NCBI GenBank assembly: GCA_002105175.1
Contig: MCGE01000013.1
Span: forward strand, 372,001-436,000
Reading direction: 5' to 3'
Source of the DNA: Absidia repens
Taxonomy: Eukaryota > Mucoromycota > Mucoromycetes > Mucorales > Cunninghamellaceae
DNA: 64,000 bases
The notes under the pieces were generated by a model, which was given only the letters and a program-made list of their open reading frames with translations, had not been told where the DNA came from and did no database searches. The translations under genes and the position numbers were made by a program. The stretch's first letter is position 1; every line of letters starts with the position of its first letter. Of this stretch, positions 1 to 64,000 are shown piece after piece.

Positions 1-38
1 ATTCATTGCTAGTCCGATTTGCTTGTGATATTTTGTAG

Positions 39-3000
39 GTGGCTATCAAAGTGATCAAGAAAAAGAACCATGATGATGCCAAACTTGCGAAAGTGGAACG
101 CGAAATTCAAGTCCTCAAGGTAATGAAAGCAAACAATATATAATATATATAAAAAAATAAAAAACAGGATCTCAAGGGACGTGTGTTTGTGTTTATGTTT
201 ACGTGTTGTGTGTTGTCCCTATTTGCCATTTTTTTTTCTCTAAGTGTGTGAAAAAAAATGGCGGTTGCATAAGAGAGCGTTTACAAATTTGGGTGAAAAC
301 CGAGCGAATCAAAAAACTTACCTTTTTCCTTTTTTTAAATTTAGTCCTTACGCCATCCTCATATTGTTAAATTGATTGATGTGTTCGAAACTGACACTCG
401 TATTGGAATTATTTTGGAATATGCTTCAGGTAATATATCATGATCAAAAAGAATAAAAAAGTGACTTGCGGTTTGTTTGTTTACTCTTTCATTTTATTTA
501 TTTATTTATTTTTAATCATTCAAGGGGGCGAGTTGTTTGAATATGTTTTGTCCCACAGCTCTTTGGAAGAAGATGTAGCAAGAAACCTATTTGCCCAATT
601 GATCAGCAGCGTGTATCACATGCATATGAAAGACATTGTACATCGAGATTTGAAATTGGTAAGTTGAGGTGATTAAACCTGCTTGGGGTTAAAAAAGGCA
701 AGAAGGGCAATCATGTCTAATTATTCTTTTTCTGCTTTTATTAGGAAAACCTGTTATTCTTGGATTCTCAGCAAACGCACATTATTGTTAGTGACTTCGG
801 CTTTGCCAACAGTGATGCCAACAATAAAGATCTGCTGTCAACATGTTGCGGATCACCAACCTATGCTGCTCCGGAATTGGTGTATCCGTCAGGTGGCTAC
901 AAAGGTCCCGCTGCTGATGTATGGTCGTGTGGGATTATATTATACTGTATGGTGTGTGGATATCTACCTTTTGATGATGACCCAGAAAACCCCGAAAGCG
1001 CCAATTTACATCAACTTTATCGCTACATTCGCTCAACAAACGCCTTATCCATTCCAAATTTTGTCAGTGATGATGCTCAAGACCTTATTCGAAAAATGCT
1101 CCAACATGATCCCGCCAAACGCTGCAGTGTAGAAGCTATCATCAATCACCCATGGTTGCAAGCTTATCGCTCTACTCTCTTTGACATGTCAACGGAGCAA
1201 CTGGAACAACAGGCCTTGGATTCTATTACAAAACATCACGTAGCGCCTCCTTCTCCTTCGGTTGGTGCCAACGAATATCAGACCAATGGCGACCACCGCC
1301 ATCACAATCAACTTTCGGCCATTCAAGAAAACCAACAACACCAAGAAGATGAACAAGAACAGCAACAAGATGATGATGGATCAGCAGCACATGCATGTAA
1401 TTTTTTGGAATTAAGTCAACACATCAATATCAACTGTGACACCGACCATCAAACACAAAACGACAAGGATATTATGCAGGTAGCAGATGTGGGGGAAGAA
1501 TCTCAAAATGCGATGGAACCTGGAATGAGCTATAGACCTTTGGAACTTACTCAAGCCGACGACTTAGCTCAACATGTTCAGCAACACCCAAAACTTATCC
1601 AAACTGACGAAGCAACAGATCTGATGTCAACAAAGGAACAGCGGAATCGAGTAGTACCTATCCAAACACAAAGCGACAATCAACATATGAACCACGACAC
1701 ATCATCTGGGGTTTTGGATGCAAAGAAAGTGGACCAGCAACCATATGAAGTGACTCAAGGGGATCAATCGTTACCACAAAATGAAGCTCAACTTCCTGCT
1801 GTACTTGAAAATGGTGATCAAGAATTGTCCGCAACTGAAAACCAACTGGAAAAACCGGTTCCACATGCAACGGGAAAGGAAGGACTGCCTCAGCCTGCAG
1901 ATGGATTGGATGAACTCGCTTCGCCTGAACATGGAAAAAAGGAACTGACATCACCGGAAAATCATCATCAAGAAATTACTCAGCAAGTGCACCATCATCA
2001 AGAATTGGCACCAACTGAACTGCCACCAATTGAAACTCACCATGACGAAGCAACCCGACAAGAAAATCAACAACATCAAGAGCTCGCCCTAAATGATCAA
2101 AATTTTCAAATATTGACCGAGGAAAATCTACAGATGAAATTGGATCATTGCAGTGGACAAAGCGAAACTGGCTTGGTGCAAAACGGCGAACTCTCGCGGG
2201 GATATACTCAGTCTGATGATAGTGTTCAAAAATTGGATAGACAAGAAACGCAACACGACAGAGAAAATATGAAGGAATCCGTAATCCTGCACCACGAATT
2301 GGATCAGCATAAATGTGTACACCAACAGCACCGTCAGATTGCAGAGGTTGAAGCATTGAACGTCAACGGTGACCAAGCACCACAACATCCCGTCGACACG
2401 CAGTCTCCAGTAGCAACAACGCCTGCAGATATCGAAACAAATACTGTAAAGTTATCGTCGTCGTCATCATTATCATCATTATCTCACACGAACAACGAGG
2501 ACCTCTCATTACTTCCATCATTACCACCTATACTCAATGACGAGGAGGAAATTTTACACGACTCTGGGATCAAGGAACAGCAGCGCCAAAGGCAACCCAG
2601 CTTGCGAAGAATAAAAAAGTTTAGGCCTTCACTCACAGAAGACGAACCATTGCCTATCAGCATCACCATCTCCACTAACAAGGGTACTGTCAAAACCGTG
2701 GATCAAAACGACCATGACGAAGATTCAAACAATTTTATTGGAATTCGGGGTTCGTTATTGGGCAAAGACGATGATACTCGGCACCACAGCGCCACGATAC
2801 AGAACGACGCTAACGCCAATGGCGTGAACAACGACCATGCAGCAAAATTTGACGACAGTGGCGACGATGACGGCGACGATAACAATAACGTCAACGGCAG
2901 CAGCAACATCAGCAAAGGAAAGGTACAGAATTGGAAATCCGCAAGTCTTCCTTTATTGAACCATTCATTCGACACCACGACTACATCTGTTGACGCAAAC

Positions 3001-3951
3001 ACATCTACAACTAACCTGAACGATGCAATCAAAAAATATAACAACCGCGCCAGTCTACCAACCTCGCCCAAAAAGAACCACAAACGATTCCCATCTATCC
3101 TTTCTTTGAACCAAACTGGACCACGACCTCAACGCAGCCAGTCAACACATTTGCCCAAGAAAAGTGCCTTCGAAACTCAGGAAAAGGAACCATCATCATC
3201 ACCGACAACAACGACGCCAACGTCAACAACAAAATTACCAGTGGGAAGAAAACGAACCGTGACCCAGACTGTCAAAGCTTGGATTCACAACAAAAAAAAG
3301 CCATTCACCAAACATTCATCCACTTCATCGTTGTCAGAATCATCCTCTTCCGGCGAATTTGATGCTCATGAACACTCAACGGTAGGAACACATCAGCAGC
3401 AACAGCAACAGCATGACGATGACGGCGACGACGACGACAAGAAACAGCAGCAGCAACGACGACGAGCACAACAGCAGCGGCAAATTCAGCAGTACCGATC
3501 CTCGTCTTCACCTTCTTCTACCGAAACAAGTACCACGGACCCACTATCACCATCTTCTGGAATGCGGACACTGCCTCATGCCCAAGGTGAAAATCTGACC
3601 TCCATGGCACCCGGGCATTTGATCCTTGCCCTTGTTCGTATGTTGACTGCTCTTGGCATTGATGTGAAACATGACTCTCCCTACCAACTGACGTGTCTTC
3701 GAAAGAGTTGCCATCATCACAAACATGGGTTTAGCAAGAAACGTAACAGCAAACCGTTCACTGTATTGACAGCACCTATCTATGGCCCTCCGGAACTGGA
3801 TCATGGTCATCATGTGTCATTCTCGGTGGAGATTTGCAAGTCTCTTTTGTCGGATTTACATGTCATTGATATCCAACTGACTGATGGTGACGATTTAGCC
3901 TTCCAATTCTTACGATCCAAACTACTTGCTTTGTTGAATCTGAATGTGTAA
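39..3951 (+). CDS. Kin4-like Ser/Thr protein kinase with C-terminal KA1-like domain (5' partial)
   Basis: Exons 39-119, 345-429, 525-658 and 745-3951 join in phase into 1168 residues; the first exon(s), with the glycine loop, lie left of the window. The catalytic domain is visible: VAIKVIKKK with the ATP-binding Lys, VHRDLKLENLL catalytic loop, SDFGFAN, CCGSPTYAAPE activation segment and ADVWSCGIILY. The stretch GYLPFDDDPENPESANLHQLYRYI resembles the budding-yeast Kin4/Frk1 and fission-yeast Ppk1 branch of CAMK-like kinases, which act in cell-cycle checkpoints and polarity. About 800 residues of Gln/His/Asp/Ser-rich, probably disordered linker follow. The last ~100 residues (ILALVRMLTALGIDV, then VSFSVEICKSLLSDL) look like a KA1 membrane-binding domain. 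AATAAA lies at 4129-4134. Kinase identity is certain; the Kin4 assignment is by motif only, and a Kin1/MARK-type kinase is possible because of the KA1-like tail. Confidence 0.85.
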
Positions 3952-6106
3952 ATCGGTGGACCGTGACCTCATATATCCTTAGTTATATCCTTAGTTATAT
4001 CCTCCTCCTCCTCCCTTCTTTATCTTTGATATTTCCAATACATTTATTTTACCCTTTAGTTTCAGTTATGTCGATTCTCCCTTTCCTCTTTTTTGATTAT
4101 TTATGTATTACTCTTTGATTATTCGCTCAATAAAAAAAAATTCTTATTTACCGTACATAGTCATTCTGTTTCTATTTTTTTTTTTTTAAGAAAATTGTAT
4201 GACATGTGTTATCAAATGGTTTTGCGCTACTGCGTGCTGCTTTCAATTTGGGCTTCTTTTTTATTTATTTATTATACCACAAGCGAAAATAAAAAATATA
4301 GAATGTCTATCCTAGCAGTATGACCTAGATTGATTAATATGAATAGTTGAGAGGAGGTAGGGGAAGGGGGAAGAAATAGGGCTATATTTCATATTACTGA
4401 CGTTCAACTGTCGACTAATTGCTCGGTCACTATGCGGTGGTACAAGCAATCGTAGAGAAGCTAGGAAAGAAATGGAAAAATGCTCTATAGCGGAGGCTAC
4501 ACACACAGCACGGCCAACATTTATCTATATGATTGGTCATACTGTAAAGGGATATAGCCATTTTTGATAATTGGGTGATATAATATGTTGTTGGGTTTCT
4601 AGCTGGGGGAAGAGAATGTAGTCATAGCGGTGAACTAGAAAAGCTGGTGTTTGGCAGGGTATTCACAAAACAGCCACCATAGCAATATTCTTTATTATTC
4701 TATGCGTCATAGTATAGCTGATAATAAAAAGGCATATTTTATTGAAATATATTGCTAGATACTAAACTAAATGCAAAGGGCTCATTGGATTTAGGGGAAG
4801 ACCTTTGGGAGGAAGCATGAGGGAGAATAAAACGAGATTTGAAGAATGGTCAACACTAATCTAGATGGGTAATTGTAAAAAGGGATCTAATATCCTGTAG
4901 AATACGAGTCATGCCAAAGCCCAACCGTGTAAGCTTTATTGAGGCATAACAATGTTCAACATTCATCAATTGGGAAGGCTGATGGTATTAAGGAAGGTGA
5001 TCTATCGCAAAAGAAATGAGAGAAGTTTACGGGTCATTTTTCATTGAAGCAAGTAAAAACAAAGACATGTTTTATTCAAATATGGATTCAAACTATGGAT
5101 AAACTAAGACTAAACTAAGGTAATGGTGACTCCATAAATGTCAACTAATGGTGGTCCTAAAATCCTGAATTCAAAATGAAAGGGTTTCCCCATGCACCTT
5201 GTATTGCCTGAGCTGAAATCCCTTCTAAACTAGACCTGACACTAATCTAAGTCCAACATGAACCCAAAGACGTTGAATGGCGAAGGAAAGAAAAAAAAGA
5301 AAATGAAAAGAAAGAGAGACCGCCGAAAAAAAAAAAAAAAAATTGGGAGTAAATAAAAAAATCACATGGACGGAATTTGAAATACGTCTTTCTGATCTCT
5401 CCTGCGGGTTTGGTTTGCGTTTGTTATTATTTTTTGGTAGATACCCAAAAGGAAACTTCCCCTCTTTTTTTTTTACAGCGATCAACATCGCACAAAATTA
5501 TCACCGTGGTTTTTCTGTTCTCACATCGGTACTATACAGTGCTTGTGCATGGAGATGAAAAAAAAAAAAAGCTAATGTGCGTGTGCGCAAATAGATGAGA
5601 GGCAGTAACGATCAACTTTAAATGTCTATGCTGATGCGATTTCTTTGTATATATCAAAAAAATACGCTCTTCTCCACCATACTATAGTTTTTCGAGAAAT
5701 GTAAGGTGTAATATCATAGCGAAATGCCTTGAACTTCAAAAGGCAATGTCTAAGCACCGTAACATTTATTCCTTTATTACATTTAATCTTTCTTAGGAAT
5801 GCAATGTCGGAGCACTATCATATACCACTGTCCGACAATAGCGCTTTCACTATAAACAGCACTTTCACAATATAGTCTCCCACGACTATCAACACTTTTC
5901 CCACACAATATTTGATTTCCGAAGACTCCGTAGGTATAGCATCAAAACGTTAATTGGGACAATAAAATGTGATAAATATTGTTTATTGATAAATTAGAAA
6001 TACAAAGATGAATAGATAATATAAGTAAACAAGATATAGAGTAACTAATTTCAGTATAAATAAGTATACAGGAGGTTAAAATAATAATAATAAAGGGTAA
6101 GAGAAA
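3952..6106. other. Intergenic region holding one dispersed repeat copy
   Basis: It contains the kinase 3' UTR (poly(A) signal near 4129), then AT-rich sequence, then repeat copy A (about 4595-5390). The short open frames here are low in complexity and lack domain signals, so I see no gene. 5980-6100 is the 3' flank of the minus-strand transporter; TTTATT near 5981 would be AATAAA on that strand. Confidence 0.6.
4595..5390 (+). repeat. Dispersed repeat family, copy A
   Basis: Same order of blocks as the other copies: GGTGAACTAGAAA at the left (shared with copy G), repeated TTTTATTGAA motifs, the core AATGAAAGGGTTTCCCCATG at 5175, CTTCTAAACTAG.CCTGACACTAATCTAAGTCC, an A-tract, and a degraded E-box-like block at 5362-5383. 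No open reading frame is conserved. Boundaries are by eye, and no terminal repeats or target duplications are clear. Confidence 0.8.
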
Positions 6107-7734
6107 CTAAGCTTTGACAAAGAGTTTAGGACCACTGTGCATGAATCGTAAAAGAGCAGCCATTAATCCAGCAAAGAGAAACAGCACTCCACCAAAAATG
6201 ATCGCCCCTTTGTAACTTCCACCGTTGTGATCAATAATAGCGGCTGAGATAGGTTGCCCAAATAATCCACCGAAGATCCAAGCAAAGTAGAGCCAGCCGT
6301 TGGCACTTTCCACCAATTCCACACCGACGCACTCGATAATGACTGAAGAAACACATGTGACATATCCACCACCGAAGAGACCAAAAAGAACGACAAAGGC
6401 CCATAGTGAAGCAGCTGTTTCGGCGGTATACCATACAGCCAAACATACCACGCCACACATAATAGTCACCATGCAAGTGACGTTTTTTCGCCCTATGTAG
6501 TCACTGAGAACCCCATTCGTTATTTTGCCCACCACCATTAACCCGGACATGACACCAGAGAGATTGGTCGAAATGATGGAAGGGAGACCGAGGGATTCGG
6601 CATAGGAAGGAACAAAGCTGGAAGGACTATAGAATGCAAAGTTGCCAATAAAGTGAATGCTGAATAGGACCCAAAAGCTCTTGTTTTTGAATGTGCTGGT
6701 ATCAATGAGAGGGACGTCACGAGGTATCGGGTTCAGTTGTTTTACGGTCAAAAAAGAGATAGCTAATAAGCCCATTTGCATAAACCCAAGAATACGTAGT
6801 GACCACTGGTAGCCCACACTCTCAATTGCTGCCCGAATGACATTGGTGATGACTAGCCCTCCTATACCAGATCCTAACAAAAAGAAAAAAAAAAGTGTCA
6901 ACTTGTAAATACAGAACAAATATCAGAAAAAAGAGGCACCAACCTGATATAGCAAGTCCAACAGCCAAACCACGTCGACTTGAAAACCATTGTTGAGGTC
7001 CACTGATACATGGGAACCATGCGAGCGATGAGGCAATTCCACTAAGCACACCCTGTGTGAGATAAAGGTGCCAAATCTAATGTATATGCATAATAGGAAA
7101 ACAAAAAATTGTCAAATGATTGAAGAAGAAATAAACACAAAAAAAAACAATTCAAATACCGATGAAGATATCGAGGCCATCATCATTGAAAAACCGGAAA
7201 GGATACATGCCACGCCCAACATCCATTTGTAGCCAACTTTTCCACAAAGGTACACATGAAAAGGCCCAGTGATATTTGTTAAAGCAAACCATAAAGACCC
7301 AATCCAACTCAAGTTTGTCATTTCCCCTGGGTATAAATGTTTATTGTAGTAGTTGAGGTAAACTCCCCAAGAATAACTATCAATAGAAAAAAAAAAGGTC
7401 AGTATGAATCATTGAATGAAATCAATGACCGAATATAATATCAGCTTTCTTCTATTTCTTTTATTTTTTTATTTTTTTTACCCATATCCTTGAGTTGCAA
7501 ACAGGCCCTAAAGGAGTACAAACAATAATAATAGTAATAATAATATTAACATATATTAGAAACACTGTTTATTTTCAATTTGCTGGCACCTACACAGAAA
7601 CATCCAACTACAACTAGCCATGCGATCCCACCGTTCGGAGGTTCCCGTAAATTTGATTCATCTTTTTCAATAATTTCAATACTATGAATAGTAGTTATAT
7701 CAACTTTTTCCACATCTTTGACTTCAGAGGCCAT
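6107..7734 (-). CDS. MFS monocarboxylate-type transporter (MCH family)
   Basis: Exons on the minus strand are 7594-7734, 7482-7507, 7160-7376, 6944-7076 and 6107-6873; all phases close, giving 427 residues. The N-terminal PPNGGIAWLVVVGCFC matches the conserved PDGGWGW-type entry of transmembrane segment 1 in the monocarboxylate porter family. Later segments include WIGSLWFALTNITGPF and SGIASSLAWFPCISGPQQWFSSRRGLAVGLAISGSGIGG, and the C-terminal half has six hydrophobic helices. Fungal relatives (Mch1-5) are plasma-membrane or vacuolar carriers; Mch5 imports riboflavin, and several others have no known substrate. The 26-base second exon is easily missed. The substrate cannot be read from sequence. 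Confidence 0.88.
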
Positions 7735-8517
7735 TTTTCAAAACTTTTTTATTTATTTGTTTTAATTCTTTGACGTTATTGAAGAAAGAGGAAGGGAAAT
7801 ATTTGGGGAAGATTCTCTTTTAAATGGCTCGATTTTCATATAAAATATCAACCTTAATTATGAGGACCGAACCCATATCAGGAATCGAGGAATAGAGTTT
7901 CTGGATTTTCTTACCCCGCAAAATCATGACTATTGGCTGATAAGATACCCTATCACACTCTGTATCTTTTTTTTTTTTTCCCGAGTATGATAATAAAACC
8001 ACAAAAGAAATAAAGCAAAAATGACAAATGATGATCATTTATGATGACTATTTTACGTCTGAGGTTGGCACCTTTCACATTTAAACTCTCATAGTAGATT
8101 TGGTTGCGGTTTTTTTAAGGTTTTTACCACCCACTTTTCTATTTTTTTTTTTATAAATCCGCTATGGGAATGTAAAACAAGTTCACCTGCTCTCCCGTCA
8201 TCAATACCTTGCAGATAATCAACTACAACTCTAACTTTTATTACCAATTACACTATTCATAAAAGTGTGCATTATCCATCATATATATTCAATCATCTGC
8301 TCAATATCAAAAAAAAAAAAAAAAAAAAATTCAGGCACCGTGTTTAACCAATAAAATCATCGCACAGTAAATATGATAGGTGACCTTTCGTTCACTGCAC
8401 ATCAACAGGATAACCAACGAACACACTTACAAATCTACCACAATTACACATGAACGTTAAAAGAAGACAATGAATCACGTTATATAATATTTTTTATTGA
8501 TTATATAAAGGGGATGA

Positions 8518-8552
<35 letters not shown>

Positions 8553-8737
8553 AAAGATGTACAAAAAGAGAGAGGGGGAAGGGCAAGAGATAATAATAAT
8601 ACTAACAATGATAATAGGGAATATACTATGAGTGACTACACAATAAAAGAAGGGAAGCCCAAGAGAATCACCACAAATAAAAGATCCCATTCCTACTATA
8701 GTTCACAAAGTCCATCGATGTCTAGTGACTTGTCATT
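7735..8737. other. Intergenic, no gene seen
   Basis: This is the promoter side of the minus-strand MFS transporter and the 3' flank of the minus-strand cornichon gene. It holds A-tracts at about 8310-8330 and a run of roughly 30 A at 8521-8550. A forward Lys-rich frame starting in that run is low-complexity and is not accepted. Confidence 0.55.
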
Positions 8738-9673
8738 TTAGGAATCAGCAGCGATCAAGGCCACAATCATACGATACAAGAAGTAGAAGAACATCTAAAC
8801 ATATGCGAAAAAGTGAGCGGGTCAGTCCAAAGTTTCAGTGTCAATCTTCTCACCACTGCACTGTACCCTCTTGTTTTTTCAACTTACCACCAAATAAAAT
8901 CCAAGCTTGATAAAGCACTCCTTTTTATGTGCAGATAGCGTGCGGAAGATTTCGGTAGCATCTAAAATATACAGTATAAAAAATAGGCGATCAAGTTATG
9001 TCAGCCACCAGCTCAAGATAATCTTGTCCACGCAGTCAATCCTATGATCATTCACCTCCCAAAAGAAGTTTACTTACCATACATATGACGATTTGAAGTC
9101 ACTCTATAATAAAACAATACAAGATGATAATGAGTAACATGTACCCACCTTTCATTAGCTACAATTCTTTTCGTTTTGCGACTTACTTTTGAATATTGTA
9201 GACTACAAGCGGCAAATTGAGCAACAAAGCTATCCAACTTCCATTGATTAAAAACATAAAGAACAAAAAAGCATGAGCACCCATTTCCGGCAAGACAAAC
9301 TATCAAAAACAAAACATGAATGAGATAGGTGCTTAGATGATCCTTTTGTTACCGGTGAAGTAGTAGTACGCGTATCCCGCCCTCCCTCCCCACCGTCCAT
9401 GCCGTTTCATCCCTTTTATCGCACTTACTTGGTTGAGTTTGTTGCAAAGATCAATAGGGTTGATATAGTCACATTCCAAATCAGAGAACATAATCACCTA
9501 TTTAACGATAATAAAATATAAAAAAAAAAAATAGAGTCAAGGTAATAGAAGCAGACATAGAGCATAGCCTATGGGTGGTCATAAAAAAAAAAGGATACGA
9601 AAAACACCATCATGAATAAAAGTAGAGCGGCCATAATGACCGCAAAAAGGAATAGCATGGCTTCACCGGGCAT
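8738..9673 (-). CDS. ERV14: Cornichon / Erv14-family COPII cargo receptor
   Basis: Six short exons on the minus strand (9599-9673, 9429-9497, 9187-9299, 9078-9103, 8888-8961, 8738-8794) join in phase into 137 residues, the family's usual length (yeast Erv14 has 138). Diagnostic segments are FSDLECDYINPIDLCNKLNQ, LPEMGAHAFLFFMFLING, LLLNLPLVVYN and the C-terminal block MYDATEIFRTLSAHK followed by ECFIKLGFYLVMFFYFLYRM. Three to four membrane helices are expected. The protein loads integral membrane cargo into COPII vesicles at the ER. All donors are GTA (GTAAGT in most; GTATCC for exon 1). No single reading frame longer than about 40 codons represents it, so simple gene finding could miss it. 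The start is the first ATG before the first hydrophobic helix. Confidence 0.95.
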
Positions 9674-10482
9674 CTTGATATATATTATATATAAATATAT
9701 ATATTTTTCTTCTATAAAGTTAACAAAAAACAGAGAAAAAAAAAAGAAAAATACAAAAAAAGGGTTGAGTTGTTTACAGTTTTACAAGAAAAGGCCGTTT
9801 CTGATTTCAAATTCCGCTGTTTTCGGGATGAGTGTGCGTGTGCATCCTACCACAGAGTGCAAAAAACTTTGTGTTGACTGAACAACTTGACTATGTTGTG
9901 TCTTGCTGCTGGTTTTTTTTTTTTTTTTTTTAGCAAAAATTCATGCACATCCGACACAAAATACTGTTTTTCTTTTCTGTCAAAAATAATCTATCATCAT
10001 CATTGCATCTACTTTTTAGTACCATCTCACATCCTATTGTATCAACCAACCCACGAAGGTGATATTTGCGCTCTTGGTAAAAGAAAAAGTCACTGGTGTT
10101 ACCATGTATCTACAGCCATTGGTACATTTTGTCAAGTTTGTGTTTCCCTCTATCAATATGATTTTTTTTTTCAGCACTCCTCTAGTCCCGCTACATACAG
10201 TTGGGGTTTTTTTTTAACGACACATTTTATTTGATAAAAAAAAATAGAACGGGATAGATATATAGAAAGATTTCGGTGGGGTAGGGGAAGATAAAATATA
10301 AAAACTAAAACACTAAAATTCATTGGGGGGGGTGATGGGGGAGGGGAGGGTCAAAGAGAGGGGATATCTGAATAATAAAAATATAAAATATAAAAATATA
10401 AAAAATGGGGGTGTATAAGGGACGAAAGAGAGAAAAAAAAAACTAATATCTAGAGAATAAGTATATATCACCAAGTTGGCCA
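9674..10482. other. Intergenic, no gene seen
   Basis: AT-rich promoter side of the cornichon gene and a G/A-rich 3' flank (10250-10480) of the minus-strand FZO1. Small open frames run through T-tracts and have no support. Confidence 0.55.
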
Positions 10483-13204
10483 TCAGAGCTTCAAAGGTTC
10501 TTCTATTTTGGATTGGTCAATATGCACCGATTCCACCTTGTCCAAGAGCATAGTCGATTTTTCCAACAAAGCGCTGAAGTAAGCCATGGATTCCTGTGAG
10601 GTATGAATTACCAATTCCAGCTCGTTGCGCTTATTTTCCTTGGATTCGATGGCTTTTTGCAATCGAGACTGAATTTCCCAGCCTTCCACACGGAGCACCT
10701 TACGAGCATCACGGCCAATACGATGACTTTGAGCATCCACATAACCAGTATCTCGAACAGCCTGTTTGAATTTGCGCACCAGTTTTCGTTCGACCGCGTA
10801 TCGCATGTCAGCCACCACATACACCAGCAAACTAGCACCAACCACACCGACCACAGGTAAAGCAAAACGACGTATATTGTTGATGCCCATCATCGACGAC
10901 ATATTCCATAAGCTAGATACCGCATCCTTGAATCCCATCACACGGCCACCTACCATTGCCACCGCACCCATCGACAAGGCACACCCAGAGAATTTATCAT
11001 CCACCATGAGATCAAAAAAGTCGGTCGTTTCCACTTGGATCACGAGACGGCGATCGCGAGGTCGTAAAAACATTCCATCGGCATTGGCCACGCGCGGGAA
11101 ATTGCCCAACTGGTCTTCGGCGACTTGATGCAGGTTCGTCAGGGTCTGTTCGGTGTCCTGTCTTGTTTGTTGTTCCACGGATCTAATTTCTTGCACCAAG
11201 GCCTGGGCCATGGATTCACACAGATCTTGCGCATATTGCCAAATCAACAATATCCCCGGGTATTCCAAAGGTTGGATGGCGTGGTGTACCTGATCGGCCG
11301 CCTCTTGTAAGTGTTCCACTGTGTGTTGTTGCATGACTGTGACAGCGTTTTCCGCCATACGTTCGACTTGGTTCAGCATGCGATCCCGAGCACGCAGTAA
11401 TCGTTCATACGCAGGTAAATCTTGTTCCAGCATTTCATTCGCTTCCTTGTGTTTGATGGCAGCATCAGCTTGGTTGGCTTCCGATAGAACGCCAATATCC
11501 AGTAACAGGTTCACCAGATAGTTCTTGGCAGGCAACAATTTGCTCTTGGTGCGGTTGCCCAGGACAAAGGCTCGCAAGCGTTCTTCCAATCTGGCAAAGT
11601 CCGGAGCATCCAATTTGCGTGACCCTGGCTCCAAATCCACACTTCCGGCACTGACAAAGTGGACCAAATCGTCGGCGTCTTCATAGGTTGCTGGTGACAG
11701 TTGGCGAATTTGTTCAAGAATCGTTCGTTTGCATCGTTCCTTGTCGCGAATAGAATCGAAGCGGTTCACAACAATAAAGATATGCGTTTTTTCATTGGCG
11801 GCATTCCATAAAAATTCTTTACCCTATTTGTAGAGAAAAGAAAAAAAAAAAAAAAAAGACAAAGAGTGAGTCATTGAGCTAAACCATTTTTTGATATATT
11901 TGGAAGGCGGCTAATCATTCATAACTTACAGAAAGTGTAAAGTGATTTTCAGCACTAACGACGAAGACAACGACATCAATTTCTTCTTGACGGGCAAAGA
12001 CAGCCGTAGTTTTGAGGGAGTCGGTATTCAAACCAGGGGAATCAATCAAGGCAATATCGACAATTCCGTTGTGTAAAAGACTTTCTTGAGTAGCACGAGC
12101 ATCGTTGGTGTAGATTTTGACCATTTGATAACGATCCTGATCAAGATCATCCATGATAAAAGAGTCCAAATGGCGCATTTCAATGATATGATAGGTGTTA
12201 GGGTTCAAACGATCATAGAGATCCACTTGAGGGATGGCATGGACTTGTTCTAAACCGTTATTGATGGTGGCGTCGAGGACTTCACAAAACATGTTGGTGC
12301 AAGGTTGTTGGTCAGCAGGCAAGAGTTCACGTTTGAGGAGCGCATTGACAAAGGTACTTTTACCAGCATTGAGGTCACCAGTTACAAGCACCTTGGAAGA
12401 AGTATCGGCCACACGGTTGTATAGGTTGTCCAAATGACGTTTACATTGTGAAAGCTTTTCATCCAGGAGATTGGCAATAGACGTCTTTTCCAAAGCTGAG
12501 TGTACATTGGTGGAAGCATAGCCAACTTTCATATCCAAATGAAGGATGTTGAATTCTTGTTTCAAAAAGCTGGCATGGAGACTATTGGCGCCAATAAGGG
12601 TGGAAGTGGACGAGGCTAAATTGTCAGATTGAATGGAGGTACGACGATTATGATGATTGTAGAGTGATTCAACAATAGAAGAAGGACCCTTCATATCAGG
12701 TTGAGAAGCTGTTTCCAAATGAAGTGTCGAATCTAATCCTGCAAGTGCCGAGGCTGTCATGGAGCGTTGAGGAGTCAAACGTTGTTGTTGCTGTTGTTGT
12801 TGCTGAGCCTTTGGGAAGGGAGGATAAAAGACAGAGTGTTCCTTGTTGTTGCGATACAAATCATCACAAATGTTTTTCACAGAGGCAATGTGAGTCAAGA
12901 GTCGCTGACAGCTATCATGATAGGTTCTGTGTTCTTGAGCAGCATTCATTCTATATTGATGGGTTTGCGCAGCTGAGCGGATAGACGATGAGGAGGAAGA
13001 GGGTGACATGGCGATAGGAGAATTCAAAATAGAAGAAGCAGGGCTGAACATCTTTGATGAGCGAGAGCCAGAAAGGTCAAGCTTAGGAAGTGGTGTAGAT
13101 TCATTTAAATCGTCACGGAGAGCGTCAATGCTTGGTGAAGAGTTTCGTCGGAGATGGCGGCGAGCACTAAGCATTGATGAGGGGACGCCGTAGATGTCGG
13201 ACAT
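10483..13204 (-). CDS. FZO1: Mitofusin, mitochondrial outer-membrane fusion GTPase
   Basis: Two exons (11930-13204 and 10483-11823) give 871 residues, close to yeast Fzo1 (855). The dynamin-like GTPase shows G1 GDLNAGKSTFVNALL near residue 280, G2 around PCTNMF, G3 DSPGL and G4 NRFD just after the intron. Heptad-type helices follow. The paired hydrophobic hairpin near residues 700-755 (ALSMGAVAMVGG, then VVGVVGASLLVYVVADM) fits the U-shaped outer-membrane anchor, and another coiled coil ends the protein. Mitofusins tether and fuse mitochondrial outer membranes. The N-terminal ~170 residues are Ser-rich with a poly-Gln run and are probably disordered. The start is the first ATG in the frame and is divergent from the HPC2-like gene. 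Confidence 0.96.
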
Positions 13205-13663
13205 GATGTACTGAAATAAAGGCGAATAAAGAAGATAAGTACTGTTGGTGTTGTAGGTACAAGGGTATTGTGTTGTAGTAGGTCGATAGAATCAACGGAG
13301 CGTTTTCTAATAAAACAATAGATAATAAAGTTAGGTTTGAAAACATCAACAATAAAAATATTCACTATTCTTTTAAGCTTACTTTTGATAATAAGAACAA
13401 TATAACAATATATAAAGGAAATAATAAATTTAAAAAGAGAGAGGTTTAAAAAGTAATAATAAAGAAAAGGGGGAAAGAAAAGCGAGAGGCAATGTTTTCA
13501 ATCTTTTTTTTTCCGTCTAGGTTTGTACAATAACGTCATTCCGCCAATCAGAATTCGTGAATTTTCGGGTGTATCTGGCTTTTTTTTTTTTTTTTGGTCC
13601 ACTCATTTTTTTTTTTCCCTCTTTCCCAAACCAAATTTCTTTTTTTTATAATTTTGTCATACG
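13205..13663. promoter_or_regulatory. Shared divergent promoter of FZO1 and the HPC2-like gene
   Basis: The 459 bp between two divergently transcribed start codons must hold both promoters and 5' UTRs. It contains T-rich tracts (13505-13640) in front of the plus-strand gene. I see no clear TATA box for either direction. Confidence 0.5.
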
Positions 13664-16098
13664 ATGGTGGCATCGGGTCATTCAGTTAGACTACGCGTTG
13701 ACTTGCATTCCAAAACACCAATCATCTTCTCGTACCCTGATTTGCTTAAACGGCATGAAAAAACATTAAAAGAAGCTCCCAAGGCTTCCATGTTGTTGGA
13801 TGACGAGCAGGACCCCTTTTACAAGGCGCTATTGGACCGTGCTGCGAAATACGATATGAATCCTGGTGGCGAAGACGTTGATTCAGGTGAAGAAGACAAT
13901 CAACAAAACGTAAGCTATGATGAAAAACTTGATCTAATCTGTGTCTTTGAAATATGAATATACTAATGCACTTTTGTATTCCTTCTATAGAAAGATACCA
14001 AAGGCGATGAATACGATTACGAAGATCCTTTTATCGACGACAGTGAAATGATGTTGGATGAATCATATGAATACTCACAACCGGAATTTGATGGGTTTTT
14101 TGTTTATCATGGTGCGTTGGATGGATCAGATAAGTAAGTAGTAAGTCACCGGTTAAAATTAAACGCTTATTCATTTGTTCATAACATTGGCATAGTGTCT
14201 CTGGAACGAAGAAGAAATCGAACGCCAAGAAGGAAAAGTCAACTGCATCAACTGGAAAAGCTAAGGCATCAACGTCTACCTCAGCACGCAAATCAGTCAA
14301 CAAAACGGATGCCATTGAAATCTCAGACACGGAAGAACCCAACACCAGCACGGCTAACAATGCAAAAACTAAGAAATCATCCTCGACACAAAAATCAGAT
14401 ACCACAAAGGGGGACCTACAATGAAAAAATCAACATCAGCCACCACTACAACGTCTGCAGACACCACCAAGAAAGCATCAGTCAAAACAAACAAAGGAAC
14501 TGCACCAACATCAGCATCAGCATCGAAATCAGCAGCAAATACTAATTCAGCAACAAACACCACCTCATCAACAACGGCTAAATCAGCACCATCCTCGTCG
14601 TCCTCTACCACTTCAACTGGTGATAGCAATAAAAAACCCGGCAAAGTTTCCTCCAGCAAATTGCAACCATTACATCCCACCCTTGAACCTTTGATGGAAA
14701 AAATACGGGTCGATCGAGCCAAGGAAACGTTTGAAATCAAGTCTAAATTCCCATCAAATTTGCGCCCTACAGTCTTGGAAATGGCTACCAAAATGTTTCG
14801 ACTTTACCACAAAATGGATGAAAATGTGATCAATCATTTGATGGCAATCTTACCCTACAATCGCTTTACAATGAAGGTAAACAAGCCCAACAAACAAATA
14901 AAGAAAAAGTGATACAAAAAAATCTAAACTTGGATAACTTTTTTTTTATGATAGAAATTCCTCACAACCAAGTCGGGACCAGGTGTTGTCACTGAATTCC
15001 AAAAGGAGATCGATCGATTAATCGAACATTTGCAGAAATCTGTAGACGAAGCAATGCCAGAACATCTTCAACAATATGAACAAAAACTAATGGAACAACG
15101 TAAGTAGCTTCTTGCCCATTCATTTGCTGATGATGAATAACAACAATTCACCTTAATTATATTTTTGCATATTAGAAAATCAAGCAGTTTCTGATGGACC
15201 TGACGTGGAAAAAAAATTCAGATGCAATGAAACTATCCGACGAACTTTATACGATATCTTGACTCTAGATATGCATTCTGTCAATTTGTCAAACGAAATA
15301 GCGTAAGTACAAATAAAATGATGAAAATGGATATGGTCGATTCATATTACATTTCTATTACATAGTGAATTCAACGGTCGAAATGATATGGTGGAGTCAG
15401 AAACAAAAGCGAGAAAACTCATGTATACAAAAGTAAGTGATCAAATCATATGAAGAAGGGCTTAGTAATAAAATAGTGATTAATTTCGCCCCACTTTTTT
15501 GTTTTATACTTTTTTAGTTATTACCTTGCTGGCCATCTGGTTGGATGACAACTTACGACATCAGCCGACAATATAGCACATACAAAGCAAAAATGAAAAA
15601 TACGGATGAAACTTCCGTCAAATTGGGTCTCTCATCTCCAAGTGCGTCAACTTCAACAGGATCAGCAACTACAATGTCGTCATCAGGAGCAAAACGATCA
15701 ACAACTACACCAGTCAAAAGATCAGCACCTTCATCCAATTCAGCAAATGGTTATAACGGGGCGCAAGGAAGCGGGGGTACAGAAAAACGGAAAAAAGTAG
15801 CGGTTAACCAAGGGCCAACTGACAGTGAATCGAATCGACAAGGTAAAATATTATAAAAAATTGTGGGTTTGTTTGGAGCATATGAATGATATGATTACTC
15901 ATATATATTTATATTCATGTATCTGGTCACAATCCAATAGCCTCTCAAGAATCAAACACCCATGACACCAAGGTTGAGCCGGACGATGTTAAGTTAAAGG
16001 AATCCCCTAGTATAGCAGAACTCACAACCCCACACTCTTCCCCCTCATCCCACAAACCTTCCTCTATGAATATTGCATCTCTGATTAGTGGCCCATGA
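13664..16098 (+). CDS. HPC2: Hpc2/ubinuclein-family subunit of the HIR histone chaperone (one apparent frameshift)
   Basis: Exons: 13664-13909, 13991-14133, 14196-14876, 14955-15099, 15176-15302, 15366-15432, 15518-15842, 15941-16098. The product would be about 630 residues if one missing base in the G-run at 14409-14413 is allowed for. Near residue 90, DEYDYEDPFIDDSEM is the Hpc2-related domain that contacts Hir/HIRA. The C-terminal half carries the ubinuclein middle domain (LHPTLEPLMEKIRVDRAKE, ARKLMYTKLLPCWPSGWM, TTYDISRQYSTYK). The HIR complex deposits histones H3-H4 independently of replication and represses histone genes. The linker is rich in Lys, Ser and Thr on both sides of the break, so the two halves clearly belong together. 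A poly(A) signal lies at 16183-16188. Confidence 0.9.
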
Positions 16099-17167
16099 TA
16101 CATCCGCTTTCTCCCCGCCCGTCCTTTCATTTTTATCACTTGTATCTTACATTATTTTCTAGCCATATATACTTTTTTTATCAATAAAAATTGACACTTT
16201 TATGACTTTTTTAAGATATTTTTTTTATGGTCAATATTGCCATGTAACACCAAATGGAAGGAATATGAAAAAAGAGGATCTTACATTGTAGTATGGATAT
16301 GGACAAGGACGACCAGAGAATAAAATTAATAAAACAATCTTTGGGTGTATGATGTTGGATATTGAAGGGAAAAAAAAGGAGGAAAGGAAGGAGGGCATAT
16401 TAGACAGTGATGTTGTAAGGAGTAATATGGTATGTGGGATATATGATATTCTTTTTGGATGATGAATAATCAAAATGATCATCTTTCTGTGGTTTATGGT
16501 AGGGGAACGGTTTGATCTCAGATACATCAAAGTCACACATATTTAACGAAATAGCTTTGATCTGCCCTGAAAATGACACTTTTTTTTTTGTTAAGGCTCG
16601 ATACTATATTCTTTCAACATTGATAATACCAGAATAATGAGTATAGCATTTAATAATCTAGCTTTATAGGCAATCGCTATCATAAGGAGATCATGTTAAG
16701 AGCAGAGCAATTCCCATTTACAGAACAGACTGATTCGATTTCCAAAAATGGGAAATTGTGGTTTCTCTCTGTAAAGGTTATTTATATTTTTAATGACCAT
16801 GGATGATGGCCCCCCACGAAATGATATCCTCGGTGTAGGAAGAGGGTGAACGGAGGAAGTTAGGCTTTACATCGCGCGAGGGTCAGTATATACAAAAATG
16901 GACAGGAGAAAAAAAAATAAATGTGTAACAAAAGAGAAGCGTATCATGTGTGTGTATTTGATCTTTTGTGTGCGTGCGTGCGTGTTATGTGTAATTTGAT
17001 AGTTTAGAAACATTATAAATGGAATCAAAGTGGCGCTGCCAACTTCGTGACACCTTGTAGTCGCTATAATTTTTTGGTTTTTTTTTTTTTTTTAATTCAT
17101 TTCTTTGCTTTTCATTTTTCTTTTCGTTTCTCACAACAACTACTCTTTTATTAGTTTTTCTATTATT
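16099..17167. other. Intergenic, no gene seen
   Basis: It holds the HPC2 3' UTR, a purine-rich stretch (16240-16540) and the promoter side of the zinc-finger gene, with GT-rich DNA at 16945-16990 and a T-tract at about 17078-17092. No supported coding region. Confidence 0.5.
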
Positions 17168-18217
17168 ATGGACTACTCTGAATCTTCTTACTTTTCATTT
17201 TTGCTTGATGCCATCAATACACCACCCAATTTTGAAAAATCATTGGAGTCGGCGGAGTTGCCGAATTATTCTTTCAGGCACACTGATCTTAATTCTTATT
17301 TTCCACCTTCACTCCACTTGTCTCCAGCATCCTCTAATTCAACTCTATCCAATTCTTCCAACTTTTCCAATGAATTTTTTACTTGCCTGCCATCACCAAC
17401 TAACAGTGTGATTGAAACCAAAAATCTTTCACCCCTTTTACAAGCTCACTCCGTCAAATCACATAAATTGGAAGGATATCACCATTTTCAGGAGGTAGCA
17501 AATCAGCAAACCCAGCAACAAAGTATCCTTACTACCATCGATAGTAAAAGTAAAGGGAAAAAGTACATTAGCAAGAAGCAAAAAAAAATCAATGAATTGC
17601 CATATGCTCCCAATCTGCTCAATCTTCAACTGACACCTCCACCAAAAACGTCGATTTCAAATCCCGATGAAAATTGCAACAGTAAAAAGGCGCCGAAAAA
17701 TCACTCACCGTCGTTATCATCATCCACATATGTCATCTCAACCAATTTGCCCTTATCACCGTCATCAGCATCATCCAATAAAACCTCAAGCGCCTATCGA
17801 TGCGATTTTCCAAATTGCGACAAAGTCTTCACTCGACCATACAATTTAAAGTCGCATCGCCGTACACATACAGCAGAGCGCCCTTTTGACTGTCCATTAT
17901 GCCCAAAATCCTTCGCTCGACAACATGACCGAAATCGACATGCCAAATTGCATTTAGGAATAAAACCCTACACTTGCCAGTTTTGTACTAAATCCTTTGC
18001 AAGACAGGATGCTCTGAATAGGCATCAGCGAATAGATGATGCCTCTTCTCCTACATGCGCTCGCTCCATTCGGGCTAGAAGATCAAAAAATCCACCACCA
18101 CCACCTCCTCCTTCCATCTCTTTTGATTTATCATCATCGTCAGTATTGTCACCCTCATTTGTATCATCATCACCACTATCCTCGAATGCAATGTTATTTT
18201 CTTCCTGCACTTTATGA
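17168..18217 (+). CDS. C2H2 zinc-finger transcription factor, Crz1/Prz1-like
   Basis: This is an intronless frame of 349 residues. The start is the ATG of MDYSESSYFSFLLDA; the frame is open further upstream but only through T-rich leader sequence. Three tandem fingers occupy about residues 210-300: YRCDFPNCDKVFTRPYNLKS with a HRRTH linker, FDCPLCPKSFARQHDRNRH, and YTCQFCTKSFARQDALNRH. The third lacks the usual second His spacing and instead runs into SSPTC, as in the calcineurin-responsive factors Crz1 (yeast) and Prz1 (fission yeast). Ser/Pro-rich regions flank the fingers, as expected for a phosphoregulated activator. If the family call is right, it would carry calcium/calcineurin signals to the nucleus. 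I could not fix a PxIxIT docking site. A poly(A) signal lies at 18368-18373. Confidence 0.7.
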   Translation: MDYSESSYFSFLLDAINTPPNFEKSLESAELPNYSFRHTDLNSYFPPSLHLSPASSNSTLSNSSNFSNEFFTCLPSPTNSVIETKNLSPLLQAHSVKSHKLEGYHHFQEVANQQTQQQSILTTIDSKSKGKKYISKKQKKINELPYAPNLLNLQLTPPPKTSISNPDENCNSKKAPKNHSPSLSSSTYVISTNLPLSPSSASSNKTSSAYRCDFPNCDKVFTRPYNLKSHRRTHTAERPFDCPLCPKSFARQHDRNRHAKLHLGIKPYTCQFCTKSFARQDALNRHQRIDDASSPTCARSIRARRSKNPPPPPPPSISFDLSSSSVLSPSFVSSSPLSSNAMLFSSCTL

Positions 18218-19700
18218 TTCCCCTTTCCTTTTTGATTTACATATTTTGAACACCGCCTTTTTTTTTTTTTTTTTTTTTTTTTTACAATAACACATTTACT
18301 TTATGATATCCCATTATTATTATTATTTTATTATTTTATTACTACTGTTAAATATTCTCAATCTACCAATAAACAAAATAACGCAACTTTATTTCATTTA
18401 TGTGTTCAGCTTACTGTTTTTTTGTCTACTCCTTCGAAAATGGGTACTCTAACATTATCACAGATCCATCAATGGCCTTTCATCACACAAAACTTTACTA
18501 TAACAATAAGCAATTTTTATTTAACGACCATTGATGGGGCACATTGCAGATGAAAATAATGACATTTTGGGGGGGAGGGGTGATCCAAGATTGTTCGATT
18601 AAAAAAAAAAAAAAAAGATCAGCAAGAAAAATACAATTGAAACAGCGACGAGGTACAAAATGTCAACGCAATCGAGCAATTTTAGTTAGCCTGAACCACA
18701 AAAGTCTTTTTATTGACAATCATGTCAATAAAATATATATATAAAAATGTATATACCGAGTGATGGATTCTTTATGTAGCTAATGAAATGGGATCAAATA
18801 CTTATGTCCTGCCTTATTTCTTGTTCTGCTATTAGTCTCAAAGGAACAGACCGCAGATCTTTTTTTCTTACCCCATTCAATCCTGGGGATTCAACTACAC
18901 TGTAATGTTTCATAAAAAAAATTATATATGTGTGCAACCATGATGAGTTGGCATTGCAACATAAAATTGTGCGCAAATAGGAATGTTGTCTGTGTAATCC
19001 CTCATTTCCTAATCTCACCATTGTTGTGAATGAACGAATGGGTCGGGTTTCATTGCTGAACCACAAACTACAGAATTTGGTATAATTGATTTAAAAAAGT
19101 AAACGTGGGGCTATTAATAGTAGTCTTCGTTGATTGCATACTTGCTACATTTTATAAAGATGTACCCCACGTGCAAGCAAATTTTAAAGTCCCGCTGGAT
19201 TCCTCTCGGCTACTTTCCTCTATTTTTAAATCATCCCACAAAATAAACTTGATTCAGCCTCAATGACGATGTAGTCTCAAAATGATATTATTGATAGGTT
19301 ATGAATAAGAAATATCCAGTTTATTTTGTATGCTATAGGATATTTAAAAATCAGAGAGGGAAAACTATTCTATGGTGCGTGACAAACTATACTACAATGG
19401 AGGAGAATCTAAACTAGGATACAAAGTTATTACTAGATGAGACCCACCAAACTGTTGCTGTAGAATAATGACGGTTTCTATCATGATAAAAGAACTAACC
19501 TACTGAAAATACTGCATGGTGTTGGTTGTCGTAAAAATAAAAAGTGGGAGATTCCCTTTTTTTTTTTTTTGTATGTCCTTGGATGAAAAGAAAAGGTTGC
19601 TAGGCGCAGGGTAAAACGTTAGTAATAGTTAAAAAACAACGCCACACACCACTTTTGTTAGCGGCTTACCCCTTTTCTTTTATCATTGATTAAGTTTTGT

Positions 19701-19880
19701 CTAAATGTTGTGGTATTTGTTGCTGTTGTCGATGTTGTTGTTGTTTCTGTAGGTCGGTAGAAAATACTTGGTCGTTCCAACACCCTCAATAAGACAGCGC
19801 GCAAGTCGATGGATGTTATTGACGGCATTGACATCCCGATTCCAGACTGTATAACAGTTTTGGCAAGCTAATACGGAGTG
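19701..19880 (-). pseudogene. Fanzor (eukaryotic TnpB-like) C-terminal relic
   Basis: Read on the minus strand, 60 codons from 19880 to the TAG at 19701 are open, directly after a TGA. They contain CQNCYTVWNRDVNAVNNI, then HRLARCLIEGVGTTKYFLP. The CxxC half of a zinc ribbon followed by W-N-R-D-V-N-A-x-N-N-I is the hallmark of the TnpB/Fanzor C-terminus; the Asp of NRDxNA is the third RuvC catalytic acid. A full Fanzor has several hundred residues, so only the tail survives. The first CxxC, RuvC-I and RuvC-II are absent upstream, where the sequence runs into repeat copy B about 110 bp away on the same strand. It is too short to be active. Confidence 0.72.
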
Positions 19881-19989
19881 TCACCGTCAACAACTTTGTT
19901 CATCAAATTCTTGACGCTACTCGTGCCTGACCTCAAGCATTCTACCGTGCGCCTAGCAATCCCCCAAAAAAAAATACCCACAGAAAACT

Positions 19990-20650
19990 TTCCAAATCCC
20001 GCCCACGTGAAATATTTATTTCTCCCTCCCGCTCTTTCTATTTTGCGGCTCTCTTTCTTTTGATTATTTTTTTTCTCTTCATTTTTTTTTCACGATTGTG
20101 GTCGGTATGGCTTATGTTGGACTTAGGATAGTGTCAGGACTAGTTTAGAAGCGTTTTCAGCTCAGGGATTACAACATGCATGGGGAAACCCTTTCATTTT
20201 GAATCTAGAATCTGAAGACACCATTAGTTGGTTTTTTAAAGCCATCATTAGCTTAGTTTAGTCTTAGTTTGTTATAGTTAGTATCTACATCTCAATAAAA
20301 TATGTGTCTTTTTACTTATCTCAATGAAAAATATTTCATTAGTTTCTCTCATGTCGTGTGGAATAGATTCCTTTTCTCTTTTCATTGCGTCTTTTGATTA
20401 GTGCTGACTGTTGTTATGTTTCAATAAAATATGTCCATTTAGTCTTTCCCATGTTGTTTATAGTATATTAGCACCTATTTTACAACTGTCCCTTTAGATT
20501 AGCGTTGGTCATTCTTCAGATCCCCCCCCCAATAGTCTCCCTCATGCGATCCCCATTAGACCCTTGTTATAATGAACTCCTAACTCTTACTTTAGTATTT
20601 ACCAATATGCCTTTAATAAACCTTTTATTTTTATTTTTAACAATCCTATG
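19990..20650 (-). repeat. Dispersed repeat family, copy B
   Basis: Reverse orientation relative to copy A. The E-box-like block is at 19992-20010, the core (CATGGGGAAACCCTTTCATTTT here) at 20178-20200, then AGTTTAG-rich and TCAATAAAATATG motifs at 20290 and 20420. The 3' boundary, in C-rich and T-rich DNA near 20530-20650, is uncertain. Confidence 0.8.
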
Positions 20651-21666
20651 AACTGCTATACAGTAGCAACATCATTGTTTGTTAATATTTTGTTAGTGAC
20701 TACCACACATCTGCTTTCTAGCCCTCTCCCTCCCCCATATTATGACTGCCTTATCCCCCAGAGTTCCAGCGGTTGAACGACAGTCCTAAATCCTTTAACG
20801 TCAAACCTGGGCTTATTCATAACCGACCAATTATATTAATCAACATAGATCATATTGTGAAAGTAGCCCCCCCCCATACTGTAGACTATTTTCCTTTGGT
20901 TTCTGATTAGCACACTGCCATAATAAAAATACCCTTTTTTGTTTCAAGAGTCGCTCCACCACACATATTAATGCACCAAACAGGCTTCGGCCATTTTATA
21001 CCGTTCTCCTCCTCGAGCGACTAATTGACAGCTCCTGGTCACTTCATATGAAAGGTGTCGATATTCCTGTTCTACCATTCATGTTAATCTGCCCAGGTTG
21101 TACTATCAGCATATTTATTAGAACCGACTTACAGTATATACCCAGCTCGCATATATATATAAATTTTGAATGTGGTGAAATTACCCTAAACAAAAAGAAG
21201 TTCCAAACGGAAGCCAGTTGGGCCATAATGGATCGCCTACTAAAGGACAAAATGGCAGAAGTACTGTATTTAATTCTATAAAAAATCACATTTTATAGAC
21301 CTCTGCGCCGGACACCATGTAGATCAATTTGCTGAAAGTGTGAAAATGGCTTCATCTCAGCGCAAAACCGTTTTGAAATTGGGAATGTCCTGGGACTCTC
21401 CAGGGTCGGCTAACAATATAAACACTTTTATATTTTTTACTGAGCTGCACAATAGTAATAAAAAAGGGAATAAAGGAGTATCTACTAGATCATTAATGCA
21501 GTGATAAAAAAAAAAGTAAGAAGAATTTGTATTGAGCATTATCTGTCTGTAGATGCACGATGTCTGGCCTTGCAAAAGTGGATGTTGGCTGTATTCAAAT
21601 TCCGCTTCCAGCATGGCTGAAAAAAAATGAATTTTTTCAGTTCCTTTTAGCTCTTTCCGCCGTATA

Positions 21667-22757
21667 ATGACAATAGTATATTCTACTGATCTTATTGATA
21701 TTGTTGATTGTGCTTCTGCATTTAGTATACAACCGTGGTACCGATTACAGCACAACGACTTTACTTTAGATAAACCATTCTTTCATAGCACATTAATCTC
21801 TGACAGCACGACCACGACATCGACGACGACTAGGACTACTACATGCGATGGTACCCGCGATGCCGAATCGTCAATAAAAAAATCAGCATCTCCAGCATCT
21901 AATTGTCCAAGCAAGAAACGACGTACAAACAAAAGCACAACAGATATACAGACACAGGAACGACACGACGTTTTGTTGCCATTTCTAATGTCATGTCTGG
22001 ATCAAGCAACCCCTTATTGGCAATTGCAGCGTCAGAAACAACACGATCAACACCGGCATGGAGAAACAACAAGCAACGCGGGTACTATCAGCGAACAACA
22101 CAAGGTCATGGTGCAGCATTTGGATTCCTCTGGTGACGAACAAAGTCAACGGGAGCTGGACAAAGCTAGTGAAGCGGCATTGATACATTTCCCTGACTGG
22201 ATACCCATGGTTACTGCTTCCCGGCGCTTTCAACAGCAGGATAGAAGTACGCCCTTCATTTGTTTAGAGCAAGGTAAAGGTCATAGACACTAGTAAAGTA
22301 GATGCTACAAATTTTAAGTTTACCTCCGTCTGACTCACGCTCTTTTTCTTTCTTTCTTTTTCTGTCACTCTTTGAATTTCTTCTACAAAGAACAACAGGA
22401 CTTTGACCTCTTAGATATTTTTGGTCAAACGGTGAAAAATGAATCTTCGGATTGTCGAAACATCAAACTTGGTGACAACGGTACCTTTATCATCCCGCCA
22501 CACTCTGAATTTCTAATGGATGATTTGCAGACTATCAATGATTTGACAGGTAATATGGACTTCTCAGTATAGAAAAGATGTCAGGTACTGACTGTTTATT
22601 ATGTTTGCTTGTTTTTTTTTTTTTTTTTGGTTTTTTGTTTGTTTTTTTTTTTTTGCCCATTCATTATAGACAATCAAGCTACTTGCTATGATTTGGTTGT
22701 GATGGATCCACCTTGGCCAAATAAAAGCGGTTCGTGAAAAAAATACAGCAAACATCT

Positions 22758-22788
<31 letters not shown>

Positions 22789-23487
22789 GGTCAACTCATC
22801 CCTTTATCTCTCTATAGTACACCGATCCTCTCACTATGAAACACAAGATATCTATGATCTCTATCAAATACCTCTCACTTCTTTGGTGCATAAAAATTCG
22901 CTGGTGGCAGTATGGATTACCAACAAACCAAAGTATCGACGATTTGTGATGGACAAGTTATTCAAATCTTGGCACGTGGACTGTGTGGCCGAATGGACAT
23001 GGCTCAAGGTGACAAATGATGGCGAACCAGTCTTTCCTCTGAACTCTACGCATCGAAAACCTTATGAACAACTGATTATTGGACGATATAATGGTGGCAG
23101 TGGCGGTGGCAACGACAATAACGACAGCATTCAAGAAGAGAGCGAGGTGAAACCAATACCTTATCAGCATTCTATTGTCAGTGTACCTTCAAAACGACAT
23201 TCAAGGAAACCACCATTACAAGGTTTGTAAAATGAAATGAGAACGACCGGGTGTGGACTGTATAAAATCATATTCCACCATTCATCTTCTAATATATATA
23301 TTTATATATTTGACTTATAGATTTATTACAGCCGTATTTACCAGCGAAACCAAGATGCCTTGAGCTGTTTGCACGGTGTTTGACTCCTGGTTGGTCAAGT
23401 TGGGGAAATGAATGCCTCAAATTCCAAAACGAATATTATTACACCAGAATAGAAAATCCTCTCCACATTGATAGAAGTGATGTATGA
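21667..23487 (+). CDS. METTL4: METTL4-like MT-A70 family adenine N6-methyltransferase
   Basis: Exons: 21667-22273, 22391-22549, 22670-22729, 22818-23222, 23321-23487; all phases close, giving 465 residues. The catalytic DPPW motif lies near residue 268 in YDLVVMDPPWPNKS and is followed by VHRSSHYETQDIYDLYQIPL, typical of the METTL4 branch rather than METTL3 or METTL14. The C-terminus (CLELFARCLTPGWSSWGNE) is the conserved end of the MT-A70 fold. METTL4 enzymes methylate adenine N6; reported substrates are U2 snRNA and, with debate, DNA. Early-diverging fungi are known for abundant DNA N6-methyladenine, so the gene is of interest here. The N-terminal 200 residues are Ser/Thr/Gln-rich with a basic KKRRTNK stretch that could be a nuclear signal. 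Confidence 0.92.
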
Positions 23488-23738
23488 ACCCCCCCCCCAA
23501 TATTAGATATTAGATAGTGATTACAATAATAAAAATAACAAAATTTCCCTTTTATCATGACATCTCAACAGCGTTGTAGGCAACGTGATTTTGGCTGGCT
23601 ATCATATGCAGGAATCAAGGTCCGCCACAGCAGTGCCAGCGTGAATTTATTTTTTTCGTAAAATAAGCGGCAGCTCAAGAAGGTTCTATGGTGGCTGCTA
23701 CTATATGTAACGGTTAAGTGAAATAAGCTGAATCAGGT

Positions 23739-23858
23739 CTGTAGAATAGTCTACCGCAATAGATTAATATGTAGAATAGTCTACCGCAATAGAATAGTAT
23801 GTAGAATAGTCTACCGCAATAGAACAGTATGTAAAATAGCCTCTCACAGTAGAATAGT
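23739..23858. repeat. 30-bp tandem repeat, four units
   Basis: Units begin at about 23739, 23769, 23799 and 23829. The first three share TGTAGAATAGTCTACCGCAA almost exactly; the fourth is diverged (TGTAAAATAGCCTCTCACAG). Each unit contains the small inverted repeat GTAG-AATAGT-CTAC. A single related unit recurs at 24842-24880. Confidence 0.85.
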
Positions 23859-23985
23859 TTTGTCATCTATTGTTCATTGCAAAATAAAAAACTTTAATTG
23901 AATCATGATAGTCAATACTATACTAAAGGGAAAGAAGATGTAAATAGAGGCCGCTAATAGTAGTTGAGAGAGGTGCTAGTATAGA
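23825..23985 (+). repeat. Direct repeat, left copy (pairs with 24842-25012)
   Basis: Runs from TGTAAAATAGCC through TTGTTCATTGCAAAATAAAA, AATCATGATAGTCAATACTA and CTAATAGTAGTTGAG. It pairs closely with the right copy; differences are scattered substitutions. About 850 bp, including repeat copy C, lies between the two. Confidence 0.8.
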
Positions 23986-24059
23986 TAAATGGTGCAGAAG
24001 AAGGAACGATGTCAAATAAAAAAAGTATTTCTAAAAGGGATCTCCAAACTTCTAATGAA

Positions 24060-24300
24060 GCTTAAACGCACATCATTGAAGCAAATACACATTTTTTTCA
24101 AACAAAGACAAGTTTTATTGAAGTAGAGATATGCTTTATTGAAGAAAAGAGACATACATGTACTAAGCTAATCAAGACATTTCCCCAAGATCCTAGAAGC
24201 AAAATGAAAGGGATTCCCCATGCAACTTGTAATCCCTTTTCTAAAACCCTTCTAAACTATTTCTAACAGAGAGCCAAGACCACCAGGTCCACAGCAAGCC
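24060..24300 (+). repeat. Dispersed repeat family, copy C
   Basis: TTTTATTGAAGTAGAGATATGCTTTATTGAAG is followed by the core at about 24200-24220 and CTTCTAAACTA at 24248. The E-box-like block that follows in other copies is not recognisable; a T-tract and C-rich DNA stand there instead. Confidence 0.7.
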
Positions 24301-24841
24301 CAAAACAGTGAACAGATACTGGCTCCTTCCCGTTGATTTCTATTTTTTTTTTTTTTTCTCGGTGCCCTCCCCCCTTTTTTTTTCCTTGACAAACAATGCA
24401 GGCTGGCGGCGGCGGCTGAATTCACACACTGCCAAAAAAATCTGGCTTGACAGCCTGCAAAATCGAGTTAACGTGCAATATTTTCTTCTTCGCTTTATAT
24501 AAAACGAACTACGAAACCATTCAACTTCAAATTTTCCATGCATTTTTAGAAATATTATACAATCATTTTTTGTCACCAAACCAACCACTCATATCTCATA
24601 CAATTAATTGTACAATGCTCTAAAGTTTACGCCTATAAGCTCACAGCTAAAAGCCTACAGCCATAATAACCGCCTCTACGCTATAGCCATAGCCCGCCAT
24701 TCAAACACACATTTTTACTTGGACATCAGGCCTCCTCACCATTTTGCCTTTGTTTCTTCCAATATCCCCCTTAAACTGCCCGCCACACCCCCTAAAAATT
24801 CAATAAATCCGGAATATCTCGACCGCGGAGCCTTCCAAAAG

Positions 24842-25012
24842 TAGTAGAATAGTCTACTGCAATAGAATAGTATGTAAAATAGCCTATCACAGTAGAATGG
24901 CTTTGCCATCCATTGTTCATCCCAAAATAAAAAACTTTTGTTGAATCATGATAGTCAATACTATACTAAAAGGAAAGAAGGTGTAAACAGAGATCGCTAA
25001 TAGTAGTTGACA
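24842..25012 (+). repeat. Direct repeat, right copy (pairs with 23825-23985)
   Basis: Begins with TAGAATAGTCTACTGCAATAG and TATGTAAAATAGCC and ends CTAATAGTAGTTGACATC. Similarity to the left copy stops at GTAGTTGA. Confidence 0.8.
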
Positions 25013-25023
25013 TCATCAAACAC

Positions 25024-25860
25024 CGTTATTCCTGCCTTGTCATCATCGCCAACATCCTCAGATCCAACTATGTCACCAATCACATTATCATCGCAACCTA
25101 CTGCAATGGATTACGAATAAAGCGCTAAAAATGTTACTATTGAAGAACCTACGCAAAAACGTTTATCACAAATCTGCGACCGGTTGAGTCGAAAAATCAA
25201 GGCAGTTCAATTACCTCTTAGCTACCTTGTGCAACGCGATTCTTTACATCACCATCAACGACAAATTCGTCAGATCAACGCTACCTAGCAAGAAGTCAAC
25301 AACTCTGGCTGCAATGGAATTGACTCCGAAATCAATGCACAACATCTTGTGTTTACTCAAGGGTCGGGAAGGAGGACAGCAGCGGAAGGAAGGTGATACG
25401 CCCGCTCTTCATCCCATTGGTTTTGATGTACCTGTAAGTACTGGGTCTATTACTTCTGAATATATGGCTGGCGAACAGAGGAAGGGGATGATTGGAGAGA
25501 AAACGAGATTCTATCATCAGCACAATCATTGACATCGAAAGCAAAATCAACACCATCAAGGCAGAAAAGATGGAAATGTATGATCAATTTTTTGGCAACA
25601 CATCTCAAACTGACGGGCGATGAAGACAGACAATCAACTCCCAAAGCCGCACATGCCAAAAATGATGAAGATACAACACTTTTTGTGAGTTGCGACCCGG
25701 GCTTAGTGGCTATGTATCAATGCACATATGTGGATGGAAAGACGTTGGCTTTCGTCATCAACCAAACCAATCGCTTTGCTCCGTTAGTGCAATTGATGGA
25801 AACCATGGAAGAGAATGATATCCAGGATTTGATCAACTTTTTTTTATTTTGGAAACCCCG
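25024..25860 (+). pseudogene. Decayed frame resembling a Fanzor/TnpB RuvC-I region
   Basis: Several open segments in different frames look like one broken protein. The first (about 25024-25117, ending SQPTAMDYE) is stopped by TAA. The same frame then continues as KRLSQICDRLSRKIKAVQLP to a stop near 25288. A second frame holds MELTPKSMHNILCLLKGREG, and GTAAGT at 25435 could be an old donor. A third frame (25529-25860) reads TTLFVSCDPGLVAMYQCTYV, then DGKTLAFVINQTNRFAPLV. The D-P-G-L after a hydrophobic strand, followed by a DGK turn, resembles the RuvC-I acid of TnpB-like nucleases. No RuvC-II, RuvC-III or zinc ribbon follows; poly-T begins near 25838. The coding-like character is fairly convincing, but the family is tentative and another transposase is possible. 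Confidence 0.4.
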
Positions 25861-26066
25861 CTTAATGTACGCAAAATTCAAGTTACGCGGAGCGCCAAAA
25901 CATCACAGTGGAAGCCCTTTTTTTTTCTTTTGTGTCCCTTTGTCTTTTTCTTACTTTTTTATCTCTTGGGCAATCCTATTTTATTTTTATTTTCTATTTT
26001 TTCCTTCCTCTTTATTTTTTATCTTTTTTTTTTTTTTTTATATTTGTCAAAAACTCTTCATCTTGA

Positions 26067-29000
26067 ATGGATACCAATCTCATCAAAACAGGTATGAGAT
26101 GACAAAGAAAAAGACTACCTTGGGCCCATGATGATAGGTGTCCCATCACCATTTTTGACCATTCTCGATATCATCCATCTATATCATTTCTAACTATTCT
26201 GTTTTGTATGCATTATTCTAGTCAACAAACTTCAAGATGCCTTCTCAACTGTGGGTGTACACAATCCTATCGACATGCCGCAAATTACTGTGATTGGGTC
26301 ACAATCCAGTGGTAAATCATCGGTACTGGAGAACATTGTTGGTAGGGACTTTCTCCCAAGAGGTACTGGTATTGTCACGCGACGACCTTTGGTAAGAATG
26401 GAAGCTATGAGAATGGAAGAGGGTACTTGGAAAGGCTTGTGGGCGGACTGACAGGGAGGTGTCAAGGGTGAAATATCAAAGTGTTTCATAATGATTATGA
26501 AGGGGGAGGGGAGGGGGATACAAGGTGACCGGCGGTTACGAAAGTTGGGTACTGACCTTCTTTTTTTTTTCTTTTTCCTTTTATTAGGTATTGCAATTGA
26601 TTAACCGCCCAGCTACAACAAAAACCAATGGAACAACCAAGAACGATAATAAGGACGACGTTGCCAACGATCTTACTGGCGGTGACAATATTGATGAATG
26701 GGGTGAATTCTTGCATTTACCAGGCCAAAAGTTTTACAAATTTGACGAAATCCGCGATGAAATTGTACGAGATACTGAATTGAAAACTGGCAAAAACTTG
26801 GGTAAGGACAGAAAGGAAGGGGGAATGATATTTTTACATGTCTGTCTCTATCTTTAATATCCTGACTCGACTCGTTTTATGTATCTTTTAGGTCTCTCGC
26901 CTCAACCTATCAACCTGCGTATCTTTTCTCCCAACGTGCTAACCTTAACTATGGTGGATTTACCCGGTCTGACCAAGGTAACTAAAATGATTGATACATT
27001 ATATATATGAGAGAAATCGTTACTTATGCCATCTATATTTTTATTATAAAATTAGGTTCCTGTGGGTGATCAACCAAAAGACATTGAAAAACAAATTCGC
27101 GACATGCTTCTCAAGTATATCACCAAACCAAACGCGATTATTTTGGCCGTGACTGCAGCAAATCAGGATCTGGCGAACTCTGATGGCCTGAAAATGGCAC
27201 GTGAAGTGGACCCTGAAGGATTACGAACTATTGGAGTACTTACAAAGGTGGATTTGATGGACCAAGGAACCGACGTCATTGATATTTTGGCTGGTCGTGT
27301 GATTCCTTTACGTTTAGGTAAGATTAATTAAAAATTAGTAAATATGAATGACCGACCTGACTTAATTGATTGAACTAATTTTGTCGTCCTACTTGTTAGG
27401 TTATGTCCTGTGGTGAATCGTGGTCAACGTGATATCGAAAGCAAAAAAACCATTACGAAAGCATTAACGGCAGAGAAGGATTTCTTTGAAGGTCACACTG
27501 CTTATCACAGCAAGGCGCAATACTGTGGTACTCCGTTTTTGGCTCGAAAATTGAACATGATCTTGATGCACCACATCCGCAATACACTCCCTGAAATCAA
27601 GGCCAAAATTCAGGCTGCTTTGCTCAAATACCAACAAGAACTTTTACAACTCGGAGATCCATTGGGCGATGGCAAAGGCGGTCAAGCAAGCTTGGTGTTG
27701 AACATTATTACCGAGTTTTGTACTGAATTCCGAACAATCATCGACGGGAACTCCAATGATCTTTCCAGCTTTGAACTCTCTGGTGGTGCTCGTATCAGTT
27801 TTGTATTCCACGAACTCTATTCTAATGGTGTGAAAAGCATCGATCCCCTAGAACAAACCAAGGATTCTGATATTCGTACCATTCTTTACAACTCCTCGGT
27901 AAGAAAGAAAAAAAAAGGGGAGGAGAGGATTCACAAAATATCAACTTACACTGATTTTTTTTTCTTCGTCTTTGACATGTATTTATAGGGATCATCTCCG
28001 GCATTATTTGTTGCTACCACCGCTTTTGAAGTAATGATCAAGAAACAAATCAAGCGCTTAGAAGAACCAAGTATCAAATGTATCAATATGGTCTATGATG
28101 AACTCGTCCGCATTTTGGGTCAACTCTTGGGCAAGCAGGTAAGAGTTCTTCTACCACCAATACTTTCATGAGTGAAGAAATCTCATTTACCATTACTCGT
28201 TCATATTTAGTTCTTCAAACGATTCCCCACCCTCAAAGACAAGTTTTATCAAGTAGTACTATCATTCTTCAAAAAGGCTTTGACCCCTACCACCAAACTT
28301 GTATCGGATCTTGTTTCGTAAGTTGGGAAAAAGAAAAAAAGAGTTAGAATAAAAGGACTCGGGCTAAAGCACCTTAATTTTAACCTGTCTTTTATTTGTA
28401 TACCAACATAGAATGGAAGCTTGCTATATCAATACTGGACATCCTGACTTTTTGAACGGGCATCAAGCGATCGCTGTTGTCAATGAACAGCTTCAAAACA
28501 AAAACCAAGCGGCAACAGCAGCAGCAATTACGGATGGCAAACAGCAATCAAGATCATCATCTCAACACCAGGCTCTTCAAACAAGTCAATCAACCACTCC
28601 TACTGGCGATGAAAATGGATTCTTTGGAAGTTTCTTCTCTGGTGGAAAAAAGACCAAGAAAATTGGTGGATTGATGGATGCTGTAAGTTTAACTTTATAT
28701 ATAAGCTATCAATCATTACTGTAATTAATTTGTTTACTTTTATATATATAGCCACCCCAATCACTCCAGGCTTCTGGTGCGTTGTCGGATCGTGAATATA
28801 TGGAAACTGAAGTGATAAGTAAATACCGAAAGAAAAAATATACATTTACGACGTTTTCGTTTTACATATATTTAATAATTTTTCAATCTTCTTATAGAAT
28901 TATTGATCCAATCCTATTACAATATTGTCAAACGCACAATGATTGATATGGTGCCCAAAGCTATCATGCTCAATCTCGTCAGTCATGCCAAGGAAGAATT

Positions 29001-29233
29001 GCAACGCGAACTACTGACTGAATTATACAAGGCTGATGTATTGGATGACCTTTTAGAGGAATCTGAATTCACTCAGCAACGACGAAAGGAATGCAAAAAG
29101 ATGATCGAGGTAATAAAAAATTATATAGAGAAACGAAAAGACGAAAATATTTGGAATGAGAGTCTAACGGTATTCCCTGATTTTTTGAATCTAGGCACTT
29201 CAAAAGGCGGATGAAATTGTGGCGTCAGTTTGA
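26067..29233 (+). CDS. VPS1: Dynamin-related GTPase Vps1 (one apparent frameshift)
   Basis: Exons: 26067-26091, 26222-26391, 26588-26801, 26892-26977, 27056-27317, 27400-27898, 27989-28138, 28211-28317, 28412-28682, 28752-28818, 28898-29109, 29195-29233. The product is about 700 residues, the usual Vps1 length. The GTPase domain shows [20 protein letters not shown] (G1), [10 protein letters not shown] (G2), [18 protein letters not shown] (G3) and [11 protein letters not shown] (G4). [18 protein letters not shown] and [10 protein letters not shown] set it apart from Dnm1. A Ser/Gln-rich insert B precedes the GTPase effector domain (residues about 615-700). Vps1 acts in endosome-to-vacuole traffic, vacuole fission and peroxisome division. 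At the exon 5/6 junction, frames fit the conserved LGYVPVVNRGQ only if one base is missing near 27404-27407. Poly(A) signal 29310-29315. Confidence 0.95.
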
Positions 29234-29552
29234 TTGGTAGAGAAATAGGAACGATATGTAGTTTAGTTTTTACTCTTGTGGGTGATTTATATATTGGTGT
29301 CTTTTGAACAATAAAAGTTATATTATTATTCTTTTTTCCTTGTAGTATTACTATTGGTGTGTCACTGTCATTTGAACCGTCATTTGTGCGGTCTCCAGAC
29401 TTGACTTGTAGCTCCAATGCAACCCAACAACCTTGTTTTTAAATCCCGCTTGCTGCTGTTTTTTATTTTTTTTCTCTTTCCTTTTTGTTTTCTACTCTTT
29501 GCTTCCCATCTTACTAACTCGCTCATGATCCAACCCTGAAAATAGCAATACA

Positions 29553-29994
29553 ATGATACCGGGATACTTTGACAAACTATGGATATTACCGCTGTGCCTT
29601 GGCCAATTACTTTCACTTTGTATCACGGGGACAAGCTCAGCATCATCAGCACTTTGGCAGCGGCATCATGTCAATATCCCTTTTACGCAAAACGCCTGCA
29701 TGTATTTACTATTGGCATTTGTATATGGATCCTGGCACTATTGTGAAAAAACAATGACGACATACCGGAAACGACATGAATCGTGCGATGAAAGTCAGAC
29801 ATCTTTACTACCGCAGCAGCAAGAACATCAAGGAGATTCTGTCATTCGTAATCCATTAACAACTGCAATTGGAATGGGGCCATCTTATTCTTTGCCTCTA
29901 GGTAAGTAGGAATCTTTAATTAGCACTTCCAATGCCTCTATTAACATTGGATCTACTTTTAATAGTGATTGGTTTCTCAGTCGTTGATGTCCAA

Positions 29995-30029
<35 letters not shown>

Positions 30030-31161
30030 GCACGTACAATATGGTTTATTTACATTCAACTCACCGCCTCTCTTTCTCTTACCTTTATCTTGGCAGCTAA
30101 TGTCTTGGCAGTGGTTGCCTTTAAAAACACCTCACTTTTATCGGCATTGATTATTTCATCCTGGACCCTGCCTTGCATCATGCTACTATCCGCCCAATTA
30201 CTCAAAACAAAATACCAGCGGATCCATTTTCTAGGTGTGTCTTTATGTTTGGTGGGCTTGGGTTTATTAATATGGGGTGATACTTTGGGGCAATCTATTG
30301 ATGGCGGTGATGATTCTCTTCCTGGTTCAAATCACAGCTGGTTGGGTGACTTTGTTTGTGTAAGCCTGAAGATGGGTATTGTTTGTGCTTTGTGCGAGTG
30401 TCTGTGCTGATTTTTTTTTTTTACGAATATAGCTTATTAGTGCTACATTATATGCGGTCAGCAACGTCACGGAAGAATATCTGGTACATCACTTTTCAAC
30501 AAAAGACTTTTTATATCGAATCGGTTTGGCAGGAATGATCCAAAGTGGCGTATTGTCGTAAGTAACTTGATGGGGTTGGAAATCACAAACATTTGAGGCA
30601 GTGCTGTTAATATAATCGACTTTGTTATATATCGACAGATATTGCTTTGAATATGATGTACTGGTTTCCACACATTGGACTAGACATAGTGGTAATAAAT
30701 CGTTGATCAACACTAGTGAATCTGACTTTTGCATGCTGACACCCTTTTTTTTTGCAATGGACAGTTGCATTGGTCCTCATTTATGTACTCTGCTTATTTT
30801 CGATGTATTCATTAATTCCTATGATTTATCGTTTGTGCGGCGCAACATTCGTGAGCATGAGCTTAATGACTAGCAATTTCTACTCACTTTTGATTGGACT
30901 CTTGTTTCTGGATGCAAAGGTAGTGTAAAAAATCAATATGCTCAAGTTATATAAAGACAACAACATTTTGACCTGCTTCAATTTCCTTTCTATTAGATGC
31001 CTCCTCTCTATCCATTGGCATACTTTTTGGTGATCATTGGCGCAACTACATACAATATGAGTCACCCTCCAGTATATCATCACCAGCATTTGCGCGACCA
31101 ACTTCAGAATCATGAATACCAATCCGTTATAGACCGTGATATTGATCAAAATGCTTCATAG
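29553..31161 (+). CDS. SLC35F-type solute carrier (drug/metabolite transporter superfamily)
   Basis: Exons: 29553-29901, 29966-29995, 30097-30359, 30433-30557, 30639-30691, 30765-30919, 30997-31161; phases close to 379 residues. About ten hydrophobic helices are visible, for example LPLCLGQLLSLCITGTSSAS, ANVLAVVAFKNTSLLSALII, LGVSLCLVGLGLLIWGD and VALVLIYVLCLFSMYSLIP. ISATLYAVSNVTEEYLV and the helix GATFVSMSLMTSNFYSLLIG match the SLC35F1/F2/F6 group (the DUF914/EamA-like fold). Substrates of fungal members are not established. It begins 320 bp after VPS1 on the same strand. The 30-base second exon is followed by an A-tract of about 28 bases inside the intron. Confidence 0.85.
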
Positions 31162-31437
31162 ACTGATTAGCTTTATTATTTACTTTCTATCTCCCTCTCC
31201 CTCCTCCCATCCCCCAATTTTATTTAAGTAGATAGCCCTTACTTTTTGATATTTATTCATATATATACCTGTAGATTTTTTTAGTTGTTTTATGTTGTTT
31301 TATATCTTGAAATGATATTCTGCTGATTATTGCTTTCTCAAGAAAAGAAAAGCGGGATTTGAAATAAAAAATGAAGAGCCCTGGATTGTTTCTTTATTTT
31401 TGTCTCTCCACTTTCTCTTGCCTTACCTCACATTGCT

Positions 31438-32983
31438 ATGACATTTAGGCGGCCAATAGTTATGTTGGGTCGTAGGCCACCCTTTGGATGGAAACAAACT
31501 CAAATACAGATGCTTCGCCCAACAACAGCTACTACCATCACCAGTTACTCATACAGCACCAATGCGAACACGAACGACCCAAAAAGCACTACTAAAAACG
31601 ACGGAATTGACAGTAAAGATGATATTGGAAAAAACAGTTTTGAAACTAATAATAACAGCAACAGCAATGTATCCTGGGACAAATCAGCATCTTATCAGAA
31701 CGCCTTAACAACAGTACAAACACTTTCTCGGTCCCACATGCAGAAACTTCACCGTGATATCCAACCATTGATCCACAAAGTCCAAAACGCCACCGATACC
31801 CTTAAGCGACTTGGCAATGATGTCACTGATTCCAAAGATGCGCTACGACGTGCTAGTATGGCTTTGAATGAACTGACGGGATACAATCAAATAGAACTTG
31901 TCAAGAAAAAGGTCACGGATCAAGGTAAGAATAACTATGTTCCATTCATTACCCAGTTCCTCACTCACTCAACCCTCCTAGCGAATCATCAGTTTCCATT
32001 CTCACCATGTAATTTATTTATCTGCTTTTTTGTTTTTAGCCACGACATTTGAACTGACAAGAGACCAAGTACAAATAGCCAAGAAACGGTACGAATTGGC
32101 GATCGCAACTAGAAGCAACACACAACGGGGCATCAACGAACTTCTGCAGCGCAAGCATTTGTGGACAGGTGAAGATGTAACACAGTTTACAGAATTGTAT
32201 CGACTGGAGCACGAGCATGCGAAGGAAGAGGATATGGCCAAGGAACACTACCAGCAAAAAGAAAAGCAAATGGACCGGGAATACATGGCGTTGGCACGAT
32301 CCATCATGGAGCGCTACCACGACGAACAGCTTTGGAGTGACAAAATCCGCAGTGTGTCGACCTACGGGACCTGGGCGTTGATGGTACTCAATTTGATGCT
32401 CTTTGTTGCGGTACAGACGGTGTTTGAACCTCGAAAACGTAAGCGGTTGACGGATCGGTTTGAAGAATTGCTGGTGGACAAGGTGGCAGAACAAGAAGAG
32501 AAATTCAACGACGTCGCCGATACAATGGCCCATACCGATCAAGTCCTCATGGAGCAACAACAAATTCTGGTAGACCTTATGACACAATTGAAAGACGAAT
32601 CATCATTCTCAACGGCAACGTCGACGAGCAGCAGCGCTGATATGGATCACTCACATGTAGAAGAACAACAACAAATAGCAACAGGGATACCACCGACGAT
32701 CATCTCGGACAACAACAACAATGAACAATTCCTGGAAGAGGGCGCTGAACCAATCTCGATTTTAGAAACCAGTGACGATAATACATACGATCAGGACAGA
32801 CATACTCTAATTGTAGATGACAACAACAACAACAACACCAAAGACAACAATGATATAGAACCTATTTCGTCCCTGGATTCGTCCTCTATCGTCCTCTCAC
32901 AACGTTCTTTAGTCCTTTATTCTTTGGAAAGCGCTTTGGCTGGTGGCTTGATTACTGCTTTGGCTGTGTTTTTATGGAAATAG
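31438..32983 (+). CDS. MDM33: Mitochondrial inner-membrane shaping protein Mdm33/She9
   Basis: Two exons (31438-31924, 32040-32983) give 476 residues. The N-terminus is basic and lacks acidic residues (MTFRRPIVMLGRRPPFGWKQ), as in a mitochondrial presequence. Long coiled coils follow (DTLKRLGNDVTDSKDALRRA; AKKRYELAIATRSNTQRGIN), then the conserved block LLQRKHLWTGEDVTQFTELY and a transmembrane helix near residues 268-290 (YGTWALMVLNLMLFVAVQTV). A second helix ends the protein (residues about 452-475), as in yeast Mdm33, whose coiled coils face the matrix and which is proposed to promote inner-membrane fission. The Asp/Asn/Gln-rich segment before the last helix is variable. A CT dinucleotide run (32998-33023) follows the stop. 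Confidence 0.9.
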
Positions 32984-32992
32984 TTTAGAATA

Positions 32993-33023
<31 letters not shown>

Positions 33024-34737
33024 CCTTCCCCATCCTACCCTTACAATGTATTATTAGTCATCTCTCCTACCCCCTTTTTATTTATGAACTATATGTATCT
33101 TTATAGAAATAAAAATATTTTATATCAAAATATCGCTTATGCAAAAACAAAAAAAAAAAATATTATATCTGTCTCAATGTGGATATCTGTGAGTTGTGTT
33201 GTGGATGTGTGCGATAAAAAACGATTATGGCATGAGTTTTGTTGTTTATTGAACTGACAACGCTGGCTATGATGAAGTTCGTGGCAGATGATGGAAAGGA
33301 AAAAAGGAAAATACTATATACAGGAACAATTTCCCATGCTTACGATAAAACATGAAAAGATAATATTTATTGAAGCACATTGGTAGACACCAGGAATAAA
33401 GGCGACGCGGGTTCATTGTAACTAGGGATTAACGGAAGGATCTATTGGAGGAAGAATGAGGGAGAATAAAGTGAGATCTGAAGAATGATCAATAGTAATT
33501 GAAAGTGACAATTGTAGGTTGAGAGCTAGTACACGTCTTGAGAAAACTAAAAGTGGGACATATTTTTTATTATTGAAGCTTAGCAACTTCGGAACTATCT
33601 CAAGGAGATGATTGTAAAAGGCATGTGAGAAACTGAATAGGACAATGTTCATATAAGGCATGTGAAAAACTGAATAGGACAATGTTCATATAAGCATGTA
33701 AAAAGAGACATATTTTATTTAGATTTAGATACAAACTATGGCAACCTAACACTAAACTAAGCTAATGGAGGTTATTTGGGATCAACTGATGATAGTCCCA
33801 TATCCTGAATTCAAAAATGAAAGGGTTTCCCCCATGCATCTTGTAAACCCTGATCAGAAACCCCCCTTCTATTTTAGTCCTGAAAGTAATCTAAGTCCAC
33901 CATAATCTCAATAAGATTACAACTGTGAAAGAGAAAAACAAAAGAAAAGGAAGAAAGAGACAGAGAGAGAAAATTGTAAATAAATCCCACGTGGGCGGGA
34001 TTTGAATGTTTTTTGGCTGGTGAAGGTCTTTGGGTTGCCATTTTTTGAAACCCCCAATCAGTCCAGCCGCCTTCAAACGCCCAAGGCTTTATATATACGT
34101 AGCTCTGTTTTTTTCAATTTTCAATGTCGTATATGTGCTAAAAAAAATTACTATCAAGTAAGAAAAAGTAACATTTTCCGCGAGGCTCGAATATTTTTAC
34201 TTTCTAGTCGAACTACACCAAAAAGTTTGAAATCAGGCAAAAGCATCTTTTTCGAAAAGGCGCTTGTAAAGTTCATAATATAAAAATATAGAGCAATATT
34301 CGATACGAATGATAGATCACTGACCTAAACACGAAACAAAAAAAAAAAAAAAAAAAAAAAAACCAGTTGCTCTACCTGAAACACAACTCGAGTATTGGTC
34401 TGAGGTACGAGCCACTGTAGCAATTGTCCTCTCCATAACCATACGCCTATTTCACCTGCCGTTTCACAAGCCCAGCCCATTCCACTTCAAGTAAAACCAA
34501 CATCACGAATAACACTGTTGAGGTATTATTTTATTTATTTTATTTTGACTATGTTTCATGAAGATGATATGGATGAATAAGTAACTAATAGTAAAAAGAA
34601 AAAAAATGGAGTGATGATAGAAGTAAAAAGTAAAACGATAAAGGAAGACACATATAAAGATAAAAATAAACATGATACCGCTATATAAACACAAAAAACT
34701 AAACTAAACTAAACTAGATGGAATGGAGGGAAGAATT
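32984..34737. other. Intergenic with one dispersed repeat copy
   Basis: It contains a (CT)n microsatellite at 32998-33023, repeat copy D (33345-34025), a TATA-like TTTATATATACG at 34088-34099 downstream of the E-box-like block, an A-tract of about 25 at 34338-34362 and the 3' flank of the minus-strand kelch-BTB gene. No gene supported. Confidence 0.6.
33345..34025 (+). repeat. Dispersed repeat family, copy D
   Basis: Full-length copy: TATTTATTGAAG at the left, GAGGAAGAATGAGGGAGAATAAA (also in copy A), core at 33812-33840, AGTCCACCATAATCTC, a G/A tract, then AAATAAATCCCACGTGGGCGG at about 33979-34000. It contains its own short duplication: GCATGTGA(A/G)AAACTGAATAGG occurs twice about 40 bp apart (33621 and 33658). 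Confidence 0.85.
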
Positions 34738-37590
34738 CTAGCTAAATAATTTACCACCAAAGAATGACTTGGCTGTTCCTTTCATCTTGTTCTTTTTTCC
34801 CTTGGGCTTTGTGTCTTGTTGGGGAGGCAAAGGAGGATCGATAGTGTCAAAAGCATGGGAATACTTGCGAGGCGTTGAAGGAGGACTCATACTCATGACA
34901 CGGCCCGAAGCTGCACCAGAGTTAAAAGAAGTGGCAGAGATGGGTGGAGACAAAAGACTGTTGGTAGTAGCAGTAGAGTATCGATGCACCGGCGATGTTG
35001 CTCTTTGTGGAGATGAGTTTGGCAAAGCAGTGGTGGAGTGGCCCTTAATAGCTGAAGGACCCTGTCGAGAAGAATGATCATGCCCTATGGATGCTGAATA
35101 ACGATCGAGCCTTGATGACGAGGATGAAGATGTAGGTGATGTGAGTCCTGATGGAGGTGAATGTAGTGGTTGCACAGGTGGAGAGCGTCGAGTGGATGGT
35201 GATGATGATAAAGTATCCCGTGGCTGCCGTTGAGACTGCTGTTGTTGTCGGCTAGAAAAAGGTATCGGTGATTCCCTAGCAGAAGATAAAGAGGCAAAAG
35301 GCGATATACTACCGGGACTAACGCTACTGTTTCTACCGCTGACATCACTACCAAACCCGCTTGTATGAGGACCGCTATCCATTGTTGCTGAATGTGTCGA
35401 CGAGCTGTTAGACATGGGTAACGTCATATCATTGCTGCCGGTGTTACTGATTTTGTTGTGGTCCATATTGACACCGGCTTGAATCATTTGTTGTTGCTGA
35501 ATCATTTTCTTGGCGGCAATCATCATCTTTAACGCACGAATCTGTAAGCTAGTTTGGTGTGAAAGAGCTGCTGTTTCAAAAATCAAAGGCGCTGTGGACA
35601 TGTTGAGCATCTGGTGTAAGGCGTGGGTAGCGAGGGTCTTGAGTCGAGGCAACTCATACATATCAGACAAGAGTAACAGTTGCGCAAGAATATGGGGCTG
35701 GTACTGCTGTGCTGTCAATAGATTGTCCGTGTAGATGAATTGTAGAAGAGCAATTACCACAGGGTAGGAGTAAGGAAAGAGGATACTATGACTTTTCATC
35801 ATTGTATTGTTGCTGTTGTTGATACCATTGGTCCCATTGCTGCTGCTTTTTCCACTGTTGTTGTCATCCTTCCCGTTGTCGTCGTCGTCGTTGTCGTTGT
35901 CGTTGCCTTCGCCGCTGGTGTTGTCGTTGTCGTCGCTGCCGTTGTCGTTGTCGTTTTCCAGAATTGCTGAATGTCTGTTGCCCCCTTCATCTATACTATA
36001 GTGATTATCCAACTTTCCATTCCCATTCGTCATCGGATGATTATTTGGAGCGGTCGTCTTGTTGATTTCCATGAGATCTGCAAAGTAGGGCCATCGTTGT
36101 GCCAGCACTGCCGAATTGACCGGAATTTCCTGATTTTCACGGGTAACAATAAAGAAGTCAGACACTGCCGGTTCGTTCAGGAGAGAGAGACCCATTTCTT
36201 GAGCCAGTGTTGAGCAAGTGACCCTGGGTAATTGATACACACCGAATGCCTCCAAGTCCACCACAGCCATATGATCAAAGTTGGTCTGTCTATGATTGTA
36301 GTCTTCCAAAAGTCCCCGTTGTTGATTTCCGAATACCATGAAGCGGTTTGAGCCTTCATGTAACACCCCACGATTCCAAGAGCCTGTACTGAAAATCGCA
36401 CCCGTTTCAATCTTTGCCCATGTCAGAGTTCCCAAATTCAACGCCCATATGCTAAACGATTGTGATTGTGGTGAAAGGTAAGTGCCAGCAAGGATCATAT
36501 GATGGCCGAGCGTGTGACCTGTTGGGAAGCGTAAACCAGGAGGCATCGTCGATCCGGTCATAAATGATGAGCAATCTTCAACCACTGGTGTATTTGTATT
36601 GGCAGAAGACATGAAGACAAGCTGAAGTTCCCGTTTGACGTCAGTAAAGTTGTAGTTGGTGTACAAATAGACTGGGCTTGGTTCGTCGTTGATGGATTTG
36701 AATTGGCCTTGTTGTCGTAAAAAGGAGGTGCGTCGCTGACTTTTGCTGTTGTTGTTTCCATCATCATCCGCTGTTGTCATGTGTTGCTGTTGCAAGTGAT
36801 TTGTTGTCCCAGTGGTTGTTTCATCGCCCATTGTATCCTTCAAAGTCGCAGGTAATCGTGTGCCAGGAGGAGTCGCCACTGCAATAGACCGATAAGCACC
36901 CACATGTTTATCAAAGGATTTCACCTGTACCCATTCCCAAAGTTTGAGGTCTAAGATATTCATTTCCGGCAAATAACTATTATTCATGTCTTGACCACCA
37001 ATCACTAGCAGTTTGTCGTCTACAACGTCGGCTAAATGCGCATAACGTGCTCTTGGTGAAAAAAGAGACGGTTGAATCATTGGTCGTCGCCAGGTCATAG
37101 TGTCGAGGTCCAATATGCTGATATCTCCCACCACGCAAAGTCCACTAGCATTCTGGTTTGCATTGGCAACTCCATCACCATCCACTGGGCCTGTTGAGGT
37201 CGAGGTTGTCGTTGTAGTTCCTTTCGTCGAAGCTGTCCCTGTCGCCGCCGCCGCCGCCGCCGCCGCTGCTGCTGCTGTTGTTGCCTGTCGTGTATAACCC
37301 ATACCGCCGAAAATAATAAGAGATCGTTTGTAAACACTGGCAGAATGGAAATACCGCGGAGTAGGTGGTTTATCAGAATCGGGTGAAGGAATGTGACGAA
37401 TCCAAGTTTGAGTATTAACGTCCATAACGAAGAGTTGATTTGTCATTTTCCTTGTAGAAACCAATCGTCCACCAAAAACGAATAATTGATCACCGGCCAT
37501 CGTTACTGAAGGCCCCACTAGTGGAGGCGGCACTTCACCCTTTGAAGACCGTACTTGTGTGATAATCCCGGAAATAGACTGCATTTGCAA
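34738..37590 (-). CDS. Kelch-repeat and BTB protein, Ral2/LZTR1-like
   Basis: One uninterrupted frame of 950 residues, unusual in this intron-rich window. Residues about 1-330 form kelch blades (PSVTMAGDQLFVFGGRLVS, YFHSASVYKRSLIIFGGMGY, ARYAHLADVVDDKLLVIGGQ), followed by further blade-like strands. A BTB domain starts near residue 480 (VSDFFIVTRENQEIPVNSAV) and resumes near 600 (YPVVIALLQFIYTDNLLTAQ) after a ~80-residue Asn/Asp/Gly insert. The last ~230 residues are Ser/Pro-rich and basic at the end (KGKKNKMKGTAK). The kelch-then-BTB order is that of fission-yeast Ral2, needed for Ras1 signalling, and of human LZTR1, a CUL3 adaptor for Ras GTPases. The Ras link is inferred from this architecture only. 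A poly-Ala run follows blade two. Confidence 0.8.
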   Translation of the reverse strand: MQMQSISGIITQVRSSKGEVPPPLVGPSVTMAGDQLFVFGGRLVSTRKMTNQLFVMDVNTQTWIRHIPSPDSDKPPTPRYFHSASVYKRSLIIFGGMGYTRQATTAAAAAAAAAAATGTASTKGTTTTTSTSTGPVDGDGVANANQNASGLCVVGDISILDLDTMTWRRPMIQPSLFSPRARYAHLADVVDDKLLVIGGQDMNNSYLPEMNILDLKLWEWVQVKSFDKHVGAYRSIAVATPPGTRLPATLKDTMGDETTTGTTNHLQQQHMTTADDDGNNNSKSQRRTSFLRQQGQFKSINDEPSPVYLYTNYNFTDVKRELQLVFMSSANTNTPVVEDCSSFMTGSTMPPGLRFPTGHTLGHHMILAGTYLSPQSQSFSIWALNLGTLTWAKIETGAIFSTGSWNRGVLHEGSNRFMVFGNQQRGLLEDYNHRQTNFDHMAVVDLEAFGVYQLPRVTCSTLAQEMGLSLLNEPAVSDFFIVTRENQEIPVNSAVLAQRWPYFADLMEINKTTAPNNHPMTNGNGKLDNHYSIDEGGNRHSAILENDNDNGSDDNDNTSGEGNDNDNDDDDNGKDDNNSGKSSSNGTNGINNSNNTMMKSHSILFPYSYPVVIALLQFIYTDNLLTAQQYQPHILAQLLLLSDMYELPRLKTLATHALHQMLNMSTAPLIFETAALSHQTSLQIRALKMMIAAKKMIQQQQMIQAGVNMDHNKISNTGSNDMTLPMSNSSSTHSATMDSGPHTSGFGSDVSGRNSSVSPGSISPFASLSSARESPIPFSSRQQQQSQRQPRDTLSSSPSTRRSPPVQPLHSPPSGLTSPTSSSSSSRLDRYSASIGHDHSSRQGPSAIKGHSTTALPNSSPQRATSPVHRYSTATTNSLLSPPISATSFNSGAASGRVMSMSPPSTPRKYSHAFDTIDPPLPPQQDTKPKGKKNKMKGTAKSFFGGKLFS

Positions 37591-37975
37591 TTATTTCAGA
37601 ATGAGGATAATAAAAAGGGTTGATCTGTAGACGCAGTCGCTGTTGTTCTAGGTAATAGTGTTTGTGGTAGTATTTGTGGTGGTAGTAATGATAATGGATA
37701 ATGGTTAAAAATAATATAGAGGAGAGAAAAATAGAAAAATAGAATGGAAAAAAAAGAAGAAAAACAAAATTACACTAAATAGGTAGAAAACGAATCGGAG
37801 TTCAATTGTTTGAAAATGATCAACATGGCTTTTGTATCATAGAAACCCGTTTCGAATGGCCTAAGTGATGCATGAGCTACATTGGCCGCGCTCCATATTT
37901 AAATCGTAAGAAACAATCGTCTGTCAATTTCTTACAGTTTTTCAAATTCTTTTATCTGAATTAAAAAATATAGCA
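37591..37975. other. Intergenic, no gene seen
   Basis: Upstream region of the minus-strand kelch-BTB gene and 3' flank of the next minus-strand gene. It includes GTAGTA/GTGGTAG repeats at 37660-37700. Confidence 0.5.
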
Positions 37976-38376
37976 TCATATACTTTCTACAACAAGGTAA
38001 ACAGCGAATACAATAAGAAAGAAAATTGCCAATTTTGGCTTTTCTTCACATGATGCAACTATATTCAGATATAGCAAAATGATGACCAGATAAACTATCA
38101 CTGTCAGTCTACGATTGTAAAATGCCAACACGGCACGAGAAACAATCCCCTCAATTCCGCCCAGGTTATGCCCATCATCACGCCCTAACATTCCCTTCCA
38201 TTGAGACTGTCCCATAGCACAAAACATTCCACCCTCCCCATTTTCTATAATCAACATAATACTGTAAAAAAGATGTGATATTATATCATAGACAGACAGA
38301 TGAGGCATAGTTTTATTTACATATTCTGATTCAATAAACTACACTAATGGTAATGAGAAGAGCAGGAGTAAAGTAT

Positions 38377-38409
<33 letters not shown>

Positions 38410-38553
38410 ACTAACCATACCAATGCATTTCGTGGCGATGCGATTCACAGAAGTATTTGATTCATAGAGTTCAATAATCCTGATATTCATACCGCTTTCA
38501 AATGAATATATACCGTACATCATCAATGCTAAGACCACTTGATCCTTGCCCAT
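37976..38553 (-). CDS. Hypothetical small membrane protein
   Basis: Three exons on the minus strand (38416-38553, 38321-38343, 37976-38261) join in phase into 148 residues; I do not recognise the family. Hydrophobic stretches are QVVLALMMYGIYSF near the N-terminus, NQNIIMLIIENG in the middle, and two clear helices at the C-terminus (LTVIVYLVIILLYLNIVA; LAIFFLIVFAVYLVVESI) separated by a charged loop. The central loop GQSQWKGMLGRDDGHNLGG is polar. The first intron contains an A/T run of about 29 bases. The 23-base middle exon has good GTAAAT and TTAG borders, and skipping it breaks the frame. The start is the first ATG; an upstream exon cannot be excluded. Existence is supported by splice and phase agreement only. 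Confidence 0.55.
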
Positions 38554-39190
38554 CGTCCCACAAGTATTTAGTTCTGTTGCCTCTTGGATTATTGAAATTT
38601 TTGATTCACCTTTATTTCGATAAAATGTATTAGCGACAATTGTTAGTACAAAATCTATGTAGGTGCCTAAACATACATCTTATCACATTCAATCATACTT
38701 GTCATTGTTTTCCTCAAATGCCAAGGCTAAATACAGCATGGCATTTGAATTAGTAGTGATATGAGGCCATAATCCATAATAATCATGTATCTGAGACTTG
38801 GGCTATTTTTCAACCCCTGTCTAATATAAAGATGCACTTCTACGAAAGTAAAATGTGACATAACTAATCTTGTTGTTCCTGGTAAAAGAAGTGTGAATTA
38901 CGAAAAAAAAAAAAAGGTTTCAACATGATTCTAAAAAAAGTCGAATTTTATTGATAAAAAGTACAAACTGGTGGGGGGGCTATAATAACAATAGTGAGAG
39001 GGGGAGGTTTTCAATATGACAAAGTTTAGATTGTGAAGAATGAAAATGATGAGTAAAAATGCATATATAAACTAAGGATAAAATGAAAGTGGAAAGGGGA
39101 GGAGAGGTGAAAGGGAAATATACAATATAAAGAAAGCGTGGTGGTATCAAATAATATAACAGTAAGGGAGAATATCTACCACTAGCAAGA
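38554..39190. other. Intergenic, no gene seen
   Basis: AT-rich DNA upstream of the small membrane protein and downstream of ORT1 (both minus). Nothing recognisable. Confidence 0.5.
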
Positions 39191-40478
39191 TCAAGCAAAA
39201 TGCCGAGTTAGCAGTTCCTACAAGAAAGAAAGAAAAATAAAAGGCCATCAATGAGTAAAAAAAAAAAGCCAACAATAGATAGGAAGATGAGACACACTTA
39301 CATAAGTCATGAAGATGATGGCCGACGTAGGAGCACTACGGGCGGCGGTAATACCACAGCCACGATAGAAAGCCTTGATGCCACCAGCTTTGTAATGATC
39401 CCTTGTCGTTTGCAAGAATGAGCGAGACGGTCCTTTGCGTAATTCTTCATCAGTTTGCATGAGAGATTTGACGACATCCACAGGAAAGAAGGAGATGTTG
39501 TAGGCTACACCACCACAGGCACCGCCTACCATCAGTTCAGAAGGAGACAAGTCGGCCTTTGTGACCTTGTAATTTGAAGCAGAAGATTGTTGACGTAGGC
39601 GAATAAATTGTTCACATGAGTATTCATAAAACCCAAACCAACATGCACCGCCTCCAGATTCTCGAATAAGAGTAGCAAGATAACCACGATAAAAGCCTCG
39701 CATACCATGTTGTTGTACAGTGTGTCGTATCACATCCAAAGGACCAGTGTATCTTTGAGGTTGCTGCTGCTGCTGCTGATATTGACCGTTACTGCTGCTG
39801 TTGCTGCCTAATTGTACTTGAAGCTTGCATTTGATCAATTCTACAGGTGTCAATACAAAGGATGCCATTGCACCAGAAAGAGTACCAGCAAGCACCAATT
39901 GTGATTGTGCTAAAGAAGGAAGTTGGTCTTCAGGTAATCCATCATATAATTGGCGATCAGCATCTGACATTGAATAAGACCGAATGACTTTTTGAATTTG
40001 GCGATAACCGACAAATAATGCTGCATTTTCAACCATTGCTCCCACCAAAGGTGATGCCATTCCCTGTTAAAAACCAGTCTTGAGTTGATAAGTCGTGATC
40101 AAATATCAATTTATCTTATATATTACCTTATAAAAACTAGAGGCACCTTCATTTTTCAACATGGTTAAAAAGCAATCCATGGGGCCAGTGTAGTAGGGTC
40201 GATCCAAAGGCTGTGTTTGAAGTCTTAGCTTGACAGTGTCAAAAGGATATTCAACAAACTTGCCCACCATACCTGCAATCTATAGAAAATATTAGACATG
40301 AGATAGAAATACAAATAATATATTATATATAACTTACAGAACCAAAGGCAAGGTCATCCAATTGTTGACGGAAAGTCGATCTTGTTTCTTTGACAAATTG
40401 AGCAGGGGCGTTCAGGGTAGATTGAGAAGGTAAGCAATTGGTAGTGGCGGCGGCGGTGGCGGTGGTAGGGCTTTCCAT
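39191..40478 (-). CDS. ORT1: Mitochondrial ornithine carrier
   Basis: Exons 40338-40478, 40127-40279, 39302-40063 and 39191-39217 give 360 residues. Three mitochondrial carrier repeats each carry the Px[D/E]xx[K/R] signature: YPFDTVKLRLQTQPLDRPYY, TPVELIKCKLQVQ and FPVDVVKSLMQTD. The surrounding sequence (IAGMVGKFVEYPF, ENAALFVGYRQIQKV, RESGGGACWFGFYEY, GGVAYNISFFPVDVV) fits yeast Ort1/Arg11, which exchanges ornithine for protons or other basic amino acids across the inner membrane and links arginine synthesis to the cytosol. A Ser/Asn/Gln-rich loop extends the second repeat. The last exon encodes only ELLTRHFA. An Ala/Thr-rich, GC-repeat N-terminus precedes the first repeat. The start is the ATG of MESPTTA. 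Confidence 0.93.
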
Positions 40479-41132
40479 TATATGAGCAGTTGAGTGGTAT
40501 ATAAAAAACGAAGGATAGGGAGTGGGGGTGGGAAATAATGAGAAAAAAGTCAAATGGGATTTGACCTTTTTATATGAAAACCAAAGAGAAGAAAAAAAAA
40601 AAAAGAAAGAGGGAAAAAAAACAAGAGGAAAAATGGGATTGCCGGGTTTTTTTAAGTGCAAATAAAAATGACTCAGAACCTTAATCTTTTTTCAGGGAGC
40701 CCCACTGCGTTGCCAAATCCGGTCAAGCGGGTGTTTCGCCGTGATCGAAGAATTACTTTTTGATTATCATAGATTAAAAATAACACTGAATCTGATTACA
40801 TTCCTAAGCTCGTTATCAAACATCCATCTTGATCGAGTTATTCATTGGTATGTGCAACTTGACGGAATAAGAATACAGTATCACCTTCCCCAACCTCGCA
40901 TAAAATAATAAAAAACTGAGTGGTTTTAAAAATGAGCGATTTCTTTATTTGAGACTAAAATAAAATATAATAAAGTGATACAATGTATAAATGTTGAGAT
41001 AAAAAACAGAGAAAAGGAAAAATGTAAATAAAAACATGATAAAACGTGAATGGTGTGTGAATGGGGGATGACTTTGTGTGTATGTGTGTGTGTAAATGTA
41101 TAAACTAAAAATAATAAAGTAAATAAGGTATC
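40479..41132. other. Intergenic, no gene seen
   Basis: Promoter side of ORT1 and 3' flank of MAK16 (both minus). Purine-rich 40490-40640, then AT-rich sequence. No gene or repeat copy seen. Confidence 0.5.
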
Positions 41133-42461
41133 CTACAATTGTAAAGCGCCTTCATCTTCGTGTTCGTATTCCACTTCCACATGGGCTGCCTTTTTCGATC
41201 GTTTATTGGATTTCTTTTTCGTGGAAGACGCTTTGCGTTTCGAGTTTTGTACATCGTCGTTATCGCTATCTTCTTCTTGGTCCAATTGTAAAGATGCTGT
41301 GTCGGCTTGTTCTTCTTCACCTTCCCATTCGAATCCATCTTCCATGTCTTCCATATCTGATTCTTCAAAGTCTGATACAAATTCAACGTCATCATCTTCT
41401 TCTTCGTCCTATCAGAAGATGGATGTGTGAGTAAATATACAAGCCGCCGTTCATCTTGTCTAATAACTTGAAAATCACATTTACCTCTAATTCAGCCAGA
41501 CGATCGTTTTCTTCAATATCTTCTTCTGCTTCTTCATCACTTTCTTCATCTTGAGCACCTTCTAAATCTTGATCCAGAATCTTCTGCCAGATTTCTTGAT
41601 TGACATTAAGAGGAGCATCACCATAAGCCTTGTTCTTGAGACGTTCAATAAGTTCTTTTTCGATGGATTTTTCGAGTCTTGCAGCAGCTTCTGCTTTTCG
41701 TTCTCTAGTAGCTTCCCGACGTTCCACCTTTTTCTTGATACCAATCAATTGAGGTGCATCACTAAAATAAGATATATAACATGTAAGGTTTTGTCTGATA
41801 GCATATATGTGCGCATGATGCTCCTATGATTCTTTCACTGATATATTTACCCTTCCTTCAATTTCAATTTACGCATACGGATAAGGTATTGTGTGATCTT
41901 GGTCAACCGTTGCTTGCACTTGTGTTGTAAAAAGTTGGGCCAGTATAGTAGTTCCTTGTCGATTTGTGCCAAAGCTTCAGCATAATTCTTTGATAGCTTT
42001 TTGCGTTCCCACATCTTGGCTGGCGAATGTGCCCGTTCAGGTGTTTTCATATATAGATAAATGATACCTAAGGAAAAGGAAAAAGGTTAGACACTACACT
42101 CGATAAGTATTTTGTTATTATTATTTATCCTTACCTTTGTCTTCCCTAATGGTCGCATAACGACTGTTGGCTAAAGGGCAAGATTGACGGTTGCAAAGCC
42201 CGGTGACATTGTATTCATTACGACAAAATGTTTGCACCTGTGTTCTATGGTTAACGAAAAGAATAAACAAAATGTTAGCATAAAAAAGAGATCGATCTAT
42301 ACTTTTACGATCCGTCACCATGATAGATCGTGTCATATATGTATACATCTATATGTGCCATAAAAGGCTGGTGCGAAGGATGGGGAGGGAGTTACTTACT
42401 TGACTTTATATGAGCAAAACTGTTGGTTGATGACCTGCCAAATCACTTCGTCCGATTGCAT
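41133..42461 (-). CDS. MAK16: 60S ribosome biogenesis factor Mak16
   Basis: Exons 42400-42461, 42135-42244, 41851-42067, 41485-41761 and 41133-41408 give 313 residues, the family's length. The N-terminus is nearly invariant in eukaryotes: [20 protein letters not shown], then [20 protein letters not shown] with the Cys residues that bind an Fe-S or zinc centre, then [19 protein letters not shown] and [20 protein letters not shown]. The C-terminal half is acidic, with Glu/Asp runs and a Lys-rich nuclear signal ([17 protein letters not shown]). Mak16 joins early nucleolar pre-60S particles, and loss blocks 25S rRNA maturation in yeast. Confidence 0.97.
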
Positions 42462-42782
42462 GGCAGTATGATAAAAATAAAAAAAAAAAAAAAAAAAAAA
42501 AGTCAAAAGAAGTAAAAGAAAAGGAAGACTTTTTTTTCTCTGAAAAATTTTAAGCCACTGAGGGGAACAAAAATGGACATTCCTTTCTTGATTGTTTAAT
42601 CGCCGTTTGGAAACTCCCGAGTCACAACGGTTTTTTATTTCATTCTTCATTTTCTACCCTTTTTTTTATTTCTTACACCTTTTTTTCTTTTTATCCTTAC
42701 AATATACGCAGTCATACACACAGGCTCTCTTCCCTACACCTTCCCCTTTTTTTCTTTTTGTACTTTAAAATAAAAGCTCAAT
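42462..42782. promoter_or_regulatory. Shared divergent promoter of MAK16 and RXT3
   Basis: 321 bp separate the two start codons, so both promoters overlap here. An A-tract of about 22 at 42480-42501 (read as T on the MAK16 strand) and T-rich blocks at 42660-42690 and 42745-42760 are the only visible elements; no TATA box is clear. Confidence 0.5.
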
Positions 42783-46434
<3,652 letters not shown>

Positions 46435-46974
46435 TAGTAGAATTCCTTCCCCTCCTCCGTCTCTTTTTATACACACATACACACACATATTTTCTTCCTC
46501 ATATGCATATATATTTAATACACATTATTATTGTTATTAATATTTTTGGTATTTATTCTCGTCTTCCTCTCTCCTTCTCTCCTTCTCTCCTTCCCTCCTT
46601 CCCATTCTAGCGCACTTTATTACACACTTTATACTTTATCCTAATAATAAAGAAAGAAGATGTATATATTTATATTCATATCAAACTGATGTTACTTGGA
46701 ATGCTGAATTTTTTTATTATATGGTATATTTCAGCTAGAGCTGTTATTATTTTAGCTCGGCTTTGAAGTCTTATAACTTTTGTGATGAATGAAAATATCA
46801 ATAAAAAACACTCTAAACACTTTCAAAAGTTGTTGGCTGTGGGGTCTTATAAGGTTTCTATGTGTTGCGGGAAAGAAAATAAAAACCAGTATAAGCATAA
46901 TAGTTTCTTCATATCATATCAAATGTAGAAGCATAGTTACATTTTTGACGGAACTGGTAGTGTAGATTGACGAT

Positions 46975-47640
46975 GAAAAACAGGGTATATTTTATTGAAG
47001 GACAAACAAAAACTGGGACGGCAAATTTAAAACGGGGGTGGAGGCTAATGTAAAAGGGCAGAATGAGTGAGACTACTACAAGTTCTGAAGAATAATACCA
47101 ACACTAATCTAAAGGCATGTTTGTATATGTGAGCTAATATAATGCACAAGACATGCCAAAAACTGAAAGGACATCTGTTATTCATGTACTGTACAACAAG
47201 GGTCAACATCAATCAAAAAGGGTGATGGCAGTATAAAAAAAAAAAACTATTGCACAAGACATGGAAGAGACTAATGGGAAGTTTTCATTAAACAATGTAA
47301 AAAGCGGCAAATTTTATTCAGATATAGGTATTTAAAAAAAAAAATGGACAAGCTAACACTAAGCTAATGAAGGCTCCAAAAAGCCAGCTAATAGTACTCT
47401 CAGATTCTAGATCCAAAATGAAAGCGTTTCCCCATGCATCTTATAATCCCAGAGCTGAAAACCCTTCTAAACTAGTCCTGACACTAATCTAAGTCCACCA
47501 TGGCCTCAAAAAAGCTGAATGGTGAAGAAAAATCAAGAAGAAGAAAAAGAAAATGGAAAGAAAGTGTGCGAAAAAAAAAAAAAAAATTCACCCACGAAAT
47601 AAATAAATATTCACGTGGGCGGAATTTTAAATATATGGTC
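46975..47640 (+). repeat. Dispersed repeat family, copy E
   Basis: GGGTATATTTTATTGAAGG at the left, GCACAAGACATGCCAAAAACTGAA in the middle, core at 47413-47440, CTTCTAAACTAGTCCTGACA, an A-tract (47571-47585) and AAATAAATATTCACGTGGGC at 47600-47620. Same block order as copies A, D and G. Confidence 0.85.
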
Positions 47641-48020
47641 ATTCTTGTGTGAAACACAATGATTCTACTGTACACTTTTGAACATACCTTTGGATTGACG
47701 GTGTAGGTCACTATGTTGAATAAATAATGGGTACCCTAACTTCTGGCGTGGTTTTGGTTCTACTATATATATATAAGCTCTCTCTTTCTTTGATTCTGCC
47801 TTCTCTCCTTTATTGGAATGATGGGAACTTCCAAAGCAAGCGATATGTTGGCAGGTAGAAAAGGAGATGTGGGGAATCAGGGATTTACGGGGGGCAGAAT
47901 TAAGGAGAAAGGGGGGGATGATGGTGATGGATAAGAAATGAATAAACATTTTACTCATTGGTCCTTCTTTTACTACGATTATTATTATTTTTGTTTACTT
48001 TTGTCGTTGTTGCATAATTC

Positions 48021-48230
48021 ATGGGTAATAACGATGGATTGAATGTATTGGATACTCTTTGACAGTGGTGGAAGTGGATTCTTTTTGAACTAGAATTCTT
48101 TCAATCGATTTCTTCTGCTTCCGCGTCCGCATGTCATTTACCTCAACGTGCAGATCAAGTATTCGAAATATTGCAACGAAATCAACAAACAACTGCTGCC
48201 TCTTTGTGTGAATTGAGGTATGCTTGCTAA
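48021..48230 (+). other. Possible small coding segment with an in-frame TGA
   Basis: From an ATG at 48021 the frame reads MGNNDGLNVLDTL, then TGA (48060-48062), then 55 open codons beginning QWWKWILFELEFFQSISSAS and ending QQTTAASLCELRYAC. The second part is less AT-rich and looks more protein-like than its surroundings. TTTGACAG before it could instead be an intron acceptor, but I found no matching upstream exon in phase. No family is recognised; it may be chance. Confidence 0.2.
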
Positions 48231-48610
48231 TCAAAACAGATAGCGTGAAATTGATGGAACATAATTGAACTACACGTGATCAATGATGACACAGTGAAAA
48301 TATGATTAAACAGCTCTGGAACAATAGTCTTAGTTATTGTATCTTTTTTAGTTTGGTTTGAATAAAGCACAATCTATATATATATATATATATATATATC
48401 ACATGATATTAGGCATTTGTTATTGTTTTTGATGCCGTTTGATGATGTTGATGTTGGTAATGATTATATTTATCCCTTTGCCCTTCCTTTTTGACTATTT
48501 AGAACTCCACTGCCTTATATTTGGATGTTCCCTTTTGATTTTTCAATTATTCACCCTTTCTTTCTTCACTCCTCTTTGTATTTTCTCTCTCTCTTCTCTC
48601 TCTCTTTCTA

Positions 48611-48645
<35 letters not shown>

Positions 48646-48685
48646 CGCTTACTCTTGTTTGTTATTTATTAGCTTGATCCTTTCA

Positions 48686-49551
48686 ATGAAATTCACCATC
48701 ACGCCTGTCAGCTTCGTTGCTCTTACTGTTTATATTCACTCTGTTGCCGGTCAATCCGCATGCGCTGATCAAGCAGTGTAAGCATTGAAAAAAAAAAAAA
48801 AAAAAGAAACGACAGAACAAATATCCATAATGTATTCATACTGCGAACTTTCTCCTTTTTATATGATTGCCCTTTTCGACGTTGTTATAGATTCGATCTT
48901 TGTAAACAAAACCAAGATAAATACCTTGCCACTTGTGCACCTACAAGTAAGATTACTTAATTAAGATAAAAAAAATAACAATCTATTAAACTTTTTTATT
49001 TTTATGTTACATTTTTATTCTAGATTATCAATGTCTATGTCAAGTAAGTCGTGAAAAAAAACATCCAAATGATTTTCAATCCCTACGTTTGACTGATTTC
49101 TCTCCCTATGTCCTCCAATTTATTTATTTTTTTGAAACTATCAGTGGAACAAAGCAAAATTATCGTGTTGGGACTCTTGTCCTAATGATGTTGAAAAAGG
49201 CTCTCAAGAGAATATTGCATCGGCAGATTGTAGTGTTCCCGGTGCTAATGTAACGTAAGTGGTAGAGAGTGAAAGAGTGACAAAGATAGTATATTTCACG
49301 GTATGAATACAATCAACTATGCTAAATTATTGTTGGTTCATCTCTAAAATAGTACTTCTTGGAGTAACACAGCATTACCTACATCTACATCTGCTTCATC
49401 TTCTATGCCTTCATCTTCAAATGGAAATGCGGCTGCTTCATCAAAGCCATCCTCGGGTGCCTATCCATCTTTCAAAATGACAGGCTCCACCGTTGCTGTT
49501 GGCGCAACGATGATGATGGCTGTTGCTGCTGTTTCTCACTTGTTAGCTTGA
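48686..49551 (+). CDS. Small Cys-rich secreted protein, probably GPI-anchored
   Basis: Exons: 48686-48777, 48891-48946, 49024-49043, 49145-49254, 49353-49551; phases close to 158 residues. A signal peptide is clear (MKFTITPVSFVALTVYIHSV, cleavage likely after AG). The mature part has eight Cys in the order ACADQ, FDLCK, ATCAP, YQCLCQ, LSCWDSCP, ADCS. This recalls the small Cys-rich GPI proteins of fungal walls, but the spacing is not a textbook CFEM domain. A Ser/Ala/Thr-rich stalk follows. The C-terminal helix (STVAVGATMMMAVAAVSHLL) fits a GPI attachment signal. Such proteins sit on the plasma membrane or cell wall; the exact role is unknown. Confidence 0.8.
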
Positions 49552-50274
49552 AATACATTAGTGTAACAACTCCCCCCCACTCCTTCCAACCAATATGTCC
49601 TCCTCCCTCTCTTCCTCCCTTTCATTCCTTCACCTCCCCCCTTTTTTTTACCTCCCGCTTCTCTTTTATTTTATTTTCCTTAGTCCAGTGATAATATATA
49701 ATACTATTAATAAAACGTCCATTTCTTCTTTTTTTTTTTTTGCCATTGCTCTTGCTCGATACGATTCCGTTAGATGATTTATTTTGCGTCTCGTGCCAAA
49801 TTGAGGGTGGATGGAGGGTGAGGGAGATCTAAATTCATGCTTGTAATAATCGCTCCGTCGGCGCTTCAAAAGTGGAAAATAAAAATAAAAAGTTTAAAAA
49901 TCCACCCTCAGTCTCTTTTCACTTTCTTTGATTATGTTATATTGGTAGGAATGACAAACATTACATTATTGGAAGAGCGAATAATATAGGCTCGCTATCA
50001 CTCTATCCGAGGTAGGTAACGTAAAGAAAAGGAGTGGACAAAATATAACATTGCATGTGCAAGATTCATCAAATTTTTTTTAATTTATGAACACTGATTA
50101 GATGGTATAACTCAAACATCAACAAGAAAGATTGGTCATTAGGCGCAAAAAGGAGTAAGTTGGGGACAAATCAAGAAGAAGAAGAAGAAGAAATGGAGGA
50201 GTGGGGAAGGTGGGATGGAAGAGATCTACGAGTGACTAACTCTACATGAACAGGGTAGACATGACACCTTTTCC

Positions 50275-50305
<31 letters not shown>

Positions 50306-51202
50306 ATCAACACAAATCAACGTCTCATGATTTATCAGGGCTTGCTCGACTCCTTTTTTGTTTATACTGGTGGACAAATTTGCTGGCGCTAAATAACAAA
50401 ACACTTTACATCAACTGTGTTAATCCTCACATATATGATATACTGACTCAGCTGGTAATGTATTCAAAACATACATATGTCAATACACGCATACAATTAC
50501 TGATCAGTCATATGTTACATACAGGATTTTCCGGAGAGGGGGGGGGGACGATAGAAGAGCAAAATATTCTAGCATTAGAATCTTCAAAACAGCAATGACG
50601 ATGGATATGGATTTACTCTACGGGGCGTTACAACAGTGCGCGACGCAGTCCGTTGTCTGGCTTTCTTTCACACATGCACACACTCTCTCTGCAATCCATG
50701 AGTGACCACAGTCCTTCTGAATACCTGCCTTCTTGAACTAGCTTAGGGTCGCTTGTTTTTTTGTTGGGTTTTTTTAGTTGCTTAGTTACACATCACTTTA
50801 CTGTAGTCTTGATGATCGTTTTTTTTTTTTTTTTGCCTATCCGTTTATCAATAAAAACCAACATTATACACTGACAACGAAACATTTTATATAGACTATA
50901 TATAATTGAATAATTGATTTGGAAGATGTTTTTATTTTATTTCATTTTATTGGTATAGTATGAAAAGGGTATTTTATAGTAGGGGATAAATAGGATCAAA
51001 CAAAATAAGAGGGAGGTGGGAAAAAAACTATAATAGGTATGATTCTATGTACATATAAAATAAAATAAAACGATATATAACTATAATCAAAATTCTACAA
51101 CCAAGAACTAAAGGAGAAGGAGAGAGGAGAAAGGGGATAGAGGGGGATATATTGTTGTGTTGTCATGTTTCCATATGCACTGGGACAATACGTATGTCGA
51201 GT
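49552..51202. other. Intergenic, no gene seen
   Basis: 3' flanks of two convergent genes (the Cys-rich protein on plus, the arrestin on minus). Long T-tracts at 50274-50302 and 50819-50834. No repeat-family core and no supported gene. Confidence 0.5.
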
Positions 51203-52797
51203 TTAGAGAATCAAATGTTCTTGATAAGTGGGCGGTGGTGTAGAGGGTGACGATAATAATTCCGGTTGTAATTGTAATCCACAAGTGTGTCTTGCTGATG
51301 AAGACGAGGGTGGTGGCAGTGGTGGCTGGGACGGTGGTGGCAACAATAAGGAAGAAGATGGTGTGCGAAATACCTCCTTATGGCGAGCATAAAGTTTTGT
51401 AATCCACGTGCTTGGTTTTGGGATGATTTTCTGATGGTTTGATATATTGTCACTTCTGTCGCTACTATTGTTGCTGTTGTTGCTGTTGTTGTTGTTGTTG
51501 TTGTTGTTGTTGCTATTATTGTTGTTAATATTGCTGTGGGAAGAAGAGATGATGGAAAAAGAAGACGGTGATTTTTTCTTCTTTTTGTGATGCAAGCTAG
51601 TGCTAGTGCGTCCGATAAGTGTACTAATGGTAGAAGGGACCAAACTAGAGGAAGAAGACGGTCGTGGTGTATTAGTAGTATCAGCTGCAGTCCAGCAGGG
51701 GGAGGTCACAGTTGGATTAGATTGATAGACGGGCAAAGTATGATAGTCATCCAATGGTGATAATAAAACAGAGATAGGGGTATCCATCCAAAGATCTTTT
51801 GTTTCCCCATTGGTCAGAGTCAAGGTCAATGCCACTTGAATCCAATGTCGTACACGGATAATTCGATTGGTGGTAGTTGGATGAACTTGGAGAGACTGAG
51901 AATCAGGTATCCAATAGACAAATCGGGTTTCACTAGGGTCATGTTCATCAGCCCCAGACTGTTGATTTTGTTGTTGTAGAGTGATTTCATGATGTAAAAT
52001 ACGAGTGGTTTGCTTTGAAGGGGCACGGAATTTTTGCCTTTCAATCAGTTTGACGGTCAGGCTATCCAAAGAGAGAATGGCATCAGGGTTTGAGAAATGA
52101 AGAGATACAGGTAAAAGGGCGCCAGGAGTCAAGTGAGCAGATTCCACCACCATGTTCAGCTGGTCATGAGGCGTGACATTGTGGGTTTGAGTAATACAGC
52201 GTGGCGTATCCTGAGGGGGTAATCGTACAAGCATCACAGATTGCTTTGCCTGCAGTTTAGTAGTGTTGAAGAGGAGGAGGGAAGATGCGCGCCAATCGGA
52301 ACGAGTATGGACTTGACATATCACCTTATAGCGGACATGACCTAACCCGCATTCAATCGATTCAGATAGCGCATTGGAAAGTAAGATTTCAAACGGAAAG
52401 GCATGAGCTCCTTTTTTCAAATGCATTGGCGTTTTACATATCGGAATAATTGAATCCACTAGTACTTGTTTGTCCCAATGATGTGATGCTAAATCCAAGA
52501 AAAAGAGAGAAAAAAAAAAAAGAGGGAAAAGAAGATCGAAATTAAAAAAAAATATCACATGGTTTTTTTTTTTCTGATCTGGGCATCGATTGTTAAAACA
52601 CCGCTTGTCCTACCTTCAGGCCAAAGAGTTTTCGAAGTGCCTACGAACTGGATTGTTAAAGAATTCATTGGAATAGGTCTTTTTAATTGCAAATGTACTA
52701 CGCCACGTAAGATATTAACGGAATGTTTATCTTTCGGTCCATGTAAGTAAACGATCGGTTCTATTAGATCAATACTTAATGATTTGTGGAAGAGCAT
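51203..52797 (-). CDS. Arrestin-like protein with C-terminal PPxY motif (ubiquitin-ligase adaptor)
   Basis: Two exons (52614-52797, 51203-52488) give 489 residues. The N-terminal arrestin half begins SLSIDLIEPIVYLHGPKDKH and continues ILRGVVHLQLKRPIPMNSLT. The C-terminal half includes LTPGALLPVSLHFSNPDAIL and LTVKLIERQKF. VYLHGPKDKHSVNILRGVVH is typical of fungal alpha-arrestins (ARTs). The C-terminus ends PPPTYQEHLIL; PPxY binds WW domains of Rsp5/NEDD4-type ligases. Alpha-arrestins direct these ligases to plasma-membrane transporters for endocytosis. A long Ser/Asn/Pro tail with an Asn run (GTT repeats at 51474-51510) links the fold to the motif. It is divergent from a HAL/NPR1-type kinase. 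Confidence 0.87.
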
Positions 52798-53329
52798 TTT
52801 GTGAGACGTAGGACGTGTATGTCAAGTAGCGAAAATATTTTTTTAGGGAGAATGAGAAGAAGAAAAAGAAAAAGAGAAAGGAACGATGATAATGATCATC
52901 ACACCTTTTGAAATACTTTTATACACTATGAAGAACGGTGCACCTTATAAAAATATAAATTGACTTAGCTCCTTGCATAAACCCCCCTTCTTTGATAGAC
53001 ACTCCTTATATATTATGAGAATGATTGTATAAATTGTTCACTTGAGCATAATTCATAGTCAAACACAGAAAAAAAAAAAAAAAAAAAAAAAAAGGCATGA
53101 CACAAAACTCATCGAACCATTCATATTGCAGCAAAATCCAAATTTCTCTTTCTGTCCATATTTGGAAGTCTCAGGAAATATAAACACAGCATTTTAAAAA
53201 ATCTTTTTTTTCTACTTTTTTTTTTTCTTTCTTTCTCTTCTGACCTTTTTTAGTCTCTATTTTTTATTGTACTTTCACACACATTCACATTGATTCCCAT
53301 ATCCCTTTATTTTTACCAAGTCGACTCGG
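52798..53329. promoter_or_regulatory. Shared divergent promoter of the arrestin and HAL-type kinase
   Basis: 532 bp between divergent start codons. It includes an A-tract of about 24 at 53070-53093 and T-rich tracts at 53203-53280, ahead of the kinase. TATAAAAATATAAAT at 52946-52960 is TATA-like on the plus strand, but lies far (about 370 bp) from the kinase start. Confidence 0.4.
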
Positions 53330-55390
53330 ATGATTCCACTTGTTCTTCAAAGATACGACTTGGTCACCCCTGAACGGTCATTACCTTCTTCACCTTCACT
53401 GTCACCAGCACAGATTACCCATGAAGTGGCCAATCGCCATACTACTAGCCATGCCGTAGATGTTTCCGAACTAGCAAGACTATTACAGAAAGCTTCTTCC
53501 TCTGGTCATAAGCCTCGCCCCCGCTCTCAACTTGTTTTGACTTCCAAACCACCATCACCAAGCTCATCTACATCTTCTTCTCCTACTTTATCACCACTTC
53601 CTCCACCTGTACTAGATACCAACAACAATAACAATGGCAACAAAAAGCTACAACTGCAAATACCTCCTCCTCCTCCACGACTCACCGTATCTACTGCAAA
53701 TACAAAACAACGACCTCCTTTACAGCATCGTGCTGCAACATGCTCTACCCCAACACAGTTTATATTTAAAAAGCCTGAATATGACCAACACTATCATGAT
53801 ACACACTTCCATCACCATCATCCTCCTCCACAAGCAACAACAACTCAGCAACAGAAACGAAACTCCACTAATTCAACTAGCACCATCAATAGAACGGGTG
53901 GGGATCGAAAAGACTTGTCGCTTACTTGGAGTGATCTTCGACGCTTTTTTGTTCCCGATACACTGGACTCCAACAATGGTAAAGACGCTGTTACTTTTGG
54001 AAATCAATTCCGGAAAAATATTGGTACTCGTTATGGAACATGGGGTAAAGTATCTTGAAAATAAAAACGAAGATGGGAAGCATATATACTCATCCATTAT
54101 TTTTTTTTTATTTTTTTTTTTATTATTCTCTTAGGACGTTATATTGGGAAAGGGGCTGGTGGATCGGTACGATTGATTCGACGAGCTTCGGACCAAAAAA
54201 CATTTGCTGTCAAACAATTTCGCAAGCGGATGCAACAAGAATCGGAAAAGGACTATGTGAAAAAGGTGACGGCGGAATTTTGCATTGGTTCTGCACTTCA
54301 TCATCCCAATGTGATTGAAACACTGGATATCATTCAAGAAGACGCTCAGTTTTATGAAATCATGGAATACGCACCAAACGATCTCTTCAATGTGGTGATG
54401 AGTGGGATGATGTCACGGGAAGAAATTGCATGTTGTTGGCGACAACTCTTAGAAGGCTTGTCTTACATTCATGGTATGGGTATTGCGCACCGGGACTTGA
54501 AATTAGACAATATCATGTTGGACCCCTTTGGTATGCTCAAGATCATTGATTTTGGTTGTGCCACCGTCTTCAAATCTCCTTTTGCTTCTACTTTGGACAA
54601 GAAATCGCCGGTCACTTATTCAAAAGGTATCTTTGGCTCAGATCCTTATATTGCCCCTGAACAATATACTCAATCATCCTACGATCCTTGCTTGGCTGAT
54701 ATTTGGTCCTGTGCTATCATTTTTATTTGTATGACGATTCGTCGATTTCCTTGGCGCCTTCCTCGTGCTTCGGATCCATCCTTCTTGGCCTTCAGCACTC
54801 AACCTCAACAACCCTTCCGATTATTGAAATTACTGCCACGTGAAGCTCGACCTGTCATTGCCTCCATGTTGGATATTCAACCCAAACGGCGTGCAAACTT
54901 GCAGCAAATGTTGGCTGATCCCTGGGTCCGATCCATTGATATGTGTCATGTTGAAGAACCCGGTGCTAATCATGTTCACCATGTTTTGGTAATGCCGCCT
55001 ACAACACCCACAGCAACAACAACAACAACGGTACCTTCACTACCTCCTCCATCGACAACTACAACAAAGCCAACAAGACCACCACTGCGACAGGCTTCAT
55101 CATCCTCGTCCTCCTCCCTCTCGATCGACGTTTTCAACCCAGCGCCTTCTGAACTTCAACGTCAAAAGCAACAACCATACCCTCATCATCAACAACCACA
55201 TCATCTTGTCATAGTTACCCCCGAGCCACCTGGTGTAGTAGCCGAAAAGGAAAAACGGAAACGCGCATCTCTTCCTCCTTCTCCGCGATCTGCTCGCCCG
55301 CCACCACCTCCGCCTCCATCTGCTATTGCTTCACCAAAACCAATCAAATCTTCTTCGTCCTCTTACTTTGCCGGCGCTGTTATCAAATAG
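53330..55390 (+). CDS. HAL/NPR1-family Ser/Thr protein kinase
   Basis: Two exons (53330-54044, 54135-55390) give 656 residues. The kinase domain starts near residue 237 with [20 protein letters not shown] (glycine loop), AVKQFRKR (Lys), then [14 protein letters not shown] and [18 protein letters not shown]. The catalytic loop is [12 protein letters not shown] near 357 and DFGCATVF follows near 376. The insert [20 protein letters not shown] and [20 protein letters not shown] are characteristic of the fungal Hal4/Hal5/Npr1/Ptk group. These kinases regulate plasma-membrane potassium and nutrient transporters, partly through arrestins. The first 200 residues and the last 170 are Ser/Pro/Thr-rich and probably regulatory. 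Which HAL paralogue it is cannot be decided. Confidence 0.92.
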
Positions 55391-56860
55391 TACTTTGTAT
55401 AGTTTACGCTCTCCACCCACCCACTTGCTATTTATATATTATATATATCTTATACATATATCTTTTTCATCATATCTTTTCTTTTCCTTTTTTTTTTTTT
55501 TTTTTTTTTGCTACATACCTTTCTCTTTCCCATCTTCTTTTATTTATTACTTCCCATTTTATCATCATCATTTCTCAGATTTTCCCCTTTATTAATTATC
55601 CTTCTATTTCTCTTTTTCTCTCTATCACTTATTGTATGTATTCATTCGATTGATTCATTTTGTATCATTTATGAAAAATAAAATAAAAATCTCATCATTG
55701 ACTCTCCTGTATATCAAACTTTATGACTATGGACTCCTCATGAAAATTAAATCCAAACACTTGGGGATGCAGGTACGTGATTAATAGGGGGCTCGGGAGG
55801 GGACGGGCGTTGTAAAGGGAGGTTGGATTCGATCGACTGTTGCCCACCTTTTTTTTTTTTAATTTATAGATCCTTGCTTTTTTTTTTTTTTTTTTTTTTT
55901 CTTGCGCCGCATTTGAGGATGAGGAGTAAGTCATAATAAAATCCTTCCTATCGATATTGGTCCTTGGAGAAGGAATAAACTACCGTAGTCAAGACATCTT
56001 CTGATCGACGTGAATTTGCATAGAAGTCCTGGTTGCTAAAAAGGTAAAGGGTATATTTTATTGACAACATCGAAAAAAAAGGCCTGCAATGCTAACTTTA
56101 TGCTACTGTTTCTACAAAATATGGTGCTGCTGGGTATGTGTGGCTCTTCTTGGTATTGCACAATGACTGAGTGGGCTGTAGGAGGTGATGCAATGCGGTG
56201 TATGGATCTTCATCTTTACAGGCTATTATATTATGATACATCCTTTTAATTCTATCCAAAGCACATATGTGTTGACACTTTAGTTGAAAAATTTTATGTA
56301 CAATACCTGTAAGTATATATTATATCTGAAGAAAAGGAGGCGTAACATGATGTATTTGATTTATGCGGCTATTGTTGTTGTCACTAAAAAGGTTCTCAAC
56401 AGCAATCTAGGCAGACACTATTCACACGCTATTATGTACGAACAATCTCTCAATCTCTTTAGTCAATGAATGCAACCACATGAAGAATATATAAGATAAC
56501 AAAAGGAATCATATGACTTTATATGTAGAGCTGTAATTTTTGACGTTGATAACTTCTGCCTTTTGGTATAGAGGCAAATTATCCCGTCTTTTTATAGTGC
56601 TGTCCCTTGATTTATTTGTTTTTATAATAAAAAAATATTTGTTTTTTTTTATCTTATGATGATCGTTGTTGGTTTCAATGGGTGAACGGGAATGGTCGGA
56701 GTTGGTTTTTTCTTTGCATAGGTGGGATCATGTGGTGAATGAAGGTGGTGGTACCTGCCTTTTTATTTTATTTTATTTTCCCTCGCGCAACTTACTACTT
56801 TTTATCTTCCCCTCACCCTTTTTTTTTTTTTTTCTTTCTCTCTCTCTCTCCACCTCCTTC
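55391..56860. other. Intergenic, no gene seen
   Basis: 3' flank of the kinase (T-tract 55490-55509), T-tracts near 55851-55900, AT-rich sequence to 56650, then a T/CT-rich leader (56815-56850) immediately before the acyltransferase start. No family-core repeat seen; TATATTTTATTGACAAC at 56050-56066 is a weak match to the repeat's left part. Confidence 0.5.
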
Positions 56861-58665
56861 ATGCGACATCCTACCGCCTTACTATCGGATACACTGGGAG
56901 TGCCTGAACCCACCTTACGTCTCCTCACCACCATTTTGCTAGCATATCCGGTGGCGGCTGGGTTCCGCTATCTGTACGCGCAACCTTCACAAACAGCGTT
57001 GCAAGAGGACACAAAAGAAGGATTTACAAGGACTGTCAATGCTCGCAATCGATACATAGCAATCTCTGGTTTGGCTTTGGCAACGTATTTTAGTGGATGG
57101 AACATGTATCATGGCTTGGTGACATTGATCGTCAGTTATGGACTTTGTCTTGCATTTCAGAAAAAACGAGAAATGGCTGTGGCAACCGTTTGGATCTTCA
57201 ACACAGCCTATCTTTTGACTGGATACTATACCATGGCGTCGAATGACTATGATATTTCTTGGACCATGCCACAGTGCATTATTTGCCTCCGGCTCATGGG
57301 CTTTAGTATGGATTTTATGGATGGCAAAGTCGACCCAGCAGACGCAGCAGCAGCAACACCAGCACCATCAGCAATTGTCGCTACTAGTACCACTACCACC
57401 TCTACTACCACTACTACTGCTACTACGGTGATGGAAGGAACCCCAACTGCAACACAGACACCGACACATCCAGTGGATGACAACAGAACGAAAAACAGAG
57501 TGTCAGTTACTTCTTCTACAGAAACTACGGTGGCAACATCAGCTGATTCTTCTTCTTCTTCCTCTTCTTCAACGCGACCGCTTTCTTTTGGATCCAACAC
57601 GGCCTTGATTGATCTTCCTTCATTCTCTCACATGGTTGCCTATTGTTTTTATCCCTCTGCGTTCCTTATCGGGCCTCAATTCTCATTTTCTCTGTACCAA
57701 GAATGGCTTTTCTTTTATGACACCCAGGGATCAGCATCCAAAAAATCAAAACAACAATATAAGTATGCACAGACATGTCTATGTTGGGCTGTGGGATACT
57801 TGATTCTACAACAGCTGGTTGGAGCACACTACCCTACGTCCTATCTTCTCACCTCTGACTATGCTTCATTGTCGCCACTCCATCGTTTTGGGATCTTTTG
57901 GTTGGCTGGAAAGTTTGTATTTACAAAATATTTGGGTGTTTGGCTTTTGACGGAAGGTAAGTCAGGAGGGAGGGGGTGGGATATAGGATTCAGATAACAC
58001 ACGGGGAACTGACATTTATTTTTTACTTTTTGGTGGTTCGGGCGGGGGGGTGCCGTGAATATTCAGGTGCTACTACGTTGTTTGGTATTGGGTATGAAGG
58101 TCAAACACCGACCGCGGATCATTCTTTTGAAGGACTGGCGAATGTGAATCCAATCAAATACGAAACGGCCACATCACTTGAACATATCATTGGCAGTTTC
58201 AATATCAATACCAACATGTGGTCGAAGTACTATGTATTCAAACGATTACGGTGGATGGGATCCAAGACCGCATCTCAAATTGGCACGTTGGCGTTCTTGG
58301 CGATCTGGCATGGATTCCATTATGGCTACTTTACGACATTCTTGCTCGAGTTCTTGGATGTGACGGCGGAAGGTATTTTGCGAAAATGGGTGATCTATGC
58401 CGAAACTCGTATGGGCAACAAGGATGCTACTCGAGGGGTTTTCTCCTGGCGGATCCGACATGCACTGGCTTGGTTTTTATGTACATCGACACTCTTCTAT
58501 GCCGGTGTCGGTTTTGATCTCTTGTCCATCTCTTCTTCCTGGGTCGCTTATCGTCAAGTCTACTACTTTGGTCATGTGGGACTGGTTGTACTCTTTGCGT
58601 CTTCCTTTTTCTTCCCCCGTTCCTCAGTTACCAAAGTCCAGCGAAAAGATAGGAAAACTGACTAG
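56861..58665 (+). CDS. ALE1: MBOAT-family lysophospholipid acyltransferase (Ale1/LPCAT-like)
   Basis: Two exons (56861-57956, 58067-58665) give 564 residues. The start is the ATG of MRHPTALLSDTLGVPEPTLR; the frame is open upstream but through a T-rich leader. Conserved MBOAT features are GLANVNPIKYETATSLEHII and GSFNINTNMWSKYYVFKRLR, then FLAIWHGFHYGYFTTFLLEF with the active-site His (WHG, near residue 444) and the conserved Asn (NPIKYE, near 393). YCFYPSAFLIGPQFSFSLYQ is the family's central block. Ale1/LPCAT enzymes reacylate lysophospholipids with acyl-CoA in the ER (Lands cycle). Between residues ~156 and ~243 a low-complexity Ala/Thr/Ser insert interrupts the usual spacing. A poly(A) signal lies at 58777-58782. 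Confidence 0.92.
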
Positions 58666-59739
58666 TAACCTCTTTTGTATCAGGGGTAGATAGATTTTAG
58701 TTTAGTGGTTGATATTTATTTGTTTCTAGTAGTTTAGTTACAATACTTCATTTATTGCCTTGTTTTATGTTTTATCAATAAATTTACATTTTTTTATGTT
58801 AAGATACGATTGTAAATGCTATTTAGGAAATATGTTGAGAGACTGGGGGGTATTGACCGGGACTAATATTTGAGTTTTGCTAATGATTTGTGAAATTGAT
58901 GACGATAGGCGTTGGAAAAAAAAAATTGTATTGCCGTATGTCTGCGTATACAGTGTGGATAGATATCATTTAGGAGGAGCAAGCATATGAAATAGACTGA
59001 GCAGTGAAAATAACTGAGCTACAATGTGTCAATAGTAAGCTCTTGTCAGAGCTCTCCTTCGACCAAATCTTTGTGATGAGCTTTTTTCTAGTATCAGTGA
59101 AGTAGACACTAAGTGACAGTAGCATTTCCTTTATGGTATCATAACGTAGGATAGAAAGGGAGAGATTCCTGGGGTTTGGTCTTCGACTTGTAAGTAAGAG
59201 GATTTGATTGGTAGGTATACTAAATCGTGTTTAGAAAGAAATATTTTATTTCTCTTAAAAGTGCTATATGATATGTTATAGACAATTGAAGGCATATCAC
59301 ATAAAGTCTTTTTATTGTAGAATAATATATTGTAAGGTAAAATAACGGAGTAAGAAGTTTACGACGACAGTCAAGTTGTCGTACAGTGAAGGGGGGTAAG
59401 CTATTCTATGGCTAATGATAACCTAGTCTACGGGAAAGATGTAAACTATCCTACAGCGTATATTGCAAACTATATTATAGTAAAAGGATAGTGAGAGGTC
59501 ATTATAATAATAGTACCATGCTTTCATTGTCAACTGGTGTTGGTTACTGAAAAAAAAACCATCATAGCGCTGCTGTTAAGCGGTGTTGGTGGCTGTAAAA
59601 AAAGACGACAGAGGCACTTGTCGCTGGTGTTTCATGATGGCAGTTGCTGTCATGAGAAAATATTTGCCAAGCTGATAATATTTCATGGTATTGATTGTTA
59701 TAAAGGGAGAAGCAAAAAAAATCGCACACAAAAACATTT

Positions 59740-60325
59740 CAACTTCCGCCCACGTGAATATTTATTTACTTCCACTTTTTTTTTCGCTCTCTTTCTTTCC
59801 ATTTTCTTTTTTTCCTTCCTGTTTTTTCTTCACCATTCAACTTCTATGAAGATATGTTGGACTTAGAATAGTGTCAAGACTAGTTTAGATGGATTTCCAG
59901 CTCAGGGATTACAAGATGCATGGGGAAACCCTTCCATTTTGGATCTAGGATCTGAAGGCATCATTAGTTGGCTTTTTGGAGTCTTCATTAGCTTAGTTTA
60001 AGTGTTAAATTGTTATTGTTTATATATACTTCTGAATAAATTAAGTCCATTTTTATTCGCTTCAATGAAAAATGTCCCATTAGTCTCTCTCATGACGTGT
60101 CCCATTTATCCTCTTTTCATCGCCCTTTTAGATCGCTTTTTTCAATTAGTATGCTTCAATAAAAGTTAACCCTTTGACTTGTACAGTATACAAGATCCCT
60201 TTTTACTGTCGTTCCCTTATTTTAATATCGACCGCTTTTCCTACATACCATTTAAACCCTACCTATGCCACCTCCATTAGGTCCCTTGTTACATTGAACC
60301 TCACATCCTTAGTTTAGTGTTGACT
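59740..60325 (-). repeat. Dispersed repeat family, copy F
   Basis: CCGCCCACGTGAATATTTATTT at 59747-59768, core (CATGGGGAAACCC) at about 59918-59930, CATTAGTTGGCTTTTTGGAG, TCATTAGCTTAG, then the TCAATGAAAAATGTCCCATTAG block shared with copy B. It fades near 60325. Confidence 0.85.
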
Positions 60326-61044
60326 GTTACAGTTTATTCACTTTCAATTGAGACAGAGTATAAATAAATTGAGATGGTGACAAAATAAAATTGAGACAGA
60401 GGCGGGAGAATATTCAGACAGTTAAAAGTATTGGAGAGAAAAAGCTTGGTAAGCCTTCATTCTATGAAATGATGATTTTCTTATTGAAAACTTACTCAAG
60501 GAATAGGTGTAATTGGCTAAAACGTATTTAATACGGATAAATGTGAGAAAGGAGGAGTGGCACATACTGCTGTAGGTGGAAGTCCGAAACATGTCGCCCG
60601 CTAGAATATCAATATAGAAAGAACATAGCTTATATGTCTGAAGCAGGGACGACAGTTGGAAGAGGGAACAGACAGCATGGCAGAGGGACACCAACGCACA
60701 ACAACACCAAAGAAAAAAAAAAAAAAAAAAGGTACGATAAAAATAACGAGCTGGATAAATACAATGGGAGGTCACACTAACGCGACAATCGAGGTTGATT
60801 GTTGTAAATGGCAGGGCAGGAATAGGACCATGCTTAATATTAAGTGACCTAGAACTGTCAACCAGACGGTAGGCCACTGATGATGGTCGGGGGAGATAGT
60901 CATGAATAAGCTAGACAGCAGCGCAAATACTCTATATTGATTTCTTTACGCACAGTACGACTTACAATTATTTATATAATTTGTCAAGCGGTAATTTGGC
61001 CATTGTTTGGTAGTAAGCAATCTAATACTGCCTTTCAATTTCTA

Positions 61045-61621
61045 GGACACTGATGTAAAAATAGTCTTGGTGGGTGAACTAGAAAGCAAATATTTAATGG
61101 GACATTCGCAAGATAGCTACAAAAGCGATATTGTTTACTATAAAGTGAGTCAGAGGATGATTGATAAAAAGACATGATTTATCGAAGTGAAGTAAATATT
61201 CAATACTAATCTGAAGGGACAATTGTAAAATGGAACCATAAATAATATACAGTACAAGGCATGAGAACGGCTAAATGGATATCTTTTATTGAAGTAAAAC
61301 AACACATTCAAAAGAACGATTGTAAAAAGGGATTTATAGAACTATACAGTATTGTACTAAACAAAACATAAGAGAGAGACTAATGAGACATTGTTTTTGA
61401 AGCATGTACAAGAAATATGTTTTATTGCGATGTAGATCCAAACTATGGTAAACTAACACTAAATTAAGCTAATGGAGGGCTCCAAAAAGCCAACTAATAG
61501 TGGTCTTAAATCCTGAATCCAAAATGAAAGGGTTTCCCCATGCATCTTGTAATCCCTTAGGTGAAACCTCTTCTAAACTAGTCCTGACACTATTCTAGGT
61601 CCTTCATAACACCATTGAAGG

Positions 61622-61652
<31 letters not shown>

Positions 61653-61715
61653 AAGGGTGGCGAAAAAGTAAAATAAATATTCAGGTGGGCGGGATTTGAA
61701 ATGTTGTTTTTTGGT
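61045..61715 (+). repeat. Dispersed repeat family, copy G
   Basis: GGTGAACTAGAAAGC at about 61073 (shared with copy A), TTTTATTGAAG motifs, core at 61519-61545, CTTCTAAACTAGTCCTGACAC, an A-tract of about 29 at 61621-61650, and AAATATTCAGGTGGGCGGG at about 61675-61693. Confidence 0.85.
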
Positions 61716-62240
61716 GAGAAGGGCCAGGAACCAAATTACAGGTTTTCTGGTTGAACTTGAGACGTTTTTTTTTTTTTTTTAAACGAGAATAAACTCCGCT
61801 CGAGACGATCAGCTTTCAATTTTGGACATTTTATTCAACATAGTTTAGACTAAATGATAATATGGTTTAGACAATCGTATATTTTATTTTAAACCGATCT
61901 CTTTTTGAAGACACCTCTCCCAATATGTTTTTGAGTGCCTAATGGTTTACCCCTCTTTCTTTTTAATATATTAATGCATAGGAAAAAAAAAACCGCAGCT
62001 CGTTGTGTCAAATGCTACATACAGCTGACAAAAAAAAAACCTCAACATTGTAACAGCGACATGGATCGTTGATGTGAGTGGAGGAAATGGATGGAAATTT
62101 CAAAGGCATAGATCATTATCTTCGATTAATATTTTAGATAAGGGTTTACCTCTCTTTTTAATATATTAAATTAATAAACGCTCTGGCGCTCCGCTGGAGC
62201 TTTTGGAAATCTTTCGATTTACTGGGTGTTACAGTTTTTA

Positions 62241-62586
62241 GGGTTAAAGCCTCCGCCATTTCGCACTTTGGTGGGCAGCCCCTTGGGGCCCAACCGTCGT
62301 GCTCAGCGCGTCGTCAATGGGTTCTTTTTTGTGTGCTGAAAAGAAAAAAAAAATAGTGAAGGGATTAAAGCCTCCGCCATTTCGCACTTTGGTGGGCAGC
62401 CCCTTGGGGCCCAACCGTCGTGCTCAGCGCGTCGTCAATGGGTTTTTTATGTGTGCTGAAAAAAAAAAAATTGGGAAAGGATTAGAGCCTCCGCCATTTC
62501 GCACTTTGGTGGGCAGCCCCTTGGAGCCCAACCGTCGTGCTCAGCGCGTCGTCAATAGATACTTTTTTTTGTGTGTGGTGAAAAAT
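62241..62586. repeat. Tandem repeat, three units of about 117-121 bp
   Basis: Units start near 62247, 62368 and 62485. Each reads GCCTCCGCCATTTCGCACTT, TGGTGGGCAGCCCCTTGG, a GCCCAACCGTCGTGCTCAGC block and GCGTCGTCAATGGG, then T-rich, GTGTGCTGAAA and A-tract. They are near-identical outside the A/T runs and markedly GC-richer than the surroundings. Units one and two have GGGGCCC; unit three has GGAGCCC. Confidence 0.92.
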
Positions 62587-62754
62587 GGAAGATCGAAAAA
62601 TAGGGTGACTGAGCCATTCGCACTCCGCCTCCATGGATTTAAATTTTCTGTTGGCCATTTTTTTTCTTCCTCCTTCTTTCTTTTTTTTTTTTTTTAACAT
62701 CAACTTCAACTGTGGATTTAGTGATCTTGGATTAGTGGTTAGAACTTGAATCAG

Positions 62755-62965
62755 GGCCTTTTGAAAAGTGCAATACAAACATCATGGGGAAACCCTTCCA
62801 TTTTGGATTCGTGATCTTTGACCGTCCTCAAATTAGCATTCATTTTAGAATAGTGTCATTAGCTCAACTTGGCGTTAGTTGTCATAGTTTACATTGCATC
62901 TATATCAGAATTAAACATGTCTTGTCTTTTTATTATTATTCTCTTTCATGCCTTTCATTGTCTCG
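62755..62965 (-). repeat. Dispersed repeat family, copy H (partial)
   Basis: Starts at the core (ATCATGGGGAAACCCTTCCA at 62781) and continues with GTGTCATTAGCTCAACTTGG and ATCAGAATTAAACATGTC to GCTGAATGGGC. The E-box-like block and A-tract part is missing. Confidence 0.7.
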
Positions 62966-63094
62966 CTGAATGGGCAGGGCGTATGTGCGTGGAAAAACAG
63001 AGTGTGTGGGGGTTGTGGGGTTTATGCGTAGAAAAAAAAAAACTGCAGCTCGTTGTGTAAAATGCTACGTACAGTTGCCAAAAAAAAAGCCTCC

Positions 63095-63240
63095 CCAAGT
63101 GTCATTAGCTCAGCTTAGCGTTAGTTATCATAGTTTATATTGTATCTATATCAGAATTAAACATGTCTTGTCTTTTTATTATTATTCCCTTTCATGCCTT
63201 TCATTGTCTCGCTGAATGGGCATGGCATATGTGCGTGAAA
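63095..63240 (-). repeat. Dispersed repeat family, copy I (distal part, local duplication of copy H)
   Basis: GTGTCATTAGCTCAGCTTAG through GCTGAATGGGCATGGC repeats 62853-62993 in direct orientation with only scattered substitutions. The two lie about 250 bp apart, so this is a recent local duplication. It ends about 80 bp before the orphan gene. Confidence 0.85.
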
Positions 63241-63259
63241 AAAAAAAAAAAAAAAACTA

Positions 63260-63268
63260 TATATAATC
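63260..63268 (+). promoter_or_regulatory. TATA-like element before the 160-residue orphan
   Basis: TATATATAA lies about 55 bp before the start codon at 63322, right after an A-tract that ends repeat copy I. Confidence 0.4.
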
Positions 63269-63321
63269 CTTTTTTTTTTATCATTAATTTTTTTTTCATT
63301 ACTTTTCTTATCACTCCTACA

Positions 63322-63804
63322 ATGAACCAATATTCAAAAATCAAATCAATTGAAGACTTCTCGCTTTTGTCATGCCAGACGCCCATGGCGCCCCTGGAAG
63401 AGATGGCCCATTCAAACATCATGGCATTACAAGCATTGGACGATTCTGATGAAGCATGGTTTCAAGAGCGAAGTGCTAAATGGAAAAAGAAGGATATACT
63501 CAAATTGCACATAACTCCCAACATAATCAAATTGGCACACCGTACTTTTTCTCCAAGACCACCAGTCACTGAATACTCCTCCAATTTGTTAACCCTTGTG
63601 AAAGGGATTTTAAAGAAAAAGGATATGTTGTCTGCCACTAGCCTCATCTGGCAAGAATTGAAGCTTCAAGACGAATGGTTGAAGCCTGAAGCTGGTGGTC
63701 CAGCTTCTTCTGGGCCCAAGGATGTGGAGGCGCCATCAATGAGCGGCCTACTAAATGCCATTTTTGGTGTTAGTGACGCGCTTGGCTGGGACATGCAGGA
63801 TTAA
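63322..63804 (+). CDS. Hypothetical protein, 160 residues, no recognised domain
   Basis: An intronless frame beginning MNQYSKIKSIEDFSLLSCQT. The frame is open further upstream, but through a repeat copy and T-rich DNA, so I chose this ATG, which follows a TATA-like element. The sequence is hydrophilic and probably helical (WFQERSAKWKKKDILKLHIT; KDMLSATSLIWQELKLQDEW), with a Gly/Ser/Pro linker near residue 130 and a C-terminal segment SGLLNAIFGVSDALGWDMQD. No signal peptide or membrane helix. Base composition is less AT-rich than the surroundings, which supports coding. Its position against a repeat island suggests a lineage-specific or element-associated gene. Function unknown. Confidence 0.6.
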   Translation: MNQYSKIKSIEDFSLLSCQTPMAPLEEMAHSNIMALQALDDSDEAWFQERSAKWKKKDILKLHITPNIIKLAHRTFSPRPPVTEYSSNLLTLVKGILKKKDMLSATSLIWQELKLQDEWLKPEAGGPASSGPKDVEAPSMSGLLNAIFGVSDALGWDMQD

Positions 63805-63834
63805 GTTTTCCCCCTTCCTTTTTTTCTCTTTTTT

Positions 63835-63935
63835 GTTTATCACCTTTTTATTTTTATCACATTTTTATTTTTTATCACATTTTTATTTTTTATCACATTT
63901 ATATTTTTTTATCACGTTTTTATTTTTTATCACGT
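63835..63935. repeat. Short tandem repeat of TTTTTATCAC(A/G) units
   Basis: Five or so units of about 19 bp (TTTTTATCACATTTTTATT) directly after the orphan gene, the last ones with CACG instead of CACA. Confidence 0.75.
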
Positions 63936-63964
63936 TCAGCACTCGCCGCCACTTTATTTTTTAG

Positions 63965-63972
63965 TATAAATA
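63965..63972 (+). promoter_or_regulatory. TATA box of a possible gene to the right of the window
   Basis: TATAAATA followed by C-rich and CT-rich DNA at the window edge, as in a fungal core promoter. The gene itself would lie outside. Confidence 0.35.
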
Positions 63973-64000
63973 CCCCACCTTTCCCCCGCCAATTCTCTTT

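What the first reader, a model, noticed from the sequence alone, without database searches (positions are those of the whole stretch)
19701..19880. Relic of a Fanzor RNA-guided nuclease next to a dispersed repeat
The minus strand reads CQNCYTVWNRDVNAVNNI, the zinc-ribbon and RuvC-III signature of TnpB/Fanzor proteins (family knowledge), with a natural C-terminal stop. It lies about 110 bp from repeat copy B on the same strand, as if the middle of a Fanzor-bearing element had been deleted. This offers a handle on what moves the repeat family.
Basis: partly seen in the sequence, partly recalled or inferred. Interest (0 to 1): 0.75.

Follow-up and report, generated by a model that had tools for sequence, protein, structure and literature searches.

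The report
Decayed, internally deleted Fanzor transposon
A 363-base stretch of a mould's genome is the gutted remains of a jumping gene that once carried a Fanzor RNA-guided DNA cutter; the neighbouring repeat is a separate thing, although a younger Fanzor family in the same genome often sits at the edge of that repeat.

Summary
The finding is real but modest. The stretch is a Fanzor/TnpB remnant. The whole relic is 363 bp (19597-19959, minus strand), bounded by inverted repeats sharing TTGCTAGGCGCA. The first zinc-ribbon cysteine pair is missing, frameshifts break what is left, and the stop is not natural.

The assembly, apparently Absidia repens, holds two Fanzor families. The relic is a dead member of family 2, whose best copy read (C1:1073266-1078376) keeps the RuvC-I, RuvC-II, zinc-ribbon and RuvC-III motifs between inverted ends. 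The repeat is not part of the element: it starts 21 bp outside the inverted end, is abundant, and is absent within 2 kb of six of the seven other family-2 loci read; at the seventh a weak match to another part of it touches the remnant. So the relic gives no handle on what moves the repeat.

One unexpected result: family 1 (12 Fanzor-bearing copies, 94-98% identical) lies at one edge of this repeat at 10 of 12 independent sites (10 of 15 if three 5' fragments are counted). A further family-1 copy begins in this window near 61737. The clustering was noticed after the fact; a transposase target preference is the likeliest cause, not Fanzor guiding.

The parts
19597..19959 (-). Whole relic: internally deleted family-2 Fanzor transposon, inverted end to inverted end (363 bp)
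   Evidence: Inverted arms 19597-19616 / 19940-19959, 20 nt, 90% complementary; the 3' part aligns to relics L026, L027 and L028; the 5' terminus TAGGCGCACGGTAGAAT is shared 17 of 17 with L026
19940..19959 (-). 5' terminal inverted repeat of the relic
   Evidence: L043 has TTACTAGGCGCACAG at its 5' end, with a second similar stretch 46 bp upstream
19597..19616 (-). 3' terminal inverted repeat of the relic
   Evidence: same 3' end, with substitutions, in L026, L028, L043 and L046
19761..19889 (-). Recognisable Fanzor coding remnant: second CxxC of the zinc ribbon and RuvC-III RD
   Evidence: Protein search of the own genome, C5:391761-391889 minus, E 1.7e-17, 81% identity; alignment A1
19890..19913 (-). 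Further coding remnant in another frame (part of KNLMNKVVDGDT), just after the lost first CxxC, cut off by the deletion junction
   Evidence: Alignment with L027 and L028; frame 2
19980..20721 (+). Dispersed repeat copy B: a neighbour, NOT part of the relic
   Evidence: Alignment of copies; first look in the genome gave 3849 candidates, of which 40 were scored
61737..64000 (+). 5' part of a second Fanzor-type element (family 1), starting with the flanking TA; no Fanzor exon was seen in the window or in the next 1.5 kb
   Evidence: Terminus match with 1 mismatch at C5:433741; 61733-63254 is 98% identical to the copy X18, and family-1 sequence resumes at 63917 (97%) into L057

Best explanation
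The stretch is a dead copy of a family-2 Fanzor-bearing DNA transposon. Shown: it keeps both inverted ends, a short 5' terminal piece and the 3' end of the Fanzor gene; the stretch between is deleted and the rest is frameshifted. Shown: a 5.1-kb relative with the same kind of ends and the RuvC-I, RuvC-II, zinc-ribbon and RuvC-III motifs survives in the same genome. Inferred: the live element was moved by a transposase supplied in trans that recognised the inverted ends. Inferred from published Fanzor biochemistry: its Fanzor protein cut DNA under guidance of an RNA from the element's end. This copy lost its interior by one or more internal deletions and then decayed. The neighbouring repeat is an independent, abundant sequence. 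The adjacency here is either chance or a landing preference, not shared mobility.
For: DNA homology to three other relics with the same 3' end: C11 87%, C36 72%, C1 73%; 3' end alone found in 4 places in all. Protein homology to family-2 copies on C78, C1 and C25. Inverted ends on the relic, on L043 at 1267 and 6366-6377 and on L046 at 1407 and 4185-4196. L043 exons carry GVDPG, VNEAYTS, CSKC..CSDC and WNRD, and the joined terminal exons score 48.2 bits to PF07282. Relic L026 still shows RuvC-I and RuvC-II exons. Frameshifts in the relic. The repeat lies outside the ends. The relic's only matches among solved structures up to E 10 are LaTranC chains, E 0.06 and 0.085.
Against: The target duplication of family 2 was not resolved: none at L043 or L046, and only an 8-of-9 T-run match at the relic, so the ends are inferred from inverted repeats and copy alignment. 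L026 keeps TAGGCGCACGG at its 5' end but not the TTGC before it. No transposase was identified for these ends; of 41 DDE_3 matches in the genome none lies inside L043 (the nearest, C1:1070706-1070960, is about 2.3 kb outside), and no systematic search for a MuDR-type transposase was made. PF07282 alone does not pass its cut-off on the relic.
Confidence: 0.9

Rival explanations
1. The relic and the repeat are two pieces of one large Fanzor-bearing element whose middle was deleted.
For: They lie 21 bp apart. At one other family-2 locus, L045, a weak repeat match (59%, inner part of the repeat) touches the Fanzor remnant. Family-1 Fanzor copies also have this repeat beside them at 10 of 12 independent sites.
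Against: The relic has its own inverted ends on both sides, and the repeat lies outside them. Six of the 7 other family-2 loci read have no match to the repeat within 2 kb. Beside family 1, different repeat copies (72-87% identical to the library copies) flank elements that are 94-98% identical, on either side and in either orientation, and two elements split a repeat copy.
Confidence: 0.05
2. The relic is a member of a short non-autonomous family (MITE) that spread in its 363-bp form.
For: Short, with inverted ends and no coding capacity.
Against: Two DNA searches of the own genome found four places each: the relic and three relics of other structure. No second copy of this form was seen.
Confidence: 0.05
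3. A chance zinc-ribbon-like reading in non-coding DNA.
For: Below the PF07282 cut-off when taken alone; short.
Against: E 1.4e-11 in the window against L043's Fanzor, with the reversed-window control no better than E 3.4; E 1.7e-71 DNA match to a longer Fanzor relic.
Confidence: 0.005

Closest known systems
Fanzor1 elements of Mucorales (Rhizopus ROr, Phycomyces PBl, Mucor MCi; Bao & Jurka 2013, PMC3627910)
   Same: Fungal DNA transposons that carry a Fanzor protein. [quoted passage not shown] degenerate and internally deleted Fanzor copies are described in other hosts (passages read).
   Different: The Absidia family-2 ends were not compared with those sequences (supplements not available here), and its target duplication is unresolved.
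Fanzor1 in Tc1/mariner-type elements (PUl-4, PGv-1; same paper)
   Same: Family 1 here has TA at both ends in the four copies read whole and carries Fanzor. None of 41 DDE_3 matches in the genome lies inside the family-1 copies (the nearest, C8:576731, is about 1.2 kb outside). Its first ~206 bp are shared with two ~760-bp elements that also have TA at both ends.
   Different: Two family-1 copies read also carry a Ty3-type RNase H fragment, and family 1 clusters at one edge of a dispersed repeat; I did not see either in the passages read.
Solved TnpB / Cas12 nucleases (PDB 8j1j, 23vu, 9jfo and others)
   Same: RuvC-II, zinc-ribbon and RuvC-III motifs line up with family 2; the relic matches LaTranC over its zinc knuckle and RuvC-III.
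   Different: Only weak scores (best E 0.013 for L043, 0.06 for the relic). For family 1 the top hit is RNA polymerase II subunit RPB9 (E 0.041), just ahead of a TnpB-type chain (E 0.043), so these sequence scores alone do not decide.

Membership tests
Fanzor/TnpB (published motif D-X(125,275)-[TS][TS]-X-X-C4 zinc finger-X(5,50)-RD) | Full motif in the family the relic belongs to | tested here: met
   L043: GVDPG, then by hand count on the typed exon chain in A1 about 179 residues to TS (intron borders were guessed), then C191 C194 C217 C220, 5 residues, RD. Motif wording from the abstract of PMC3627910.
Fanzor/TnpB (published motif D-X(125,275)-[TS][TS]-X-X-C4 zinc finger-X(5,50)-RD) | Full motif in the window relic itself | tested here: not met
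   Only CQNC and NRD remain; RuvC-I, RuvC-II and the first CxxC are absent. It is a relic, not a gene.
Fanzor1 as opposed to Fanzor2 | Position on a Fanzor/TnpB tree; Fanzor2 sits mostly in IS607-type elements with a serine recombinase | not tested
   No tree was built and no serine recombinase was searched for; the inverted ends and the Mucorales precedent favour Fanzor1 (inference).
MuDR-type element | 9-bp target duplication and MuDR-like ends | tested here: inconclusive
   Relic: TTTTTTTTT / TTTTCTTTT, 8 of 9 but low complexity; none at L043 or L046. Ends were not compared with published MuDR ends.
Tc1/mariner-type element (family 1, not the relic) | TA target duplication | tested here: met
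   TA at both ends of X13, X16, X17, X18, L047 and L048; for two of them (X17, X18) the joined flanks align across intact repeat copies.
Tc1/mariner-type element (family 1, not the relic) | A DDE transposase recognising these ends | tested here: inconclusive
   The 115-aa ORF of L047 has no convincing Pfam match and no match outside L047/L048 at E 0.01. The genome has 41 DDE_3 matches that could not be linked to these ends.
MITE | Several copies of the same short deletion form | tested here: not met
   one copy of this form among four matching places.

The most novel reading that the evidence does not exclude
Family-1 Fanzor elements do not land at random. They are directed to one spot, the edge of an abundant dispersed repeat that often carries a CACGTG-like box, and something in the Fanzor-bearing element itself, possibly the Fanzor complex, or a host factor bound at that edge, contributes to site choice.
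Probability: 0.1. Interest if true: 0.7.

Novelty: new member of a known kind. Interest (0 to 1): 0.4.

Why it matters
The relic itself is ordinary: it adds a second mould family member to the fungi with Fanzor-bearing transposons and shows how such an element decays to its ends. The by-product matters more. A genome with 12 nearly identical Fanzor elements, a second older family and an apparent insertion hotspot in a natural repeat is a good place to test whether Fanzor proteins influence where their transposons land or persist.

Tried and rejected
Rejected: the repeat as part of the Fanzor element; the MITE reading; a chance reading; the natural stop.

Led nowhere: the pattern TTGCTAGGCGCA across the genome with one mismatch gave 89 matches against 68 for the reversed control, so most are chance; target duplication search for family 2; Pfam on the 115-aa ORF of the 760-bp elements; DDE_3 search, which could not be tied to these ends. 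Homing by a Fanzor guide as the cause of the family-1 hotspot was considered and is disfavoured: insertion points spread over roughly 110 bp, and the copies read whole carry TA duplications, as transposition leaves, whereas homing would reuse one position. Literature: no paper in the held library has both Fanzor and Absidia, Fanzor and Mucoromycota or Fanzor and 'insertion preference'. Of PMC3627910, PMC10711439 and PMC10432273 only passages were read; of other papers only search listings.

Limits of the hotspot count: it was found after the fact. Both flanks were seen at only 4 of 12 sites (L013, L016, L017, L018); the others rest on one flank. L019 and L020 share their 3' flank and count once. 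L022 and L024 are misses on their 3' flank. The L025 relic was left out. The null comes from this 64-kb window only. Exact CACGTG was read beside only 3 of the 10 positive sites (X16, X17, X18); variants or an unseen flank elsewhere. The comparison group of six places (L047-L052, eight flanks, 0 of 6) is weak: L049, L050 and L052 hold family-1 sequence beyond the shared terminus and are better counted as Fanzor-type, giving 10 of 15 against 0 of 3 (Fisher 0.07); L048 has a repeat copy about 290 bp away.

Full report
WHAT IS THERE. PF07282, the zinc-ribbon domain of TnpB/Cas12f, matches residues 4-23 at E 0.0025 and 18.4 bits, under its cut-off of 26.3, so on Pfam alone the case would be weak. 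The genome settles it. The own assembly (47.37 Mb, 79 contigs; the window is C5:372001-436000) has 13 PF07282 matches over the cut-off; 12 score within a bit of each other, the 13th is divergent and has a stop. The relic is not among them. Its DNA matches three other places at 87%, 72% and 73%. A protein query composed from the longer relics finds the relic (E 1.7e-17) and further copies on C78, C1 and C25. The joined terminal exons of the copy L043 hit the window at the relic with E 1.4e-11, while the reversed window gives nothing better than E 3.4.

EXTENT AND STATE. An inverted pair of 20 nt, 90% complementary, bounds 19597-19959. Between the ends lie, on the minus strand, a short 5' terminal piece, a deletion junction near 19913, the 3' end of the Fanzor coding region and the 3' non-coding tail. 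Relics L026, L027 and L028 share the 3' end. L026 also shares the 5' terminus, 17 of 17 bases, and still shows RuvC-I and RuvC-II exons. Against these three copies the window relic has a 1-bp insertion after LIEGV and a 1-bp insertion at the shared stop; against L027 and L028 it also has a 10-bp gap before the second CxxC, where L026 has lost more. The stop that looked natural is therefore a stop in a shifted frame (three frames printed). The first CxxC is absent.

THE RELATIVES. Family 2 has a 5.1-kb copy at C1 (L043:1267-6377) with inverted ends, a doubled 5' terminus, and exons carrying GVDPG, VNEAYTSKV/VCSKC and WNRDVNA; the joined terminal exons score 48.2 bits to PF07282. Whether its whole gene is intact was not tested. 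One close homologue is named Absidia repens, on a contig of 1,913,450 bp, which is exactly the length of C78; the species name rests on that. Three relatives from sources without names were found; the two aligned (812 and 491 aa, 33% and 35% identity) keep the motifs, the third (686 aa, 26%) was not aligned. Family 1 is younger: 12 Fanzor-bearing copies, the other 11 at 94-98% identity to L013, about 6.5 kb where complete, with TA at both ends in the four copies read whole, RuvC-I, RuvC-II, zinc ribbon and RuvC-III motifs in the copy read, and a Ty3-type RNase H fragment in the two copies read for it. One copy (L018) has a large internal deletion. The window itself carries the 5' part of a family-1 copy from 61737, running off the right edge.

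THE REPEAT IS SEPARATE. Copy B (about 19980-20721) lies 21 bp outside the relic's inverted end. A first look with it found 3849 candidate places; 40 were scored, giving 41 matches, the 40 besides itself at 72-80% identity. The 64-kb window alone holds 8 matches, itself included. Of the seven other family-2 loci read (L026, L027, L028, L043-L046) four have no match to it, two have one 2.5 and 3.7 kb away, and at L045 a weak match (59%, an inner part of the repeat) touches the remnant. So the adjacency in the window says little, and the relic does not tell what moves the repeat.

AN UNEXPECTED PATTERN. Family 1 is different. Of 12 independent sites (11 Fanzor-bearing, L019 and L020 counted once, plus the window copy at 61737), 10 have the repeat within 100 bp, with the insertion point between about 30 bp outside and 80 bp inside one particular edge; L022 and L024 do not on the one flank seen. 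That edge has the consensus CCGCCCA(C/T)GTGAA, an exact CACGTG at 3 of the 10 sites. Two elements sit inside a repeat copy, and their joined flanks align across intact copies. In the window, 52 of 4278 TA sites lie within 100 bp of such an edge, and 199 of 2000 random TA-anchored single flanks meet any part of the repeat within 100 bp. At a generous 20% chance per site, 10 of 12 has a probability of 4.5e-6, and 10 of 15, counting the three 5' fragments L049, L050 and L052 as Fanzor-type misses, 1.1e-4. Elements that share only the terminus (L047, L048, L051) show 0 of 3, too few to say that the preference is tied to Fanzor (Fisher 0.07). All this was noticed after the fact and on incomplete flanks. 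The likeliest cause is a target preference of the transposase or open chromatin at the repeat edge. Homing by a Fanzor guide is disfavoured because positions vary over roughly 110 bp and TA duplications are present.

MECHANISM. Shown: inverted ends, shared termini, internal deletion, frameshifts, and a motif-complete relative. Inferred: movement in trans by a transposase not identified here (the genome has 41 DDE_3 matches, none tied to these ends), and RNA-guided cleavage by intact Fanzors, by analogy with characterised Fanzors (PMC10432273, passages). Not resolved: the target duplication and thus the superfamily of family 2.

VERDICT. A correct and skilful reading of a decayed Fanzor relic, ordinary in kind: fungal Fanzor-bearing elements, including in Mucorales, have been in print since 2013 (PMC3627910, passages). 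The claimed link to the repeat's mobility is not supported. The family-1 hotspot deserves a follow-up.

Noticed in passing
61737-64000 (continues into L057): 5' part of a family-1 Fanzor-type element beside another copy of the same repeat (61188-61715). 61733-63254 is 98% identical to the copy at C15; then about 660 bp holding most of a 160-aa ORF (about 63322-63801) without a Pfam match; then family-1 sequence again from 63917.
   Followed up: partly
G000:C63:42093-42845 and C67:486393-487156 (L047, L048): Two ~760-bp elements, 96% identical, with ~97-bp inverted ends (91% identical), TA at both ends, the same first ~206 bp as family-1 Fanzor elements, and a 115-aa ORF (one copy broken) of unknown kind.
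   Followed up: partly
X13 element position 1294-1620 (from G000:C15) and L018: Two family-1 Fanzor copies carry a Ty3-type reverse-transcriptase RNase H fragment (PF17917, E 3.1e-18 for the first) upstream of the Fanzor exons.
   Followed up: no
3' ends of family-1 copies (L013, L014, L015, L016, L017): The last bases before the terminal GCTG vary between copies (small losses or insertions of up to about 15 bp), as if the 3' end were trimmed or repaired at some transposition events.
   Followed up: no
19980-20721 and seven other window places: The repeat has a conserved start (CCGCCCAC/TGTGAA) and internal AATAAA-rich segments that look repeated; its class was not determined.
   Followed up: partly
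G000:C34:1923424-1923621 (L025): A divergent family-1-like Fanzor relic with a stop codon and a lost zinc-ribbon cysteine.
   Followed up: no
L045:3926-4219: A weak match (59%) to an inner part of the repeat touches a family-2 Fanzor remnant; whether it is a true repeat copy was not checked further.
   Followed up: partly
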